Source: Lacibacter sp. H407
Lineage (GTDB): Bacteria; Bacteroidota; Bacteroidia; Chitinophagales; Chitinophagaceae
NCBI RefSeq assembly: GCF_037892605.1
Contig: NZ_JBBKTU010000002.1
Span: 186,001-250,000, forward strand
Direction of reading: 5' to 3'
DNA: 64,000 bases
The position numbers were made by a program, and so were the translations under genes. Below, one piece after another: positions 1-64,000 of this stretch. Position 1 is the stretch's first letter; every line of letters begins with the position of its first letter. Under the pieces are notes generated by a model. The model saw only the letters and a list, made by a program, of their open reading frames with translations, did not search any database and was not told where the DNA came from.

Positions 1-1
1 T

Positions 2-838
2 CAGAGTTTTCATTATGGCTACAGTGTGTTTGAAGGTATCCGTTCGTACAAAACAGTGAATGGTGAAACGAAAATTTTCAAAGCCAAAGAGCATTACGAT
101 CGTTTAAAACGTTCGGCTGAGTTAGTGAACCTTCCCTATCACTGGACAACAGAAGAGTTAACTGCTGTTACATACGAAGTGTTGAAGCGAAATGATCTGC
201 AGGATGCATATATACGTCCCGTAGTTTATGCTCCGGCAAATATGAGTTTTGTGCAGAATGAACAATCGTTTCTTGTAATTGAAGTGTGGGCCATGCAACC
301 GTTTCTTGGCGATAAGTTGTTACGGATCATGACCAGTTCATTTGAACGCCCCAATCCGAAGGCGTTCAAGATCGAAGCGAAAGCAGCAGGTCATTATGTA
401 AACTCATTGCTCGCCAGTCATGAAGCAAAAGCAAAAGGTTTTGATGAAGCATTGCTGCTCGATATGAACGGCAATGTTGCAGAAGCGCCAGGTGCTAATT
501 TGTTTTATGAAAAAGATGGCAAGCTCTTTACACCGGCAAAAGGGAATATCCTTCCCGGTATTACAAGAGCAACCGTGTTTGAATTGTGTGCTGAATTAGG
601 AATAGAAGTAGAAGAAAAGATCTTTACAATAGATGAGTTGAAAAGTGCAGATGCTGTTTTTTATTGCGGCACTGCAGCAGAGGTAATTGGGTTTGATAGT
701 TTGGATGATTACAAGTTTCCATTGAAGTGGAATGATTCAGCGAGTCGGAAAATTCAATTAGCTTATAAGAATCTTGTAATAGAAAGTGTATTGCCGCAAA
801 GACACGAAGGCGCAAAGAAAGAAGAGGCATTAGCTTAA
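2..838 (+). CDS. ilvE: Branched-chain amino acid aminotransferase (5'-truncated by window edge)
   Basis: PLP enzyme that exchanges the amino group between glutamate and the 2-oxo acids of valine, leucine and isoleucine, the last step of the pathway encoded downstream. The frame is open from base 2, and residues ahead of the first possible start (QSFHYGYSVFEGIRSY) are conserved family sequence, so the real start lies outside the window; the GTG at 26 is an internal valine. Fold-type IV aminotransferase motifs are visible: VFEGIRSY, the PLP lysine region IEAKAAGHYVNS, EAPGANLF and LPGITR. The C-terminus ends in a charged tail. It is followed by ilvD after a 163-bp gap that carries repeat-like hairpins, so it may be transcribed separately from the rest. 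Confidence 0.93.
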   Translation, partial: QSFHYGYSVFEGIRSYKTVNGETKIFKAKEHYDRLKRSAELVNLPYHWTTEELTAVTYEVLKRNDLQDAYIRPVVYAPANMSFVQNEQSFLVIEVWAMQPFLGDKLLRIMTSSFERPNPKAFKIEAKAAGHYVNSLLASHEAKAKGFDEALLLDMNGNVAEAPGANLFYEKDGKLFTPAKGNILPGITRATVFELCAELGIEVEEKIFTIDELKSADAVFYCGTAAEVIGFDSLDDYKFPLKWNDSASRKIQLAYKNLVIESVLPQRHEGAKKEEALA

Positions 839-846
839 TAATATTA

Positions 847-913
847 TGTCCCGTAGGGACAATTGGTCGGTAGCAAAAATAGGGGCGATGGTATTTGCGT
901 TCCGTAGGAACGC
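847..913. repeat. Two small hairpins with a shared CCGTAGG core (dispersed-repeat remnant)
   Basis: In the ilvE-ilvD gap, 847-861 is TGTCCCGTAGGGACA and 897-913 is GCGTTCCGTAGGAACGC. Both are inverted repeats with different arms around the same CC-GTA-GG centre, which suggests that arm pairing rather than sequence is conserved. A degenerate relative with the same downstream TTGATAA is at 26729-26750. Function unknown; the pattern looks like a dispersed intergenic element. Confidence 0.55.
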
Positions 914-944
914 TTGATAAGAAAAATAGAATTACAGAACGTAC

Positions 945-965
945 AAGAGTGCGACGCAACAGAAG
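945..965 (+). repeat. 21-bp repeat, copy before ilvD
   Basis: The 21 bases starting AAGAGTGCGACGCAACAG are identical to 5198-5218 in the leader before ilvC, and weaker similarity extends on both sides (AGAATTA upstream, GATAACA-A-AAAT downstream). It lies 37 bp before the ilvD start codon. It may be a shared leader element or part of a dispersed repeat. Confidence 0.7.
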
Positions 966-1001
966 CTAAATAGAATAACAACAGACGATAACAAAAATAA
1001 A

Positions 1002-2684
1002 ATGGCTGAATTAAACAAGTATTCAAAAGTATTAACGCAGGATGAAACACAACCGGCTGCACAAGCCATGTTGTATGGCATTGGCTTAACAGAAGATGAT
1101 CTGAAAAAAGCACAGGTGGGTATTGCAAGTATGGGTTACGATGGGAACACTTGTAACATGCACCTGAATGATCTTGCAAAGGTCGTGAAAGAAGGTGTGT
1201 GGAAGAATGATCTCGTTGGTTTAATATTTAATACAATCGGTATTAGTGATGGTATCAGCAATGGTACGGACGGTATGCGTTATTCGTTGGTAAGCCGTGA
1301 TCTCATTGCAGACAGTATTGAAAGTGTTTGCGGCGGATTTTATTATGATGGTTTAATTGCATTACCGGGTTGTGATAAAAATATGCCGGGTGCTATTATG
1401 GCGATGGGTCGTTTGAATCGTCCTTCTATTATGGTGTATGGCGGAACAATTGCGCCGGGTCATCATAAAGGAGAAGAACTCAACATTATTTCTGCATTTG
1501 AAGCATTGGGTAAAAAATTGGCAGGCACGATTACGCCCGAAGATTTTAAAGAAGTGGTAAAACATAGCTGCCCGGGTGCAGGTGCATGCGGTGGTATGTA
1601 CACAGCAAATACCATGGCTTCTGCAATTGAAGCGCTGGGTATGAGCTTACCTTACTCCTCATCAAATCCTGCAATCAGTGATGAAAAAAAGAATGAGTGT
1701 TTAGATGCAGGAAGAGCAATAAAGGTTTTGTTAGAAAAAGATATTAAGCCAAAAGATATCATGACGAAGAAGGCTTTTGAAAATGCCATTGTTACCATCA
1801 TGATCTTTGGCGGAAGCACCAATGCTGTTTTGCATTTGATCGCTATGGCGAAAAGTGTAGACGTAGAATTAACGCAGGATGATTTCCAACGCATCAGTGA
1901 TAAAACGCCGGTGCTGGCAGATTTTAAACCAAGCGGAAAATATCTGATGCAGGAATTACATGCACATGGCGGTGTGCCTGCTGTAATGAAATACTTATTA
2001 CAAAAAGGGTTGCTGCATGGCGATTGCTTGACAGTAACCGGTAAAACAGTTGCAGAAAATTTAGAAAACATTGCGCCGATAAATTTCGATACACAAAAAA
2101 TTATTTTCCCATTAGAAGCTCCGTTGAAAGTAACCGGTCACTTACAAATATTGTATGGCAATCTTGCTGAAAAAGGCAGTGTAGCAAAGATCAGTGGTAA
2201 AGAAGGCGAACGTTTTGAGGGACCTGCTAGAGTATTTGATGGTGAAAAAGATCTGGTGGCAGGTATAGCAAATGGCAGAGTGAAAAAAGGTGATGTGGTA
2301 GTTATCAGATATGAAGGACCGAAAGGTGCACCGGGTATGCCGGAAATGTTGAAACCAACTTCAGCCATTACAGGTGCCGGTTTAGGTAAAGATGTTGCAT
2401 TGATCACTGATGGAAGATTTAGTGGTGGCTCACATGGATTCGTCGTCGGTCACATCACTCCGGAAGCATTTGAAGGTGGTTTAATTGCATTGGTGCAGGA
2501 TGATGATATCATTGAACTGGATGCAACCAGCAATAAGATCAACCTGAAAGTAGCTGACGAAGTGATAGCAGAAAGACGTAAAAACTGGAAGCAGCCTGCA
2601 TTAAAAGAAAAGAAAGGTGTATTGTATAAATATGCAATGTGCGTGAAGGATGCTTCACAAGGTTGCGTAACAGATGAGGCGTAG
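1002..2684 (+). CDS. ilvD: Dihydroxy-acid dehydratase
   Basis: Iron-sulfur dehydratase that converts 2,3-dihydroxy-isovalerate and 2,3-dihydroxy-3-methylvalerate to the 2-oxo acids used by IlvE. The 560-residue product has the usual family length. Three cluster-cysteine regions are visible: GNTCNMHL (about residue 50), GCDKNMPG (about 125) and the [16 protein letters not shown] block (about 190-205). The C-terminal half carries [17 protein letters not shown], typical of the IlvD/Edd family. Start ATG at 1002 matches the conserved N-terminus ([19 protein letters not shown]). Second gene of the ilv run, 59 bp before ilvB. It should act in the cytoplasm and be sensitive to oxygen, as family members are. 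Confidence 0.97.
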
Positions 2685-2743
2685 GCCCTTTCAAAAACAA
2701 TAACAACATTCAGCTTTAAAAAGCAACAATAAATAAACGTGAA

Positions 2744-4492
2744 ATGGAAACACTCACAATAAAAGAAGAGAAAAAGCAAACAGAAGCAACAAAGTCCGTA
2801 AGTGGAAGTGTAGCTGTATTAGATGCTTTGCTCAATGAAAACGTAAAGACCATCTTCGGTTATCCGGGTGGTGCAATTATGCCGATCTATGATGCATTGT
2901 ATGATTACAATGATCGTTTAGAACATATTCTTGTTCGTCACGAACAAGGTGCTATTCATGCAGCACAGGGTTTTGCAAGAGCAAGTGGTAAAACGGGTGT
3001 TGTGTTTGCAACAAGTGGCCCCGGTGCAACAAATCTTGTAACAGGGTTAGCTGATGCGATGATCGATTCAACTCCATTAGTATGTATCACCGGACAGGTG
3101 TTTGCACATTTGTTAGGCACCGATGCATTCCAGGAAACAGATGTGATCAACATTACTACGCCTGTTACCAAATGGAATCACCAGGTAACAGATGCAAGTG
3201 AAATTCCGGCTGCATTAGCAAAAGCATTTTACATAGCAGGTAGTGGTCGCCCAGGTCCGGTGTTGATCGATATTACAAAAAATGCACAGCTGCAATTATT
3301 CGATTACGAAGGATATAAAAAATGTGAGCATATCCGCAGCTATCGTCCAAAACCAATTGTGCGGAAAGAATATATTGAACAAGCAGCAAAGCTTATTAAT
3401 GAAGCAGAACGTCCTTTCGTGATCTTCGGACAAGGTGTTATTCTTGGTAAAGCAGAAAAAGAATTCAAAGCCTTTATTGAAAAAGCCGGTATTCCTGCAG
3501 CATGGACCATCATGGGTATGAGTGCAATTCCAACAGATCATCCCTTAGGTGTTGGTATGCTGGGTATGCATGGTAACTACGGCCCGAATTTACTGACGAA
3601 TGAATGTGATGTGTTGATTGCTGTTGGTATGCGTTTCGATGATCGTGTAACCGGTCGTTTAGATAAATATGCCAAGCAGGCAAAAATTGTTCATCTCGAT
3701 ATTGATCCTGCGGAAATTGATAAGAATGTAAAGACAACAGTTCCTGTTTGGGGCGATTGTAAAGAAACATTGCCGATGCTGACTGCATTGGTTGAAAGCA
3801 AAGTATATCCGCAATGGTTACAGAAGTTTCATGATTGCATGGCGAAAGAGCAATCCTTGTGTATTGATCCTGAAATGAACCCGGCAACAGATATTCTTAC
3901 AATGGGTGAAGTGATCAAAGCATTGAACGAGTTGACACACGGCAATGCAATTATTGTAACGGATGTTGGTCAGCACCAGATGGTTGCTTGCCGTTATGCA
4001 CAAATGAATCAAACGAAAAGTAATATCACCAGTGGTGGTTTGGGTACAATGGGTTATGCATTGCCTGCAGCAATTGGTGCAGCGTATGGTGATCCATCAA
4101 GACCAACCGTTGCCATTATCGGTGATGGTGGTTTTCAAATGACAATACAGGAGTTAGGAACTATCATGCAGTTTAAACCAAACGTGAAAATTATTATTCT
4201 GAATAATCAGTTCTTAGGTATGGTGCGCCAGTGGCAGCAACTGTTCCATGAAAAGCGTTATTCGTTTGTTGATATCACCAGTCCTGATTTTGTTGCTGTG
4301 GCAAAAGGATATTACATCGACGGACAACGCATCAGTGAGCGTTCAGAATTGAAGTCAGCATTGAAAACAATGATCGACCATGAAGGCAGCTATTTGCTGG
4401 AAGTAATGGTTGGTAAAGAAAACAATGTATTCCCGATGGTGCCACAGGGAAGAGGCGTATCAGAAATCGTATTAAGTAAAGAAGAAATCTAA
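2744..4492 (+). CDS. ilvB: Acetolactate synthase, large (catalytic) subunit
   Basis: Thiamine-diphosphate enzyme that condenses two pyruvates, or pyruvate with 2-oxobutyrate, in the first common step of valine, leucine and isoleucine synthesis. The 582-residue product shows the three TPP-enzyme domains: N-terminal pyrimidine-binding domain with the catalytic glutamate in RHEQGA (E67) and FATSGPGATNLVTG, a central FAD/NAD-like domain, and a C-terminal domain with GDGGFQMTIQELGT followed by NNQFLGMVRQWQ, the Mg-TPP motif. The extension of about 20 residues before the conserved SVAVLDALL segment is variable in the family. The regulatory subunit gene ilvN follows after 52 bp, so the two subunits are probably co-expressed. 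Confidence 0.97.
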   Translation: METLTIKEEKKQTEATKSVSGSVAVLDALLNENVKTIFGYPGGAIMPIYDALYDYNDRLEHILVRHEQGAIHAAQGFARASGKTGVVFATSGPGATNLVTGLADAMIDSTPLVCITGQVFAHLLGTDAFQETDVINITTPVTKWNHQVTDASEIPAALAKAFYIAGSGRPGPVLIDITKNAQLQLFDYEGYKKCEHIRSYRPKPIVRKEYIEQAAKLINEAERPFVIFGQGVILGKAEKEFKAFIEKAGIPAAWTIMGMSAIPTDHPLGVGMLGMHGNYGPNLLTNECDVLIAVGMRFDDRVTGRLDKYAKQAKIVHLDIDPAEIDKNVKTTVPVWGDCKETLPMLTALVESKVYPQWLQKFHDCMAKEQSLCIDPEMNPATDILTMGEVIKALNELTHGNAIIVTDVGQHQMVACRYAQMNQTKSNITSGGLGTMGYALPAAIGAAYGDPSRPTVAIIGDGGFQMTIQELGTIMQFKPNVKIIILNNQFLGMVRQWQQLFHEKRYSFVDITSPDFVAVAKGYYIDGQRISERSELKSALKTMIDHEGSYLLEVMVGKENNVFPMVPQGRGVSEIVLSKEEI

Positions 4493-4499
4493 AGACCCC

Positions 4500-4519
4500 G
4501 CAGCGTTTGCAAACCCTGC
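4500..4519. other. Near-perfect 20-bp palindrome between ilvB and ilvN
   Basis: GCAGCGTTTGCAAACCCTGC reads the same on the other strand except for one C-C clash. It lies 7 bp after the ilvB stop. There is no T-run, so it is not a standard terminator; it could be an mRNA processing hairpin, an operator or a repeat remnant. Confidence 0.4.
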
Positions 4520-4544
4520 AGGCGGTTTAGTAAAAACAAAGCAT

Positions 4545-5135
4545 ATGCAAAAACAGGAATACACCATAACAGTTTACACAGAGAACCAGATCGGTTTATT
4601 GAACCGTATCGCTATTCTTTTTTCCAAACGGAAAATAAACATTGAAAGTTTAAATACATCACCAAGTGAAGTCGACAGTGTGCATCGTTTCACAATTGTG
4701 ATCAACGAAACAGAAGAAGTGGTTCGCAAACTCTGTCGCCAGATCGAAAAGCAGGTTGAAGTATTGAAAGCGTATTACAACACCAACGAAGAGATCATTT
4801 GGCAGGAGTTGGCTATGTACAAAGTGCCAACGGATGTTATAGCGGAGCATGTAAAAGTAGAGCGCCTGTTAAGTCAACATGGAGCGAAAGCAGTTGTGAT
4901 TCGCAAAGATTATACAGTGTTTGAAGTGAGTGGTCAGCGTGATGAAACAGATGCGTTCATTAAAGTGCTGGAACCTTATGGATTAATTGAGTTTGTACGT
5001 AGTGCAAGAGTGGCGATCATTAAAGCAAGTGATGGCTTCCACAATAAGTTGAAAGAGTTTGAATACAGAGAGCCAAGTGAAGAAGTGATCGAGAATGAAT
5101 ATTTGGATAAGGGTGAAGAGGTGTTTGAAATGTAA
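4545..5135 (+). CDS. ilvN: Acetolactate synthase, small (regulatory) subunit
   Basis: Regulatory partner of IlvB that carries valine feedback control. The N-terminal ACT domain is clear (TITVYTENQIGLLNRIAILF, then SLNTSPSEVDSVHRFTIV), residues about 6-80, followed by the C-terminal small-subunit domain with ELAMYKVPTD and the second ACT-like half (SQHGAKAVVIRKDYTVFEVSG). At 196 residues it is somewhat longer than the roughly 160-residue enterobacterial IlvH, with an acidic tail (EPSEEVIENEY). It sits between its catalytic partner and ilvC; the 182-bp gap after it holds repeat-like sequence. Assignment is secure; its actual effector is inferred from the family. Confidence 0.95.
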   Translation: MQKQEYTITVYTENQIGLLNRIAILFSKRKINIESLNTSPSEVDSVHRFTIVINETEEVVRKLCRQIEKQVEVLKAYYNTNEEIIWQELAMYKVPTDVIAEHVKVERLLSQHGAKAVVIRKDYTVFEVSGQRDETDAFIKVLEPYGLIEFVRSARVAIIKASDGFHNKLKEFEYREPSEEVIENEYLDKGEEVFEM

Positions 5136-5197
5136 CATCCACGTCTGAACCATGATTTGTGGGATTGGTTGGATGAGGAACAGAATTAAAAACGCTG

Positions 5198-5218
5198 AAG
5201 AGTGCGACGCAACAGAAG
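5198..5218 (+). repeat. 21-bp repeat, copy before ilvC
   Basis: Identical to 945-965. The surrounding ilvN-ilvC gap (5136-5317) contains no credible gene. The stretch from 5146 (CTGAACCATGATTTGTGGG) reads like a common Bacteroidota intergenic repeat, from memory only. The T-rich sequence nearer ilvC shows no obvious hairpin. Confidence 0.7.
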
Positions 5219-5317
5219 ATGATAAGAATTGAAGTCGCTGATAACATAAAAATTAAATCTTAAATCTAAACTCTTTGCTCTGTTGAGCAAAGGCAAAACA
5301 AAAAAAGAGAAACGAAA

Positions 5318-6802
5318 ATGGCAAATTACTTTAACACACTTCCGCTCAGGGAACAGTTGAACCAGCTTGGCGTATGTGAATTTATGGATCGTAGTGAGTT
5401 TGCGGATGGTGTGAATGCGTTATTGGGAAAAAAGATCGTCATCGTTGGTTGCGGTGCACAAGGTTTGAACCAAGGCTTGAACATGCGTGATTCAGGATTG
5501 GATATTTCGTACACGTTACGTAAAGAAGCAATTGCTGAAAAACGTGCGTCATGGAAAAATGCAACAGAGAATGGTTTTACTGTTGGCACTTATGAAGAAT
5601 TGATTCCTACTGCTGATCTCGTATTGAACTTAACTCCCGATAAACAACATACTGCAGTAATTAAAGCAATTATGCCGTTGATGAAACAAGGTTCTACTTT
5701 GTCGTACTCACATGGTTTTAATATTGTTGAAGAAGGTACACAGATCCGTAAAGATATTACGGTGATCATGGTAGCACCGAAATGTCCAGGTACTGAAGTG
5801 CGTGAAGAATACAAACGTGGCTTTGGTGTACCAACGTTGATCGCTGTGCATCCGGAGAATGATCCTGAAGGAAAAGGCTTGATCCAGGCAAAAGCATATG
5901 CTGCTGCAACGGGCGGTCATCGTGCAGGTGTGTTGCGTTCATCGTTTGTTGCCGAAGTAAAATCGGATCTCATGGGTGAGCAAACCATTTTGTGTGGTGT
6001 GTTGCAAACAGGTTCTATCCTTGCGTTCGATAAAATGGTGGAGAAAGGGATTGAACCATCGTATGCATCAAAACTGATTCAATACGGTTGGGAAGTGGTA
6101 ACAGAAGCGTTGAAGCATGGTGGTGTTACTGCTATGATGGATCGTTTATCAAATCCGGCAAAGATCAAAGCATTTGAGCTGTCAACTGAAATTAAAAATA
6201 TCTGGCGTCCATTGTTCCAGAAACATCAGGACGATATCATGAGCGGTGAGTTTTCATCAACTATGATGAAAGACTGGGCGGATGATGATAAGAACTTGCT
6301 TACATGGCGCAAAGCAACCGGTGAAACTGCATTTGAAAAAACAGCACCAACATCAGCGAAAATTTCTGAACAGGAATATTTTGATAATGGGTTGTTACTC
6401 GTTGCGTTTGTACGTGCAGGTGTTGAGCTTGCCTTTGAAACCATGGTGGCGTCAGGTATTAAAGCAGAATCTGCTTACTACGAATCATTGCACGAAACAC
6501 CGTTGATCGCTAATACGATTGCACGTAAGAAGTTGTTTGAAATGAATCGTGTAATTTCTGATACCGCAGAGTACGGTTGCTACCTGTTCGATCATGCAGC
6601 AAAACCAATGCTGAAAGAATTCATGAAAACCATTGATACAGATGTGATCGGTAAAAATTTCAACGATGGTAAAGATGCCGGCGTTGATAACAAAGAACTG
6701 ATCATTGTAAATGATATTCTCCGTTCACACCCTGTTGAAAAAGTAGGCGCTGTATTGCGTAAAGCAATGACGGATATGAAAGTGATCAATACACCCGCAT
6801 AA
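5318..6802 (+). CDS. ilvC: Ketol-acid reductoisomerase, class II
   Basis: Mg2+/NADPH enzyme that isomerises and reduces 2-acetolactate and 2-aceto-2-hydroxybutyrate. At 494 residues it is the long class II form with a duplicated C-terminal domain, unlike the roughly 335-residue class I enzymes of many bacteria. Visible features: nucleotide-binding [19 protein letters not shown] (about 40-60), the cofactor-selecting [12 protein letters not shown] segment, [18 protein letters not shown], and the metal-site segments [15 protein letters not shown] and SDTAEYG. Much of the sequence can be matched by eye to the Escherichia coli enzyme. Followed by ilvA after only 10 bp, so the two are probably translated from one message. 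Confidence 0.97.
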
Positions 6803-6812
6803 AAATAAACAG

Positions 6813-8066
6813 TTGAAAACCGCATCTAATCACATACAGCTCGATTTTGCAGGCGCTGCACAACGCATTAAAAAAGTAGTGCATAAAACGCCTTTGCAGG
6901 TAAGCCGCAGTCTCTCGAAAAAATATCACTGTAAAGTATATCTGAAGCGGGAAGACTTGCAGGTTGTACGCAGCTACAAAATTCGTGGTGCGTACAACAT
7001 GATGAGTAGTTTATCTGCGGAGGAATTGCAAAATGGAGTTGTATGTGCAAGTGCGGGAAATCATGCACAAGGATTTGCGTACAGTTGCAGAAAGCTCAAT
7101 GTAAAAGGCGTAGTATTTATGCCGGTAATAACTCCCAATCAAAAGATCAACCAGACAAAAATGTTTGGAGAAGATTTTATAGAAGTGAAACTGGTGGGCG
7201 ATACGTTTGATGATTGTGCATTCGCTGCAAAAAAATACACGGAAGAAAACGGGATGACGTTTATTCCACCCTTTGATGATCTGCGCATCATTGAAGGACA
7301 GGGAACGGTTGGTGTTGAAATTTTAGAAGAGCTTCCGGAAATTGATTATCTCTTTGTGCCGGTTGGCGGAGGTGGATTGAGTGCAGGTGTAGGTTCTTAT
7401 TTCAAAACCTATTCACCCAAAACAAAAATTGTTGGTCTTGAACCGGAGGGTGCTCCATCGATGTATGAAGCGCTGAAAGCCGGTCATCCCGTAACAGTTG
7501 AAAATATTGATCGCTTTGTGGATGGCGCTGCAGTAAAAAGAGTGGGCGATGTAACCTTCAACATTTGTAAAGATGTGTTGGACGATATGCATCTTGTAGC
7601 AGAAGGAAAAGTGTGCTCCACTATTTTGAAACTGTATAACGAAGATGCGATTGTAGTGGAGCCAGCGGGGGCATTAAGTATAGCTTCTTTGGATGATTAT
7701 GCTGAAGCGATCAAAGGAAAAATAGTGGTATGTGTTGTAAGCGGCAGTAACAATGATATCGATCGTATGCAGGAGATCAAAGAACGAAGCCTCCAATACG
7801 AAGGATTGAAACATTATTTCCTCATTCGTTTTGCACAACGGCCGGGTGCATTGAAAGAATTTGTGAATGATGTGCTGGGCCCCAGCGATGATATCGTACG
7901 CTTTGAATATATGCAGAAGCATAATAAAGAAACCGGTCCTGCTTTGGTTGGTGTGGAACTGCGGAGCAAGGATGATTATGAAGCACTGATGAATAACCTG
8001 AAAAAATACCAGATCAACTTTACTGAGTTAAACAAAAACGATAATATGTTCGGCTATATCGTGTGA
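6813..8066 (+). CDS. ilvA: Threonine ammonia-lyase (threonine dehydratase)
   Basis: PLP enzyme that deaminates threonine to 2-oxobutyrate, the entry to isoleucine synthesis. PLP lysine is K56 in RSYKIRGAYNM; the asparagine-containing CASAGNHAQGFAYSC and the glycine-rich phosphate loop VPVGGGGLSAGVG follow in order. The last 90 or so residues form one ACT-like regulatory domain (HYFLIRFAQRPGALKEFVND), so this is the 410-420-residue form with a single regulatory unit rather than the longer enterobacterial form. The only start that keeps the conserved N-terminus is TTG at 6813, 10 bp after the ilvC stop; no in-frame ATG occurs before the active site. Weak start plus tight spacing suggests translational coupling to ilvC. 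Confidence 0.93.
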   Translation: MKTASNHIQLDFAGAAQRIKKVVHKTPLQVSRSLSKKYHCKVYLKREDLQVVRSYKIRGAYNMMSSLSAEELQNGVVCASAGNHAQGFAYSCRKLNVKGVVFMPVITPNQKINQTKMFGEDFIEVKLVGDTFDDCAFAAKKYTEENGMTFIPPFDDLRIIEGQGTVGVEILEELPEIDYLFVPVGGGGLSAGVGSYFKTYSPKTKIVGLEPEGAPSMYEALKAGHPVTVENIDRFVDGAAVKRVGDVTFNICKDVLDDMHLVAEGKVCSTILKLYNEDAIVVEPAGALSIASLDDYAEAIKGKIVVCVVSGSNNDIDRMQEIKERSLQYEGLKHYFLIRFAQRPGALKEFVNDVLGPSDDIVRFEYMQKHNKETGPALVGVELRSKDDYEALMNNLKKYQINFTELNKNDNMFGYIV

Positions 8067-8202
8067 TTTTTCTGTTAGAAATATGACAGTTCGCTGAACA
8101 TGTGTTAGTTGATTAATTTGGTAATTTTAAGCGATTGCTTGCTGTTAACTGGGTACAAACCCTGATTTAAATAATATTCCTAATCAAAACTTGCATAGTA
8201 GA

Positions 8203-11200
8203 ATGGCAGGCAACATCGGTTTATACAACCCGGCATTTGAACACGATGCTTGTGGTATCGGCTTCGTAGCGAGTATTAAAGGCTACAAATCACATCAGCA
8301 TATCAGCGATGCATTAACTGTGTTGGAAAACATGGAACATCGTGGTGCGTGTGGCTGTGAAAATAATACAGGCGATGGTGCAGGTATTATGATCCAGACT
8401 CCACATGAATTTTTCTTTGAAGAATGTTTGAAGCTGGGTGTACATCTTCCCTCATTTGGAAAGTATGGTGTGGGTGTTTTGTTTTTTCCGAAAGAAATAA
8501 AACTTCGTGAAGAGTGCAGAGATATTTTCAATCGCACAGCTGAGAAGCTGGGATTGGAAATTTTGACGTATCGGAAAGTACCGGTCAACCCGGATGGTAT
8601 TGGTCCAACTGCATTGAGCGTTGAACCGGAAATGGAACATGTGTTTGTTGCGTCGCCTGATCACATTACGAATCCGGATGAATTTGAACGGAAGTTATTT
8701 GTGTTGCGGAATCATGCATCACATCTCATCAAGAGTACAGTAAAAAAAGATGCCATTGGATTTTACATTGCATCACTCTCTTATAAAACAGTTGTGTATA
8801 AAGGGCAATTAACCAGCGGACAGGTGCGTGGTTATTTTCCTGATCTCAACAACAAGCGTGTAGTGAGTGCTTTTGGTTTAGTGCACAGCCGCTTTGCTAC
8901 CAATACATTTCCTTCATGGAAATTGGCGCAACCATTTCGTTTCATTGCACACAATGGTGAGATCAATACATTACAGGGAAATCTCAACTGGTTAAAATCA
9001 AGTGAGCATGGTTTTACTTCTCCCAACTTCAGCAAAGAAGAAATGGAGATGTTGTTGCCGATCGTTACAGGTGGTCAATCTGATTCTGCCTGTTTGGATA
9101 ACATGATCGAATTGCTTGCAATGACCGGTCGTAGTTTACCACATGTGATGATGATGTTGATTCCTGAAGCATGGGATGGTAATGATGATATGGATCCGGT
9201 TAAGAAAGCATTCTACGAATACCATGCATCGATCATGGAACCGTGGGATGGCCCCGCATCGATTTCATTCACTGATGGAAAAATGATTGGTGCCACGTTG
9301 GATCGGAATGGTCTGCGTCCTTCACGTTATTGCATTACTACCGATGAACGTGTGGTGATGGCAAGCGAAAGCGGTGTGTTGTGGATCGATCCAAAAACAA
9401 TTGTGAAGCAAGGCCGTTTGCATCCCGGAAAAATGTTTGTGGTAGATATGGAGCAAGGACGCATCATTAGTGATGAGGAATTGAAACAAACCATCTGCTC
9501 ACAAAAACCATATGCAGACTGGTTGAACCAAAATAAAATTCGTTTAGAAGAATTACCTGAGCCACGTGTTGCGTTTACACATCTCAGTGATGAAAGCATT
9601 CATAAATATCAGAAAGCGTTTGGCTATTCTACTGAAGATATTGATTCCATCATTAAGCCAATGGCAATCGATGGAAAAGAACCGATAGGTTCAATGGGAA
9701 CTGATACACCATTGGCTGTGCTTAGTGATCAGCCGCAGCATTTAACTTCTTACTTCAAACAATTATTTGCACAGGTAACCAATCCGCCGATCGATCCTAT
9801 CCGGGAACGTATGGTGATGAGTCTTGCGGCATTCGTTGGAAACAATGGTAATCTGTTGGAAGAAGATCCGATGCATTGTCATACAGTAGCATTAAAGCAT
9901 CCGGTATTAACCAGTACTGATCTTGAAAAGATCCGGAGTATTGATACAGGGATCTTCCAGGCAAAGACATTACAAACTTATTTCCGTGCTGATGGGAAAC
10001 CGGGTTCACTCAAAGCAGGTCTTGAACGTTTGTGTCGCTACGCAGAAGATGCAGTGCATGATGGATTTGAAGTATTGATCCTTTGCGATCGTGCTGTTGA
10101 TAGTGATCATGCTGCTATTCCGTCTTTGTTGGCAACTGCAGCTGTACATCATCATCTGATCAGGAAAGGATTGCGTGGACAGGTGGGCATTGTAGTAGAA
10201 GCAGGTGATGTGTGGGAAGTGCATCACTTTGCCTGCTTGATTGCGTTTGGTGCAACGGCAGTGAATCCTTACCTGGCATTGGCGTCGATCCGTAATATGA
10301 AAATCAACGGACAGCTTGAAACTGAACAGGAATGGGAAGGTTTGCGCAAGAATTATATCAAGGCAGTTTGTGATGGCTTGTTGAAAGTATTTTCAAAAAT
10401 GGGTATTTCGACATTGCAATCTTATCAAGGCGCACAGATCCTCGAAATACTTGGTATCAATCAGGATGTGGTTGATAAATATTTTACAGGTGCAACAAGT
10501 CGTATTCAGGGAATTGGCTTGGAAGAGATAGCGAAAGAAGCATTGGTGAAACATTATTTCGCTTTTAGTAAAAAAGATATTCCGGTTGATCGTTTGCCGG
10601 TTGGTGGTGTGTATCAATGGAAACGTAAAGGTGAATTCCATTTGTTCAATCCAACAACTATTCACTTGTTGCAATACGCAACCAAGATGAATGACTATGC
10701 AACGTTCAAAAAATATTCGAAGCATGTAAACGATCAGAGTGAACGTGCTGCTACCTTGCGTAGTTTGTTTGAATTCAAGCGTAATCGTCCGTCGGTTAGT
10801 ATTGATGAAGTTGAATCGGCTGAAGCTATCTACAAACGTTTTGCAACAGGTGCTATGAGCTTCGGTTCTATTTCATGGGAAGCGCATACTACATTGGCCA
10901 TTGCCATGAATCGCCTCGGCGGTAAAAGCAATACCGGTGAAGGTGGTGAAGATGAACGTCGTTATGATCGTTTGCCAAATGGCGACAGCATGCGTTCTGC
11001 AATTAAGCAAGTAGCATCAGCACGTTTTGGTGTAACAAGTTTATATCTCACTGAAGCAGATGAATTACAAATTAAAATGGCACAGGGTGCCAAGCCAGGC
11101 GAAGGTGGACAGTTGCCGGGACATAAAGTAGATGAGTGGATCGGTAAAACACGTCACTCAACGCCCGGTGTTGGTTTAATTTCTCCGCCGCCGCATCATG

Positions 11201-12720
11201 ATATTTATTCGATTGAAGATCTGGCACAATTAATATTTGATTTAAAGAATGCCAACCGTGCTGCACGTATCAATGTAAAGTTGGTAAGTAAAGCAGGTGT
11301 TGGAACCATTGCTGCAGGTGTTACTAAGGCAAAAGCAGATGTGGTGTTGATCAGCGGACATGATGGTGGTACTGGTGCATCACCGGTTTCATCGATCAAG
11401 CATGCAGGTCTGCCGTGGGAACTTGGTTTAGCAGAAGCACATCAAACACTCGTTAAAAATAAATTGCGCAGCCGTGTGGTGGTGCAGGCTGATGGACAAA
11501 TGAAAACCGGTCGTGACATTGCCATTGCTGCATTGTTAGGTGCAGAAGAGTGGGGTGTTGCAACAGCTGCGTTGGTGGTTGAAGGTTGTATCATGATGCG
11601 CAAGTGTCATTTGAATACATGTCCTGTAGGAGTTGCAACGCAGGATCCTGAATTACGCAAACGTTTCACCGGTGATGCAGATCATGTGGTAAACTTCTTC
11701 CGCTTTATGGTGCAGGAGTTACGGGAGATCATGGCAGAACTTGGTTTCAAAACAGTGAATGAAATGGTAGGCCAGGTTGATTGTTTGCAGATGCGTGAAA
11801 ATATCAATCACTGGAAATTCAGTAAGCTTGATCTGTCGCCCATTTTGTACAAAGAACCGGCCGGAGAATACACAGGTTTGTATTGTACCGAAGAACAGGA
11901 TCATGGTTTAGCAGATGTGCTCGACTGGAAATTATTAGCTGCTGCAAAACCTGCATTGGAGAATAAAGAAAAAGTAAAAGCATCATTTGATATTAAGAAT
12001 ACCGATCGTACAGCAGGTACCATTTTGTCGAATGAGATCACGAAAAAATATCGTGCTGAAGGATTACCGGCTGATACCATTCATTTCAAATTCACCGGTA
12101 CAGCAGGACAAAGTTTTGGCGCCTTCAATACAAAAGGGGTAACACTTGAACTGGAAGGTGATGCCAATGATTATTTTGGAAAAGGATTGAGTGGTGCACG
12201 GTTGATAGTTTATCCATCGAAATATGCTACGTACACACCGGAAGAAAATATCATCATCGGCAACGTTGCATTTTATGGTGCAACAGATGGTGAAGCATTT
12301 ATTCGTGGTAAAGCAGGTGAACGTTTTGCCGTTCGTAACTCCGGTGCAAATGTGGTTGTAGAAAGTGTAGGCGATCATGGATGTGAATACATGACCGGTG
12401 GACGAGTAGTGATATTAGGCGATACCGGACGAAACTTTGCTGCGGGTATGAGTGGTGGTATTGCGTATGTGTATGATGTAAAAGGAAAGTTTGCAGGCAA
12501 TTGTAACAAAGAAATGGTTGATCTGGATCCTGTTGGTGAGGAAGATGTAGCAGAGTTAAAGCAAATGATCCGAAATCATTATGAATACACAGGCAGCACA
12601 GTTGCGAAATTTGTATTGGATGATTTCGATAATCAATTGCAGCATTTTGTAAAAGTGTTTCCTTCTGATTACAAGAAAGCATTACAAAAGAGCACACACA
12701 CAATCGGTATAAGTAAATAA
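8203..12720 (+). CDS. gltB: Glutamate synthase, large (alpha) subunit
   Basis: Makes glutamate from glutamine and 2-oxoglutarate with electrons from the small subunit. I place the start at ATG 8203 (1505 residues) rather than the in-frame TTG at 8191. The N-terminal nucleophile is Cys17 in HDACGIGFVAS, so a 16-residue propeptide should be removed. Domains in order: class II glutamine amidotransferase (to about 420), central domain, FMN-binding synthase domain with the iron-sulfur cysteines in CHLNTCPVGVAT, and the C-terminal GXGXG beta-helix domain (GAFNTKGVTLELEGDANDYF). The small-subunit gene follows after 39 bp. The 136-bp gap before it shows no hairpin of note. Confidence 0.97.
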   Translation: MAGNIGLYNPAFEHDACGIGFVASIKGYKSHQHISDALTVLENMEHRGACGCENNTGDGAGIMIQTPHEFFFEECLKLGVHLPSFGKYGVGVLFFPKEIKLREECRDIFNRTAEKLGLEILTYRKVPVNPDGIGPTALSVEPEMEHVFVASPDHITNPDEFERKLFVLRNHASHLIKSTVKKDAIGFYIASLSYKTVVYKGQLTSGQVRGYFPDLNNKRVVSAFGLVHSRFATNTFPSWKLAQPFRFIAHNGEINTLQGNLNWLKSSEHGFTSPNFSKEEMEMLLPIVTGGQSDSACLDNMIELLAMTGRSLPHVMMMLIPEAWDGNDDMDPVKKAFYEYHASIMEPWDGPASISFTDGKMIGATLDRNGLRPSRYCITTDERVVMASESGVLWIDPKTIVKQGRLHPGKMFVVDMEQGRIISDEELKQTICSQKPYADWLNQNKIRLEELPEPRVAFTHLSDESIHKYQKAFGYSTEDIDSIIKPMAIDGKEPIGSMGTDTPLAVLSDQPQHLTSYFKQLFAQVTNPPIDPIRERMVMSLAAFVGNNGNLLEEDPMHCHTVALKHPVLTSTDLEKIRSIDTGIFQAKTLQTYFRADGKPGSLKAGLERLCRYAEDAVHDGFEVLILCDRAVDSDHAAIPSLLATAAVHHHLIRKGLRGQVGIVVEAGDVWEVHHFACLIAFGATAVNPYLALASIRNMKINGQLETEQEWEGLRKNYIKAVCDGLLKVFSKMGISTLQSYQGAQILEILGINQDVVDKYFTGATSRIQGIGLEEIAKEALVKHYFAFSKKDIPVDRLPVGGVYQWKRKGEFHLFNPTTIHLLQYATKMNDYATFKKYSKHVNDQSERAATLRSLFEFKRNRPSVSIDEVESAEAIYKRFATGAMSFGSISWEAHTTLAIAMNRLGGKSNTGEGGEDERRYDRLPNGDSMRSAIKQVASARFGVTSLYLTEADELQIKMAQGAKPGEGGQLPGHKVDEWIGKTRHSTPGVGLISPPPHHDIYSIEDLAQLIFDLKNANRAARINVKLVSKAGVGTIAAGVTKAKADVVLISGHDGGTGASPVSSIKHAGLPWELGLAEAHQTLVKNKLRSRVVVQADGQMKTGRDIAIAALLGAEEWGVATAALVVEGCIMMRKCHLNTCPVGVATQDPELRKRFTGDADHVVNFFRFMVQELREIMAELGFKTVNEMVGQVDCLQMRENINHWKFSKLDLSPILYKEPAGEYTGLYCTEEQDHGLADVLDWKLLAAAKPALENKEKVKASFDIKNTDRTAGTILSNEITKKYRAEGLPADTIHFKFTGTAGQSFGAFNTKGVTLELEGDANDYFGKGLSGARLIVYPSKYATYTPEENIIIGNVAFYGATDGEAFIRGKAGERFAVRNSGANVVVESVGDHGCEYMTGGRVVILGDTGRNFAAGMSGGIAYVYDVKGKFAGNCNKEMVDLDPVGEEDVAELKQMIRNHYEYTGSTVAKFVLDDFDNQLQHFVKVFPSDYKKALQKSTHTIGISK

Positions 12721-12759
12721 TCATTGTAATAATAAGAAACAGAAAATAAATAGTTTCTC

Positions 12760-14268
12760 ATGGGTAAACCAACTGGATTTTTAGAATTTACAAGAGAGCT
12801 TCCTACCAAGCGAAGTGTGGAAGAACGTGTGGGCGATTACAAAGAATTTGTGAATCGTTATTCTGATGAAAAACTCAATCAGCAAAGCGGACGTTGCATG
12901 GACTGTGGTGTTCCCTTCTGTCACAATGGTTGTCCGTTAGGTAATGTTATTCCAGAATTCAACGATGCAGTATATCGCAAGGAATGGAAAGAGGCATACG
13001 ATATTCTTTCTTCTACCAATAACTTCCCTGAGTTTACAGGACGCATCTGTCCTGCACCTTGTGAAACGGCTTGTGTGCTTGGTATCAATCAACCGGCTAT
13101 TGCCATTGAAGAAATTGAAAAGCATATCATTGAAATTGCATTTGATAAAGGTTTTGTAAAAGCAAAAAAAATCAATAAACGAACTGGTAAAAAAGTAGCC
13201 GTCGTAGGAAGCGGTCCTGCGGGATTAGCTGCGGCAGCACAATTAAACTATGCAGGTCATACAGTTACTGTATTTGAACGTGATGATCAACCCGGTGGTT
13301 TGTTACGTTACGGCATTCCCGATTTCAAATTGGAAAAATGGGTGATCGACCGTCGTGTAAAACTGATGGAAGAAGAGGGTGTTACATTCAAATGCAATGC
13401 AAATGTTGGCGTAAATGTAAGTGTGAATGATTTGCTGCGTGAATACCACGCCATTGTATTAGCAGGTGGTTCAACAGTTCCAAGAGACTTGAACGTACCC
13501 GGCAGAGAATTGAAAGGAGTTTATTTTGCCATGCAATTCCTGAAGCAACAAAACAAACGCAATGCAGGTCTTGATCCATTGGCAAATACAGCCATTGAAA
13601 GCAATATACTTACGGAGCATGTTTTTGCTACCGATAAAAATGTAGTGGTGATTGGTGGAGGCGATACAGGCAGCGATTGTGTGGGTACAAGCAACCGTCA
13701 CAAAGCAAAATCGGTAACGCAGTTTGAGTTAATGCCAATGCCGCCAAAAGACAGAACCAATTTCATGCCGTGGCCAACTTATCCCATGACGTTGAAAACA
13801 TCCTCTTCCCATGAAGAAGGTGCCGATCGTAAATGGGCAGTGGCTACCAAAGAATTTATAGGCGATGAAAACGGAAATCTGAAAGCATTAAAAATCGTTG
13901 ACCTTGAATGGAAGAGTAGTGAAGATGGCCGTCCTTCCTCTTTTGTAGAACGACCAGGCAGTGAACGCACCATTCCTTGTGAATTGGCATTACTGGCGAT
14001 GGGGTTTGTAAATCCGCAGTATGTTGGTTTGCTGGAACAGTTAGGAGTGGAATTAGACGAACGTAAGAATGTAAAAGCTACTGAAAAAGAATACAAGACA
14101 AATATCAATAAAGTGTTTACGGCAGGTGATATCCGCAGGGGGCAATCGTTGGTTGTGTGGGCTATCAGTGAGGGCAGGGAATGTGCCCGTAAAGTGGATG
14201 AATTTTTAACCGGCTCCTCAATTTTGGAAACAAAAGATCAAACCGCTACTTTTTCGTTAATAAATTAG
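12760..14268 (+). CDS. gltD: Glutamate synthase, small (beta) subunit
   Basis: FAD/NADPH subunit that feeds electrons to GltB. The 502-residue product begins with the family marker GKPTGFLEFTRE, then two groups of iron-sulfur cysteines (CMDCGVPFCHNGCPLGN, about 47-63; CPAPCETAC, about 95-105), an FAD-binding motif VVGSGPAGLAAAAQL (about 148-162) and an NADPH-binding VVIGGGDTGSDC (about 297-308). The C-terminal FAD motif TAGDIRRGQSLVVWAI is intact. It is the last gene of the gltBD pair, and a strong terminator follows 39 bp after the stop. Confidence 0.97.
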   Translation: MGKPTGFLEFTRELPTKRSVEERVGDYKEFVNRYSDEKLNQQSGRCMDCGVPFCHNGCPLGNVIPEFNDAVYRKEWKEAYDILSSTNNFPEFTGRICPAPCETACVLGINQPAIAIEEIEKHIIEIAFDKGFVKAKKINKRTGKKVAVVGSGPAGLAAAAQLNYAGHTVTVFERDDQPGGLLRYGIPDFKLEKWVIDRRVKLMEEEGVTFKCNANVGVNVSVNDLLREYHAIVLAGGSTVPRDLNVPGRELKGVYFAMQFLKQQNKRNAGLDPLANTAIESNILTEHVFATDKNVVVIGGGDTGSDCVGTSNRHKAKSVTQFELMPMPPKDRTNFMPWPTYPMTLKTSSSHEEGADRKWAVATKEFIGDENGNLKALKIVDLEWKSSEDGRPSSFVERPGSERTIPCELALLAMGFVNPQYVGLLEQLGVELDERKNVKATEKEYKTNINKVFTAGDIRRGQSLVVWAISEGRECARKVDEFLTGSSILETKDQTATFSLIN

Positions 14269-14307
14269 ATAGTATTTTATTTGGGTTTTATGATGCCCAA
14301 ACAGCCT

Positions 14308-14354
14308 AAACAGGTGTAAGTAATTAAAAATTAAATACTTGCACCTGTTTTTTT
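14308..14354 (+). terminator. Rho-independent terminator after gltD
   Basis: Arms 14308-14322 and 14336-14350 form a 15-bp stem with one U-G wobble, a 13-nt AT-rich loop and a run of T. It closes the gltBD transcript. The rest of the gap to amt (14355-14491) is very AT-rich with no further structure I can defend; it presumably holds the amt promoter. Confidence 0.9.
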
Positions 14355-14491
14355 ATTGCCATTCAGTAAATATTATAATTTATAAAATGTGATAAAAACT
14401 AACCGTTGCTATTATTTTTTATATGTAGTTTAGTTAAATAATGATTAATTATAGAAATAATTAATGTTAACTCTTAAAAAATCGATCGACC

Positions 14492-15901
14492 ATGATTAAA
14501 AAAGTAACCCCACGGCAAATTGCCCCCTTCCTGATTCTGGCGGGCGTTGCCATTGCCTCTCTGTTCATCCCGGCCCTTCCAAATTTTGAAGACAAGGAAG
14601 GTGTGTACAATCCAGCAGACATTGCATGGATCATTGTAGCAACAGCTCTCGTTTTTTTAATGACGCCCGGTCTTGCCTTTTTCTATGGCGGGATGGTGCA
14701 CCGCAAGAATGTGATCTCAACCATGATCAAGAGTGTGGTTGCCGCAGGTATTGTAGGTGTGTTATGGGTAGTTGTTGGTTTCAGCCTCGCCTTTGGTGAT
14801 TCTATTGGCGGTGTTATCGGAGATCCAAGAACGTTTTTATTCTTTAAAGATGTTTCTTCCGGTGCTCCCTGGAGTTTAGCTCCAAGTATTCCGTTGGGAT
14901 TGTTCGCCATCTTTCAAATGATGTTTGCGATCATCACTCCGGGTCTGGTAGTGGGCGCAGTTGCAGAGCGTATCCGTTTTACTTCGTACGTTCTGTTCAC
15001 GGTTCTCTTTTGTTTATTGGTGTATGCTCCCCTTGCACATTGGAGCTGGCATCCCGAAGGATTCCTCGCCTTGATGGGTGTTTGGGATTTTGCAGGTGGT
15101 ACCGTGGTGCATATCTCTGCAGGTTGTGCTGCTTTAGCAGGTGCGTTGGTATTGAAGCGTCGTAAAGTACACATGGAAAACAAAGAAATTCCACCGGCAA
15201 ACGTACCATACGTTTTAATTGGTACCGGTTTGCTTTGGTTTGGTTGGTTCGGTTTTAATGCCGGTTCTGCATTGGGTGCAAATGCATTGGCCGTATCTGC
15301 TTTTGCAACAACAAATACAGCTGCTGCTGCTGCAGGTTTAAGCTGGATGTTCTTTGATGTATTGCGTGGTAAAAAACCTTCTGTACTTGGTTTCTGTATC
15401 GGTGCTGTTGTTGGCTTGGTTGCCATTACACCAGGAGCCGGTTTTGTAGGTATTCCACAAAGTATTTTCATAGGTGTTGTATCTGCCATCATTTCAAATA
15501 TTGCAGTTTACTATAAGCAAAAATCAAGACTGGATGATACACTCGATGTATTCCCTTGTCATGGTGTAGGTGGTATAGTAGGTATGTTGTTAACAGGTGT
15601 ATTTGCTAATACTACTGTACATGGTATTACCGGCGGACCACAAGGTTGGTTTTATGGTAACCCTGCCTTCTTCTTTACACAAGTAAAAGCGTTGGGAATT
15701 GTAGTAGCGTACAGCTTTACTGTTTCTTATCTCATCTTTAAGTTCATCAACTTCATCTTACCAATGCGTGTAACTGAAGCAGAAGAAGAACTTGGATTGG
15801 ATGCTTCTCAGCACGATGAAAAGTATTTGCAGGGAACATTGCTGGTTTCTAAAACCGGACAAATGAAAGAAGAAGAAGTTTCTGAATCAATTACTGAATA
15901 A
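14492..15901 (+). CDS. amt: Ammonium transporter, Amt family
   Basis: Integral inner-membrane channel for NH4+/NH3 uptake; supplies the glutamate synthase encoded just upstream. The 469-residue protein has about 11-12 hydrophobic segments. The pore twin histidines are in VVHISAGCAALAG and CHGVGGIVGMLLTG, and the signature FYGGMVHRKN and FGWFGFNAGSALGAN are present. The first about 30 residues form an extra hydrophobic segment (APFLILAGVAIASLFIPALP), as in Amt proteins with a signal sequence. No glnK/glnB (PII) gene is next to it, unlike many Amt loci; instead a porin gene follows, a common Bacteroidota arrangement. Nitrogen regulation is likely but not shown by the sequence. Confidence 0.95.
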   Translation: MIKKVTPRQIAPFLILAGVAIASLFIPALPNFEDKEGVYNPADIAWIIVATALVFLMTPGLAFFYGGMVHRKNVISTMIKSVVAAGIVGVLWVVVGFSLAFGDSIGGVIGDPRTFLFFKDVSSGAPWSLAPSIPLGLFAIFQMMFAIITPGLVVGAVAERIRFTSYVLFTVLFCLLVYAPLAHWSWHPEGFLALMGVWDFAGGTVVHISAGCAALAGALVLKRRKVHMENKEIPPANVPYVLIGTGLLWFGWFGFNAGSALGANALAVSAFATTNTAAAAAGLSWMFFDVLRGKKPSVLGFCIGAVVGLVAITPGAGFVGIPQSIFIGVVSAIISNIAVYYKQKSRLDDTLDVFPCHGVGGIVGMLLTGVFANTTVHGITGGPQGWFYGNPAFFFTQVKALGIVVAYSFTVSYLIFKFINFILPMRVTEAEEELGLDASQHDEKYLQGTLLVSKTGQMKEEEVSESITE

Positions 15902-15938
15902 GTCAAAAACTTCAAATACACTACACTTAAAACAAAAA

Positions 15939-15984
15939 GGTACAGCATAATGATGAGTTGTTGACGCAACGCATCTGCTGTACC
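15939..15984 (+). other. Long hairpin between amt and the porin gene
   Basis: GGTACAGCA (15939-15947) pairs with TGCTGTACC (15976-15984). Inside, GATG-A-GTTG pairs with CAAC-G-CATC around a TTGACG loop. The result is a 46-nt two-part stem. Only a short CTTATT follows, so it is a weak terminator at best; it may limit read-through or protect the message end. Confidence 0.6.
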
Positions 15985-16010
15985 CTTATTAACACTTAAA
16001 ATCTATTACA

Positions 16011-17123
16011 ATGTTACGAAAATTATTCGCAACAGGTTCGCTCCTGACCGTTACTCTTATGTCATCATTTGCGCAGCAAAACACTGCACTGGAAGTGGTT
16101 GCTCCTCCTGCCGATTCTACTGCAGCTGTTGCAGATGAACCAGAAAAAAAACCGGCTCTCACTATCAGCGGTTCTGCAGATACTTATTTCAAATACGACT
16201 TCCGTAAGCAAGGTGCCAATAACAGAACCAGCTTTACAAATGCGAACAATACGTTTGCAATTGGTATGGCCTCTGTAAAATTTGAACATGCAGGTGAAAA
16301 AGTTAGTGCCGTTGCTGATTTAGGTTTTGGTCCACGTGCAATGGAATTTGCATACAACGATGCAGGCATTTTTGCTGCAGTAAAGCAATTGTATGTAAGC
16401 TATTCTCCGGTAGCAGCATTGAAATTCACCGCAGGTACATGGGCAACGCATGTTGGTTATGAGTTGGTTGATCCTCAACTGAACCGTAACTACAGCATGA
16501 GCTATATGTTCACTAACGGACCTTTCACACATACCGGTGTAAAAGCTGATATCACTGCAGGTAAAAGTGGTTTCATGGTGGGTATCTCAAATCCTACGGA
16601 TCTGCGTTTATTACCAGCCGGACAAATTGAAAAGAAATTCTTCATTGCACAGTATAGTCTTGCAGCAACTGATGAAATTAAATTGTATGCCAACTATGTA
16701 GGTGGTAAAAATCCGGATACATCAATTGTAAATCAATTTGACTTTGTAGGTACGTTTGCAGTAAGCAGCAAATTCAACATTGGTGTAAATGCAACAATGA
16801 ATAATACTAAAGCATGGGATGGTTCTAAGAATGTAGATCCGTTAACATGGTGGGGTTTCGCCACGTACCTTACGGTTGATCCAACTGAAGCATTTGGTTT
16901 AACACTCCGTAGCGAATTATTTGATGATAAAGATGGTGCAAAGGGATTTGGCACATCCATTTTTGCCAATACACTTTCAGCTAATTTCAGAGTAGGGGGT
17001 TTCACTTTTATTCCTGAGTTACGCATCGAAAGTGCAGGTGCATCAATTTACGCTGATAAAAATGGCGTATTCAATGAAAAAACAGCTGCAAGCTTTTTAG
17101 TGGCTGCCGTGTATAAATTCTAA
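16011..17123 (+). CDS. Outer-membrane porin (beta-barrel) linked to amt
   Basis: Predicted outer-membrane beta-barrel that would let small solutes reach the Amt channel. The 370-residue product has a signal peptide (LRKLFATGSLLTVTLMSSFAQQ, cut after about residue 21), a short proline-rich linker (VVAPPADS..EKKPALT), then alternating hydrophobic/polar strands (SGSADTYFKYDFRKQ, KVSAVADLGFGPRA, FGLTLRSELFDDKDG) and a C-terminal aromatic residue (LVAAVYKF), the usual barrel-insertion signal. It lies 109 bp after amt with a hairpin between, and has its own strong terminator. Ammonium or amine selectivity is inferred only from position. Confidence 0.8.
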   Translation: MLRKLFATGSLLTVTLMSSFAQQNTALEVVAPPADSTAAVADEPEKKPALTISGSADTYFKYDFRKQGANNRTSFTNANNTFAIGMASVKFEHAGEKVSAVADLGFGPRAMEFAYNDAGIFAAVKQLYVSYSPVAALKFTAGTWATHVGYELVDPQLNRNYSMSYMFTNGPFTHTGVKADITAGKSGFMVGISNPTDLRLLPAGQIEKKFFIAQYSLAATDEIKLYANYVGGKNPDTSIVNQFDFVGTFAVSSKFNIGVNATMNNTKAWDGSKNVDPLTWWGFATYLTVDPTEAFGLTLRSELFDDKDGAKGFGTSIFANTLSANFRVGGFTFIPELRIESAGASIYADKNGVFNEKTAASFLVAAVYKF

Positions 17124-17195
17124 CTTGAACATAGGCCATTCAGTTTCCTTTTTTATATATGGCAGGCCCGCTCTTTCTATAGCAGGCAATCGATT

Positions 17196-17222
17196 AACCT
17201 CCTGTATTTACAGGAGGTTTTT
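17196..17222 (+). terminator. Rho-independent terminator after the porin gene
   Basis: AACCTCCTG (17196-17204) and CAGGAGGTT (17211-17219) form a perfect 9-bp stem with a 6-nt loop, followed by TTTTT. It ends the amt-porin transcript. Confidence 0.9.
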
Positions 17223-17269
17223 CGTTTGATGCCTGTTCAGCCGAAAGCTGACTACTCATCAAACGAAAA
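17219..17269. other. Two-tier inverted repeat overlapping the terminator tail
   Basis: TTTTCGTTTGATG (17219-17231) and CATCAAACGAAAA (17257-17269) are perfect 13-bp arms. Between them TCAGC-CGAAA-GCTGA forms an inner stem-loop, with a symmetric 5x5 internal loop separating the two stems. The left arm uses the T-run of the preceding terminator. The rest of the gap to 17373 has only a small CACCT/AGGTG hairpin near 17331. Confidence 0.6.
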
Positions 17270-17373
17270 CATGTACAATTGATTCTTAGCTGTGAAGTAT
17301 GAACTTGATCATGCGCACAATGTTGTACAGTCACCTTTCAGGTGAACAGATAACGCAAGGAGAATAAAAAACA

Positions 17374-18429
17374 TTATACTGCTGGTTCCTGTTGACTTAA
17401 ACAATGGAAACTTCCCAATCCCCAGATGATTTCTGTAGAATCAATACCCACCACTTCACGTTCCGGAAAACATTGCTGAATGATCTGCAACGCTTTGTCA
17501 TCTTTTTTTGCAGAACGGAATGTTGGAACGATCACGTGCTTGTTAGAAATATAAAAGTTTGCATACGAACAAGGGAGGCGTTGCTCATCATAAATTAATT
17601 CATCGGGCATGGGCAGCTCCACAATATTCAACTGTTTGCCATTGAGCAAACGCATTTGCTGCAGTTGCTTTAAGTTATGCTGAAGGAGGTCGTAATTCTC
17701 ATCGGCTTTGTTTTCTTCAATCACCGTAATCACCGTGTCTTCGTTTACAAAACGAACCGTATCATCAATGTGCCCATCCGTATCATCACCTACAATTCCT
17801 TCATCGATCCAAAGAATTTGTTCAACACCATAATAGTTGATGAGATATTCTTCGATCTGTTGTTGATTCAAATGCGGATTCCGATTTTCATTCAACAAAC
17901 ATGCGGTTGAGGTCATTAATGTTCCGTTGCCGTTAAATTCAACAGAACCACCTTCCATCACAATACCCGGGTTGAATACAGGGATATTATAATGCTTACC
18001 AATCAATGTAGGCACCACATCATCCAGATCAAACGGAGGGTACTTTCCGCCCCATGCATTGTAACCCCAATCAACAATTACTTTCTTTTGTTCTGCATTT
18101 GGATTGATGAGAAATGCAGGTCCATGATCTCTGCACCATGCATCATTGGTTGGATGAAACAAGAATTCAACTTTGCTCAGATCAACTGCTGCTGTTTGCA
18201 AATGACCGAGTGCAAAATTCTTCATGGCTTCATCCGCAACATTAATACGCACCTGCTCACTTAATGCAAGTGTTTTAATGAACTGTACGTAATAAGGAAA
18301 GATGGTTTGGATTTTTCCAGGCCAGCTTGCCTCTTTATGCGGCCATGAAAGCCATGTTGCTACATGCGGCGCAAATTCAGCAGGGAAAAAATAGCCGAGT
18401 TCTTTTGGGGTTTTATTTTCTGAAATCAT
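17374..18429 (-). CDS. aguA: Agmatine deiminase
   Basis: Hydrolyses agmatine to N-carbamoylputrescine and ammonia; the product is the substrate of the amidase encoded just upstream in the same direction. The 351-residue sequence belongs to the guanidino-group modifying (PAD_porph) family: WLSWPHKEASW near the start, WCRDHGPAFLI (about 97-107), EGGSVEFNGNGTLMTS (about 160), GDDTDGHIDDTVRF (about 220) and the catalytic cysteine in GLGSFHCLSQQEPAV at the C-terminus. The length fits the family. The 129-bp gap to aguB contains an inverted repeat, so the two may be one operon with a processing site. Arginine decarboxylase is not in the window. Confidence 0.95.
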   Translation of the reverse strand: MISENKTPKELGYFFPAEFAPHVATWLSWPHKEASWPGKIQTIFPYYVQFIKTLALSEQVRINVADEAMKNFALGHLQTAAVDLSKVEFLFHPTNDAWCRDHGPAFLINPNAEQKKVIVDWGYNAWGGKYPPFDLDDVVPTLIGKHYNIPVFNPGIVMEGGSVEFNGNGTLMTSTACLLNENRNPHLNQQQIEEYLINYYGVEQILWIDEGIVGDDTDGHIDDTVRFVNEDTVITVIEENKADENYDLLQHNLKQLQQMRLLNGKQLNIVELPMPDELIYDEQRLPCSYANFYISNKHVIVPTFRSAKKDDKALQIIQQCFPEREVVGIDSTEIIWGLGSFHCLSQQEPAV

Positions 18430-18471
18430 TGGTGATGCTCGATGGAATTGAAAAATGTTGTTGATGTAATT

Positions 18472-18528
18472 GTGTTCTTTGTGTTTTCATCTTTGCGCTC
18501 TTTGTGAAACTTTTAGCACAAAGAACAC
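18472..18528. repeat. 12-bp inverted repeat between aguB and aguA
   Basis: GTGTTCTTTGTG (18472-18483) and CACAAAGAACAC (18517-18528) are perfect inverted arms around a 33-nt centre that itself repeats CTTTG/TTTGTG words. Such CTTTGTG-rich inverted elements are, from memory, widely dispersed in Bacteroidota; no function can be read from it. Confidence 0.5.
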
Positions 18529-18558
18529 GAAGTAATACACAGAGATCACAAGTAGCTA

Positions 18559-19434
18559 TTAATCCTCGTCAATGTAGCGCTTGGTAATCGGCTGATAAGA
18601 ATCAATTCTTCTATCACGCAAAAACGGCCAGTGCGTCCGGTACTGATCTGTTTTTTTGAGATCCAACTCTTGCACATGTACTTCTTCTTCGGTATGTGTT
18701 GCTTTGTACAACAACGTACCAAAGGGATTACTCACAAATGAACCACCCCAGAATTGCATCGCACCATTTTGCTCCAGCCCAACACGGTTTACACTCACCA
18801 CATGAATGCCGTTTGCAACAGCATGACTGCGTTGCATCGTTTGCCATGCATTGTATTGCTCGGTGTTCGTTGCTTCATCTTGCGATGTTGCCCAACCAAT
18901 TGCTGTTGGATAGAATAAAATTTCAGCACCCATCAATGCTGTGATTCGTGCTGCTTCCGGATACCATTGATCCCAACAGATGAGGATACCAATATTGGCG
19001 AATTTTGTTTTGAATATTTTATAACCAAGATCACCGGGAGTGAAATAGAATTTCTCGTAGTATGCCGGATCATCAGGGATATGCATTTTGCGATACTTTC
19101 CAAGATAAGTACCATCAGCATCCAGCACAGCCGTTGTGTTATGATACAAACCCTGTGTGCGTTTTTCGAAGAGCGAAGCAATGATCACTACGCCAAGCTC
19201 TTTGGCAACAACACTCAACGCTTCTGTCGATGGGCCGGGAATGGCTTCAGCCAGCAGGAAATTATCATAGTTCTCTTCATCGCAGAAATACAGCGATGTA
19301 AACAACTCCTGCAAACAAACGATCTGTGCGCCTTTGGCTGCCGCTTCTCTCGTTTTGGCAATTGCCTTTTGGAGGTTCTCTTCTTTATTGGCCGTGCAGC
19401 TCATTTGCACCAATCCTACTTGTACTTTACTCAT
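18559..19434 (-). CDS. aguB: N-carbamoylputrescine amidase
   Basis: Nitrilase-superfamily amidase that converts N-carbamoylputrescine to putrescine, CO2 and ammonia, completing the agmatine route with AguA. The catalytic triad can be read directly: E43 in LQELFTS, K116 in YRKMHIPDD and C153 in ILICWDQWYPEAAR. The 291-residue length and the YFTPGDLG segment fit the plant-like AguB group. Start ATG (19434-19432) is supported by the conserved VQVGLVQMSC. The first about 20 codons plus leader occur again, decayed, at 20605-20740. Putrescine is the base of the polyamines used in this phylum. Confidence 0.95.
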   Translation of the reverse strand: MSKVQVGLVQMSCTANKEENLQKAIAKTREAAAKGAQIVCLQELFTSLYFCDEENYDNFLLAEAIPGPSTEALSVVAKELGVVIIASLFEKRTQGLYHNTTAVLDADGTYLGKYRKMHIPDDPAYYEKFYFTPGDLGYKIFKTKFANIGILICWDQWYPEAARITALMGAEILFYPTAIGWATSQDEATNTEQYNAWQTMQRSHAVANGIHVVSVNRVGLEQNGAMQFWGGSFVSNPFGTLLYKATHTEEEVHVQELDLKKTDQYRTHWPFLRDRRIDSYQPITKRYIDED

Positions 19435-19536
19435 AATGCTTTTTTAAGACGGGCAAAAATACAGAATTAGTTGGGTGCAGATGCAGTGAATCAGGAATTA
19501 GCAGTTGGAGTTGCTGACTGCCTTTTTTACCACTTA

Positions 19537-19974
19537 TTACACTGCTTCTGTTACGTTCTTATTCTGTTTAACAAAATACGTAAGCAGAATAGCAGCAACC
19601 CCCAACGTCATAAAAATGTTTCTGTACAAATGATAGCTTAACCATTCATCTCTTATACCTGCCCAGTTAGTTGGTATAGTAGTTGGCGTCCAGGTAAGAA
19701 ACAGGTCGTTTATAGGCCCGTTGTATTGCAATGCAATAAACGTATCGCACAAAAGGAAAATTAATGCAGCTATAATAAGCCATGCTTTTTTCCGGCTCTT
19801 TTCAATAAAAAATAGTGCGGCAAGCAGTATGTGTAACGAAGATATAATTGCAAATACCACCGGTCCGGCTTTTCGTATAGCTATATCCAAAGGGCGGTGC
19901 ATTTCAATAAAAGTTGCCCCTGAAATGTCATACGAAAAGGGAAAAAAAGAAAGCGTCGTACAAGCGTGTAGCAC
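19537..19974 (-). CDS. Small integral membrane protein, C-terminal half of a split pair
   Basis: 145 codons, about four hydrophobic helices. From FIEMHRPLD onward it matches the layout of the preceding gene (helix, FFIEKSRKK, helix, LQYNGPIND, TNWAGIRDEWL, helix), so the two are homologous domains, tentatively DUF1772-like. Its own first about 15 residues (LHACTTLSFFPFSYD) look unnatural; the expected first helix is encoded at the end of the neighbour in another frame (LLFFLTFVLGMGATRLYDAFF). Removing one T from a seven-T run (19942-19948) would join both into one protein. Function unknown. It may be a frameshifted gene, a sequencing error, or a true overlapping gene. Confidence 0.5.
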   Translation of the reverse strand: MLHACTTLSFFPFSYDISGATFIEMHRPLDIAIRKAGPVVFAIISSLHILLAALFFIEKSRKKAWLIIAALIFLLCDTFIALQYNGPINDLFLTWTPTTIPTNWAGIRDEWLSYHLYRNIFMTLGVAAILLTYFVKQNKNVTEAV

Positions 19975-20524
19975 CCATACCTAATACAAACGTCAGAAAA
20001 AATAAGAGCGCATTTTTTGAGAAATTAAGAAAGCGTGGAAGCTGTTTTACGCCTTCCTGTTTTCTTGCGGGCACAAAATAAGTTATCACAAAACAAAGCC
20101 AACCTGCTATGCCCAGTAAACCGGAAAGCCCGATATTGTTCAACCATTCATCTTTTAAACTGATCCAATCTGAAGGAGTATTGCCTGCTGTCCAACCTTT
20201 CATTTGCGAAGCAATAGGGTTTGCATATTGTATAATAAGAAATACTCCGATAAGATTTGCCAGCAATGCAGCAACAGTAAGTATGCCTTTCAGCTTTTTT
20301 CTGTCCTTAAAAAATAGTGTTGCCTGAACGATGAGAAAAAGTATTGGGATGAGATCTAATACAATAAGCCCGGTTACAGGTACATACTTCTCCGTACTGT
20401 TGAACCAGTCTAAAAATGTTGTTACATTAACGGTGCCTTTTAAGGAATCAGTTGCACCATAGCCAGTGGAAACCGACGCGGCTGTAAAGAACGTAGTTAT
20501 GAACAGGAACGTTTTCTTGAACAT
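19928..20524 (-). CDS. Small integral membrane protein, N-terminal half of a split pair
   Basis: 198 codons with a signal-like start (FKKTFLFITTFFTAASVSTGYG) and about five hydrophobic segments, including LIVLDLIPILFLIVQATLFF and LSGLLGIAGWLCFVITYFV. The central part (YANPIASQMKGW..TPSDWISLKDEWL) mirrors YNGPINDLFLTW..PTNWAGIRDEWL of the next gene, so it carries one complete domain of a tandem pair. It ends just after entering the first helix of the second domain (GMGATRLYDAFFFSLFV). It overlaps the following gene by 47 bp. No biochemical function can be given; it is flanked by aguB and by a decayed aguB fragment, which suggests a local rearrangement. Confidence 0.6.
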   Translation of the reverse strand: MFKKTFLFITTFFTAASVSTGYGATDSLKGTVNVTTFLDWFNSTEKYVPVTGLIVLDLIPILFLIVQATLFFKDRKKLKGILTVAALLANLIGVFLIIQYANPIASQMKGWTAGNTPSDWISLKDEWLNNIGLSGLLGIAGWLCFVITYFVPARKQEGVKQLPRFLNFSKNALLFFLTFVLGMGATRLYDAFFFSLFV

Positions 20525-20604
20525 AGTGGTTTGTTTTGTATTGGTGAATGTTACTTACGTTAATTCTTGCCACAAACAGTTCCCTTATCGCTAACGAGCC
20601 GGAA

Positions 20605-20740
20605 AGGTTCTCTTCATTATTGGTTGCGCAGCTCCATTGCGCCATTCCTACCTGTACTTTACTTATAGTGCTTTTCTAAGACGAGTAAAAATACAGTAAT
20701 AGTTGGGAGGGGGTGAGGTTAATTAGGAATAAGGAATTGG
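20605..20740 (-). pseudogene. Decayed duplicate of the aguB 5' end and leader
   Basis: This stretch aligns without a gap to 19373-19508, which covers the first about 20 codons of aguB and its upstream leader. I count 16 differences over the first 103 positions and 11 over the next 33. The aguB start codon has become ATA, and the reading frame beyond the match is unrelated. Within the match the encoded words remain recognisable (AQWSCATNNEENL against VQMSCTANKEENL). It is therefore a remnant, not a gene. The rest of the 20525-20781 gap shows nothing else. Confidence 0.85.
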
Positions 20741-20781
20741 TGGGTAAACTGGTGAATGGCGGTTAAAAGTTCTTCTTCAAT

Positions 20782-21513
20782 TTATTTTCCGTTTTTCATA
20801 ATACGCTGCGCCAGCTTCGGGCTTATTCTGTTGATGAGTTTCAGCAATTTCACTTTGCCAATATTTATTTCGTATTGATTTTTTGAAAAAGCCTTGATAA
20901 ATTCTTCGGCAACTTGCTCAGCTGAAATTTTTCCTTTTCCTCTTCCTTTTGTCATTTCCGTATCAACCAGCGGTGGGATCATTTCAAATACTTTGGTCGT
21001 TTGTAATTGATAGCGCAACGATTGAGAGAAGATATGAATGCCTGCTTTTGTACCACAATAAACAGGTGCCTGCATTTTTGGAACAAGACCAATACCGGAT
21101 GATACATTTACGATCGCTGCATTTTCATTCATTTGCAATACCGGAAGTAAAAAAGCGATCAGCTTTAATGGAGCAATGAAATTAACGTTGATCTCATGGT
21201 CTATTTTGTTGATCAGGTATTCTTCTTCTGTAAACTGATAGTTGTACTGAATACCTGCATTATTGATCAGGATATTTAAATCAGGATGAACGTTCTCAAT
21301 TTGCAGTGTAAGTTTTTCCAACTCACTCATTTTTGAAAGGTCACATACAACAGGTATAATACGGCTGTCAATTTTTGCAAGTTCCTGAAGACTTTCCTTA
21401 TTTCGTCCTGCAGCAATGATCGTATTGCCAAGTGAAAGAAATTTTAGAGTGAGCGCTTTTCCAATACCGGCTGTTGCGCCGGTTATCAAAATTTTGTTGC
21501 CTGAGACTTTCAT
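20782..21513 (-). CDS. Short-chain dehydrogenase/reductase (DltE-like)
   Basis: NAD(P)-dependent oxidoreductase of unknown substrate. The start is placed at KVSGNKILITGATAG (ATG at 21513), where the Rossmann fold begins; a frame extension upstream to 21570 lacks family sequence. Visible motifs: TGATAGIGKA (about 11-20), NNAG (about 87), serine of VNVSSGIG and the catalytic YCGTK. The 243-residue length is typical. The C-terminal NRISPKLAQRIMK resembles DltE/YciK-like SDRs. A Crp-type regulator lies 76 bp upstream in the same direction, so the pair may form one transcript. Confidence 0.85.
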   Translation of the reverse strand: MKVSGNKILITGATAGIGKALTLKFLSLGNTIIAAGRNKESLQELAKIDSRIIPVVCDLSKMSELEKLTLQIENVHPDLNILINNAGIQYNYQFTEEEYLINKIDHEINVNFIAPLKLIAFLLPVLQMNENAAIVNVSSGIGLVPKMQAPVYCGTKAGIHIFSQSLRYQLQTTKVFEMIPPLVDTEMTKGRGKGKISAEQVAEEFIKAFSKNQYEINIGKVKLLKLINRISPKLAQRIMKNGK

Positions 21514-21589
21514 GTATATGTTTTTGATGCAGGCAAATTTCAATACTGCATCCAACCTGAACATGTACATATGTAAAGAAATACTGTGC

Positions 21590-22159
21590 TTACCCTTTCT
21601 TAGCCCGTATACGGCTGAGCTGTGTAGGCGTAATGCCTAAATACGAAGCAATATGATACTGTGGAATAAGGTTGTCAAGTCCGGGATATTCTTCTCTGAA
21701 TAGTTTGTATCGTTCATCGGCTTGTAAAAGAACAATTTCAATTTCCCTTTTTTCCTTTTCGATGTAAAATTGCTCGGCAAGAAGCCTTGCTAATGTTTCA
21801 ATGGCTCTGTGTGTTGCAAACAGCTTTGTGATTTGTGAATAATCTGCAATCAAAAGTGTACAATCAGTAAGTGCCTGGATATTGATCCTATTGGGTTGTT
21901 GTGTTACAAGTGAAGCATATGCGCCGAGAAATTCGTTACCGGTAAAAAAAGTTTTGTTGTATTCGATGCCTTCGTGGTTTTTGTAAAAAGCACGGACAAT
22001 ACCAGTTAGCAGAAATCCAATCCTGGTTTCTGTTTTGTTTTCAACTGCAAAGTATTCTCCTTTTGCAATGGACAATTCCGAGAAGAGATCACTGAATGCA
22101 ACCCACGCTTCATTGTCGAGCTTTGCGATTTGATCGATATAGTTTTTTAATTCTTTCAA
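21590..22159 (-). CDS. Crp/Fnr-family transcriptional regulator
   Basis: 189 residues: N-terminal cyclic-nucleotide-binding-like beta barrel (SIAKGEYFAVENKTETRIGFLLTG..AFYKNHEGIEYN, about 30-75), long dimer helix (AIETLARLLAEQFYIEKEKREIEIVLL) and a short C-terminal helix-turn-helix (PQYHIASYLGITPTQLSRIR). This is the abundant short Bacteroidota type, which lacks both the RPR-type cAMP pocket of true Crp and FNR cysteines. Probably controls the adjacent SDR gene; ligand unknown. Confidence 0.85.
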   Translation of the reverse strand: MKELKNYIDQIAKLDNEAWVAFSDLFSELSIAKGEYFAVENKTETRIGFLLTGIVRAFYKNHEGIEYNKTFFTGNEFLGAYASLVTQQPNRINIQALTDCTLLIADYSQITKLFATHRAIETLARLLAEQFYIEKEKREIEIVLLQADERYKLFREEYPGLDNLIPQYHIASYLGITPTQLSRIRAKKG

Positions 22160-22286
22160 ATTTTTTTGAATTGAATTATACTGGGATAATAATGTTAAAG
22201 TTATTGACCCTGCACCAAAATTTCAATCTGTCAGAAATTTAAAGAGTGCTGATCTGCATTGTCAATAAAGAATAGAATTGATATTT

Positions 22287-23519
22287 CTACTTCAAAATAT
22301 TCGCAAATACAGTGATGACAAGTGCATTGATATAATCAATAAAAAAAGCGCCCACCAACGGAACAACCAGGAAAGCTTTCGGAGCGATACCATGTTTATC
22401 TACGATCGTTTTCATTACAGCCATTGCATTGGCAACAGTTCCCAACATAAACCCAATGAAGCCGCTTGACATCACAGCCGATTCATAATTCTTTCCCATT
22501 AACACAAAGCAGATGCTGAGTGCAAATAAAATCACAACGATCATCTGTGCGATGAGTATTCCGGAAAGAGGCAAAGCCAGATGAAACAATTCCCATAATC
22601 GCAGGTCCATCAACGCAACGGTGAGAAAAATATTCAATGCAATGCCGCCTGCAAAATCAATGGTCTTCTGATCCATCACCGTCCATTCTTTTTTGTCGTT
22701 GATGTTTCGGAAAACAGCACCCACGATCATCGCACCAATATATGCCGGAAGTGTAATGCCTGTTTTTGCAATCAAATAACTTACTGCACTTCCCAAGCCC
22801 ATGATGATGCCGATATTCACAAGACTGATGGTGAAGCCGGAATTCTCGTGTGTAATATCAACACCTAACAGTTCATCCTTTTCCGTAGGTAAGGTTTCCC
22901 TTTTCGAATGATTCTTCTTTGCATCTTTGTCTAAGTTGAATTTATTGATGAGGAATGTTGCTGCAGGGCCACCCAGCAATCCGCCGAACACAATACCGAA
23001 TGTAGCAGACGTAATAGCAATTGTTTCAGCACCTCTTAATCCCATTTCTTCAAACAAAGGCGCAAATGCTAAACCGGTGGCAGGCCCACCAACCAGCGTT
23101 ACAGAACCCGCCATTACACCAAAGAGTTTGGGCACACCAAATAAAGTCGCAACGGTTATGCCCACCAGATTCTGAATCACGCAAAATGCAGATGCAATCA
23201 ACAGAAACAGCATCACCTGTTTCCCGCCTTTTTTCAACAAACCAAAACTTGCGTTGGTTCCAATGGAAGTAAAGAACAACATCATGCACAACGATTGCAT
23301 GGAGGTATTTACCTGAATATTCAGAAACCGGTTATGTGCAATGAGATTGAAGGCTGCAAAAACCAATCCGCCTAAAACGGCGGATGGAATGTTGAGCTGT
23401 TCAAAAACATTTATCTTCTTTTTGAGCAGCATGCCTGTTAAGAAAATAAGACCGGCGATGGCCAATGTCTGAATGAGATCGAGATGGAATTCAGGAATCT
23501 GCGTTTCTGTTGCAGGCAT
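22287..23519 (-). CDS. gltS: Sodium/glutamate symporter, GltS (ESS) family
   Basis: Predicted inner-membrane Na+-coupled carrier for glutamate or a related dicarboxylate. The 410-residue protein has about ten or more hydrophobic segments in two inverted halves. The family glycine-rich re-entrant motif GSVTLVGGPATGLAFAP is present in the first half, with matching small-residue stretches (GFIGFMLGTVANAMAVMKT) in the second, and the central loop is charged (FNLDKDAKKNHSKRETLPTE). ESS membership is clear; substrate is inferred. It stands alone between a Crp gene and an XRE/DUF2975 pair. Confidence 0.85.
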   Translation of the reverse strand: MPATETQIPEFHLDLIQTLAIAGLIFLTGMLLKKKINVFEQLNIPSAVLGGLVFAAFNLIAHNRFLNIQVNTSMQSLCMMLFFTSIGTNASFGLLKKGGKQVMLFLLIASAFCVIQNLVGITVATLFGVPKLFGVMAGSVTLVGGPATGLAFAPLFEEMGLRGAETIAITSATFGIVFGGLLGGPAATFLINKFNLDKDAKKNHSKRETLPTEKDELLGVDITHENSGFTISLVNIGIIMGLGSAVSYLIAKTGITLPAYIGAMIVGAVFRNINDKKEWTVMDQKTIDFAGGIALNIFLTVALMDLRLWELFHLALPLSGILIAQMIVVILFALSICFVLMGKNYESAVMSSGFIGFMLGTVANAMAVMKTIVDKHGIAPKAFLVVPLVGAFFIDYINALVITVFANILK

Positions 23520-23621
23520 ACGATTTTACATTGTGTACAAAACAAGTTACTGCAACAAAACAACAAAGGATGATCCTTTTTTGATACACTTATTTTTCGT
23601 TGAATAACTTATTAAAAAAGT

Positions 23622-23834
23622 TCATTTCTCCTCATCAACATATTCCAAAATATCAGCAGGTTGACAATCGAGCGCTTTACAAATTGCTTCCAGCGTGCTG
23701 AAGCGGATCGCTTTCGCTTTCCCCGTTTTTAAGATAGACAGATTCGATAATGTTAAACCAACCCTCTCCGAAAGTTCATTCAGCGACATTTTCCGCTTGG
23801 CCATCATCACATCCAGGTTTACAATAATTGCCAT
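23622..23834 (-). CDS. XRE-type HTH regulator (YozG-like), partner of DUF2975 protein
   Basis: 70-residue Cro/CI-type helix-turn-helix protein, almost nothing but the DNA-binding domain: VNLDVMMAKRKMSLNELSERVGLTLSNLSILKTGK (about 5-40) followed by the ATLEAICKALDC-type tail (FSTLEAICKALDCQPADIL). This compact YozG-type regulator is characteristically encoded next to a DUF2975 membrane protein, as here, where it starts 3 bp after that gene. Probably autoregulatory through the operator pair at 24411-24456. Confidence 0.92.
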   Translation of the reverse strand: MAIIVNLDVMMAKRKMSLNELSERVGLTLSNLSILKTGKAKAIRFSTLEAICKALDCQPADILEYVDEEK

Positions 23835-23837
23835 ACG

Positions 23838-24374
23838 TTACACAGTTAGATCGTTTTCGTTTTGCATTTCAACTCCTTTTGAAAAGATGGTGGCAATTAC
23901 ATAGATCACCGCTGCCATTAAAATGTATGCCTGGCTGTCGCCCCAGAATTGATTCAGTTGATCAATTTCAAATCCATAATGTTGTAAATTTTTGGCTGAT
24001 TGCCTGGCAATATAACTTAAGAGACCGATCGAGAGTGTGTAGTAACTGATCAGTGCGATCTGTTTCGACACATATTCGCTGAATGGTTTTGCCAGGTTCA
24101 GTTTGCCCATGAGCCTGATGACAACATAAAACATATGTGCCTTCAAAATGGCAATAAAGAGAATAAAACTGTACATGCCGAAGAATACCCATTTACTCTT
24201 CCCGTACATTTCACTAAGGTCGAGTTTCTGATATAAGTTTGGAACAAATTCGGGTTTGTAAATGCTGAAAATAAAATTGACGATGAGTCCGCCGGCTTCA
24301 ATAGATAAACCAACAAAGATGAGCCATGCAACAATGTACAGACCTTTCAATAAGTAGTCGTTTCTTTTTGACAT
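23838..24374 (-). CDS. DUF2975 membrane protein
   Basis: Four-helix membrane protein (178 residues from ATG at 24374; a frame extension to 24428 is not supported because it crosses the -7 box and one operator). Hydrophobic segments: GLYIVAWLIFVGLSIEAGGLIV, WVFFGMYSFILFIAILKAHMF, IALISYYTLSIGLLSYIA and AYILMAAVIYVIATIF. The FSEYVSKQIALIS segment between helices 2 and 3 fits the family. It forms a two-gene unit with the XRE regulator. Biological role is unknown; such pairs have been suggested to act as membrane-signal/regulator modules. Confidence 0.88.
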   Translation of the reverse strand: MSKRNDYLLKGLYIVAWLIFVGLSIEAGGLIVNFIFSIYKPEFVPNLYQKLDLSEMYGKSKWVFFGMYSFILFIAILKAHMFYVVIRLMGKLNLAKPFSEYVSKQIALISYYTLSIGLLSYIARQSAKNLQHYGFEIDQLNQFWGDSQAYILMAAVIYVIATIFSKGVEMQNENDLTV

Positions 24375-24398
24375 GATTTGTAGTTTAGAATGATGTCG

Positions 24399-24456
24399 CA
24401 AAAATAATAAATATTTATTGATAAACAATAAAAATAGAATATTTATCGAAAAATAT
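24399..24456 (-). promoter_or_regulatory. Operator pair and -7 box of the DUF2975/XRE module
   Basis: The reverse strand has a -7 box TATTTTTG at 24406-24399. Immediately upstream are two related AT-rich sites, ATATTTATTGATAAA (24411-24425) and the near-palindrome ATATTTATCGAAAAATAT (24439-24456, 16 of 18 positions symmetric). Their spacing of about 30 bp puts both on one DNA face around the promoter, as expected for self-repression by the small XRE protein. Confidence 0.6.
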
Positions 24457-24596
24457 CTGGATGAGCTGTTTTGAAGGAAAGTGAACAGATGTTGACGATA
24501 GCAGGGTAGCAGGAGTTATTGTATGCCGGTAAAATGTTTTGCAATATTCAAGCTCTTACTCGTGATGTCGACGGCAAACTTCATCAGGTTACACAA

Positions 24597-24623
24597 TAAA
24601 AAAAGCTGCCCGTGAGCAGCTTT
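24597..24623 (-). terminator. Rho-independent terminator for the 24647-25033 gene
   Basis: On the reverse strand AAAGCTGC-TCACGG-GCAGCTTT is followed by a T-run. Perfect 8-bp stem (24602-24609 with 24616-24623). It lies 24 bp after the stop codon. Confidence 0.9.
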
Positions 24624-24646
24624 CAGAAAGTCATGTATCAGTAGTC

Positions 24647-25033
24647 TCAATCTTTCTTTTGCCTGTTCTTTCCCATGTCTTCGTAATAGGTGTACACAGC
24701 TTTTATTTGCTCTGGAGTAAGCGGAATTTCACTGTACTTTTTTTCCTTTGCTGCTTTAAATTCTGCAATTTTTTTCGAACGATCAGCTTCACTGAGATCC
24801 CTTACGTCAGTCATCATTGTCATGCGCAATTCCAGGTTGATTTCTACAACTTTATTTGCCTGCGCCTCGGTTAATCCTGCTTTACTTACCAATCCCGGTA
24901 CTTGTTTTTCTTTCATCTGCTGCAGCATAACTGCCGGATCGGGATTGCCTTGGGCTTGCGGGCCACTCTGTGCATGTATGGTAGCAGAAATCAGTGCAGC
25001 AAAGATCAACGTCAGAAATAAAAACTTTTTCAT
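24647..25033 (-). CDS. Secreted Spy/CpxP-like small protein
   Basis: 128 residues with a clear signal peptide (KKFLFLTLIFAALISATIHAQ, cut about residue 22). The mature part is mostly helical and charged: LTEAQANKVVEINLELRM, LSEADRSKKIAEFKAAKEKKYSEI, LTPEQIKAVYTYYEDMGKNR. The LT-x-EQ spacing and helix pattern resemble the periplasmic Spy/CpxP/LTXXQ group, which in other bacteria act as envelope-stress chaperones; the classic LTXXQ motif is only loosely kept. A single-gene unit with its own terminator. Family assignment is tentative. Confidence 0.7.
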   Translation of the reverse strand: MKKFLFLTLIFAALISATIHAQSGPQAQGNPDPAVMLQQMKEKQVPGLVSKAGLTEAQANKVVEINLELRMTMMTDVRDLSEADRSKKIAEFKAAKEKKYSEIPLTPEQIKAVYTYYEDMGKNRQKKD

Positions 25034-25202
25034 AAACTGTAATTTTATTGTGAATCTTAAAGATATTTCATTCGAAAGGTTCTTTCAATTAGAACTCGAT
25101 AAGTGGCATACAAACGTTGAATGCCATGTCAGAATTTTACAGGATGCAATACTGCGTAGGTATATATTTGGTCGGGGTATGCAACAACGGTATGCGTCTG
25201 AT

Positions 25203-25228
25203 TGATACATACCAACAGTGGAGAAATT
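25203..25228 (+). repeat. Short repeat related to 26697-26722
   Basis: TACATACCAACAGTGGAGAA here resembles TACATACCAACAGCGGCGAA in the repeat-rich gap at 26699. The rest of 25034-25202 (upstream of the Spy-like gene) has no gene; TGGCAT/ATGCCA near 25107-25129 forms a short hairpin. Confidence 0.5.
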
Positions 25229-25230
25229 GT

Positions 25231-25992
25231 TTAATGTCCTTTAATCCAACCACCATCCACCGCCAGCGACTGGCCGGTAATATAGCTGGCCCGTTCACTT
25301 ACTAAAAACGCAGCGGCTGCAGCAAATTCTTCAGGTGTGCCAAAGCGTTTCATGGGGATGGTTTCTTTTACATTGTTGACTGCAGGATTTTTTTCAATCA
25401 ACCCTTGCAGGCGGTTGGTACTGGTGTAACCCGGCATTAAATTATTTACCGTAATACCAAAAGCCGCTACTTCGTTCGATAAACTTTTCACCAATCCCAA
25501 TAAACTTGCCCGTACTGCATTCGATGAAATTAAATTATCGGCCGGTTGTTTTACTGCAACAGAAGTAATGGTTAATATGCGGCCAAAACCGTTTGCTTTC
25601 ATACCGGGCAACACCTGCTGTATAATATCGACCGCACTTAAAAAAAGCAGGTTGAAGATATTGTTCCATTCAGCTGTATCAAATTGTTCAAACGGACCGG
25701 CAGCAGGGCCGCCTGTATTGGTGACTAAAATATCGATGGACCCAAATGCATCTACACTTTGTGCAACCAAATTTTTTCGTTGGGCTTCATCCGTTATGTC
25801 GCATACTACCGACAGTACATTGCCCGGCGCCACTGCTTCCAGTTCTGCCTTGGTAGCTTCCAATGCTGCCGCATCGGTGCCGCAAATAATCACCTTCGCA
25901 CCTTCTTTTGCCAGCTCCATGGCTACTGCTTTACCAAGGCCTTTGCTTGATGCCAGTACCAGCGCTGTTTTATGTTGTATGCCTAAATCCAT
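25231..25992 (-). CDS. Atypical SDR oxidoreductase lacking the YxxxK motif
   Basis: Short-chain dehydrogenase/reductase fold, FabG-like in length (253 residues from ATG 25992, chosen because the Rossmann strand KTALVLASSKGLGKAVA follows directly; the frame upstream overlaps the cupin gene). Nucleotide loop SSKGLGKA is normal, but the usual NNAG reads TNTGG and the catalytic YxxxK is replaced by SNAVR (in LISSNAVRASLLGLVKSLS). The catalytic serine position is kept (TITSVAV). The C-terminal SYITGQSLAVDGGW is standard. It belongs to a recurring class of SDRs with altered active sites, so it may be a reductase of unusual mechanism or a binding protein. Ten bp after a cupin gene; probably one operon. 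Confidence 0.85.
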   Translation of the reverse strand: MDLGIQHKTALVLASSKGLGKAVAMELAKEGAKVIICGTDAAALEATKAELEAVAPGNVLSVVCDITDEAQRKNLVAQSVDAFGSIDILVTNTGGPAAGPFEQFDTAEWNNIFNLLFLSAVDIIQQVLPGMKANGFGRILTITSVAVKQPADNLISSNAVRASLLGLVKSLSNEVAAFGITVNNLMPGYTSTNRLQGLIEKNPAVNNVKETIPMKRFGTPEEFAAAAAFLVSERASYITGQSLAVDGGWIKGH

Positions 25993-26002
25993 AATAGAAT
26001 TT

Positions 26003-26359
26003 TTATTTCCGTAAGTAATTATCCGTGCCATCAATCCAGTCTTGACGTGGCGGAGCAAATGTATCCGTTTCTATTACCTTCCCAATCATTAACGCTTTGT
26101 GCCGGCGATTTGAAGGTATAATCATTACGTCTCCCGCCGTTAAATCAATGCTGTTGGTTTCATCATCATCAAACCAAAAGCGGAGAGTGCCTTCAATTAC
26201 TTCGGTGATCTGTTCGTTTTCGTGCGAATGCCAGGGAACGGTAAAGCCATCTTCAAATTCCATCCGGGCAATCATGATTTTTTCGCCGTGTACAAATTGC
26301 CGTTTCATTTTTTCATTTACCTGTTCGGTGGGGATGCTGTTCCAGTTAATTTTTTGCAT
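26003..26359 (-). CDS. Cupin-domain protein
   Basis: 118-residue single-domain cupin. The metal-binding motif is visible as VPWHSHENEQITEVIEGTLRF (H, H, E, in cupin motif 1) and the second motif as GDVMIIPSNRRHKAL. Such proteins range from sugar isomerases to dioxygenases and no substrate can be read. It is encoded 10 bp ahead of the atypical SDR; together they look like a small catabolic or detoxification unit. Its upstream side is the repeat-rich gap 26360-26806. Confidence 0.85.
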   Translation of the reverse strand: MQKINWNSIPTEQVNEKMKRQFVHGEKIMIARMEFEDGFTVPWHSHENEQITEVIEGTLRFWFDDDETNSIDLTAGDVMIIPSNRRHKALMIGKVIETDTFAPPRQDWIDGTDNYLRK

Positions 26360-26806
26360 GTGGTGGAGTTTTAATTTTTTTATAGGGAGAAACCAACGTT
26401 CACTTACCGATGCACATTCCGATAGCTATCGGTGACGTAACCACGGCGTGTTTTTTGTAGCGAATATACTAACAGATTAACGAGATATATCCTTACTCCC
26501 GGGGTCGGCTAAGGCCAGACCCCGGGCCGACGAAAAGCGAAGAAGATCTGATATAATTACTCAGCCTCTTGCACGTCATGTCGACGCAGGAGACATCTCT
26601 ACCTTCTCATGTTGTATTATTTCTGCGGAGAATTTATTCAAACAAAGAATAGAATATGTGGTTGGTCCGGCGACGCAACCACGGCGTGTTTTTATTTGGT
26701 ACATACCAACAGCGGCGAAGTATTTTTCGTGCCCTAGGTACGATTGATAAAATGTTGATGTATTGTTGCTTGCTATGCTCTATCGATTTCTTGTTTATGT
26801 CTGATA
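26360..26806. repeat. Repeat-rich intergenic stretch without a credible gene
   Basis: Contents in order: perfect palindrome CCGATAGCTATCGG (26419-26432); GACGTAACCACGGCGTG (26434-26450) repeated with one change at 26672-26688; strong hairpin with 9-bp arms CCCGGGGTC/GACCCCGGG (26498-26506, 26518-26526) and no T-run; TCATGTCGACGCAGGAGACA (26577-26596), which reads like a common Bacteroidota repeat; TACATACCAACAGCGGCGAA (26700-26719), related to 25208; and a degenerate CCGTAGG-type element (26729-26750). It looks like stacked dispersed repeats marking a junction upstream of the nuclease-like gene. Confidence 0.6.
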
Positions 26807-28024
26807 CTAAAGAAAATGAAAAGCCATTATCTCAGTAAAAACATATTTTCCTTTGTCAGTCGGAAAATGAAATAGATAAGAGAAGGAACTTTCACCTCTT
26901 ACTTCATTTTCCCGAAAAAAATATGGATGCTTCTTTACGCTCTCTTGGATTGTAGAAAGAACTTTTGAGAATTCCTTATTGGTGACAAAAAAGATTATTG
27001 CAACTTTACTATCTCTCCAAGTTAGATAGCGGTCAAAAAGTTGATTGATGGTTTCATGAAAGACCGCCTCGCCCTTCCAATATTTGCATTCTGCAACAAA
27101 TAAATTTGTCCCATCTTTATATTTTAAAAGTATATCAGTTTTTCCTCCTTTATTAAAAGTTTCGCCAGTAACAGTTAAATTATTATACCTTGTTTCCAAG
27201 GTTGGAAGGACATAATCCCTTAACCCCTCCTCATCTTTAATTTCATATGTTGAGGGTTTTTTTTCGACTGACTTGAAAAATGTATTAATAACATCCAAGA
27301 CATCATTATAAAATTCGTCTGGCAGAGTTGGACTATCAGTATATTTTCTTTCAGTTTTTTTATCGACTATTGGTTCTGGCACCTTCTTTTTTTCTACAAC
27401 AGACACCTTGAAAATTCTGTCGGTACTAGTTTCTACTTTTAAATTGAGCTTTTCAAAAAAAGAATTTTCCGCAAGAACTTTTTCCTTTTTTTCGGCGTAT
27501 GTAGAATTAAAAGTGTTTATTACATTGGCTTTAAATGCTGCAAGGTCTTTGTTTATATTGGGGACATTTACAGATATTGCGTTAATTAACCTTTGCTTTT
27601 CATGTTCAAATTGTCTGTCATTTTGTTCATAAAGGGTGAAGGATGCCGTTATATCGCCATTGTTTCCTGATGGAGTGTTTACTCGTGGATGATTTATGGT
27701 TCTTGTTGACGGACTTAGCAGGAAAAGAAAAGACCATCCTGTGAAAGGAACGATTACTTCAAAACGATATGTTTCAGTTTCGTATTCTCTGCCATATTTT
27801 TCTATCCTAGCTTTTCCCTTTCCGATAAATCTGAAGGTCGCTTTTTCAGGATACACCGTCAACGGAATAAAATCATATTTGTCAATGAAATACTGCCTCC
27901 ATTGCTCAACATCAACATTTAAAATATAGTCGTTGCCTTTTGAGTTAATTTCAGTCACCATCTCTCGCAAATAAAGGTCAAACGTTGAAGCTGCGCTTTG
28001 CTGATTAAAGAGTGTATGTTCCAA
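26807..28024 (-). CDS. Orphan protein with PD-(D/E)XK nuclease-like C-terminus
   Basis: 405 residues, no close family recognised. Residues about 1-200 are an unassigned alpha/beta region with a distinctive N-terminus (FDLYLREMVTEINSKGNDY) and a charged middle (EKKKVPEPIVDKKTERKY). The last 115 residues look like a restriction-endonuclease fold: D297 in KTDILLKY, then E312 and K314 in FVAECKYW (D-x14-ExK), followed by helix ETINQLFDRYLTWRDS and strand KVAIIFFVTN, as in Mrr/DUF-type nucleases. No methyltransferase or other defence gene is adjacent. It is visibly more AT-rich than its neighbours and borders a repeat cluster, which suggests transfer. A solitary defence nuclease or NTPase-free effector is my best guess. 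Confidence 0.6.
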   Translation of the reverse strand: MEHTLFNQQSAASTFDLYLREMVTEINSKGNDYILNVDVEQWRQYFIDKYDFIPLTVYPEKATFRFIGKGKARIEKYGREYETETYRFEVIVPFTGWSFLFLLSPSTRTINHPRVNTPSGNNGDITASFTLYEQNDRQFEHEKQRLINAISVNVPNINKDLAAFKANVINTFNSTYAEKKEKVLAENSFFEKLNLKVETSTDRIFKVSVVEKKKVPEPIVDKKTERKYTDSPTLPDEFYNDVLDVINTFFKSVEKKPSTYEIKDEEGLRDYVLPTLETRYNNLTVTGETFNKGGKTDILLKYKDGTNLFVAECKYWKGEAVFHETINQLFDRYLTWRDSKVAIIFFVTNKEFSKVLSTIQESVKKHPYFFRENEVRGESSFSYLFHFPTDKGKYVFTEIMAFHFL

Positions 28025-28177
28025 TATGAATATTTTTTACCTCGGGTTTAAATTGAATTGGTGTTAAAATTTACTGCCGCAGGTCTTCCGAAATTGTATG
28101 TTGCGCACTAATATACGTAACTGCCTTGAAAAGTGAAACTTCCAAACAGCTTGTTTTTGATATTGAAGTATACCCAA

Positions 28178-28209
28178 CAAAAAATCCGTGCACAATCAGT
28201 ACACGGATT
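28178..28209 (-). terminator. Rho-independent terminator after ppc
   Basis: Reverse-strand AATCCGTG/CACGGATT arms (28202-28209 with 28183-28190) followed by TTTTTTG. Lies 26 bp past the ppc stop. Rest of the gap to 28025 shows only AT-rich promoter-like sequence for the nuclease gene. Confidence 0.85.
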
Positions 28210-28234
28210 CTAAATAACTCAAACTACAAATCAC

Positions 28235-30775
28235 CTACGCTGAATTCCTCGCCGCATTAATAATTCCAAACGAACTGCGGATGATGAGTTTTTCGTACGC
28301 TGCTTTATGTTCTGTTTGTTGCCCACGTTCATTCATCTCTCTGCATTTCGCAATGGCATATTGCTGAATGGTGATGAGTGGCATCACAATACGCTCCCGC
28401 ATTTGAATCGATAATTGTTCAACGGGAAAATCTTCCATCAACTCCGTATTGCCGCTCAACAGTAATACATATTTCTTGGTGAGTTCGTATTCATTGTAGA
28501 TCTTCTGCCAAATCTCTCCATACACCGGATGATCACGCAGGTATTCTGTTAACGGAAAGAAACATTTCTTCATCGCCATTTCGCAATTGTCCATGAGTGT
28601 TTTAATGAAGAGCGAATTTTGATACAGTTGTTTGAATTCAGCAAAACGTCCCTGGTCGTCTAATGCTTTCAATGCAGTGCCCACACCATAGTAACCCGTT
28701 ACATTTTGTTTGATCTGGCTCCACGCACCTACATATGGAATGGCTCGGAGATCTTTTAATTCAAGACGGGATGAGCCGCCACGCTTTGCCGGTCGACTGG
28801 CAATATTTGTTTCGCTGTAATATTTCAACGGACTTACATCCACCAGGTATTGCATAAAGTAAGGATGCTTCTTTAATTCCACATAGGCATCAAAACTTTT
28901 CTTTGCCACTTCCAGTATCAATGTTTCTTCTTCCTGCTCCAATGCTTTGGTGGAAGAGAACAGATCGTTACTGATACCTGCATTCAACAATTGCTCAATA
29001 TTGAACTGTGCCGAATCGTGTGTGCCAAAGTTGGAACTTACAGTTTGTCCCTGTACAGTGAGTTGAATTTCTTTATTCGAGATTTGCTTGCCCATGGATG
29101 CATAAAAGCGATGTGTTTTACCACCGCCACGTGCAGGCGGGCCGCCACGTCCGTCGAAGAACACCACATCATATCCATATTCAGTGGAGATGCGGGTCAA
29201 TTCTTCTTTGGCTTTGAAAATGCCCCAATTGGCCATGAGGTAACCGCCATCTTTTGTACCGTCGCTAAAGCCAAGCATGATGGTTTGTTGTTTTTTGCGT
29301 TGCTGCAAGTGGTTTTTGTACACTTCATTTTCATACAACGCTTTCATCACTGCCGGTGCCTGTTGCAGGTCTTCTACAGTTTCAAACAACGGAACAATAT
29401 CGATCGGCAATGCTTCTTTGCTCCAGCCGCTTAACAATAATAACTGAAATACTTCCAATACATTTTCAGCACTGGTACATTGGCTGATGATGTAACGGTT
29501 GCACCCATCTTCACCGTTTGATTGTTGAATGGTGCGGATATTGTACATCACATCCAGTGTTTCTTTTACCAGTTCATTCGATGCTTTGTGCTCTGCATCA
29601 ACTTTGTAAGCCGGCAGGTAAGGGAATGAAACACTTGCATCATTTGCAGCAATGGCTGATAATACCTGTTTGTGTACAGAACTGTCCTGCCGGATATCCA
29701 GCGATGCAAAATGCAAACCGAACAACTGCACACGGTTAATGAGTTGCTCTACCGATTGCTGAAACAAACCGTTGTGTTGGTGAATAAGAATACTTCTGAT
29801 CTCAAACAAGGTGGCCAGTATTTCATCTTTGCTTAAACTGGTAGTGTGGCCGGGAATAAAAATATTATCATAGAGTTTCTTTTCCAGTTCGGCGAGTAAA
29901 ACATCAACGCCATGAAATGTAAGCCGGCGTTTTAAACGTCGTACTTCTAAGTAATAACATTTGATAATCGAGCCACGTAATAACGATGCTACTTTCAACG
30001 TAATATCAGTCACAACAAACGGATTACCATCTCTGTCGCCACCCGGCCAAAAACCCATGCGAATTAATGGTTGATTAAAATCTATGCCTAACTGCAATTG
30101 ATTTTTGATGGAGCTATAAATTTTTCCGGCAGATGCATAAAATACATTTTCCAGATACCAGATCAAACTCACCGCTTCGTCATACGGCGTGGGGCGTTGC
30201 TTTTTTAAGAACGGCGTTTTACCCAACTGTTGTAAATAGGTATTGATGAGTGCTGCATTATTTTCAGACAATGCTTTCGACAGATCATGAATAATACCCA
30301 ACACCGAACCGGGATAAAATTGGGTAGGGTGCGCCGTTAGTACAAGGCGTATGCAATAGTCGCTGAGTTTTTGTTCCAGCTCTTTTTCTTTGTGCTTTAT
30401 CTGCACTTCGTTAAAGAGTTGTTTGAGCGAACCTGATCCCTGCATATCATTCACTTCACGAAACGATGCATCTTCCAATGCATCAAACAACACGATCTGG
30501 CGCTCGGCATATTGCACAAAGCGAAAGAGCAGATCGATCTGTTCCTGTTCTTTCTGGTACGTGGTGTGGCGGTTGAAAAAATCTTCCAGTATCTCTACCG
30601 GGCTGAGTTTTTTCTTGTAACCATCTTCACTGTTGGTGAGGAGTAACGACAATAGAATTCCCGTCCGCTCAATACGATGAAACGGAAGCGACGTAAACAA
30701 ACTGTTGTAGAGTTGAAATCTGATCCCTACGAGGTTCTTAAACTGTTGCAGACGTGCTGCATGTGAAAATGACAT
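28235..30775 (-). CDS. ppc: Phosphoenolpyruvate carboxylase
   Basis: Anaplerotic enzyme that carboxylates phosphoenolpyruvate with bicarbonate to oxaloacetate. The 846-residue product has all catalytic landmarks: H149 in VLTAHPTQ, GGDRDGNPFVT-type segment (GGDRDGNPFVVTD), the lysine/glycine motif GFSDGTKDGGYLMANW, the arginine-rich loop FFDGRGGPPARGGGKTH, RPAKRGGSSRL, and a C-terminus ending RNSA that matches the buried MRNTG-type end. Some motifs differ slightly from the enterobacterial form (HPTQ for HPTE, GRGGPPARGG for GRGGTIGRGG) as in the Bacteroidota branch. Single-gene unit with its own terminator. Confidence 0.95.
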   Translation of the reverse strand: MSFSHAARLQQFKNLVGIRFQLYNSLFTSLPFHRIERTGILLSLLLTNSEDGYKKKLSPVEILEDFFNRHTTYQKEQEQIDLLFRFVQYAERQIVLFDALEDASFREVNDMQGSGSLKQLFNEVQIKHKEKELEQKLSDYCIRLVLTAHPTQFYPGSVLGIIHDLSKALSENNAALINTYLQQLGKTPFLKKQRPTPYDEAVSLIWYLENVFYASAGKIYSSIKNQLQLGIDFNQPLIRMGFWPGGDRDGNPFVVTDITLKVASLLRGSIIKCYYLEVRRLKRRLTFHGVDVLLAELEKKLYDNIFIPGHTTSLSKDEILATLFEIRSILIHQHNGLFQQSVEQLINRVQLFGLHFASLDIRQDSSVHKQVLSAIAANDASVSFPYLPAYKVDAEHKASNELVKETLDVMYNIRTIQQSNGEDGCNRYIISQCTSAENVLEVFQLLLLSGWSKEALPIDIVPLFETVEDLQQAPAVMKALYENEVYKNHLQQRKKQQTIMLGFSDGTKDGGYLMANWGIFKAKEELTRISTEYGYDVVFFDGRGGPPARGGGKTHRFYASMGKQISNKEIQLTVQGQTVSSNFGTHDSAQFNIEQLLNAGISNDLFSSTKALEQEEETLILEVAKKSFDAYVELKKHPYFMQYLVDVSPLKYYSETNIASRPAKRGGSSRLELKDLRAIPYVGAWSQIKQNVTGYYGVGTALKALDDQGRFAEFKQLYQNSLFIKTLMDNCEMAMKKCFFPLTEYLRDHPVYGEIWQKIYNEYELTKKYVLLLSGNTELMEDFPVEQLSIQMRERIVMPLITIQQYAIAKCREMNERGQQTEHKAAYEKLIIRSSFGIINAARNSA

Positions 30776-30859
30776 AGTAATCCTGTTTTAAAGCAGGCAA
30801 TCGTGGCACGAAAGATAAAAAGAAAAGAAGGGTTTGAAAAATTTGTTTACGCAAACGAA

Positions 30860-30879
30860 AGCCGCCTTACGGGGCGGCT
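30860..30879 (-). terminator. Possible terminator downstream of the 95-aa gene
   Basis: AGCCGCC/GGCGGCT 7-bp GC-rich stem with a 6-nt loop, 60 bp after the stop of the 30940-31227 gene. The trailing sequence on the reverse strand is only TTCGTTT; on the forward strand GTGTTTTT. Could serve either strand. Confidence 0.45.
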
Positions 30880-30939
30880 GTGTTTTTCCAGATCAGACTG
30901 AAGTACTTGATAGGTGTGTAAAAATCGAAAGAAGTGTTT

Positions 30940-31227
30940 TTAAAGGCTGTTTATGAGTAATAAGGTTTCATGGTTCTTGTGTTGTTTTTCATTGGCTGCA
31001 TGAAAAATGCACGGTTGCTTGATTCGTATTTTCTTTTTTCGTTTCAGTTCAGGCTTAGACAAATGAACGCTTGTAAACTGAAACAGATCATTTGAAATTG
31101 TTTTTGCAACAAGCTGTGCTGTTTGCTGCACATTGTATTGTTTGCTTACGAACAACTGTGTGTAGGTTTGGTTGCGGAGTAATACCCAGGCTGCCAAAAC
31201 CAGTATTATTAATATTCCTTTTTTCAT
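30940..31227 (-). CDS. Small membrane-anchored protein of the palindrome regulon
   Basis: 95 residues, no family recognised. One N-terminal hydrophobic helix (GILIILVLAAWVLL) with a positively charged start, then a soluble part with QYNVQQTAQLVAKTISNDLFQF and a basic stretch (KRKKKIRIKQP). It could be anchored in the inner membrane with the rest outside. Its upstream region carries the regulon palindrome and a perfect -7 box (TATCTTTG), which is the main reason I accept it as real. It lies next to the GIN-domain gene in the same direction but each has its own regulon promoter. Confidence 0.6.
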   Translation of the reverse strand: MKKGILIILVLAAWVLLRNQTYTQLFVSKQYNVQQTAQLVAKTISNDLFQFTSVHLSKPELKRKKKIRIKQPCIFHAANEKQHKNHETLLLINSL

Positions 31228-31255
31228 GTTGTATCGTTTTTTGATGTTGACAGGT

Positions 31256-31300
31256 CAAAGATAATATGCGTAGTTCCCTGCACAATCGCATAAATATGTG
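31256..31300 (-). promoter_or_regulatory. Regulon promoter 1 (palindrome plus -7 box), 95-aa gene
   Basis: Reverse strand: CACATATTTATGCG followed by ATTG (31300-31287), then -7 box TATCTTTG (31263-31256). Distance from the palindrome end to the box start is 24 bp. Confidence 0.75.
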
Positions 31301-31362
31301 AAAAGCAGTTTTCGCTGTGTGAACTGTACAAAACCTGCAATAAACCGTTTTTACTGTGCAAT

Positions 31363-31392
31363 AAAAAAAAGCCACATGTGGCATGTGGCTTT
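31363..31392 (-). terminator. Rho-independent terminator of the GIN-domain gene
   Basis: Perfect 11-bp arms AAAGCCACATG/CATGTGGCTTT (31368-31378, 31382-31392) and a run of eight T on the reverse strand, 21 bp past the stop. Confidence 0.92.
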
Positions 31393-31413
31393 CTGCAGTA
31401 ACATATTTTTTGG

Positions 31414-31893
31414 TTATTGACGCAGCTTTGTAGTGTTCCATTTTTTGACCTGCATATCAATATCTTCATCGGCCTGGAAGATGATATCGCCGATATTATT
31501 GATCTCCACTTTTGCATGGCCGCCCAACTTTACCTGCAATTGTTGCGATGCAAGTACTCCATTGCTGCGTACATGCGATGTGCCGTTGATATTCAGCTTG
31601 CGCAGATTTTGCACCGGAATAAAAACAGTGATTCTGTTTTTCAACGATCCCTTTTTGCTGAGTAGTTTCAACTTGCCTTTTGTAACATCATACAATACGG
31701 CTTTGGTTGCTTTTTCTTCGCCGGTAATACGGATCGTTGATTCCGTACTTTCTGTAAGCACCACATCCATATCGTGGCTGATCTCAATGCTGTAAATGGA
31801 TTGTGTTAATTCGATTTCTCTGGTTACTTCAGCAGCTTTTACAACTGTAGTTGCTGTAAGCATGCCGATGAATAAAATAAAAAACTGTTTCAT
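31414..31893 (-). CDS. Secreted GIN-domain (DUF2807-like) protein
   Basis: 159 residues with a signal peptide (KQFFILFIGMLTATTVVKA, cut about residue 20-21). The mature part is a beta-helix-like auto-adhesin fold: SIYSIEISHDMDVVLTESTES, LRKLNINGTSHVRSNG, LQVKLGGHAKVEINNIGD. The regular valine/leucine-small-residue spacing and the GTSHV..LGGHAKVEI rungs match head-GIN/DUF2807 proteins, which are common in Bacteroidota envelopes and often linked to two-component genes. It has a regulon palindrome upstream and is divergent from the sensor kinase gene. It is short relative to the usual 200+ residues. Confidence 0.8.
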   Translation of the reverse strand: MKQFFILFIGMLTATTVVKAAEVTREIELTQSIYSIEISHDMDVVLTESTESTIRITGEEKATKAVLYDVTKGKLKLLSKKGSLKNRITVFIPVQNLRKLNINGTSHVRSNGVLASQQLQVKLGGHAKVEINNIGDIIFQADEDIDMQVKKWNTTKLRQ

Positions 31894-31944
31894 GATAATA
31901 AGGTTTTTGGCTTACGCCTTTTTTTGATGATTTGTTTAACACTG

Positions 31945-31990
31945 CAAAGATGCATCGGAAAACAGGCCTTCACAATCACACAAACGTGTG
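31945..31990 (-). promoter_or_regulatory. Regulon promoter 2, GIN-domain gene
   Basis: Reverse strand: CACACGTTTGTGTG followed by ATTG (31990-31977), -7 box CATCTTTG (31952-31945). Spacing 25 bp. This copy keeps full dyad symmetry with a changed centre, which supports the palindrome as the conserved feature. Confidence 0.75.
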
Positions 31991-32070
31991 GAAACGGTTT
32001 TGATACAGGATTTCAATATCGTTGAAACCCTTGCTGTAGCTGCATTTTGATTTAGTTACAGCAAGCCTAT

Positions 32071-32131
32071 CACATAATCATGTGGTTTTGCCCCGGCGCC
32101 TGCAATTTGTGGATGCGGTTTTCTACATTTG
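32071..32131 (+). promoter_or_regulatory. Regulon site 3, sensor kinase gene
   Basis: CACATAATCATGTG (32071-32084) followed by GTTT. The best -7 box is TACATTTG at 32124-32131, 40 bp on, so this copy does not keep the 23-25-bp spacing. It may have a different effect on kinase expression. The HTH start codon lies 16 bp after the box. Confidence 0.65.
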
Positions 32132-32147
32132 AAGAACGAACAACCGC

Positions 32148-35100
32148 ATGAGAATTCTTTTACTCCTTCTTTTCGTTAGTACCACATGGCTGCATGTATC
32201 GGCGCAGCGGTTTCCCTATGCGTTCAACCGCATCAGCACGGATGATGGAATGGGGTTGCAGTCTAATGTGCTCTTCAGTATTTACCAGGATCAGAAAGGA
32301 TATATATGGGTTGGCGGCAGTAATGGTGTGCAGCGTTTTGATGGTGCCAAGTTTGTAACGTTTAGTCCCGATGGTACCAGGGGAGATCCATTGCCAACGG
32401 TTGCCGTAAATCAAATACTTCCTGCCGATAGTACCAGCATGTGGCTGGCTGCTTTTTCATTGCGTGAGTTTGGAATTTTTAATCCATCTACCTACAGTTA
32501 TCATAAAGTGCCGTTACAGACTTCGAAGAGCCTGCCCGCCCGTTCCGAATTCAGAATGTGGCAGGATGCGTACGGCGATACCTACATCAACATACATGGC
32601 TATGGAAAAATTGTGAAGTATGATAATAAGGCAGGAGCCTTTACCGAGAATACGCCATTGAATAAATTACCTGCTAACTGGAAAGCAACATTCAACACAT
32701 TTCATGACCAGCAGAAAAAGCAATACTGGATCGTTACCGACAGCGGATTGTGTGTGTATGATGAAGCCAGTAAACAAATGTGGAGTCGAAAGTACAATCC
32801 GGCGAATCTTGCATTGTTGAATAATGCCGATGTTCAATACAGAGTTACTGAATTTTTCATTGATGATCAACGCAGACATTGGGTGTTTAACTGGCCGGGC
32901 GTGCAGGAGTTTCATTGTTTTGATTCCACAGGAACAAGATCGTTACAGGATACAGCCGGTTTAAACGGCGTAAACACTTCTTATTCTGAACTGCGGCATT
33001 TCTTTCAAACATCGAAGGGTACACTATGGATCTACGGCCTCGGCAACTTATTCAGTGTGGAGCCGGGTAATGCAGAGAACAAAGATCGTTTTCAATTGTA
33101 CCGCAATCAGTATCTCGATAATTACGGCATCCGCTACGAAGCGGTGAATCAGTTGTACGAAGATAAAGATGGGATGGTTTGGATCGCAACCGATCAGGGG
33201 TTGTATTATACCTCGCCTTTCTCAGCCGACATCGTCAATATTTATTTATCGAACATACCGGGTTATTATAACGTAACTGATATTATTGAATTGCAGAATG
33301 GCGACTACTGGCTCAGTACCTGGGGCAAGGGTGTGTTAACAATGAACAGAAGTTTTCGCCCTTATCCGTCACCGTTATATACCAACACTTCGTTGATTGA
33401 TAAAACCAGGTTAACAGCATACAAACAAACATGGAGTATGTGTCAGCAACGTACAACCGGAAAAGTATTTATCGGTTGCCAGATGGGTTTGCTGATGGTG
33501 TATGATCCTGCAACTAAAAAAACGGACTACCTCGAGCCCGATGTATTTGAGAATCGCACCATCCGTTATATTACGGAAGATCAGGATAACAATATTTGGT
33601 TTGGTACACAGGCAGGCCGTGTGATCAGGTATGATGGAACAGATTATAAAATTGTACTTGATCTTGGTATTGGTGCCATCATTTATAAAATATTAATTGA
33701 CAAACAAGGCTGGGCGTGGATCGCCACACATGATAAAGGTGTGTATGCACTCAATACCAAAACAGGAAAAGTGGAACAGCATTACACAGCAGATGATGCA
33801 ACACAGCCATTGTTTGCCGGTACCTGTTACGATCTGGAGCAATTGAACGACAGTATTATTTATGCTGCTACAGAAGCACTGAATATTATTAATAAAAAGA
33901 CGGGTAAAGTGGAGCAGGTATCGCTGCGTGAAGGATTACCTTCCAATTCCATCAAGCGGTTGCGGTTAGATAACAGCGGATATTTATGGATCATTACACA
34001 TAAAGGATTGTCCCGTTACGATCATAAACGAAAACGTTTTACCAGTTACGGACGTAAAGACGGCATATTGATCGCTGAGTCATCAGACAAAGCGGATTAT
34101 ATCTGCAGCGAAGGATACCTGATGTTTACCGGCACCAACAGTTTGTTGTTTTTTAAACCGGAAACATTTCGAAGAAGTACACCACCGCCGGATGTTACCA
34201 TCACCGATTTTTTATTGGGAAGCGAATATCAATTACTTGATTCGTTACAGCGTTTACCGGAAATACGATTAATGCCTGATCAGAATAATTTCATGATCAG
34301 CTTTGCCTGTCTTGATTACAAAAACAGGGATAAGTTTATTTACTATTATAAAATGGAAGGGCTGCATAAAGACTGGATCAGGGCCGATCGCTTATCTGTA
34401 CCTTTTACTGCACTTGCACCGGGTCATTATACTTTTCTGGTGAAAGCCGAAAGCCTGGATGGAATGGTTTCAAAAAATATTTCATCACTACGCATTTTTG
34501 TAAAACCTCCTTTCTGGCGAACCTATTGGTTTGCGGCCACATTGCTGTTGCTGCTGGCATTGATTGCTTACAGTATGCATCGTCTTCGTTTGCACCGCTA
34601 CTTTGCTGTTGAAAAGATCCGCAACCGTGTAGCCCGTGATCTGCACGATGATATGGGCAGTACACTCAGCACCATTAATATTCTCAGCTCCATGGCGAAA
34701 GCAAAGTTGAATACGGATTCAATAAAAACGGGTGAATATATCAATAAGATCAGCGATAACAGTCAGCGGATGATGGAAGCAATGGATGATATTGTGTGGG
34801 CCATTAAGCCATCCAACGACAGTATGCAGAAAGTGGTGGCACGCATGCGGGAGTTTGCCACAAGTGTGTTTGAAGCAAAAGATATTGACCTGGAGTTTAA
34901 AGCAGAAGAGGAAGTGAATGAAGCAAAAATTGATATGGAAGGGCGCAGGGATTTCTTCCTTATTTTTAAAGAAGCGGTGAATAATGCAGCCAAGTATTCA
35001 AAGTGCGGCAAAGCACTCGTGCATGTATCTGTTGAAAAAACAACATTGCAGTTACGTGTAAAAGATAATGGTGTTGGATTTGATGTAAAAGCAGCCGATG

Positions 35101-35219
35101 GAGGGAACGGGTTGGGCAATATGCAGAAGCGGACAGATGCATTGAAAGGCAAACTTCAATTGATATCGAAGCAAGGTGAAGGAACGGAAGTAGTATTAAC
35201 AGTACCTCTTAATGCATAA
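32148..35219 (+). CDS. Two-component sensor kinase with propeller sensor (Reg_prop / Y_Y_Y / HisKA_3)
   Basis: 1023 residues. Signal peptide at the start (RILLLLLFVSTTWLHVSAQ), then a periplasmic double beta-propeller built of Reg_prop repeats (GYIWVGGSNGVQRFDG, GMVWIATDQGLYY, NNIWFGTQAGRVIRYDG, GWAWIATHDKGVYAL, GYLWIITHKGLSRYD), a Y_Y_Y domain (about 700-780, ending PGHYTFLVKAESLDG), one membrane helix (WFAATLLLLLALIAYSM, about 800), a HisKA_3 phosphoacceptor (H in ARDLHDDMGSTLSTI) and a HATPase (FKEAVNNAAKYS, DNGVGFDV, GNGLGNMQKR). There is no receiver or AraC domain, so it is not a hybrid; the NarL-type regulator at 36400 is the expected partner. Carbohydrate sensing is typical of the family, not shown here. 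Confidence 0.93.
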   Translation: MRILLLLLFVSTTWLHVSAQRFPYAFNRISTDDGMGLQSNVLFSIYQDQKGYIWVGGSNGVQRFDGAKFVTFSPDGTRGDPLPTVAVNQILPADSTSMWLAAFSLREFGIFNPSTYSYHKVPLQTSKSLPARSEFRMWQDAYGDTYINIHGYGKIVKYDNKAGAFTENTPLNKLPANWKATFNTFHDQQKKQYWIVTDSGLCVYDEASKQMWSRKYNPANLALLNNADVQYRVTEFFIDDQRRHWVFNWPGVQEFHCFDSTGTRSLQDTAGLNGVNTSYSELRHFFQTSKGTLWIYGLGNLFSVEPGNAENKDRFQLYRNQYLDNYGIRYEAVNQLYEDKDGMVWIATDQGLYYTSPFSADIVNIYLSNIPGYYNVTDIIELQNGDYWLSTWGKGVLTMNRSFRPYPSPLYTNTSLIDKTRLTAYKQTWSMCQQRTTGKVFIGCQMGLLMVYDPATKKTDYLEPDVFENRTIRYITEDQDNNIWFGTQAGRVIRYDGTDYKIVLDLGIGAIIYKILIDKQGWAWIATHDKGVYALNTKTGKVEQHYTADDATQPLFAGTCYDLEQLNDSIIYAATEALNIINKKTGKVEQVSLREGLPSNSIKRLRLDNSGYLWIITHKGLSRYDHKRKRFTSYGRKDGILIAESSDKADYICSEGYLMFTGTNSLLFFKPETFRRSTPPPDVTITDFLLGSEYQLLDSLQRLPEIRLMPDQNNFMISFACLDYKNRDKFIYYYKMEGLHKDWIRADRLSVPFTALAPGHYTFLVKAESLDGMVSKNISSLRIFVKPPFWRTYWFAATLLLLLALIAYSMHRLRLHRYFAVEKIRNRVARDLHDDMGSTLSTINILSSMAKAKLNTDSIKTGEYINKISDNSQRMMEAMDDIVWAIKPSNDSMQKVVARMREFATSVFEAKDIDLEFKAEEEVNEAKIDMEGRRDFFLIFKEAVNNAAKYSKCGKALVHVSVEKTTLQLRVKDNGVGFDVKAADGGNGLGNMQKRTDALKGKLQLISKQGEGTEVVLTVPLNA

Positions 35220-35222
35220 CAC

Positions 35223-36332
35223 ATGACCCGTTCACTCAGCCAGAAATTCCGCTTCTTTACGTTTATCTGTATTGGCTTGCTGGCTTATGTGCACGGGTAC
35301 AATTTGAACGATACTTATCTCGCTCCTTTCAGTACAGTAGAAGAGCCATTAACATTTACCAGTTTTTTCGAATACCTTTTTGCAAACGGATTGCTTCGTT
35401 TTCGTATACCGATGTTGTTTATGATCTCGGGTTATCTCTATGCAACGTACGATCACAGGCCGTACAAACAACAGGTGAAGAGCAGGTTCCGTTCATTGAT
35501 CATTCCTTACTTTATCTGGAGTGCGTTTGGATTGTTGTTTACATTTTTATTGCAACAGTTTCCTTATACTGCTAATGTTGTTTATGCAGCAGGTATTGAT
35601 CAGTTGGGTGATAACCGTCCCTACACCGAAATTGGATGGTCCGGTATGGCAGAGCGTTTGTTGTTAAGACCTATTGCCTATCAATTGTGGTTTATTCTGG
35701 CCTTGTTCTTTTTTAACCTGCTTTATCCCGCCATCCGATGGATGGTTGTAAAACTCCCATACATCTGGCTACCGCTAACCTTCCTGTTATTTTTTGTTGC
35801 GGTGATAAATGTTCCGTTTGTTGATTTTCGTGGATTGTTTTTCTTTTCGTTTGGTGTGTGGCTGCAAAAGCGAAACATTTCATTGGAGAAAGAGCCTGCG
35901 TGGTTAAGTGTTGGAATCGCCTTTATTGCATTCATTGGTTTATCGGTGATCAAAACATTCATGGCATTTGAACTGGAACCAAATACCACTGCAACATTGA
36001 TCAGTTTACTTGTGATCCATCAGTCGGCTGTATTGACCGGTATTGTAGCGATCTGGTTTGGGGCCGATCGGGTGGTTACATGGATCATGAATAAAGAATG
36101 GTTTCATACGGCAAGCGGGTATTCGTTCTTTATGTTTGGCTTACATGTGCCGTTACTTCCTTACGTAATGAAATGGGCGTTAATGAATACATCTATGTTA
36201 CCAAATTACCGTTTGCTTTGTTACCTGGTTGTTCCATTTCTTGTACTTTGTTTTTGTATATGGATGGGTAGTTTACTGCGGCGGTACATTCCCCGTTTGT
36301 ATCTGCTCACAACAGGAGGAAGAGGCTTCTGA
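35223..36332 (+). CDS. Membrane acyltransferase (acyltransferase 3 family)
   Basis: 369 residues, about ten hydrophobic helices. The N-terminal part carries FFTFICIGLLAYVHGYN and LLRFRIPMLFMISGYLYA, matching the family pattern in which a histidine in helix 1 and the RFRIPMFFMISGYL-type segment form the active region. This family O-acylates surface polysaccharides or lipids. It follows the kinase gene after 3 bp, so it is co-transcribed with it and falls under the same palindrome. An envelope-modifying enzyme inside a sensory operon hints that the system responds to or remodels the cell surface. Confidence 0.88.
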   Translation: MTRSLSQKFRFFTFICIGLLAYVHGYNLNDTYLAPFSTVEEPLTFTSFFEYLFANGLLRFRIPMLFMISGYLYATYDHRPYKQQVKSRFRSLIIPYFIWSAFGLLFTFLLQQFPYTANVVYAAGIDQLGDNRPYTEIGWSGMAERLLLRPIAYQLWFILALFFFNLLYPAIRWMVVKLPYIWLPLTFLLFFVAVINVPFVDFRGLFFFSFGVWLQKRNISLEKEPAWLSVGIAFIAFIGLSVIKTFMAFELEPNTTATLISLLVIHQSAVLTGIVAIWFGADRVVTWIMNKEWFHTASGYSFFMFGLHVPLLPYVMKWALMNTSMLPNYRLLCYLVVPFLVLCFCIWMGSLLRRYIPRLYLLTTGGRGF

Positions 36333-36339
36333 GATTAGT

Positions 36340-36383
36340 ACATATTTATGTGATTGGTTGGCTGTGAGGGAATATTAACTTTG
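36340..36383 (+). promoter_or_regulatory. Regulon promoter 4, response regulator gene
   Basis: TACATATTTATGTG followed by ATTG (36340-36353) and -7 box TAACTTTG (36376-36383), spacing 23 bp. It starts 8 bp after the acyltransferase stop, so the regulator has its own promoter with the regulon site, consistent with autoregulation. Confidence 0.75.
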
Positions 36384-36399
36384 TATAAACACAAGAAAC

Positions 36400-37035
36400 A
36401 TGATCAAAGTATTGCTGTATGAAGACAATCCGCAACTGCGTGAAGGGTTAACCATGTTGATCGATGGCAGTGATGGATTTACTGTACTTGCATCTTACAA
36501 AAACTGCGATAACGTAACTGATGAAGTGAAGGCATGGAACCCTGATGTGATCTTAATGGACATTGATATGCCGGGTACCAATGGTATTGAAGGGTTGAAA
36601 TTGATCCGCTCACAAAACAGCACGGTAAAAATTTTAATGCTCACGGTATTTGATGATAACAAGAATGTATTTGAAGCCATCCGCAATGGTGCGAATGGGT
36701 ATGTGTTGAAGAAAACTCCACCGGCTAAATTGTTAGAATATATCGAAGAGGCTGCCAGCGGCGGAGCACCAATGACAGCTTCCATTGCTACACAGGTACT
36801 CAAAATGTTTTCGCAGGTAAATACGCATGTTCAAAATGAAGAATACCATTTGAGCGACCGTGAAAAACAAGTACTGCAGTTACTGGTTGATGGCTTCAGT
36901 TATAAAATGATCGCTTCCGAAATGTTCATTTCCATTGATACTGTTCGAAGTCATATCAAAAAGATCTACGAAAAGCTCCACGTCAATTCAAAAAGCGAAG
37001 CAGTAGCAAAAGCATTTAAGGATAAATTGCTGTAA
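36400..37035 (+). CDS. NarL/FixJ-type response regulator
   Basis: 211 residues: receiver domain (about 1-120) with acidic pair E8/D9, phosphoacceptor D54 in ILMDIDMPG, threonine in MLTVFDD and lysine in VLKKTPP; linker; C-terminal LuxR-type helix-turn-helix (about 145-205) with LSDREKQVLQLLVDGFSYKMIASEMFISIDTVRSHIKKIYEKL. It is separated from the kinase gene only by the acyltransferase gene and is the natural partner of the HisKA_3 kinase. I propose that it binds the 14-bp palindrome found before itself, the kinase and the other units of this region. A terminator follows. Confidence 0.95.
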   Translation: MIKVLLYEDNPQLREGLTMLIDGSDGFTVLASYKNCDNVTDEVKAWNPDVILMDIDMPGTNGIEGLKLIRSQNSTVKILMLTVFDDNKNVFEAIRNGANGYVLKKTPPAKLLEYIEEAASGGAPMTASIATQVLKMFSQVNTHVQNEEYHLSDREKQVLQLLVDGFSYKMIASEMFISIDTVRSHIKKIYEKLHVNSKSEAVAKAFKDKLL

Positions 37036-37157
37036 ACGTTTTCTCGTATAGTATTTATCAGTACATCAACACTACCCGTTTCCAATTCATCCGGATTTTT
37101 GTTGTTTGTCTCTATTGGCAAAGGGCCTGCATATACAGTTCATCCATCTCTTTCATC

Positions 37158-37183
37158 AATAGCCTGCACAGCGGGCTATTTTT
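37158..37183 (+). terminator. Rho-independent terminator after the response regulator gene
   Basis: AATAGCC/GGCTATT stem (37158-37164, 37174-37180) with further GC/GC pairing inside, then TTTTT. The end of it also reads TATTTTTG, which looks like a -7 box by chance or could start the next gene. Upstream 37036-37157 shows nothing else. Confidence 0.75.
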
Positions 37184-37214
37184 GTATTCACCTTATCATC
37201 AATCAAACCTTATC

Positions 37215-38669
37215 ATGCAATTGTTCAAATCATTTCTTGTTACAGCAGCACTTTTCAGTTGCTATACGGTAACTGCACAGGACAGCACAAAGCAAAGTAA
37301 AAACCGTCTTATCCTCGATTTTCCTGTGCTTGAATTTCCACACATGAATTATGCAGCAGGGATGTCGTTCAACAAACGCCTGCAATTGCCTTCCGGCGGC
37401 ACTGTGCGTCCAACCTTCGGCGATTTTATACGTGGGTACGAAAGTCCTTCCATGCAGCAGGCACTTGCTGTTACAAAGAATCTTCATGCAACAAATTATT
37501 ATTTTAATAACCGGTTATGGAACAAATGGATCGCACCGGTAAATTCTAAGAAAAAATTTCTAAACCGGCTTGCTGCGAATGCAACGGCCGGTGCAATTGA
37601 TTATGTGTTGGCGTATCACCTCATGGTGTTTGGTCCGGTTTGGCTGCATGAAGAGTTTCACCGGAATGGTGTAACGCATCAATGTGCATCCAGCTTCGAT
37701 GAAACTTATTATCGCTTCGGCGGAGGTATCCCAAGTGGTTCAGTATCGCATGTGCTGGATGAAGACATGATGCGGTTTAAAGATAGAGCACCACAAAACA
37801 TGGTGCGTAGTTTTGCAGCAGGTATTGAAGCGCAGTATCAATTGGTAAGAGCCTTGCAGAAAGATAATTTTTTCCATCCCACCAATCAGCCAAATGTTGC
37901 CATGAATATTCTTGTCACTAACCAGGCAATTGGTTATGTGAATCAGTTCAAACAAAAAGATTACGATGCCAGTATCGACTCAATGAATAAATATGGAGTT
38001 GCAATAAAGGATCGTGATTTTGTGGGATGGGATTTTACAGCATGGGTATACGATCTGCATCGCATCAATGAACCGTATAGCAACCGTGGTACACATCCAA
38101 ACGGAACGGGGATCAACAGAGCCATCAAACGAAGTCAGCTTACAGCAGAAGAAGATCAATATTTAAGTAAGATGGGACGGATGCAGTACCTGAATTTTAT
38201 TTCACCTTCCATGGTTGGTATTCATCGCATTAAATTAAATGAACAAACGGCGTTTAATTTTTCAGTTCGTCATATATTGAATTCGTTTGGGTATGATCTG
38301 GGTCTTGATGTTTTTCTCGAGACAAAAGGAACGCAATGGCTGGTAGGATTGCATGGATACAGAAATAAAGAAAAAATTTGGCCCGGTATTGAAGTAGAAA
38401 ATCCTGCGATCAAACTACGTGTACGCAGAGCTCAAATACCGGTACAGGCAAGAGCAATGTTATGGCTCCAACCCAAAGATCAATTGTTTACATCCACCAA
38501 AGCCGAACCTGGAGGTTTGTTACAACTGCGTGCTTTTTATCCAACGGGAAAATCTTTGAAGTTGTATGCAGAAGCAGAAGCAAAGACAAACGGATGGGTG
38601 GCAGCAAATCCTTATCTCGATCCGAATGTAACGGTGCGGATGGGTTTGATGGTTGATCTCAACAAATAA
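37215..38669 (+). CDS. Secreted protein with HExxH motif and barrel-like C-terminus (unrecognised)
   Basis: 484 residues from ATG 37215, which starts a signal peptide (QLFKSFLVTAALFSCYTVTAQ); the open frame back to 37182 lacks one. The middle part is helical with YHLMVFGPVWLHEEFHRNG, that is HEEFH, a zinc-protease-type HExxH flanked by a small membrane-like helix. A conserved acid that could be the third ligand is not obvious; EAQYQ follows about 60 residues later. The C-terminal 200 residues (FSVRHILNSFGYDLGLDVFLE, KSLKLYAEAEAKTNGW, VTVRMGLMVDLNK) alternate like beta-strands of an outer-membrane barrel. I know no named family. Start region carries the leader CCTTATCAT. Confidence 0.7.
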   Translation: MQLFKSFLVTAALFSCYTVTAQDSTKQSKNRLILDFPVLEFPHMNYAAGMSFNKRLQLPSGGTVRPTFGDFIRGYESPSMQQALAVTKNLHATNYYFNNRLWNKWIAPVNSKKKFLNRLAANATAGAIDYVLAYHLMVFGPVWLHEEFHRNGVTHQCASSFDETYYRFGGGIPSGSVSHVLDEDMMRFKDRAPQNMVRSFAAGIEAQYQLVRALQKDNFFHPTNQPNVAMNILVTNQAIGYVNQFKQKDYDASIDSMNKYGVAIKDRDFVGWDFTAWVYDLHRINEPYSNRGTHPNGTGINRAIKRSQLTAEEDQYLSKMGRMQYLNFISPSMVGIHRIKLNEQTAFNFSVRHILNSFGYDLGLDVFLETKGTQWLVGLHGYRNKEKIWPGIEVENPAIKLRVRRAQIPVQARAMLWLQPKDQLFTSTKAEPGGLLQLRAFYPTGKSLKLYAEAEAKTNGWVAANPYLDPNVTVRMGLMVDLNK

Positions 38670-38676
38670 TCACAGT

Positions 38677-38706
38677 ATCCTGTTCGTTTATCGAACAGGA
38701 TTTTTT
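38677..38706 (+). terminator. Rho-independent terminator after the HExxH gene
   Basis: ATCCTGTTCG/CGAACAGGAT perfect 10-bp stem with TTTAT loop (38677-38686, 38692-38701), then TTTTTT. Confidence 0.93.
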
Positions 38707-38728
38707 ATTTTGTTCAAAATGTATTCAG

Positions 38729-39262
38729 ATGTTTCCTGTTCTTACCACAGAACGTTTAGTATTACGAAAGGTTGAACAAACCGATGCGGTGGCTGTATTA
38801 AAAGGCTACAGCGATCCGTTGGTGAATCGGCATATGTCGGTGGTCTATCATTCTTTGGAAGAAGTGCAGGTGCAACTCGATTGGTACAACGAAATTTATA
38901 ACACAGGAGACGGGATCTGGTGGGCATTTAGCAAGAAGGAGAATCCGGCCATAGTGATTGGCAACGGCGGATTGCATCAGCACAAACAGGAGCATAAATG
39001 TGTTGAGCTTGGTTACTGGATATTACCGGAAGAGCAAGGCCGTGGCTATGCATCAGAAGCCATCCGCTCCATTTGTGCGTATGCATTTACTACGATGGAT
39101 GTGCACCGCATCGAAGCCATTGTTGAAGGCGACAACAATGCAAGTATGCAATTGCTTACCAAGCTGGGCTTTGCACATAAAGGTGCTCGCAAAGAATGTG
39201 AACTGAAAAACGGGCGCTATATCGATCTCCATTATTTTGCTTTGCTCAATCCGGCGCATTAA
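38729..39262 (+). CDS. GNAT N-acetyltransferase (RimJ/RimL type)
   Basis: 177-residue acetyl-CoA-dependent acetyltransferase. Starts with TERLVLRKVEQTDAVAV, typical of the RimJ/RimL group, followed by ELGYWILPEEQGRGYASEAI (acetyl-CoA loop RGYASEA), MDVHRIEAIVEGDNNASMQLLTKLGF and a closing strand (YIDLHYFALL). Substrate cannot be read; relatives acetylate ribosomal proteins, amino acids or antibiotics. Preceded by a terminator and without a regulon palindrome of its own. Confidence 0.9.
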   Translation: MFPVLTTERLVLRKVEQTDAVAVLKGYSDPLVNRHMSVVYHSLEEVQVQLDWYNEIYNTGDGIWWAFSKKENPAIVIGNGGLHQHKQEHKCVELGYWILPEEQGRGYASEAIRSICAYAFTTMDVHRIEAIVEGDNNASMQLLTKLGFAHKGARKECELKNGRYIDLHYFALLNPAH

Positions 39263-39317
39263 AAGCCGATGCATGTGATGTTTCCTCACATCATTTCACG
39301 CTGTACATTCCACAATT

Positions 39318-39363
39318 CACACAGTTATGCGATTGATTCACGGGGTACTGCAATCTATCTTCA
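39318..39363 (+). promoter_or_regulatory. Regulon promoter 5, small-peptide gene
   Basis: CACACAGTTATGCG followed by ATTG (39318-39331) and -7-like box TATCTTCA (39356-39363), spacing exactly 25 bp. The expected transcript starts near 39370, about 30 nt before the small peptide start. Confidence 0.7.
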
Positions 39364-39400
39364 CATCAGTTTCGTTAATATAGTTACTAAAACATTTTTT

Positions 39401-39499
39401 ATGAACGATTTAATGTGGGCCCATATCTATGTTGTTCCAACCGGTACCGGCTTTGGCTACCTGTTGATCAACTGTATCGGCAATCCCGAAAATAACTGA
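39401..39499 (+). CDS. Predicted 32-residue peptide under regulon control
   Basis: ATG at 39401 opens a frame for NDLMWAHIYVVPTGTGFGY and a short tail (LLINCIGNPENN), stop at 39497-39499. It is hydrophobic in the middle (IYVV..GYLLIN) and has no recognised relative. The longer frame that opens at 39269 crosses the promoter, so the 32-residue form is preferred. Support is context: a regulon palindrome and a -7 box at the right distance point to it. It could be a signalling or toxin-like peptide, or simply the leader of the Crp gene that starts 44 bp later. Confidence 0.45.
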   Translation: MNDLMWAHIYVVPTGTGFGYLLINCIGNPENN

Positions 39500-39542
39500 T
39501 GTTGCTTTTTGGTAAACGCAGGCTTTGCTTATCTTTAGCAGG

Positions 39543-40121
39543 ATGGAAATTGAATTGCTTAAACAATTTGTACAACAAATTCATCCGTTGCCGGAAGCGG
39601 AGCTGGAACGTTTTGCTGCCAACTGGAAACCGCTGACCGTAAAACGGAAAACCATTCTTACAGCGGCCGGTGAAACTGAACGTTATGTTTATTTTGTGCT
39701 GGAAGGATTGCAACGTGCGTTTTATGTGGGCGATGGCAACAAAGAAGCAACCATTGTGTTTACCTATCCACCTTCCTTCAGCGGTGTAGCTGATAGTTTT
39801 CTTACACAAACTCCTTCGCTTTATTTTTTAGAAACCTTAACAGCCAGTCGTTTTCTCCGCATATCGTACGATGAAATGGACCAACTGATGAAAACTTCAC
39901 CAGCCATTCAACAATTTTTATTTAAGGCAACCGCTTTCGCATTAAAAGGTGCGTTACATCGGCATGTAGAATTACAATGTTTTACAAACGAAGAAAAGTT
40001 CAGGACATTATTGCAACGCAGTCCGCATATCCTCAACCTGGTACCACACAAGTACATCGCCTCTTACCTCGGCATGGATGCCACCAACTTCAGTAAGTTG
40101 TTAGGCTCAGTTAAAATTTAA
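39543..40121 (+). CDS. Crp/Fnr-family transcriptional regulator
   Basis: 192 residues from ATG 39543, where the conserved helix (EIELLKQFVQQIHPLPEAELERF) begins; the open frame back to 39525 is not supported. Barrel domain: KRKTILTAAGETERYVYFVLEGLQRAFYVGDGNKEATIVF. C-terminal HTH: LVPHKYIASYLGMDATNFSKLLG. It is the short Bacteroidota type without FNR cysteines. A -7-like TATCTTTA lies at 39530-39537, very near the start codon, suggesting an almost leaderless message; it could also be read through from the small-peptide unit. Confidence 0.88.
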   Translation: MEIELLKQFVQQIHPLPEAELERFAANWKPLTVKRKTILTAAGETERYVYFVLEGLQRAFYVGDGNKEATIVFTYPPSFSGVADSFLTQTPSLYFLETLTASRFLRISYDEMDQLMKTSPAIQQFLFKATAFALKGALHRHVELQCFTNEEKFRTLLQRSPHILNLVPHKYIASYLGMDATNFSKLLGSVKI

Positions 40122-40201
40122 TTTGCACTACGTTGGAAATCTTGGTTTTTACCAAGAACTGTTTTATTGATCTGTTTGAAATTTGTGTTAAATAGAAAAA
40201 C

Positions 40202-40795
40202 ATGAAACAGATCAATAGTAACACACTTCTTGAATTATTGCAAGCCGATGTACGTGAAATTTTATTGCAATGCTCAGCCTTGCAGGCAAAACCTGCCAGC
40301 CTGCTGCAACAACAACCACAGCCGGACAAGTGGAGTGTGGCGCAGGTATTGGAACACCTGAATTTTTATTCCCGTTTTTATATTACGGCCATTGAACAGA
40401 AATTACATTTGAATCAATCGGGGCCCAATAGAGATTTTACACCCGGTTGGCTGGGTAATTATTTTACAAAGCTGATGAAGCCTACAGCCGAAAAAACCAT
40501 TGCATCAAAAATGAAAGCACCGGCCAATGCAGTTCCTTCGGCTCAGCCCGATGCAACGGCAGTTTTAACGGAGTTTATCAGTCATCAACATCATTTGCTC
40601 AACCTGTTACAAATTGCCCGTACTGCTAATCTTGAATACAACCGTATTCCAACTTCGCTTACAAAATTGATCAAGTTAAAGCTGGGCGATACGTTCCGTT
40701 TCTTTATTGCACATGAGCAACGGCATTTTTTACAAATTGAAAACACCCTGAAACAGATCGAGTTGAAAGATTCATCTGTTTTACACGCTGCCTGA
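40202..40795 (+). CDS. DinB-like metal-binding protein
   Basis: 197 residues of the DinB/YfiT helical-bundle superfamily. The metal-ligand histidine pattern is visible: VAQVLEHLNFYSRFY (first), SHQHHLLNLL (middle) and FFIAHEQRHFLQIENTL (last, HxxxH). Relatives act as thiol-dependent S-transferases or nickel/zinc enzymes. It follows the Crp gene by 80 bp in the same direction, which fits a target of that regulator. Ends with a clean terminator. Confidence 0.88.
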   Translation: MKQINSNTLLELLQADVREILLQCSALQAKPASLLQQQPQPDKWSVAQVLEHLNFYSRFYITAIEQKLHLNQSGPNRDFTPGWLGNYFTKLMKPTAEKTIASKMKAPANAVPSAQPDATAVLTEFISHQHHLLNLLQIARTANLEYNRIPTSLTKLIKLKLGDTFRFFIAHEQRHFLQIENTLKQIELKDSSVLHAA

Positions 40796-40812
40796 TCAAC
40801 CCTTATCATCAA

Positions 40813-40844
40813 AAAGATGTGATAGTGATATCACATCTTTTTTT
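40813..40844 (+). terminator. Rho-independent terminator after the DinB-like gene
   Basis: AAAGATGTGA/TCACATCTTT perfect 10-bp stem (40813-40822, 40831-40840), then TTTTT. Confidence 0.92.
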
Positions 40845-40861
40845 ATGTGCCGGCTTATTTT

Positions 40862-40907
40862 CACATTGATATGTGGTTTCCTGAAAGAATATAATTCCAA
40901 ATCTTTG
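40862..40907 (+). promoter_or_regulatory. Regulon promoter 6, barrel/serine-hydrolase operon
   Basis: CACATTGATATGTG followed by GTTT (40862-40875), -7-like box AATCTTTG (40900-40907), spacing 25 bp. Leader CCTTATCATC follows at 40911. Confidence 0.75.
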
Positions 40908-40927
40908 CAACCTTATCATCACTCATC

Positions 40928-41521
40928 ATGAAATTCAACCTTATCATCATTTTTACATTCTTCGTGTTCTTTACTGCCGGTCATGTATTGGCACAGCAGC
41001 ATCAAAGACCATTGGGATACGATCTTTCTGCAGGACTACAAACATTTTATGCGCCATTTTTAAAAGCGGATGTAAAGGGCATGCATCCGGTTATACTGGC
41101 GGGTGTACATCAGCCATTGAATTTGAAAAACAATGTGGGCCTCACATTAAAACTGGGCTATAACCGTCATGCAAAACAAGGCGATGCATTGTTTACGCAG
41201 CTGTTGTTTAATTACACACCGGTTATTGCAAATCGGCTGGAGTTAGGTATTGGTGCAGGCATTGGTTATCAGTTAGCATTTTATCCATCAAAGCCATTGA
41301 AATGGAATGGTACAGAATGGGTAGAAGGAAAAGCAACAAAAGGTGTGATACAGGTACCGGCACAGGTGAGTATCGGTTACCGTGGTATTGAAACAAGCAA
41401 AGGCCGTTTTACACCGTATGTTTCTTACCAGTTGAATGCGTTGTTTAAATACACGCCCGATCTTACTCCATTACCATCCTCGTTCTTTTTGCTGGGTGTT
41501 AAATATTCAGCTAAGAAATAA
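40928..41521 (+). CDS. Small secreted outer-membrane-barrel-like protein
   Basis: 197 residues, signal peptide at the start (KFNLIIIFTFFVFFTAGHVLAQ). The mature part reads as paired amphipathic strands (GLTLKLGYNRHA, LELGIGAGIGYQLAFYP, RFTPYVSYQLNALFKYTP) with a C-terminal FFLLGVKYSAKK, consistent with an eight-stranded barrel. No specific family recognised. First gene of a probable four-gene unit (barrel, serine hydrolase, two paralogous lipoproteins) behind regulon promoter 6. Confidence 0.7.
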   Translation: MKFNLIIIFTFFVFFTAGHVLAQQHQRPLGYDLSAGLQTFYAPFLKADVKGMHPVILAGVHQPLNLKNNVGLTLKLGYNRHAKQGDALFTQLLFNYTPVIANRLELGIGAGIGYQLAFYPSKPLKWNGTEWVEGKATKGVIQVPAQVSIGYRGIETSKGRFTPYVSYQLNALFKYTPDLTPLPSSFFLLGVKYSAKK

Positions 41522-41551
41522 TTACTGCTAACCTCAAACGAATTAAATTAT

Positions 41552-42751
41552 ATGAAACGGATTTTCATCGTTGCTATCGCTATCGGCTTGCTGTTTTTTT
41601 CTTCCTGTCGTAAGGATGTTTACAGTACTGCTGTTACGCCTGTGGGTGGAGTATTGCCAAAAAATGCAAACCATCCAATGAAAGACAGTCTTGAATTTAT
41701 TATCAATAAACATATAGCCAAGGGTGTTCCGGGTGTGCAGGTAATGGTCAAGAATGCAGATGGCTGGTATATTGCAAATGCCGGTTATGCAAAAGTGGAA
41801 ATCAAAACACCTATTGAAGATAATATGACGGCTTGGGTATACAGTATTTCCAAAACCTATCTTGCTGTTGTTGCATTACGATTGAAAGAAAAAGGAATTC
41901 TGAATCTTGATGCAAAGATCTCCAGCTATCTTTCGCAGGATGTAATAAAGCATTTGGCAAATGCTGATAAGATCACCGTGCGGCAACTGATGAATCACAG
42001 TAGCGGGTTGCGCAACCATACGGTAGAACCTTCGTTTCAATTATTTCAATTGAATAATCCATTGACTGTGCTGACTCTTGAAGAGAAAGTGAAATTCGTG
42101 TACGACAAACCTGCGCTGTTTGAACCGGGAACAGATTTCTTTTATTCCAACACAGGTTATACATTGTTGCAGTGGGTTGTAGAAAAAGTAAGTAACAAGC
42201 CTTATGCGCAAGTGTTGCGGGAAGAAATTCTGCAGCCATTGAATCTTACAAAAACATTTTACGGAGTTACCGATCAACAAGCGCTGCAGTTAGGTTTTCC
42301 CAATTATTATTTTGAACGATATAACAATGGTCAACTGGAAAATGCAACGCAATGGCATAATACTATTGCGAAAGGATTGGAAGGCTATGGTGGTATTGCT
42401 GCCAATGGAACAGATGTAATTCGTTTCATGGAGTCTTTGATCAACGGTAATATCATCAGCCCTGAATCATTAACGGAAATGCGCACATGGGTACAAGGCA
42501 AAGAAAGTACAGAACCCGACTATGGATTGGGTTTTGAATACTTTGGCAGCTATAACAAAACGGTTCCTACTGTTACGTACGGACATGAAGGTGATGGATT
42601 GGGCGGCACTACACAGGTTTTATACATTCCTGCCAACAATACATATTTATTTATCAGCATTAATGCAGGTCGTCAGTTGTTTGGTGAGTATTTGTTCCGC
42701 ACCAGCGATCTTAAAATTGATCTGTGCCGTTATGCAGCAACCTATCGTTGA
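41552..42751 (+). CDS. Serine hydrolase lipoprotein (class C beta-lactamase / DD-peptidase fold)
   Basis: 399 residues, lipoprotein signal ending FFSSCRKD. Penicillin-binding-type motifs: SISK (SxxK, nucleophile serine, about residue 107), YSNTG (YxN, about 200) and HEGDGLGG in place of KTG. Together they place it in the broad beta-lactamase-related serine hydrolase family (Pfam Beta-lactamase), whose members include DD-peptidases and esterases. Exposed on the periplasmic or outer side. 30 bp after the barrel gene. Actual substrate unknown; not evidence of antibiotic resistance. Confidence 0.88.
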   Translation: MKRIFIVAIAIGLLFFSSCRKDVYSTAVTPVGGVLPKNANHPMKDSLEFIINKHIAKGVPGVQVMVKNADGWYIANAGYAKVEIKTPIEDNMTAWVYSISKTYLAVVALRLKEKGILNLDAKISSYLSQDVIKHLANADKITVRQLMNHSSGLRNHTVEPSFQLFQLNNPLTVLTLEEKVKFVYDKPALFEPGTDFFYSNTGYTLLQWVVEKVSNKPYAQVLREEILQPLNLTKTFYGVTDQQALQLGFPNYYFERYNNGQLENATQWHNTIAKGLEGYGGIAANGTDVIRFMESLINGNIISPESLTEMRTWVQGKESTEPDYGLGFEYFGSYNKTVPTVTYGHEGDGLGGTTQVLYIPANNTYLFISINAGRQLFGEYLFRTSDLKIDLCRYAATYR

Positions 42752-42769
42752 TCCATTAACTAAAATGTT

Positions 42770-43546
42770 ATGCAAAAGATATATGGTTTTCTTTTTTTAA
42801 TAGTAGTGATCAGTTCCTGCAAACCGCAGCCTGATCCGTTGCAACCGCCTGTGATACCCATTGCCAGGTATGTAAGCAAGATCGCAAATGCGGAAACTGA
42901 ATTCAGAGAGTATCAGTACAATGCACAACATACGCTTACAAAATACACGTCGCAGTTTGTTAACGGAGCAGGAATCTCCCGGTTAATTATCGATTATACC
43001 TATTCAAATTCTGTTATTACAAAAGCTGAGTCAATATCGGGTCGTATAGATTACGTCACCGAAGCAGGAAAAGTAGTATCAACAAAATATTTTTCAGTGA
43101 ATGGTGTGCTTCGTTCAACCATTCAATACATATACAATAACAAGGGACAGTTAAAGGAATGGATCGAGCAGATCAACAATCCTCATACAAATGAACCGGT
43201 TGAATCGAAGCAGATTTACGAATACCATCCTGATGGTAATGTAAAGCGAATTGAACATTTCTATCGCCTCAGTTTAACAGATCCGTTCACGTCCATGGGC
43301 GGAACGCTGTATGATCGTTACGACCGTTACCGAAATCCGGAATTGTTGTTTGGTACACCGTTGTATTTGCCGGGCGTGTTTGTAGCAATCAATAATCCGG
43401 GACGCATTCAGCATTTTACTCCCGGCGGAGCGGTACATCAAATTAATTTACTGGAGTATACTTATTATGCAGATGGAATGATCGCTACCAAAAAGTCATC
43501 ATTGAGTAACAGTTCCGTTTCGATTTTATACACGTACAGTTATTAA
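42770..43546 (+). CDS. Repeat lipoprotein, paralogue A
   Basis: 258 residues, lipoprotein signal (FLFLIVVISSCKPQP). The mature part repeats a YD/RHS-like unit: FREYQYNAQHTLTKYTSQF, IDYTYSNSVITKAES, IQYIYNNKGQLKEWIEQI, QIYEYHPDGNVKRIEHFY, LEYTYYADGMIATKKSS, ending ILYTYSY. Each unit is a short beta-strand, two glycine/asparagine turns and another strand, as in RHS-repeat or DUF4595-like lipoproteins. It shares its order with the next gene and with the 48705 gene, so these are paralogues. Probably surface exposed. No catalytic residues are evident. Confidence 0.75.
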   Translation: MQKIYGFLFLIVVISSCKPQPDPLQPPVIPIARYVSKIANAETEFREYQYNAQHTLTKYTSQFVNGAGISRLIIDYTYSNSVITKAESISGRIDYVTEAGKVVSTKYFSVNGVLRSTIQYIYNNKGQLKEWIEQINNPHTNEPVESKQIYEYHPDGNVKRIEHFYRLSLTDPFTSMGGTLYDRYDRYRNPELLFGTPLYLPGVFVAINNPGRIQHFTPGGAVHQINLLEYTYYADGMIATKKSSLSNSSVSILYTYSY

Positions 43547-43624
43547 CTGTTAAACTTTATTCTATTTTGATCTTGATGCAACGGAGTGTAGTCGAAAGTT
43601 GTATTCAAGAAGAAAACACAATCT

Positions 43625-44395
43625 ATGCAATACGCTTACACCACGATCGCTTTTGTTATTTTGTTTGTCAGTTCCTGTAAGAAGCCGACAACGCAGCCAG
43701 AGCAATCATTCAAACAAGTCACAAAAATTTCTTCATCGCCAACTGATTTCCGTTCGTTTACGTATGATGCGAATAAACGTTTGACAAATCATACGATTCA
43801 GTTTGTGAACGGAAACGACGTTTCGATGATGTCGGTGAATTACTTTTATATCGATGGCATCATCAGTACTTCTTCATCACAGGGCGGTTCAATATTTTAT
43901 GAAACGGAAGGCAGCCAGGTGAAAGTTGTGAGAAGTTTCCGGCCAATGGGAAGTGCGATCTCAACGCTTTACTACACGTATAACAGCAATGGACAATTAA
44001 TTGAATGGAGAGAGAAGTTTGGTCAGCCGCAAATTGATGAGCCAAAAGAATCGAAACAAACTTTTGAGTATTACGCAGACGGAAATCTGAAACGGATGCT
44101 CTATTATTTAAAGATGACAAACGACGGGCCTTTCACTTTAAGCGGAAGCACAGTGTATGATCAATACGATCAGTTCAAAAATCCGGAGATCTCGTTTTTG
44201 GGAACGATCTATTTGCCTTCGGTTGTATTCCAAAAGAATAATGCCCGCAGGGTAAGATATTATGCAGCTAACGGAGAAAATTATCAAACTATTACCTTCA
44301 ATTTCACCTATGATGCAGATGGATATCCTGCAACAAAACTGTATAAAGACGACAGAAGTACAGTGCCCATTCTTTTTACGTACAGTTATCAATAA
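43625..44395 (+). CDS. Repeat lipoprotein, paralogue B
   Basis: 256 residues, lipoprotein signal (FVILFVSSCKKPTTQPEQ). The body parallels paralogue A almost block by block: FRSFTYDANKRLTNHTIQF, LYYTYNSNGQLIEWREKF, QTFEYYADGNLKRMLYY, DQYDQFKNPEISFLGTIY, FNFTYDADGYPATKLY, ILFTYSYQ. A tandem duplication that has since diverged is the simplest origin. The gap of 78 bp from paralogue A has no palindrome, so it is presumably in the same transcript. Confidence 0.75.
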   Translation: MQYAYTTIAFVILFVSSCKKPTTQPEQSFKQVTKISSSPTDFRSFTYDANKRLTNHTIQFVNGNDVSMMSVNYFYIDGIISTSSSQGGSIFYETEGSQVKVVRSFRPMGSAISTLYYTYNSNGQLIEWREKFGQPQIDEPKESKQTFEYYADGNLKRMLYYLKMTNDGPFTLSGSTVYDQYDQFKNPEISFLGTIYLPSVVFQKNNARRVRYYAANGENYQTITFNFTYDADGYPATKLYKDDRSTVPILFTYSYQ

Positions 44396-44453
44396 AATTC
44401 AATCGTTTCAGCAGTAGTTGGTTTAGAAGGGGATCTTGCAAAAGGTCCCTTTT

Positions 44454-44499
44454 CACATATTCATGTGGTTGAAAATGCATTATTGCACCGGTATATTTG
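44454..44499 (+). promoter_or_regulatory. Regulon promoter 7, serine hydrolase/reductase unit
   Basis: CACATATTCATGTG followed by GTTG (44454-44467) and perfect -7 box TATATTTG (44492-44499), spacing 25 bp. The ATG at 44504 is about where transcription should begin, so the message is probably leaderless. Confidence 0.8.
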
Positions 44500-44503
44500 G
44501 TAC

Positions 44504-45946
44504 ATGAAACAAACCTTCATCATCTTACTTTTTCTTACACAAAAAGTAATTGCTCAGTCACCTTCACAGGTAAAATTGAAAATTGACAGCCTCATGCAAT
44601 TGTATGTGGATACAAAACAGTTTTCAGGAAATGTATTGGTGGCAAAAGGAACCGATGTGTTTTATTTGAAATCCTTCGGGTATGCCAACCGGGAAGAAAA
44701 AATTGAGAATCGTGCCGGCACCAATTTCAATATTGCTTCCATGGGTAAAACGTTTACCGCCACACTTATTATGCAGTTGGTGCAGGAAGGAAAAATATCA
44801 ATCGATCAAACGCTGTCTTCCATTCTGCCCGAGTACAAGGTGAAGAAAGCCGATAGTATTACCGTTCGGCATCTGCTTACCCATACCTCTGGTGTTGGTA
44901 ATTATATGATGCATGTAAATTTTGAAGCAGAGCGTCATCAGCTAAAATCGTTGAATGATGTAATGCCGTTTGTAGTGGCAATGGAGCCAACGTTGGATTA
45001 TGTCGGGCAGCGTCATGATTATTCCAATTCTGGATTTATATTGTTGGGGAGGATCATCGAGAAAATTACGGGTAGGTCTTACATGCAAAATATGGAAGAA
45101 CGCATTTTTAAGCCTTCTGCTATTAAACAATCCTATATACATTACCCGGCAACGTTCTTTGCGCCAAAAGAGGCGACGCCTTATTTGGCATACACAGCAA
45201 AAACATTTGTGAATGCAGCAGCAGAAGAATTTCCGGCTTTTTCTGATGGCGGCATGCAATCAAATGTGCTTGATTTGTATTACTTCGCCAATGCATTACT
45301 GCAAGGGAAGTTGCTGTCACCTGCCATGCGTGACAGTATGTGGAGTGGAAAAGTAGAAACAGGCAGGGCGGGGAAATACAGTTTTGGATGGGAAGATGAA
45401 CAAACCGATTATGATAAAAGAGTATTTAGTCATAGCGGTGGTGGAAAAGGCTTTTCATCTGATCTTAAAATCGTAAAAGAAGATGGATACATTGTTATTG
45501 TATTGATCAACAACCGTGTAAATCCTCGTGAAGTAACGCACAATATTTTACGCATTCTGTACGGAAAAGAAATTCGGAAGCCTGAAAAATATCTTGAGAA
45601 TGTATTAATGGAAGTAACTGAACAGAAGGGCTTTGACTATGTGCGTAAAAATTACAAATCCATCATTAAAGAAAGAGGGTTTGATAAAACGCCTAACCCC
45701 TGGGTGTATATCATGTACTCCGATATGTTTGAAACCTTGAAGGATTTTGATAAAGCCTTTGAAGTAATGGAAATGGGACGGGAAGAATTTCCAAAGGAAA
45801 CATCCATGTATAATGTAACCGGTCAATTGTATGCCAACCAAAAAAAGTACAAGGAAGCGGCCGAATGGTTCCAGAAAGCATTGGCGATTGATCCGAAAGA
45901 TGGCTTTGCCACAATGATGATGAGTAATATTAAAAGTAAATTATAA
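44504..45946 (+). CDS. Serine hydrolase with C-terminal TPR-like repeats
   Basis: 480 residues from ATG 44504, which starts a signal peptide (KQTFIILLFLTQKVIAQ); the frame back to 44465 runs into the palindrome. Beta-lactamase-related motifs: SMGK (SxxK, about residue 82), YSNSG (YxN) and HSGGGKG (third motif). The last about 110 residues are helical with ALAIDPKDGFAT and KYKEAAEWFQKALA, a tetratricopeptide-type tail. It is a diverged cousin of the 41552 protein. The stop overlaps the next start (TAATG), so the two genes are coupled. Confidence 0.88.
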   Translation: MKQTFIILLFLTQKVIAQSPSQVKLKIDSLMQLYVDTKQFSGNVLVAKGTDVFYLKSFGYANREEKIENRAGTNFNIASMGKTFTATLIMQLVQEGKISIDQTLSSILPEYKVKKADSITVRHLLTHTSGVGNYMMHVNFEAERHQLKSLNDVMPFVVAMEPTLDYVGQRHDYSNSGFILLGRIIEKITGRSYMQNMEERIFKPSAIKQSYIHYPATFFAPKEATPYLAYTAKTFVNAAAEEFPAFSDGGMQSNVLDLYYFANALLQGKLLSPAMRDSMWSGKVETGRAGKYSFGWEDEQTDYDKRVFSHSGGGKGFSSDLKIVKEDGYIVIVLINNRVNPREVTHNILRILYGKEIRKPEKYLENVLMEVTEQKGFDYVRKNYKSIIKERGFDKTPNPWVYIMYSDMFETLKDFDKAFEVMEMGREEFPKETSMYNVTGQLYANQKKYKEAAEWFQKALAIDPKDGFATMMMSNIKSKL

Positions 45947-46500
45947 TGTCCCGTGATCGTATGGCAAGAAAAGTGATCGTTTATATTGCTGCAAGTGTGG
46001 ACGGTTTTATAGCAGGCCCTGATGGTGATCTTTCTTTTTTATCAAGTGTGGAAAAGGAAGGAGAAGATTATGGCTATGCAGCTTTTGTTGAAACGGTTGA
46101 TACGGTGATCGTGGGCAAGAATACGTACGATAAAGTATTGTCGATGGGATATGCCTTTCCACATGCAAACAAAGAATCCTATATCATTACAAGAACGGAG
46201 CGGGCAACAGAGGGAACAACTGTTTTTTATACAGGCGATGTAGCAGAGTTGGTACGGAAGCTGAAGACAAAAGAAGAGCAAAATATATTTGTGGACGGTG
46301 GTGCTTACGTGGTCAATCAACTTTTGCAGCAGCAGTTGATCGATGAAATTTATCTCTCGATCATTCCTGTGCTACTCGGGGGTGGCATTGCCTTGTTCAA
46401 GCAGGAAAATCCAATGCAACAGTTGAAATTGCAATCTGCAAAACACTTTGATACAGGCCTTGTTCAATTGCATTATTTGTTTCCAAAAGCAGACCAGTGA
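45946..46500 (+). CDS. Dihydrofolate-reductase-like (RibD C-terminal domain) protein
   Basis: 184 residues. NADPH-fold features: KVIVYIAASVDGFIAGPDGD (start strand and loop), VDTVIVGKNTYDKVL, and QLIDEIYLSIIPVLLGGGIALF, all typical of the DHFR-like YwjB/RibD_C group. Start ATG 45946 overlaps the previous stop; Met6 at 45961 matches the usual family start and is an alternative. These proteins often occur as stand-alone oxidoreductases with unknown substrates. Second gene behind regulon promoter 7. Confidence 0.88.
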   Translation: MSRDRMARKVIVYIAASVDGFIAGPDGDLSFLSSVEKEGEDYGYAAFVETVDTVIVGKNTYDKVLSMGYAFPHANKESYIITRTERATEGTTVFYTGDVAELVRKLKTKEEQNIFVDGGAYVVNQLLQQQLIDEIYLSIIPVLLGGGIALFKQENPMQQLKLQSAKHFDTGLVQLHYLFPKADQ

Positions 46501-46521
46501 TCTTGCTACGTTGCAAATTTT

Positions 46522-46567
46522 CACATGTTCATGTGGTGAAATGATGCCGGCAGCAGCGATATATTTG
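46522..46567 (+). promoter_or_regulatory. Regulon promoter 8, S41 protease gene
   Basis: CACATGTTCATGTG followed by GTGA (46522-46535), perfect -7 box TATATTTG (46560-46567), spacing 25 bp. Leader CCTTGTCAT abuts the start codon. Confidence 0.8.
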
Positions 46568-46581
46568 ATGAAAACCTTGTC

Positions 46582-47880
46582 ATGAAGCAGATCGCATATT
46601 TCCTCCTCTTTCTTCTCGGAGTAACAACAGCCAATGCGCAAATCAGCAAACAACAGAAGTCGGAAGCAATTGACAGTGTGGTGAAGCTGATGAACGAACG
46701 CTATATTTTCCCTGAAACGGCGAAACAAATTGAACTGCATCTCCGCAAACAGCATTCAAAAAAAGTGTATGACACGATAAGCAACGGCGATGTATTTGCT
46801 GCTGCACTTACAACCGATATACGTAGTATCTGCAACGATAAGCATGTTACTATACGCTATTCGGCACAAGCACAATCAGTAGACCGCACAAGTTTCATGA
46901 CTATATCTGATGAAGAGCGAAATGGTTACAGCGAATGGTTACGATTGGAAAACTATGGTGTGCGAAAGATCGATATACTAAAAGGGAATATCGGCTACAT
47001 CGATTTTAAATTTCTTTGCGGAACAGAATATGCCGGTGATTTTTATGCAGCAATGATGAATTATATCAATCACACCGACGCACTCATCATCGACTTCCGG
47101 AAATGCGGTGGTGCGATGAGCGATAATGTGATCTCTTTTCTTTGCAGTTACTTCTTTGCCGATAAAACACACCTGAATGATCTGTACTGGAGAGAACGAA
47201 ATTTTATACAGCAAACATGGACACAGGTTGTAGTGCCAGGCAAAAAATATTTGAACAAACCAATTTATGTGTTGACGAGTGGCGGTACATTTTCCGGTGC
47301 GGAAGAAATGGCGTACGATCTCAAGAATTTAAAACGTGCAACCATTATTGGCGAAGTAACCGGTGGTGGCGCCAACCCGGGCGGAAATGTTGCGGTTACC
47401 CCGCACTTCAGTATGTTTTTACCGGTGGGGAAAGCAATCAACCCCATTACCAAAACAAATTGGGAAGGGGTAGGTGTACAACCGGATAGTGTTACAAGTT
47501 CTAAGATGGCGTTGAACAAAGCGCATATAACAGCGATGAATCATGGAATTAGCAACACAAAGAATCCATTGTGGAAGGAAGAGTTGAAACGATTAGTTGC
47601 AGAAGTGGAAAGTGATGTGCCGGTATTGGTGAATGTTGAATTCAGACTGAAAGGTTTTACGAATGCAAAGCAAGTATCGGTTGCAGGAAGTTTTAATGAT
47701 TGGTCACCATCCTCTACGAAACTGAAAAGGGAAGGAGATGAGTGGATCGTACAAACTGTTGCAGAGCCGGGTAAGCATATGTACAAGTTTGTTGTAGATG
47801 GTAACTGGATACTCGATCCTGCCAATAAAGAAACCGGCAATGAAAACGGGCATATGAATTCGGTGATCGTCGTAAAGTAA
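46582..47880 (+). CDS. S41-family protease with C-terminal glycogen-binding (CBM48) domain
   Basis: 432 residues, signal peptide at the start (KQIAYFLLFLLGVTTANAQ). N-terminal part of the interphotoreceptor-retinoid/S41 type (VVKLMNERYIFPETAKQIE, IGYIDFKFL, ALIIDFRKCGGAM), catalytic serine in TSGGTFSGAEEMAYDL, and GGGANPGGNVAVTPHFSMFLP. After residue about 345 comes an AMPK/CBM48 module (KQVSVAGSFNDWSPSSTKL, GKHMYKFVVDGNWILDP) ending at the C-terminus. The combination would place a tail-processing-type peptidase on glycogen- or starch-like glycan. Single gene behind regulon promoter 8. Confidence 0.88.
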   Translation: MKQIAYFLLFLLGVTTANAQISKQQKSEAIDSVVKLMNERYIFPETAKQIELHLRKQHSKKVYDTISNGDVFAAALTTDIRSICNDKHVTIRYSAQAQSVDRTSFMTISDEERNGYSEWLRLENYGVRKIDILKGNIGYIDFKFLCGTEYAGDFYAAMMNYINHTDALIIDFRKCGGAMSDNVISFLCSYFFADKTHLNDLYWRERNFIQQTWTQVVVPGKKYLNKPIYVLTSGGTFSGAEEMAYDLKNLKRATIIGEVTGGGANPGGNVAVTPHFSMFLPVGKAINPITKTNWEGVGVQPDSVTSSKMALNKAHITAMNHGISNTKNPLWKEELKRLVAEVESDVPVLVNVEFRLKGFTNAKQVSVAGSFNDWSPSSTKLKREGDEWIVQTVAEPGKHMYKFVVDGNWILDPANKETGNENGHMNSVIVVK

Positions 47881-47962
47881 TATCACTTCAATTTTTGCCG
47901 GGGCACTTTGTTATTGATCAATGAAGAAGTGGATTGAATCTGTATGTGAGTGAAATGTTAAT

Positions 47963-48008
47963 CACATGTTCATGTGACGACATAAACTGATACGATCGTT
48001 TACTTTCA
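47963..48008 (+). promoter_or_regulatory. Regulon promoter 9, small lipoprotein gene
   Basis: CACATGTTCATGTG followed by ACGA (47963-47976), -7-like box TACTTTCA (48001-48008), spacing 25 bp. The same TACTTTCA variant serves the fasciclin gene at 63121. Confidence 0.72.
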
Positions 48009-48032
48009 GTTGAATTATCAAAACCTTATACG

Positions 48033-48473
48033 ATGCAAAAAGTAATCTTATCATCATTTCTTCTTTTATTGTTGTTTGCCGCATGCACAAAGTCCGGTGT
48101 CAGAGAATTTGAACCGCCCGTTTCAAAGACGATTGAATTTCGATTGTCACAGGCCTCCGACTATTCGGGTTCAGTTTACGATGGAGTTCAGGCCGAGGTT
48201 ACTTTGTCTGTAAGCATACAATCGGACGTGCTTCCTGCACTGCTGATTTTATGGGATACAATTATTCCTTATCAAAGTTTACGTGTTTATCCCGGTTCCC
48301 AAACGCCTCTGATCATTAATAAACAATTCAATGGTATTATAGAAAGTAAAGAAACAGTTCGCTACAGCAAAGTAATTCGTTACAGAGATGCGTTGAATCA
48401 AATCTCCATGACTGCTTTTGGTGAAGATATTCCTGCTTCAGTAAACAGCAAATCTGTACCGGTTGATTTATAA
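48033..48473 (+). CDS. Small lipoprotein of the regulon
   Basis: 146 residues, lipoprotein signal (LSSFLLLLLFAACTKSG). The remainder is beta-rich and unremarkable (SKTIEFRLSQASDYSGSVYDG, VTLSVSIQSDVLPALLILWD); no family recognised. It has its own regulon promoter and the leader CCTTATA before the start. No terminator is visible between it and the small RNA promoter 30 bp on. Confidence 0.7.
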   Translation: MQKVILSSFLLLLLFAACTKSGVREFEPPVSKTIEFRLSQASDYSGSVYDGVQAEVTLSVSIQSDVLPALLILWDTIIPYQSLRVYPGSQTPLIINKQFNGIIESKETVRYSKVIRYRDALNQISMTAFGEDIPASVNSKSVPVDL

Positions 48474-48503
48474 ATGTTCATTTTTTTGTTTAGAAAAACA
48501 AAT

Positions 48504-48548
48504 CACATGTTTATGCGATTGATGAGCATTTTACAAATTGCATCTTTG
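48504..48548 (+). promoter_or_regulatory. Regulon promoter 10, small RNA
   Basis: CACATGTTTATGCG followed by ATTG (48504-48517), -7-like box CATCTTTG (48541-48548), spacing 24 bp. No start codon follows before the terminator at 48597. Confidence 0.7.
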
Positions 48549-48552
48549 CATA

Positions 48553-48621
48553 AGTCATAATTAATAGAAGATTTACAGTTGCTGACCTTTCACCTGAGAC
48601 CTGTTCAACAGGTCTTTTTTT
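48553..48621 (+). ncRNA. Predicted regulon-controlled small RNA (about 70 nt)
   Basis: Between regulon promoter 10 and a strong terminator lies a stretch of about 70 nt with no ATG and no usable reading frame. The start is an estimate from the -7 box; the end is the T-run at 48615-48621. The 5' part is AT-rich and unstructured (ATAATTAATAGAAGA), free for base pairing. Immediately after it a second regulon promoter begins for the lipoprotein gene, so this is a separate unit. Its product is unknown and it is a prediction only. Confidence 0.55.
48597..48621 (+). terminator. Rho-independent terminator of the small RNA
   Basis: AGACCTG/CAGGTCT stem (48597-48603, 48609-48615), loop TTCAA, then a run of seven T. 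Confidence 0.92.
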
Positions 48622-48625
48622 ATTT

Positions 48626-48671
48626 CACATATTTATGCGGTTGTAGTGCAACGTTAGTAGATTGACATTTG
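48626..48671 (+). promoter_or_regulatory. Regulon promoter 11, repeat lipoprotein C
   Basis: CACATATTTATGCG followed by GTTG (48626-48639), -7-like box GACATTTG (48664-48671), spacing 25 bp. Its palindrome starts 5 bp after the small RNA T-run. Confidence 0.75.
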
Positions 48672-48704
48672 TCAAGTCAATAATCATTAAACCTTATCAT
48701 TATT

Positions 48705-49490
48705 ATGAAGTTCAATTTCAAATCAGCAACACTGCTGCTCGGGCTTATTGTAAGCACCACATTTATTTTCAGCTCATGTAAAAAAACGAACGATGAGCCG
48801 GAACAAAGTACACGGATCAAAACGGTTGTGTCGCCCGACAACGAGGTAACGTTTACGTACAATCCAAACGGCACCATTAAAACAGCGGCGGTAAAAAACA
48901 GTTTTTCTACATCGGGTGATCTGATCACTTATCAGTTATCGTATAATGCGGCGGGTAAGATCAGTGAGATTACATCCGATGAAGATGTGCGGATAGTACC
49001 CATCTACACAAACGGTGTTTTGGCCGAAGCTTCCTTTGAAACGATCAATGGTATTGAGTTGTTTGTTACAACATACGAATACCAGAACGGAAATCTTGTA
49101 ACAGCTGAAATTGAAACAGCATCAGGCCAGGCATGGACAAAATTTATGTTCCAGTACAATGCTGCCGGAAATGTTACAAAAACAGAAACCTTCCTTGCAA
49201 ACCCGTTGCAGGGCAATCAACTTGAATTTGCAGGTTCTATCGCATACACCTATGATGCGAAGATCAATCCTCTCCATCCTGCAAAAGAGCTGATGCATTT
49301 ATTGTGGATACCATCGTCTCCCAATAATGCACTTAATGAAATTCACAAAGACAGTAACAACGAACTGGAAGAAACTGTGAATTATACCTATCAGTACAAT
49401 AAGAATAATACGCCGAAGTCGGCGGTAATGCAATCCACTGTTGTGGGTGAACAACCGGTGAATACAAATTTGACATTTACCTATTTCTAA
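48705..49490 (+). CDS. Repeat lipoprotein, paralogue C
   Basis: 261 residues, lipoprotein signal (SATLLLGLIVSTTFIFSSCKK). RHS/YD-like units as in paralogues A and B: VTFTYNPNGTIKTAAVK, YQLSYNAAGKISEI, TTYEYQNGNLVTAEIE, FQYNAAGNVTKTETFL, IAYTYDAKINPLHPAKEL, VNYTYQYNKNNTPKS, ending NLTFTYF. The register differs from A and B enough to make it the older relative. Probably surface exposed. Last member of the regulon block on this side. Confidence 0.75.
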   Translation: MKFNFKSATLLLGLIVSTTFIFSSCKKTNDEPEQSTRIKTVVSPDNEVTFTYNPNGTIKTAAVKNSFSTSGDLITYQLSYNAAGKISEITSDEDVRIVPIYTNGVLAEASFETINGIELFVTTYEYQNGNLVTAEIETASGQAWTKFMFQYNAAGNVTKTETFLANPLQGNQLEFAGSIAYTYDAKINPLHPAKELMHLLWIPSSPNNALNEIHKDSNNELEETVNYTYQYNKNNTPKSAVMQSTVVGEQPVNTNLTFTYF

Positions 49491-49584
49491 ACTGAATGAT
49501 GAACACAACCAACATGTGAATATAATGTTGGTGTAAAGTTTTCGAAAGTAATATCGATTTCAAGCATACATGCAGTTGGTTTCC

Positions 49585-49605
49585 GCCCGGGTATTCTTGC
49601 CCGGG
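49585..49605. terminator. Possible bidirectional terminator between convergent genes
   Basis: CCCGGG-TATTCTTG-CCCGGG hairpin (49586-49605) between the + lipoprotein gene and the - FG-GAP gene, with only a loose TTATTTATTT on the + side. A separate inverted repeat ACCAACAT/ATGTTGGT lies at 49508-49532. Confidence 0.45.
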
Positions 49606-49609
49606 TTAT

Positions 49610-52600
49610 TTATTTACTGAACTCAACAGAAACAACTGATGCATTCTTTAACACATACCTTGCGGATTGCGACGCAAACGAACTGCCGTAATAAAACTCA
49701 GCTTTTCGTTTCTTCCCGTTTTGCAATGTAAGCGTAGCGGTATATGTATTTGCAGGAATGATTTCAGCAGCCGAAGTTTGTTTTAACTGAAAGAATTGCA
49801 TAGCAGCACCGTTCTGTGATGCAAGTATACCAACTGATCCAGCAAATGGAAACTGCAGCAAAGCTTTTGTGTTCCCCGGCAAGTAAATACCACTTTGTAA
49901 AATCGATCGAGGAGTAAAGTTGCCGGTACCATCGCCGTGCAATAACAAACTGTTAGATGCATCCATGCGGCCCATGTAAGGATGCATATTATATTCATTT
50001 CCGCTGAGTAAAATATCAGGATTGCCATCTGCGTTGTAATCGTCCACAACAATTCCATACACAGGGCTCCATTGTGCTGCTGCAGGAAGTGCATGTAAAA
50101 CAAATTCAAAGTTTCCTTTGTTCTCGATCCATACCGAATGAAACTCCGATGCAGCTAAATTTATTTCTCCTTCACGATTGAATGGTTGCAACAGTTGGTC
50201 GATATCGGTTTTTGCATATGCAGCAAACTGTGGGAATTGTTTTTTGATAGATGGGATTTCTTCTGCCAGTTGATCACGGTATGCAACAGGAAATGCTTTC
50301 ATGGTTGATTGCATGGTTGAAGGTTTCCATGTGCTGAGAATAAGATCCCAGCGTTGATTGCCATCATAATCATTGGCAAATACCTGTACAGGTTGTTCCT
50401 TCGTTCCGTTGTAATAACCGTTGGTTCCAAAATTGCCAACAACGTAATCCATATCACCATCGTTGTCAAGATCGGCAGAAGTAATACTGTTCCACCAACC
50501 GGTTGCTGCATCTGTTGCAGTTGGCTGTTGTACAAATTTCCCCTTTTCATTTTTGAAAACATGAATACCCATCCATTTGCCGGTTACAAGAATATCGGCA
50601 TCGCCATCATTGTCAACATCACTGAAAATTGCATCGCTGATGAGGCCAATGCTTGCAAATCCGGGGATCACTTCGTTTGTAACAACAGTAAATTTGATCT
50701 GTCCATCTTTTGTATCATTACGTAACAGCGTACTAACTTCTGCTTTTGGATATTCACCTGGAACAGTTGAGCCGCAAATCAACAGATCAATATCTCCATC
50801 CTTATCATAATCGGCTGCTTTTACAGTAGCCTTGTTATTATACAGTGCAGGAATTGCAGTACTGTCGAAACTGAAATTTCCCATTCCATCATTCCGGTAA
50901 AAACGATCAGCATACCCTTTATCTCCTTTCGGTAGCTGAGCGCCGCCGGTTGCAATGTAGAGGTCAACATCGCCATCATTATCTGCATCAAACAAACAAA
51001 GGGCTGCATCGTCAGTAAGTTGCGTATGATTCGAAAGAAAATTCTTTGAAGTAAATGTTTGATTGCTTTGTTGGAAATAAAGCATGGCCGGTTGCGGAGC
51101 AGTGCCTCCTGTTATAATATCGATCAACCCATCACCATTTACATCGGCGCTGGCAAGCGCAGGACCGTATTGCGAAAATTTATGTGGCAGTTGACGTTGT
51201 TTGTTGAAATCAACAAAGTCATCTTCTTTGTGTTGGATATTTAAACCAACAGCACTGCTGCGATTGGTAAATAAATTAGCTGTGGCAGTTTTTGCCTGTT
51301 GCTCTGTATTTACAGTTGCTGCAATTGACTGACTGATGAGTATTGTTTGGTTGGCGACAACATCGTTCAACACTTCTTTTTTGCCATCGGGCCAATACAC
51401 AACAATTGAATCTACTTTATCAACACTATCCAAACCAAAGTGCATGATATTTTCAACACTACTCATATAACCGTGATAAGGTGTGTGTTCACCCATTTGC
51501 TGTCCGCCTTTGTAATAAAGATGAGCAATTGTTCCGATGCCATTGATATTGGAGGTGTCGCCACGAAAGCGAATGCGGAGATAATTATTTTTTTGTTTGG
51601 ATTCGTTTAATGTGTTTTCCAGCAAAGTAGCTTCCATATTGCTGTTGTTGATCACTACATCCAGATCACCATCTGTATCAAAGTCCGCATAGGCAATACC
51701 GGCAGAAAACGTTGGAATGTTCCAGCCCCAATCAGTTGTTTTATTCGTGAACGTAAGGTTGCGGTTATTCTGAAAAATGTAATTGCTGATTTGAACGGGT
51801 GGTAATTTTTGCAACAGCTCATTCAAACCTGTTTGTTGATTTTGTTCACGGTAGGCAATAAAGTCGAGATCGGTAATATCTTTCGGCAATCCGTTCGTGG
51901 TCATCAGATCTTTATAGCCATCATTGTCTGCGTCGATCAACAAAGCAGCCCAGCTCCAATCCGTAAACGGAATGCCGCTGAAATAAGCCAGCTCACTGAA
52001 TACGGGTGCGCCGATCGAATCGTTTTCTAATATTCTTTGTCCTTGGTTTACCTGTAATGTATTGCGTACGGTTTGATAAGGAAAATTGAATTGCGCCGAA
52101 TACAGATACCAGTTATAATCAACAGGACTCATCATCATTTTTTGCCTGTAATTGTCTTCAGGCATCATATCCATTTCAACCAAATCAACAAGTCCATCGT
52201 TATTAATATCACCTGCATCATTTCCCATCGCATTTAAACTGCCGTGTTTAAAATATTCACTGTTTCGGTTGCTGAATGTGCCGTTTTTATTGTTGATGTA
52301 TAAAATGTTTCCACTCAAATAATCATTGCTGATGTAAATATCTTTCCAGCCATCACGGTTAATATCGAGGATGTTGATACCGAGTCCGTTTCCTTCCCAG
52401 GTAATGCCTGCTGCTTTTGTTACCTCGGTAAATACTGGATGTTGCAGACTGTCGCTCCAGTCATTACGGTATAATTTGTCGTTGGTAAAACCGGTGCCGT
52501 CATTTTTTATTTTTCGGAACGTGCTTGGATACTCATTGGTTAAATCATTTACAACAAGATATGCATCCAGATCACCATCGTTATCATAATCAAAAAATGT

Positions 52601-53131
52601 AGCCATATGTGTGCTTACTGTATCAATCAATCCATACGAAGCAGCACTTTCCCGAAAGCGTGGTGTGTTGATGGCCTGATCGACACCTGTATTGATATAG
52701 AGCAGATCTTTTTTCAGTTCAGCATTTTGCCATGCAGCGGCACACACATAAATATCCAACAGCCCATCGTTGTTAATATCAACTATGGTAGCGCCACGGC
52801 TCCATTTCCCGGCACCGTTTACTCCCGCATGTTCTGTTACATCTTCAAACTTCATATTGCCCCGGTTCATATATAAACGGTTGGTTGTAAGCGAAGCAGT
52901 AAAATAAATATCCGGCAGCCCATCGTTATTAAAATCGCCAATACCAACACCACCACCGTTGTAGAGGTATTGATAGTTGATCATATTCAATTGCTCATTT
53001 TCTTTGATCTCGTTGTTGAACGTGAGCCCGCTGGCAGCACTTTTTATTTCACGAAAAAGAGGGGCTTCTTTTTTTTTATTGCAAGAGGATAAGAGCAGCA
53101 GTACCGCAAGCAGGGAAAGCAGTTGTTTCAT
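49610..53131 (-). CDS. Giant FG-GAP/VCBS lipoprotein with ASPIC/UnbV domain (CRTAC1-like)
   Basis: 1173 residues from ATG 53131, the start of a lipoprotein signal (KQLLSLLAVLLLLSSCNKK); the frame back to 53212 has no signal. At least 14 DxDxDG-type calcium-binding repeat motifs run along it (DFNNDGLPDIYF, DINNDGLLDIYV, DYDNDGDLDAYL, DADNDGDVDLYI and others), giving two seven-bladed propellers, with an ASPIC/UnbV module about residues 520-600 (NGIGTIAHLYYKGGQQMG, PYHGYMSSVENIMHFGL, DSIVVYWPDGKKE). Such proteins are frequent SusD-adjacent or surface binding proteins. No SusCD pair is next to it here. Confidence 0.9.
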   Translation of the reverse strand: MKQLLSLLAVLLLLSSCNKKKEAPLFREIKSAASGLTFNNEIKENEQLNMINYQYLYNGGGVGIGDFNNDGLPDIYFTASLTTNRLYMNRGNMKFEDVTEHAGVNGAGKWSRGATIVDINNDGLLDIYVCAAAWQNAELKKDLLYINTGVDQAINTPRFRESAASYGLIDTVSTHMATFFDYDNDGDLDAYLVVNDLTNEYPSTFRKIKNDGTGFTNDKLYRNDWSDSLQHPVFTEVTKAAGITWEGNGLGINILDINRDGWKDIYISNDYLSGNILYINNKNGTFSNRNSEYFKHGSLNAMGNDAGDINNDGLVDLVEMDMMPEDNYRQKMMMSPVDYNWYLYSAQFNFPYQTVRNTLQVNQGQRILENDSIGAPVFSELAYFSGIPFTDWSWAALLIDADNDGYKDLMTTNGLPKDITDLDFIAYREQNQQTGLNELLQKLPPVQISNYIFQNNRNLTFTNKTTDWGWNIPTFSAGIAYADFDTDGDLDVVINNSNMEATLLENTLNESKQKNNYLRIRFRGDTSNINGIGTIAHLYYKGGQQMGEHTPYHGYMSSVENIMHFGLDSVDKVDSIVVYWPDGKKEVLNDVVANQTILISQSIAATVNTEQQAKTATANLFTNRSSAVGLNIQHKEDDFVDFNKQRQLPHKFSQYGPALASADVNGDGLIDIITGGTAPQPAMLYFQQSNQTFTSKNFLSNHTQLTDDAALCLFDADNDGDVDLYIATGGAQLPKGDKGYADRFYRNDGMGNFSFDSTAIPALYNNKATVKAADYDKDGDIDLLICGSTVPGEYPKAEVSTLLRNDTKDGQIKFTVVTNEVIPGFASIGLISDAIFSDVDNDGDADILVTGKWMGIHVFKNEKGKFVQQPTATDAATGWWNSITSADLDNDGDMDYVVGNFGTNGYYNGTKEQPVQVFANDYDGNQRWDLILSTWKPSTMQSTMKAFPVAYRDQLAEEIPSIKKQFPQFAAYAKTDIDQLLQPFNREGEINLAASEFHSVWIENKGNFEFVLHALPAAAQWSPVYGIVVDDYNADGNPDILLSGNEYNMHPYMGRMDASNSLLLHGDGTGNFTPRSILQSGIYLPGNTKALLQFPFAGSVGILASQNGAAMQFFQLKQTSAAEIIPANTYTATLTLQNGKKRKAEFYYGSSFASQSARYVLKNASVVSVEFSK

Positions 53132-53208
53132 CTCATTTGTTTGGTTCCCGAAAATAAGATAAAATAACAGCTTCTGACATTCCTGTTGAGAAGCGACGTT
53201 TGTGTAAA

Positions 53209-54441
53209 TCAACGTCGGGCTACCTGTGGTTTGTTTGCTTTTTGCGTATTGTAAAACAGGAGCAACCCCGAAAACATTATAACGGCCGCTCCTAACAGTA
53301 ATTCATTTCCGTAAGGGAAATGGCTGTAAGAGATCGCAGTAATGCCTTGGCCCATGAGCAGCACTTCGTTCAGAATCATAGCGCTGATAAATAACCATAG
53401 CCCGATCGCTGCTGTTTTATTTTGCAGTACTAATAATTTATGCTGAATGAGATAGCCAAGAATAAACAGGCTTACAAAGCCGAGTAGCACTAAGTGGAGA
53501 AAACCAATAATGATCGGCCGGATGCCAAATGCAAATTTGTTTAATTCAGGAATGGCCGAAAATGCCTGTAAAATAATTTTTAAAGTAAAGGCGGATGCTG
53601 AAAACAACCAGATCCAATTTACAAAGCGGTGCAGGTGTTGGCTGAGTTGGTTTTTGAGTTGGAGAAACAAACGAATGAATATGACCAATCCAATGAGTTG
53701 TACAAACGCTGCTGCCGTGCCAGCTGTAAACATCCATTGCGGCAACCGCATCCACATCATCGATAGAAACCAGGCAGGAATGAGCGACACAACCAATGCT
53801 ATAAAGAAATAATGACTGCTGCGTATGAGTGATGCGTTCATCCACTGTTTTACCTGGTTAAAGAAAAGCGCAAAAATGGTAAACAGAAACCATCCATTGT
53901 ATTGAAAGTGCAGATAGAAATACACCGATCCGAAATACCAGTTTTGCTGTACCGTTTTTGTTGCCATTAAATAAGCAAGTGTAAATGTGCCGGCAGCAGA
54001 TACCACATTGCAAAGTAATGCTGCATAGATCCATTTTTTCTCAATGCTCAAGTGTGTACTTGTACGGATGATCTTCCAGGCAACAATAACAAACCAAAAT
54101 GAAACAAGAATCGATAAAGTTGAAAAGGCAATGGAAATGGGAGCGTAGCCCATAAACGGGAAGCTCAGTAACATTCCGTAGCTGCTCACTTGTTGCGATT
54201 GCAGGATCGGATTGAACTGATGTTGCTGCTGAATTGTTGGCTTTAGTACAGAAATAATACAAACAAATAATGCCAGCGTAACCCATCCTGCAAATGCAAA
54301 ATGAGAATGGGCATGCAGCAGATGCTTATGATCTACCAGTGGTAGTGGATAAAGAATTTTATAACGAAGCAATACACCTACCAGTGCAAGGACTACAAAA
54401 TTAAATAAAGCCCATCTCGACCATTTTTGCGTGAAACTCAT
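53209..54441 (-). CDS. Polytopic membrane protein, histidine-rich, linked to the nos locus (unrecognised)
   Basis: 410 residues, about twelve hydrophobic helices. The second has histidines in HLLHAHSHFAFAGWVTL; further histidines lie in YFYLHFQYNGW and IIIGFLHLVLLGFVSL. This arrangement is reminiscent of haem-coordinating helices in haem-copper oxidase-like or NnrS-like proteins, but I cannot assign a family. It ends 77 bp before the FG-GAP gene start and lies directly after the Crp/FNR gene, with an FNR-like box just upstream of its start. That context suggests a role in nitrogen-oxide respiration or haem/copper supply. Confidence 0.6.
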   Translation of the reverse strand: MSFTQKWSRWALFNFVVLALVGVLLRYKILYPLPLVDHKHLLHAHSHFAFAGWVTLALFVCIISVLKPTIQQQHQFNPILQSQQVSSYGMLLSFPFMGYAPISIAFSTLSILVSFWFVIVAWKIIRTSTHLSIEKKWIYAALLCNVVSAAGTFTLAYLMATKTVQQNWYFGSVYFYLHFQYNGWFLFTIFALFFNQVKQWMNASLIRSSHYFFIALVVSLIPAWFLSMMWMRLPQWMFTAGTAAAFVQLIGLVIFIRLFLQLKNQLSQHLHRFVNWIWLFSASAFTLKIILQAFSAIPELNKFAFGIRPIIIGFLHLVLLGFVSLFILGYLIQHKLLVLQNKTAAIGLWLFISAMILNEVLLMGQGITAISYSHFPYGNELLLGAAVIMFSGLLLFYNTQKANKPQVARR

Positions 54442-54487
54442 GCGGAAAGAAGTTTGTTAAAGGAATTAAGAATAGGTAAAAGGTTTT

Positions 54488-54501
54488 ATGATTTCAATCA
54501 C
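54488..54501 (-). promoter_or_regulatory. FNR-like box upstream of the histidine-rich membrane protein
   Basis: ATGATTTCAATCAC (forward strand), one mismatch from the ATGAY-N4-ATCAT form of the FNR consensus TTGAT-N4-ATCAA. It lies 47 bp upstream of the ATG at 54441 and directly past the Crp/FNR stop. No good -7 box at 23-25 bp was found. Confidence 0.5.
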
Positions 54502-54502
54502 A

Positions 54503-55117
54503 TCAGCAAAACACTTTACCTCTTTCAATTTTCAGCTCCCCTTTTTTCTGCAGTTCACGAATGGAACGGATCACTGTTTCTACCCGCAGCCCGGTCATAT
54601 CTGCGATCTGTTGTCGGGTAAGGTCAACTTTCAGCAAGCCATCTTCAAGCAACATTCTGTTTTTCTTATACTCCTGCAGCAATGTGCTTACACGATGCAG
54701 TGGTCCGTACGATGAAATTTCTTTGGATATAAGCGATTTAAAACGAAGCCGTTTTGCCAGCAGTTTGGTAAAGCAATAATGTACTTCAAAATTTTCTTTC
54801 AATAGCTGAAGAAAATTCTCTTTACGTAAACGTATTACAACCGATGCTTCATCCGCTTCTGCACTGGCCGGGTAAGTTCCTTCATCAAACAAAGGAGGTT
54901 CGCCAAAGCTTTCACCTGCTTCAAAAAAACCTTGTATGAACTCTTTCCCATCTTCATTACAATTACACATTTTAATTTTTCCTTTCACCACCTGGTAATA
55001 AAAATGTGCCCGGTCATCTTCACAAAAAAGTACCTGACCTTTCTCTAATTCATGAAAAGTAGCTCCCCAGGCAAGGAGAAGATCCACATCAATAATACAG
55101 GTATCCAATGTTTGCAT
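54503..55117 (-). CDS. Crp/FNR-family regulator of the nos locus
   Basis: 204 residues from ATG 55117; the frame is open to 55279, but the upstream part overlaps an FNR-like box and a palindrome. Barrel domain: LEKGQVLFCEDDRAHFYYQVVKGKIKMCNCNEDGKEF. Dimer helix about 115-140. HTH: LTRQQIADMTGLRVETVIRSIRELQKKG, matching FNR-type recognition helices (E and R contacts). Five cysteines occur (TLDTC, LFCED, CNCN and the final GKVFC), not in the classic FNR spacing, so an iron-sulfur sensor is not assured; NO or haem sensing (Nnr/Dnr-type) is possible. It is divergent from cytochrome c/nosZ. Confidence 0.85.
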   Translation of the reverse strand: MQTLDTCIIDVDLLLAWGATFHELEKGQVLFCEDDRAHFYYQVVKGKIKMCNCNEDGKEFIQGFFEAGESFGEPPLFDEGTYPASAEADEASVVIRLRKENFLQLLKENFEVHYCFTKLLAKRLRFKSLISKEISSYGPLHRVSTLLQEYKKNRMLLEDGLLKVDLTRQQIADMTGLRVETVIRSIRELQKKGELKIERGKVFC

Positions 55118-55175
55118 GATGCTGCAAGTTAAACTGTCTGTATGGTCGTGTTCTTGATCAGGAACAAGAAATAAG

Positions 55176-55189
55176 CTGACCATGGTCAG
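55176..55189. promoter_or_regulatory. Perfect 14-bp palindrome upstream of the Crp/FNR gene
   Basis: CTGACCATGGTCAG is a perfect palindrome 59 bp before the ATG at 55117. Its size and position suit an autoregulatory operator; its sequence is not FNR-like, so another factor could bind. Confidence 0.4.
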
Positions 55190-55265
55190 TTTAATTCGCT
55201 CAACTATTTGCCTTTTTTGCAGCTCCTTATGCGAGCCGGAAAACTTAGTAACAGAAAATCCTTTT

Positions 55266-55309
55266 ATGACTTGAATCATAAAGTGCTCTTTATTCTCATA
55301 GTAATCTTG
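55266..55309 (+). promoter_or_regulatory. FNR-like box and -7 box of the cytochrome c/nosZ operon
   Basis: ATGACTTGAATCAT (55266-55279) fits the FNR-like form ATGAY-N4-ATCAT. A -7-like TAATCTTG (55302-55309) starts 23 bp after it, the same geometry as the regulon promoters of region 4, placing the box near -41. Confidence 0.65.
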
Positions 55310-55340
55310 TGTTGTCTATTAAAAAAATAAATTATTCTGT

Positions 55341-55814
55341 ATGAAAAAAGTTCTTATTCTGCTAAGTTTCATTGGTTTCGTCTACGCATGTGGCAACCAA
55401 TCATCAACCGAAAGTACCGGTAGTGATGCAACTACCACAACAAAAACTGATAACGGCAATCCTTCCTACGATCCTGATCGTGGTGCCGGTAAATTCACTA
55501 ATGTAGATGTAAAGCCTGAACTGGATAAAGTGATGGCGGAAGCCGGTTTGAAAGTGTATGATGTGAAATGCGGCAGTTGCCATAAACTCACCGATGAGAA
55601 ATTGGTTGGTCCGGGTTGGAAAGGAGTAACTACACGTCACAAGCCTGAGTGGATCATGAACTTTGTAACCAATGTAGATGAGATGCTGGATAAAGATCCA
55701 AAGGCTATGGCGCAGTTAGAGCTTTGTCTTGTACGTATGCCCAATCAAAATTTGAGTGATGATGAAGCACGCCATGTATATGAATTTATGCGCAAGAATG
55801 ATGGCGTAAAATAA
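55341..55814 (+). CDS. Lipoprotein cytochrome c of the nos locus
   Basis: 157 residues. Lipoprotein signal (KKVLILLSFIGFVYACGNQ), a 50-residue serine/threonine-rich linker, then a monohaem c-type domain with haem-binding CGSCH (about residue 77) and a probable axial methionine in CLVRMPNQNLS. Placed 57 bp ahead of nosZ and sharing its promoter. Most likely the electron donor to nitrous oxide reductase, as in other clade II nos clusters, where a c-type cytochrome is encoded next to nosZ. Confidence 0.93.
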   Translation: MKKVLILLSFIGFVYACGNQSSTESTGSDATTTTKTDNGNPSYDPDRGAGKFTNVDVKPELDKVMAEAGLKVYDVKCGSCHKLTDEKLVGPGWKGVTTRHKPEWIMNFVTNVDEMLDKDPKAMAQLELCLVRMPNQNLSDDEARHVYEFMRKNDGVK

Positions 55815-55870
55815 GTTAGCAATTCCTGCGAAAAGCTAAGAGAAAAAATTTAACCCTTAATACAACATAT

Positions 55871-57862
55871 ATGAACAAGGCAAAATTGATGATTGCATTG
55901 CTGGTAACGATTGCCGCTTTGCAATTCACATCCTGTAAACCAAAAGGCGCTAAAGGCGCAGTTGCTACCGGCAATGCAGAAAAAGCATACGTAGCACCTG
56001 GCAAATACGATGAATTTTACAATTTCGTTTCCGGTGGTTTCAGCGGGCAAATGAGCGTGTACGGTTTACCCAGCGGACGTTTGTTCCGTGTAATTCCTGT
56101 ATTCTCTGTAGATCCTGAAAAAGGATACGGTTATAGTGAAGAATCAAAACCAATGCTGATGACATCAAATGGTTTTGTACCATGGGATGATCTGCATCAT
56201 ATTTCTTTCTCCCAAACAAATGGTGAAATAGATGGACGTTGGACATTTGGTAATGGCAACAACACACCACGTGTTGCAAGGATCGATAACAAAACTTTCC
56301 GTACTGCGGAGATCATTGAAATTCCAAACAGCGCAGGCAATCACTCATCACCTTTCATCACTGAAAATTCAGAGTATCTCGTAGCAGGTACACGTTTCAG
56401 TGTTCCGATCGGTGATAATACCGATGTTCCTATTTCATCTTACAAACAAAATTTCAAAGGTGTGATCAGTTTCATCAGTATAGGGAAGGAACATGGTGAA
56501 ATGGATATCGCTTTCCAATTATTATTACCCGGTGTAAACTTTGATTTGAGTCGTGCAGGTAAAGGACCCAGCCATGGTTGGTTCTTCTTTAGTTGTTACA
56601 ACAGTGAGCAGGCAAACACCTTGTTAGAAGTAAATGCATCACAACGTGATAAAGATTTTATTCTGGCAGTGAACTGGAAAAAAGCAGAAGAATATCTGAA
56701 AGCAGGTAAAGGTGTAAAAAAGCAAGTGCGTTATGCACACAATGTGTGGGATGAAAAAACGCATTCAGCAAAGCATGAGATCAGAACTGAAGTAACTGTA
56801 CTTGATCCTGCCATTCTAAAAGATATCTGCTATTTCATTCCTTGTCCCAAATCACCACATGGTTGCGATACTGATCCAACAGGTGAATACATTGTAGGCA
56901 GTGGTAAGCTGGCGGCTATCATTCCGGTGTTCTCGTTCACAAAAATTCAAAAAGCAATTGCTGATAAAACGTATGATGGTGAATATGGTGGCATTCCTGT
57001 AATTAAATATGAAGCTGCTTTACATGGTGAAGTTAAAAAACCAGGTCTTGGTCCATTGCATACAGAGTTTGATGATAAGGGGAATGCTTACACTTCATTC
57101 TTTGTAAGTAGTGAAATTGTAAAGTGGAATGTAAAAAGTCTGGAAGTGCTTGATCGTGTACCTACTTATTATTCGATCGGTCACCTTTCAATTCCCGGTG
57201 GCGATACAAGAAAGCCTTGGGGTAAATATGTTGTTGCATATAACAAGATCACAAAAGATCGTTATCTGCCAACAGGACCTGAGTTAACACAAAGTGCGCA
57301 GATATTCGACATCAGTGGCGATAAAATGCAATTGATCCTCGATTTTCCAACCATTGGTGAACCACACTATGCAGGTTCAATGCCTGCCTCATTGATCAAA
57401 GACAAGAGTGTAAAAATTTATAAGATCGATGAGAACCAGCATCCATACGTTGCGAAAGGTGAAAAGGAATCGAAAGTAGTACGTGAAGGAAATAAAATTC
57501 ATGTGTACATGACATCGATCCGCTCACATTTTGCACCGGATAATATTGAAGGTGTTAAGTTAGGCGATGAGGTTTATTTCCATGTTACAAATCTTGAGCA
57601 GGATTGGGATGTGCCACACGGTTTTGCTATCAAAGGTGCACTCAATGCAGAATTGCTGATCATGCCGGGCGAAACACAAACATTAAAATGGGTTCCTGAA
57701 AAAACAGGTGTTTATCCATTCTACTGTACCGATTTCTGTAGTGCATTGCACCAGGAGATGCAAGGTTACCTGCGTGTATCACCCGCAGGAAGTAATGTGC
57801 CGCTTACATTCAGTTTAGGTAAGCAAGGAACAGAGGCAGCAGAAACGCCTCCGGCTAAATAA
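55871..57862 (+). CDS. nosZ: Nitrous oxide reductase, clade II (Sec-dependent)
   Basis: Terminal step of denitrification, reducing N2O to N2 in the periplasm or on the outer membrane side. 663 residues. The export signal is a Sec/lipoprotein type (LMIALLVTIAALQFTSCKPKG) with no twin arginine, a defining mark of clade II. CuZ histidine ligands start at WDDLHHISFSQ, with HSSPF later. The C-terminal CuA domain has FYCTDFCSALHQEMQGY, the full C-x3-C-x3-H-x2-M set. An intact, probably active enzyme. No nitrite or NO reductase gene is in the window, so the host may be a non-denitrifying N2O reducer. Confidence 0.97.
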   Translation: MNKAKLMIALLVTIAALQFTSCKPKGAKGAVATGNAEKAYVAPGKYDEFYNFVSGGFSGQMSVYGLPSGRLFRVIPVFSVDPEKGYGYSEESKPMLMTSNGFVPWDDLHHISFSQTNGEIDGRWTFGNGNNTPRVARIDNKTFRTAEIIEIPNSAGNHSSPFITENSEYLVAGTRFSVPIGDNTDVPISSYKQNFKGVISFISIGKEHGEMDIAFQLLLPGVNFDLSRAGKGPSHGWFFFSCYNSEQANTLLEVNASQRDKDFILAVNWKKAEEYLKAGKGVKKQVRYAHNVWDEKTHSAKHEIRTEVTVLDPAILKDICYFIPCPKSPHGCDTDPTGEYIVGSGKLAAIIPVFSFTKIQKAIADKTYDGEYGGIPVIKYEAALHGEVKKPGLGPLHTEFDDKGNAYTSFFVSSEIVKWNVKSLEVLDRVPTYYSIGHLSIPGGDTRKPWGKYVVAYNKITKDRYLPTGPELTQSAQIFDISGDKMQLILDFPTIGEPHYAGSMPASLIKDKSVKIYKIDENQHPYVAKGEKESKVVREGNKIHVYMTSIRSHFAPDNIEGVKLGDEVYFHVTNLEQDWDVPHGFAIKGALNAELLIMPGETQTLKWVPEKTGVYPFYCTDFCSALHQEMQGYLRVSPAGSNVPLTFSLGKQGTEAAETPPAK

Positions 57863-57882
57863 AGTTGAGGATAATTATCATG

Positions 57883-57927
57883 TACAGGCCTGTGATCCAC
57901 AACAGGAAATCAGGCCTGTATTTTTTT
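57883..57927 (+). terminator. Strong terminator directly after nosZ
   Basis: TACAGGCCTG/CAGGCCTGTA perfect 10-bp stem (57883-57892, 57911-57920) with an 18-nt loop, then seven T. It separates cytochrome c-nosZ from nosL and the rest. Confidence 0.92.
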
Positions 57928-57937
57928 AGATCAAAAG

Positions 57938-58948
57938 ATGAAACCAATGAACAAGCCATTATCACCAATAGCCCGGATGTTATCGTTAATCTGCGGGATC
58001 ATTTTAATCGTTGTCATTTTTGTTCCGATGTGGCGCATTGATCTTACAGCTCCGCAATATCCGGAAGGATTGGTGCTCAAGATCCATGCAAATAAACTAT
58101 CGGGTGATGTGGATGTGATCAATGGATTGAACCATTACATTGGTATGCGCAAATTGGTGGAGTCTGATTTTATAGAGTTTACGATTCTCCCTTATCTCAT
58201 TGGATTTTTTGCATTGATGGGTATCATTACCTACTTCGTCAACCGTCGCTGGATGTTGTACACGTTCGGAACGTTGTACATTCTCTTCGGCATCATTGCC
58301 ATGTATGATTTTTACAGATGGGAATATGATTATGGACACAACCTTGATCCAACAGCAGCGATCATTGTTCCGGGTATGGCCTATCAACCACCGTTGATTG
58401 GATTTAAACAGTTATTGAATTTTGGTGCGTATTCGTTTCCTGATGTAGGTGGTTATATTTTTATCGGCGTAGGATTGATCCTGGTGATTTTATTCATTAA
58501 AGAGTGGAGAACAAAACCAACGTTTACAGTTGTGGTAACAGCATTGTTGTTGATGTTTGGCGTGCAGGGTTGTTCATCGGGTCCGGAGCCGATCCGTTTT
58601 GGAAAAGACGCCTGTCATTTTTGTAAGATGATCATTACCGATCAGCGCTTTGGTGCTGAGTTGATAACTGATAAACAGAAGATCTACAAGTTTGATGATA
58701 CGCATTGTGTTGTATCGTTTTTAAAATCAGGCGATGTGTCGAAAACAGCCATTGCCGATATCTACCTGATCGATTATTCGCAACAGGGACAGTTTGTAAA
58801 AGCAACGGAAAGTTTTTTATTCCAAAGCGATGCGTTGCGAAGCCCGATGGGTGGAAATGTTGCTGCCTTTACAGTAGAAGACAGTCTGTTGAAATTTAAA
58901 CAGGAACTCAACGGAACTGCCGTAAGCTGGAATGAGTTGATCCAATAA
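57938..58948 (+). CDS. nosL: NosL copper chaperone fused to an N-terminal four-helix membrane domain
   Basis: 336 residues. Residues about 1-190 form a membrane domain with four helices (MLSLICGIILIVVIFVPMW, IEFTILPYLIGFFALMGI, WMLYTFGTLYILFGIIAMY, VGGYIFIGVGLILVILF). A second hydrophobic segment then ends in a lipobox-like VQGC (C212), as in free NosL lipoproteins. The NosL domain follows with its copper-binding CHFCKM (C226, C229), FDDTHCVVSFLK and SPMGGNVAAF. It supplies copper to the CuZ centre. The fusion, with the internal lipobox retained, is unusual. Last codon overlaps the nosD start (TAATG). Confidence 0.9.
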   Translation: MKPMNKPLSPIARMLSLICGIILIVVIFVPMWRIDLTAPQYPEGLVLKIHANKLSGDVDVINGLNHYIGMRKLVESDFIEFTILPYLIGFFALMGIITYFVNRRWMLYTFGTLYILFGIIAMYDFYRWEYDYGHNLDPTAAIIVPGMAYQPPLIGFKQLLNFGAYSFPDVGGYIFIGVGLILVILFIKEWRTKPTFTVVVTALLLMFGVQGCSSGPEPIRFGKDACHFCKMIITDQRFGAELITDKQKIYKFDDTHCVVSFLKSGDVSKTAIADIYLIDYSQQGQFVKATESFLFQSDALRSPMGGNVAAFTVEDSLLKFKQELNGTAVSWNELIQ

Positions 58949-60180
58949 TGAAACCATACGTTACCATATTATTTTTATTTGTTGTGCTCGCAGCAAACGC
59001 AACAACCTTGCAGGTTGGTCCGTCAAAAACGTATAGAACCATTAGGCAGGCAATCGGCAAAGCAAGCGATGGTGATACGATTTTGATCTATGCAGGTGTT
59101 TACAAAGAAGGACAAATTATTATTGAAAAAAAACTTGCGATAAGAGGTATCGGGTACCCGGTGCTCGATGGCGAACGTAAATACGAGATCATCACGATCC
59201 GTAAGAACGGAGTAGTGGTGGAAGGATTATTATTGAGAAATTCGGGACGTAGCAGTTACAATGATATTGCAGCATTGCGGATCGCAGAGAGCCGACATGT
59301 AATTGTTCGGAACAATCAAATTGAAAATAGTTTTTTCGGTATTTATTCGCAACATGCAACGGCATGTACCATCATTGGAAATAAACTTCGTTCCGATGCC
59401 AAAGATGAAATTTCTTCCGGCAACGGAATTCATTGCTGGAAAAGTGACAGCATGTTGATTGTTGGCAACAGTATTACCGGTCACAGAGATGGCATCTACT
59501 TTGAGTTTGTAACCAACTCGCAGATCAAACAAAACCTCAGCACGCAGAATGTGCGGTATGGATTACATTTTATGTTTTCGAATACCAATGCTTATATCTC
59601 CAATACATTTCAAAATAACGGGGCAGGTGTAGCAGTGATGTATTCAAAAGGCATCAGCATGTACAACAATACATTTTCTGATAACTGGGGTACAGCTGCC
59701 TACGGCATCCTGATGAAAGATATTACGGATAGTGATGTGCAGGGAAATCAGTTTCTGCGTAACACAGTTGCTGTGATGATGGAAGGCAGTAACCGCATTA
59801 ACCTTATCAAAAATACATTTGAGCAGAATGGCTGGGCACTGAAGATTCAGGCAAGCTGTATGGAAAATAAAATTGCACAAAATAATTTCAAGGCCAACTC
59901 TTTTGATGTTGCCACCAATGGCGAACTGATGTTGAATAAGTTTCAACGCAACTATTGGGATAAATATGAAGGCTACGATTTAAACCGTAATGGAATTGGC
60001 GATGTGCCTTTTCGTCCGGTGAGTATGTATGCCATGATCAGCGAACGAAACAGCTCCAGCATGATGCTCTACCGCAGTTTCATTGTTGGTCTGTTGGATA
60101 AAGCAGAACGGATGTTGCCCGTGTTAACACCGGTGGATTTAAAAGATGATGAACCCTCTATGAAACCAATCAAATTCTGA
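58948..60180 (+). CDS. nosD: NosD, periplasmic beta-helix protein for CuZ assembly
   Basis: 410 residues, signal peptide (KPYVTILFLFVVLAANA). The body is a right-handed beta-helix of the carbohydrate-binding/sugar-hydrolase (CASH) type with repeated rungs (ALRIAESRHVIVRNNQIENS, FFGIYSQHATACTIIGNKL, HCWKSDSMLIVGNSI) and the closing NYWDKYEGYDLNRNGIGDVPF that marks NosD. It works with NosF and NosY in building or maturing the CuZ cluster. Start overlaps the nosL stop by one base. Confidence 0.95.
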   Translation: MKPYVTILFLFVVLAANATTLQVGPSKTYRTIRQAIGKASDGDTILIYAGVYKEGQIIIEKKLAIRGIGYPVLDGERKYEIITIRKNGVVVEGLLLRNSGRSSYNDIAALRIAESRHVIVRNNQIENSFFGIYSQHATACTIIGNKLRSDAKDEISSGNGIHCWKSDSMLIVGNSITGHRDGIYFEFVTNSQIKQNLSTQNVRYGLHFMFSNTNAYISNTFQNNGAGVAVMYSKGISMYNNTFSDNWGTAAYGILMKDITDSDVQGNQFLRNTVAVMMEGSNRINLIKNTFEQNGWALKIQASCMENKIAQNNFKANSFDVATNGELMLNKFQRNYWDKYEGYDLNRNGIGDVPFRPVSMYAMISERNSSSMMLYRSFIVGLLDKAERMLPVLTPVDLKDDEPSMKPIKF

Positions 60181-60184
60181 AGAC

Positions 60185-60883
60185 ATGATCATCGCCAATA
60201 ACGTAACAAAAACATTCGGCAAACTAAAAGCTCTCGATAATGTGAGTGTGAATTGCTTGCGTGGACAAACCATTGCACTCATTGGTCCGAATGGAAGTGG
60301 AAAAACCACACTCATCAAATCAATACTGGGTATGGTGGTGCCCGATAGTGGCTTTATTACATTCGATCAGGATAATATTCTGCATACATGGAATTACAGG
60401 GAACGAATTGGTTATATGCCGCAGATCGGACGTTATCCGGAGAACATGAGTATTGCACAGGTTTTTTCGATGATGCGGGATATCCGTAAAAATGTAACAA
60501 CAACGGATGAAGAATTGATCGCCGCATTTGGACTGGAAGAATTGATGCAGAAAAAAATGCGTACGCTCAGCGGAGGTACACGCCAAAAGGTAAGTGCATC
60601 ACTGGCATTTTTATTTAACCCCGATGTGTTGATCCTTGATGAACCAACCGCAGGACTTGATCCCGTTGCTTCTGAAATACTGAAACAAAAGATCATCAAA
60701 GAAAAACAAAAAGGGAAACTGATCCTCATTACATCGCATGTACTCAGTGAACTGGACGATGTGGTAAGTGAGATCATTTATATGCAGGAAGGGAAATTAC
60801 AGTTTCACAAATCACTCCAGCAATTGCAGGAAGATACAGGGGAAACAAAACTGGCGAAAGCGATTGCTCAAATCATGAAATAG
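60185..60883 (+). CDS. nosF: NosF, ABC-transporter ATPase for nos assembly
   Basis: 232 residues. Walker A IGPNGSGKTTLIK (about 34-46), signature LSGGTRQKVSASL (about 130), Walker B VLILDEPTAGLDPV and switch histidine in LITSHVLSE. It forms the ATP-driven part of the NosDFY complex, with NosY as the membrane part. Starts 4 bp after nosD. Confidence 0.95.
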   Translation: MIIANNVTKTFGKLKALDNVSVNCLRGQTIALIGPNGSGKTTLIKSILGMVVPDSGFITFDQDNILHTWNYRERIGYMPQIGRYPENMSIAQVFSMMRDIRKNVTTTDEELIAAFGLEELMQKKMRTLSGGTRQKVSASLAFLFNPDVLILDEPTAGLDPVASEILKQKIIKEKQKGKLILITSHVLSELDDVVSEIIYMQEGKLQFHKSLQQLQEDTGETKLAKAIAQIMK

Positions 60884-60884
60884 G

Positions 60885-60934
60885 CATAAAAATCAGCAAG
60901 CTAATTTATGCCAGTGGCGATGCTGATTTTTATG
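60885..60934. other. 14-bp inverted repeat between nosF and nosY
   Basis: CATAAAAATCAGCA (60885-60898) and TGCTGATTTTTATG (60921-60934) are perfect arms around a 22-nt loop, one base past the nosF stop. The T-run is inside the stem, so termination would be partial. It lies inside an operon, so it may be an attenuator, a processing site or a repeat insertion. Confidence 0.5.
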
Positions 60935-60987
60935 ACTATACTAAGTGGCAATTAAGAAAATAAAAACGAACACTTGAAATAGAAATT

Positions 60988-61755
60988 ATGCGTACCATTA
61001 TCAAATATGTAGTGCTGGATCTCATCCGTAACCGGATCATCATGGCATACACTGTTTTTTTACTTGCTATGTCGCTCGGCATTTTTAATATGGATGCAAA
61101 TTCCACCAAAGGCATTATGAGTTTAATGAACCTGGTGCTCATTTTTATTCCCCTTGTGAGTATTATTTTTTCAACCATCTATGTGTACAACTCATCGGAG
61201 TTTATTGAATTGCTGGTGGCGCAACCGTTAAAGCGAAAATCACTCTGGCTGAGTATTTATTTTGGACTTTCATTGTCGATGTTGCTGGCATTTTCAGTTG
61301 GCGTAGGTATTCCGGTAATGATCTACGATGGAACTTCAGCCGGTCTCACCCTTATTTTATCGGGTGTATTTCAAACACTCATCTTTACAGGTATTGCATT
61401 GTACGCTTCCGTAAGAACAAGAGATAAAGCAAAAGGCATTGGTGTGGCAGTATTGCTCTGGTTTTTCTTTACATTGATCTATGATGCAGTGGTATTGCTG
61501 TTGCTGTTTCAGTTCAGCGATTATCCCTTGGAAAAACCAATGATCGCACTCAGTATGCTCAATCCTGTTGATCTGTCAAGGATATTACTGTTACTCAAGC
61601 TCGATATCTCTGCATTAATGGGTTATACCGGTGCTGTGTTCAGTGAGTTTTTTGGTGGTGGAATGGGCATGTTGCTGTCTGGCTTTGTGTTGCTGCTGTG
61701 GACAGTGTTGCCGGTGTGGGCCTCGTTACGCAAATTTCAATCAAAGGATCTTTAA
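60988..61755 (+). CDS. nosY: NosY, ABC-transporter permease for nos assembly
   Basis: 255 residues, six or so hydrophobic helices beginning with IIKYVVLDLIRNRIIMAYTVFLLAMSLG. Conserved EFIELLVAQPLKRKSLWLSIYFG follows the second helix, as in ABC-2 type permeases of the NosY group. Partner of NosF and NosD. 105 bp after nosF, the gap being occupied by the inverted repeat. Confidence 0.93.
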   Translation: MRTIIKYVVLDLIRNRIIMAYTVFLLAMSLGIFNMDANSTKGIMSLMNLVLIFIPLVSIIFSTIYVYNSSEFIELLVAQPLKRKSLWLSIYFGLSLSMLLAFSVGVGIPVMIYDGTSAGLTLILSGVFQTLIFTGIALYASVRTRDKAKGIGVAVLLWFFFTLIYDAVVLLLLFQFSDYPLEKPMIALSMLNPVDLSRILLLLKLDISALMGYTGAVFSEFFGGGMGMLLSGFVLLLWTVLPVWASLRKFQSKDL

Positions 61756-61764
61756 ACAAATTGT

Positions 61765-62055
61765 ATGCATAACGGAAATATCAGCGATCATGTTCATTTT
61801 GAAAAAACAACAAAGGCCGCACTTTATAAAGATGAGCGGTTGCATATACTGCTATTGAATCTTCCGGAAGGAGAGGAGTTGAAACCGCATGTGTCAAAAA
61901 CAGATGCATATTGCATTGTGCAGAAAGGCGAATGTGAGTTCATGTTACGTGGCGTGGCGCACCGGTTAAAAAAAGGTGATCTGTTTTCGTTTAAAGCAAA
62001 TGAACCACATTCGGTGAAAGCAATTACAGATTTCAGTATGTTAATTATAAAATAA
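61765..62055 (+). CDS. Small cupin protein after nosY
   Basis: 96-residue single cupin. Only part of the usual metal motif is kept (PHVSKTDAYCIVQKGECEF: H, then E; GDLFSFKANEPHSVKA: H). Placed 9 bp after nosY and 6 bp before the haemoglobin gene, so it is part of the same operon. Could be a small regulatory or copper/NO-related protein; function not known. Confidence 0.78.
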   Translation: MHNGNISDHVHFEKTTKAALYKDERLHILLLNLPEGEELKPHVSKTDAYCIVQKGECEFMLRGVAHRLKKGDLFSFKANEPHSVKAITDFSMLIIK

Positions 62056-62061
62056 ACAACG

Positions 62062-62457
62062 ATGAAAAAAGATATTGAGGTACGTGACGATGTAATACTG
62101 TTGGTGAATACATTTTACGATAAAGTAAAACCCGATGAAACCATTGGTTTCTTTTTCAATAAAGTAAAACAGGTTGATTGGGAAAAGCATCTGCCATTGA
62201 TGTATGATTTCTGGCAGAATATTATTTTTCATACCGGTGGCTATACAGGTAATCCGATGCGTATTCACATGAACCTGCATAAACAAGCTCCGATGAAGAA
62301 AGAGCATTTCGATCGCTGGCTGCAGTTGTTTACAACAACAGTGGATGAATTATTTGAAGGCGAAAAAGCAGAACAAACAAAGCAACGGGCATTATCTATT
62401 GCTACAGTAATGCAGATCAATATTGCACAGTTGCCGCAACAGGAATCGATTTATTGA
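62062..62457 (+). CDS. Group III truncated haemoglobin
   Basis: 131 residues of the trHb group III (P) type: VLLVNTFYDKVKPDETIGFFFNKV at the start, WEKHLPLMYDFWQNIIF in the middle (conserved tryptophan and histidine) and the FDRWLQLFTTTVDELFEG segment with a proximal histidine in EHFDRW. Binds haem and probably oxygen or NO; located at the end of the nos operon, which suggests NO protection of the pathway. Cytoplasmic. Confidence 0.9.
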   Translation: MKKDIEVRDDVILLVNTFYDKVKPDETIGFFFNKVKQVDWEKHLPLMYDFWQNIIFHTGGYTGNPMRIHMNLHKQAPMKKEHFDRWLQLFTTTVDELFEGEKAEQTKQRALSIATVMQINIAQLPQQESIY

Positions 62458-62475
62458 TTGAATAATGATCATAAT

Positions 62476-62505
62476 GAGAAAGGCATCCATTGGATGCCTT
62501 TTCTC
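62476..62505. terminator. Bidirectional terminator between haemoglobin and fasciclin genes
   Basis: GAGAAAGGCATCC pairs with GGATGCCTTTTCTC (one extra T) around ATT, with T-rich or A-rich tails on both sides. Serves the convergent transcripts. Confidence 0.85.
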
Positions 62506-62522
62506 GTATTGATCGTCGAGGG

Positions 62523-63077
62523 TTATTGAGCAGGAGGAAGTAAAACAGCATCGGTTACATAAATAATTCCGTTCGATGCAGGAACAGTTGCAATAATGTT
62601 GGCGCCATTCACGGTCATCTTTCCATCTTTATTACCGAGTGTTATGTTTTGTCCGTTTGCCATTCCGTATTTCATACCGTCACCCATCAGTGCATCTTTC
62701 AACACACCAACATATACATGGTATTCGAGAATGTCACGAAGCTTGTCTTTATTTTCCGGTTTCAGCAAATCATCCAGTGTGCCTTTTGGCAACAGATCGA
62801 ATGCAGCATTGGTAGGAGCAAACACGGTAAACGGTCCGGCATTGCTCAATACATCCACATATGAAGCTGCTTGTAGTGCAGCAACCAATGTAGTGTGGTC
62901 TTTACTGCCAACGGCTACTTTCACCACATCTTTCTGCGAATCATCATCCTGTACCGCCGATTGGCCGGCAGCACTTACCGCAGCATCTGTTGTGCCGGCA
63001 TCTTGTTGTTCGGTTGCTGAATTGCAGGAAATAGTGAGGGAAAGAATCCCGGCGGCCAGGAATGAAACGTACTTCAT
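62523..63077 (-). CDS. Fasciclin-domain lipoprotein
   Basis: 184 residues. Lipoprotein signal (KYVSFLAAGILSLTISCNS), an acidic linker (QDDDSQKDVVK), then one FAS1 domain: TLVAALQAASYVDVLSNAGPFTVFAPTNAAF (H1 motif), LPKGTLDDLLKPENKDKLRDILEYHV and NGIIYVTDAVLLPP (H2). FAS1 proteins mediate adhesion, and in Bacteroidota often turn up in stress or nitrogen-oxide regulons. The promoter has an FNR-like box and -7 box. Confidence 0.92.
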   Translation of the reverse strand: MKYVSFLAAGILSLTISCNSATEQQDAGTTDAAVSAAGQSAVQDDDSQKDVVKVAVGSKDHTTLVAALQAASYVDVLSNAGPFTVFAPTNAAFDLLPKGTLDDLLKPENKDKLRDILEYHVYVGVLKDALMGDGMKYGMANGQNITLGNKDGKMTVNGANIIATVPASNGIIYVTDAVLLPPAQ

Positions 63078-63120
63078 ATAGTTTTGATTTTTTGTTAAAC
63101 GAATCGTTTTAAAACCGGGT

Positions 63121-63164
63121 TGAAAGTAGAATTGTGTGCTTATTTTTTTTATGATTTAAATCAT
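63121..63164 (-). promoter_or_regulatory. FNR-like box and -7 box of the fasciclin gene
   Basis: ATGATTTAAATCAT (63151-63164) is a perfect FNR-like palindrome. On the reverse strand the -7 box TACTTTCA (63128-63121) starts 23 bp past it. It also lies upstream of the + small-protein gene at 63213, but at the wrong distance from the nearest TAATTTG. Confidence 0.65.
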
Positions 63165-63212
63165 AACCGCACAACATTTCTGTAATTTGCATTGTTACAC
63201 AAATAAAAGCTC

Positions 63213-63389
63213 ATGGGTGTCCTCCGTCAAATGGCCGAATATTTATACTTGAAAAAGCCAGATCCCAATCAACAGAAATCGGACTGGATGAAATACATGC
63301 ACGGCATCAACCGAATTTCTATTTTTGTATTTCTGTTTGCGATGCTGGTGATGTTGTTTCGCTGGGTAATTCTTCCGTTATTTAAATAA
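63213..63389 (+). CDS. 58-residue membrane-anchored protein
   Basis: Reads GVLRQMAEYLYLKKPDPNQ, then KSDWMKYMHGINRISIFVFL and one helix ending VILPLFK. A charged N-terminus, a single transmembrane helix near the C-terminus. It resembles a short Bacteroidota protein family (DUF6728, from memory and unverified). Start ATG at 63213, stop at 63387-63389. It is too short for many ORF callers and is easy to miss. Function unknown; stands between the fasciclin gene and lpxB. Confidence 0.75.
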   Translation: MGVLRQMAEYLYLKKPDPNQQKSDWMKYMHGINRISIFVFLFAMLVMLFRWVILPLFK

Positions 63390-63409
63390 ACGGGAAAACA
63401 GCAAGTGGT

Positions 63410-64000
63410 TTATTTTGTCTGTAGAAAATCAACGATCGCTTTTGCTGCTTTTGCTGATGCATGTCCGCCGGCTTGTAATTTCTCTTTCAATTGCTGATAG
63501 TGTTGTAATTGTTCTTCACGTTTGGAAGAGCCGGGTAAGATGTTGCTGAGTTCATTACCAAGATTCGACACATTCATTTCATGTTGAATTAATTCTTTCA
63601 CCACTTCCTGATCCATGATGAGGTTAACCAACGAAATGTATTTGATGTTGATCAATCGTTTTGCGATCTGGTAACTGATCTCATTGCCTTTGTAGCAAAC
63701 TACTTCAGGTACTGCAAACAACGCTGTTTCCAATGTAGCGGTGCCCGATGTTACCAATGCAGCAGTTGATTGTTGCAGCAAGGCATAGGTTTGATTATTT
63801 ACATATGATACATTACTGAACGGCTGCAATAACTCATCGTAAAACGAAGCGTCTAATCCGGGTGCTTTTGCAACAATGAATTGGTAATCGGTAAATGCTT
63901 TGCTCACCTCCAGCATCACCGGTAGTTTTTTTAATATTTCCTGCTTGCGGCTGCCGGGTAATAATGCAATGATTTTTTTTGCGGTATCAATTTGTTTTCC
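63410..64000 (-). CDS. lpxB: Lipid-A-disaccharide synthase (5' end beyond window)
   Basis: The frame stays open through the right edge of the window, so the gene continues outside it. The visible part is the C-terminal half of a GT19 glycosyltransferase: ALLPGSRKQEI, FIVAKAPGLD, then ALVTSGTATLETALFAVPEVVCYKG (nucleotide-sugar binding loop) and the YISLVNLIMDQEVVKELIQ segment. It joins two glucosamine units in lipid A synthesis and marks the host as Gram-negative. The GTG at 63919 is an internal valine, not a start. Confidence 0.93.
   Translation of the reverse strand, partial: GKQIDTAKKIIALLPGSRKQEILKKLPVMLEVSKAFTDYQFIVAKAPGLDASFYDELLQPFSNVSYVNNQTYALLQQSTAALVTSGTATLETALFAVPEVVCYKGNEISYQIAKRLINIKYISLVNLIMDQEVVKELIQHEMNVSNLGNELSNILPGSSKREEQLQHYQQLKEKLQAGGHASAKAAKAIVDFLQTK

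Follow-up and report, generated by a model that had tools for sequence, protein, structure and literature searches.

A probable small noncoding RNA gene of the genus Lacibacter and its likely NarL-type activator

UvrY and GacA are NarL-type response regulators, and RNAs of the CsrB/RsmY type carry repeated GGA motifs. The CsrB/CsrC and RsmY/RsmZ RNAs, which UvrY and GacA activate, are described as sequestering CsrA. UvrY acts at csrB and csrC through a palindromic site, which at csrB is placed around −183 in the account of that system (PMC4682653). In the Bacteroidota, the small RNA (sRNA) maps that we met come from Bacteroides and Flavobacterium. The description of Bacteroides thetaiotaomicron gives 49 'high-confidence' intergenic sRNAs, for which a Rho-independent terminator was required, a promoter of the sigma-ABfr type at 76% of the intergenic sRNA candidates, and GibS, an RNA of 145 nt (PMC7366714). 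The FopS sRNAs (presented with RbpB), a 14-member paralogous family, are described as repressing the translation of SusC-like transporters (PMC11697453). Rfp18 of Flavobacterium psychrophilum is presented as a genus-conserved sRNA, for which a strong structure and pairing by way of a stem-loop are predicted (PMC9723704).

The DNA analysed here, which we call the window, is a stretch of 64,000 nucleotides (G000:C2:186001-250000) from the 4.87-Mb genome of Lacibacter sp. H407 (G000). Positions 48503–48621 form a probable small noncoding RNA gene that appears to be restricted to the genus Lacibacter (Table 1). The locus resembles the CsrB/RsmY type, as described, in bringing together a response regulator, a palindromic site (with binding presumed here), a dedicated promoter and an RNA without an ORF. 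It differs in that GGA is absent from the predicted RNA in all six genomes that carry it, so the RNA is not a member of that type, and in the position of its site, about −42 as against the −183 or so described for csrB. With the Bacteroides intergenic sRNAs, as their source presents them, it shares a −7-box promoter (by sequence), a predicted terminator (in four of six units) and the lack of an ORF; compared by description, it differs from GibS in its length of at most 69 nt and in its occurrence only in Lacibacter among the genomes searched. Like FopS, by description, it is a Bacteroidota sRNA, here a candidate; unlike the FopS paralogues, again by description, it has one strong match per carrier genome to R1, a sequence-only model of its core. 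Conservation within one genus is shared with Rfp18 as published, but the Lacibacter core, unlike Rfp18, has no consensus structure. The titles and abstract openings listed in literature searches for Lacibacter hold nothing on its sRNAs, and a search for Chitinophagaceae sRNAs and transcription start sites returned no literature. Relative to known catalogues, this is probably a new candidate sRNA, from Lacibacter, of an already-known sRNA kind. It offers a compact test case for the working of such RNAs in this phylum, with a probable two-component link, a core more conserved between groups than the beginning of the adjacent gene, and natural variants with and without a terminator.

Table 1. Features of the locus and of its presumed regulators, in window coordinates.
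Feature	Position	Strand	Remark
P1 regulon palindrome TCACATGTTTATGCGA	48503..48518	+	centre about −42.5 from the predicted start
P1 −7 box ATCTTTG, Bacteroidota TAnnTTTG type	48542..48548	+	
Noncoding RNA (predicted; at most 69 nt; lacks ATG and GGA)	48553..48621	+	
Conserved RNA core, beginning at about the predicted 5′ end	48553..48594	+	72% between-group mean identity
Intrinsic terminator: 9-bp hairpin (48596-48616) and T-run of seven T (48615-48621)	48596..48621	+	predicted
P2 regulon palindrome TCACATATTTATGCGG, belonging to the next gene	48625..48640	+	
P2 −7 box CATTTG	48666..48671	+	
Downstream lipoprotein-like gene, RHS-repeat match (PF05593, 1.5e-8)	48705..49490	+	
Upstream small lipoprotein-like gene	48033..48473	+	matched only in G000, G007 and G003 (stretches of seven genomes compared)
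NarL/LuxR-type response regulator, probable activator	36400..37035	+	a site at 36338 lies before its gene
Reg_prop/Y_Y_Y/HisKA_3 sensor kinase, probable partner of the regulator	32148..35219	+	partnership inferred from closeness

The palindrome that marks the regulon has the form TCACAT-N4-ATGYGR and is found in many copies between 31 and 49 kb of the window. With up to two mismatches, the window holds 21 matches on both strands, compared with a shuffle mean of 4.8, and none of 100 shuffles reached 21. Throughout the G000 genome, a limit of one mismatch gave 17 forward and 18 reverse matches (4 and 2 in the reversed control), and seven of the nine exact copies lie inside the window. A sequence-only reading of this DNA had proposed a regulon palindrome and a −7-like box at the normal spacing, and this is borne out: the TTTG of the first promoter (P1) begins 34.5 bp from the palindrome centre, and the other ORF-bearing regulon promoters of the window have 34–35 by the same rounding. 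The P1 palindrome of the other five units shows no or one departure from TCRCATNNNNATGYGR; the box is TTTG in four of the six genomes and TTTA in G004 and G001. The same reading had put a second regulon promoter (P2) five bases beyond the terminator. The P2 palindrome is present, but it opens three bases past the T-run.

Sites with at least 14 of the 16 palindrome positions and TTT[GC] 33–37 bp from the centre were surveyed in stretches of seven genomes; P1 of G004 and G001, with TTTA, falls outside these rows. The survey gave 48 rows, 37 of which precede an ORF of at least 73 aa that starts 3–56 nt past the box. Four of the 11 exceptions are P1 of G000, G007, G003 and G010. The remaining seven include two reverse readings of the P1/P2 palindromes (G003, G010), three 14-of-16 minus-strand sites (G000, G010, G011), a 16-of-16 site of G004 before a 19-aa frame, seemingly a broken S41 gene, and a 16-of-16 site of G011; among these seven, a long ORF is absent or only 80 nt away. 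Within the window's own stretch (28–64 kb), an ORF follows in seven of nine rows; P1 and one minus-strand site with 14 of 16 positions make up the rest. P1 is thus not unique in having no long ORF: seven other rows are alike, two of them with 16-of-16 palindromes, and this counts against the sRNA reading. The G011 site, at 7095 (reverse complement of L107, G011:C4:930001-950000), has a 16-of-16 palindrome, a box at 35 and a 24-aa frame, and the next 190 nt or so are free of any long ORF. The stretch after it holds GTTGCTAACC, the ten-base core word of G010 and G001, and no core-model match at E ≤ 1 was reported there. This site is possibly a diverged relative of the RNA unit, or a product of chance.

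The likely activator is a NarL-type response regulator whose gene lies some 12 kb from the RNA and which is presumed from the shared sites to bind the palindrome. A site of 14–15 of 16 positions precedes the response-regulator gene in six of seven genomes; it lies at the usual distance and has 14 of 16 positions in the window (36338–36353) and 15 of 16 in five relatives. The position of this site before the regulator's own gene suggests autoregulation. The regulator (at least 90% identity) is present in 7 of 14 Lacibacter genomes. Six of these seven have the RNA unit, which occurs in none of the other genus genomes, and the regulator and the palindrome sites co-occur across the compared genomes.

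The 5′ end of the predicted RNA, 48553, was inferred from the position of the −7 box. The claim that about 70 nt without ATG follow the promoter agrees with the predicted length of up to 69 nt and with the absence of ATG from the transcribed part of all six units. The only frame of at least 20 aa that starts inside the predicted RNA of the window (TTG start, 28 aa) runs through the terminator, and a small ORF was ruled out on these two grounds. The first ATG after P1 sits inside the P2 palindrome, and the frame that it opens is 3 aa long in G000, 18 aa in G007 and 8 aa in G003; the first such ATG of G010 shares the reading frame of the P2 gene (284 aa). No Rfam 15 covariance model matched the window at its gathering score. 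Between 47870 and 48720, one match was found at E up to 5 (trpB, E = 3.5, 48420–48492), with no overlap with the RNA.

The unit is carried by 6 of the 14 Lacibacter genomes (G000, G007, G004, G003, G010 and G001), all of one genus. A DNA search of 59 genomes at E ≤ 0.001 matched five of them, including G000; the units of G007, G004 and G003 are 82%, 77% and 70% identical, respectively, and the fifth match, in G036, is a short one over the box region. The units of G010 and G001 were found by reading upstream of the orthologues of the next gene. R1 has one match per genome in six of the 14 genus genomes, all at the locus (E 6.6e-13 to 7.6e-10), and every other genus match has E 0.014 or worse. 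Of these 28 weak matches (E 0.014–1), the 14 that were examined lack a neighbouring regulon palindrome. Across 294 family genomes, a set that contained five of the six carriers and not G004, R1 gave nine matches outside the genus at E 3e-4 to 9e-3, with about three chance matches expected at E ≤ 0.01 and the E-values being rough. The best of the nine (L112, 3.1e-4) has no regulon site in the stretch examined. Two matches of the DNA search were ruled out as copies of the unit: that of L023 covers the box and a few bases only, and L024 holds the regulon promoter of a different gene. The downstream lipoprotein gene is found in the same 7 of 14 genus genomes as the regulator. The seventh of these, G011, has both genes, no R1 match at the locus and no double promoter. 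The gene 5′ of the unit varies, being the small lipoprotein gene in G000, G007 and G003, an S41 peptidase gene in G010 and G001, and another S41-like gene in G004.

The distances between the P1 and P2 palindromes in the six units are 122, 122, 120, 124, 119 and 118 bp. To describe conservation along the unit, we compared two groups, {G000, G007, G003, G004} and {G010, G001}, by mean identity of each segment. Between the groups, the core is at 0.72, the P1 spacer at 0.53, the tail at 0.51 and the 60 nt upstream at 0.49; the P1 and P2 palindromes reach 0.86 and 0.91, the P2 spacer 0.51, the P2 leader 0.61 and the first 60 nt of the next gene 0.64. Shuffled segments gave 0.46–0.54 (0.50 for the core and 0.49 for the P1 spacer). 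When all 15 pairs are averaged, core and P2 leader are level (both 0.72) and the start of the coding sequence is close to them (0.71); the core stands out in the comparison between groups. The conserved block opens close to where transcription should start, judged from the TAnnTTTG element, for which a span of −12 to −5 is given (PMC9723704). Conservation in relatives, one of the checks proposed beforehand, was thus found for palindrome, spacing and core in six of the seven regulator-bearing Lacibacter genomes, and it supports a selected, regulon-type transcript that is probably noncoding. The P1 and P2 transcripts also look alike in their first bases (48549–48575 and 48672–48700, AGTCATAA), most clearly in P2 of G003, as if one promoter had perhaps arisen from the other by tandem duplication.

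The sequence-only reading had called the terminator strong and the transcript independent. A hairpin with a T-run is indeed present in four of the six units (nine standard pairs in G000, G007 and G003, eight in G004), but the hairpin alone is within chance, with 14 terminator-like sites in 11 kb compared with 9.3 (sd 2.9) in shuffles; it is credible because of its conserved context. The G003 hairpin was misplaced by MAFFT, and its arms were aligned by hand on the structure. Relative to G000, three of its pairs differ on both sides and three on one side, and all nine are still standard. The G003 hairpin could have been replaced outright instead of changing stepwise. G010 and G001 yielded no terminator-like site and fold no better than shuffles (z −0.91 and 0.34), and the core is kept there nonetheless. 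An independent transcript is predicted for the four terminator-bearing units of this separate regulon-type unit, and independence does not hold for these two. G010 and G001 group together in four protein trees, at 100/100 in three of them and 92/93 in the fourth. Because the trees pair these genomes and the deeper order is unsettled, one loss of the terminator in their line, with the core retained afterwards, is likely, not proven.

The 5′ half of the RNA had been described as single-stranded, AT-rich and suited to pairing with regulon leaders. It is only moderately AT-rich (67%, compared with 59% for the window). RNAfold places it in a stem in G000, but the folds of the relatives differ and no consensus base pair runs through the six cores. 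The expectation of leader pairing found no support. We compared the core with transcribed leaders (from just past the box to start +45) in six genomes, with 300 shuffles per genome, and pairing was no better than shuffled in eight gene families and 34 gene–genome cells (combined z −0.93 to 1.73). One of the 34 cells had p below 0.05 (the G001 lipoprotein, 0.023). Families were labelled by protein start in this test, and the G001 row MKQLFNLIIF under DUF2807 is actually the S41 gene. Against called gene starts (−60 to +40), the S41 peptidase gene gave z of about −3.1 and −3.6 in G000 and −2.5 and −2.7 in G001. It was rejected as a target: the paired stretch of G000 lies mostly upstream of the −7 box and would not be transcribed there, and pairing is unfavourable in G010 (z 0.96). 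Other single-genome matches exist, for example with the gene at window position 62062 (z about −3.5), and nothing consistent was left among regulon leaders once these were limited to their transcribed parts. Two observations made along the unit concern the P2 spacer. In G007 (L026 1378-1390 and 1440-1452), inspection by eye finds 12 of 13 positions of the core part CTAACCTTGCACC matched by complementary bases in the P2 spacer GGTGCAACGTTAG. All four terminator-bearing genomes have the spacer word TGCAACGTTAG unchanged, and it is absent from the two without a terminator.

Our preferred reading, held with slightly better than even confidence, is that 48503–48621 is a small noncoding RNA gene that is activated by the regulator, terminated, and active through its core. 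As the shared sites suggest, the NarL-type regulator would activate a sigma-A type promoter through the palindrome near −42, and the RNA would be switched on together with the regulon's lipoprotein, hydrolase and peptidase genes. RNA polymerase is predicted to make about 65–69 nt and to stop at the hairpin. The action of the RNA would reside in a core of about 42 nt near the 5′ end, mostly unstructured, the sequence of which appears from the comparison of units to be kept by selection; the core most likely has a pairing or binding partner other than the tested regulon leaders.

The main rival of the sRNA reading is that the core is a cis-acting leader, with P1 a second promoter of the lipoprotein gene, the terminator an attenuator or partial barrier, and read-through controlling the gene. 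We regard this as possible but doubtful. The unit lies directly 5′ of the same lipoprotein gene in all six carriers, and G010 and G001 keep the core where no terminator was found that would halt P1 transcripts before the gene; nothing speaks more strongly against a purely stand-alone RNA than such a core without a terminator. However, the gene can do without P1, as P2 keeps its own palindrome and box in six of six genomes; no consensus pair is common to the six cores; and the complementarity between core and P2 spacer is imperfect or missing outside G007. It is unlikely, in our estimate, that both readings apply, with a terminated trans-acting sRNA in most carriers and a 5′ leader of the lipoprotein mRNA after terminator loss in the L. 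cauensis/L. luteus line; if true, an sRNA gene would here be on its way to becoming an mRNA leader, or one RNA would have roles in cis and in trans alike.

Two further explanations dispense with a functional RNA. That the core is a DNA element, either an extra operator or a spacing device for P2, with incidental P1 transcription, would account for a palindrome distance that stays within 118–124 bp even where the tail is unrelated. We consider it quite unlikely, as no dyad is visible in the core, conservation opens near the predicted start while the P1 spacer is close to its shuffled value, and a TTTG or TTTA box is retained in every unit. An ordinary spacer, in which the hairpin ends an upstream transcript or shields P2 and P1 is the relic of a duplicated promoter, seems very improbable to us. 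A relic would not hold the core at 72% identity when the promoter spacers are at 51–53%, nor is the core given up where the terminator was not found, even though the hairpin alone does not exceed chance and the likeness of the two transcript 5′ ends (AGTCATAA) fits an old duplication.

Two minor observations concern the regulon elsewhere. At L002 (G000:C1:4354369-4354384, minus strand), an exact palindrome is followed by a hairpin with a T-run and then by a lipoprotein-like gene; in the G007 counterpart the palindrome is identical and the hairpin is not kept. Finally, AAACCTTAT or a close form stands directly 5′ of the start codon in several regulon mRNAs, including that at window positions 48682–48704, and AAACCTTAT-N0-12-ATGA occurs 8+4 times genome-wide, compared with 2+2 in the reversed control.
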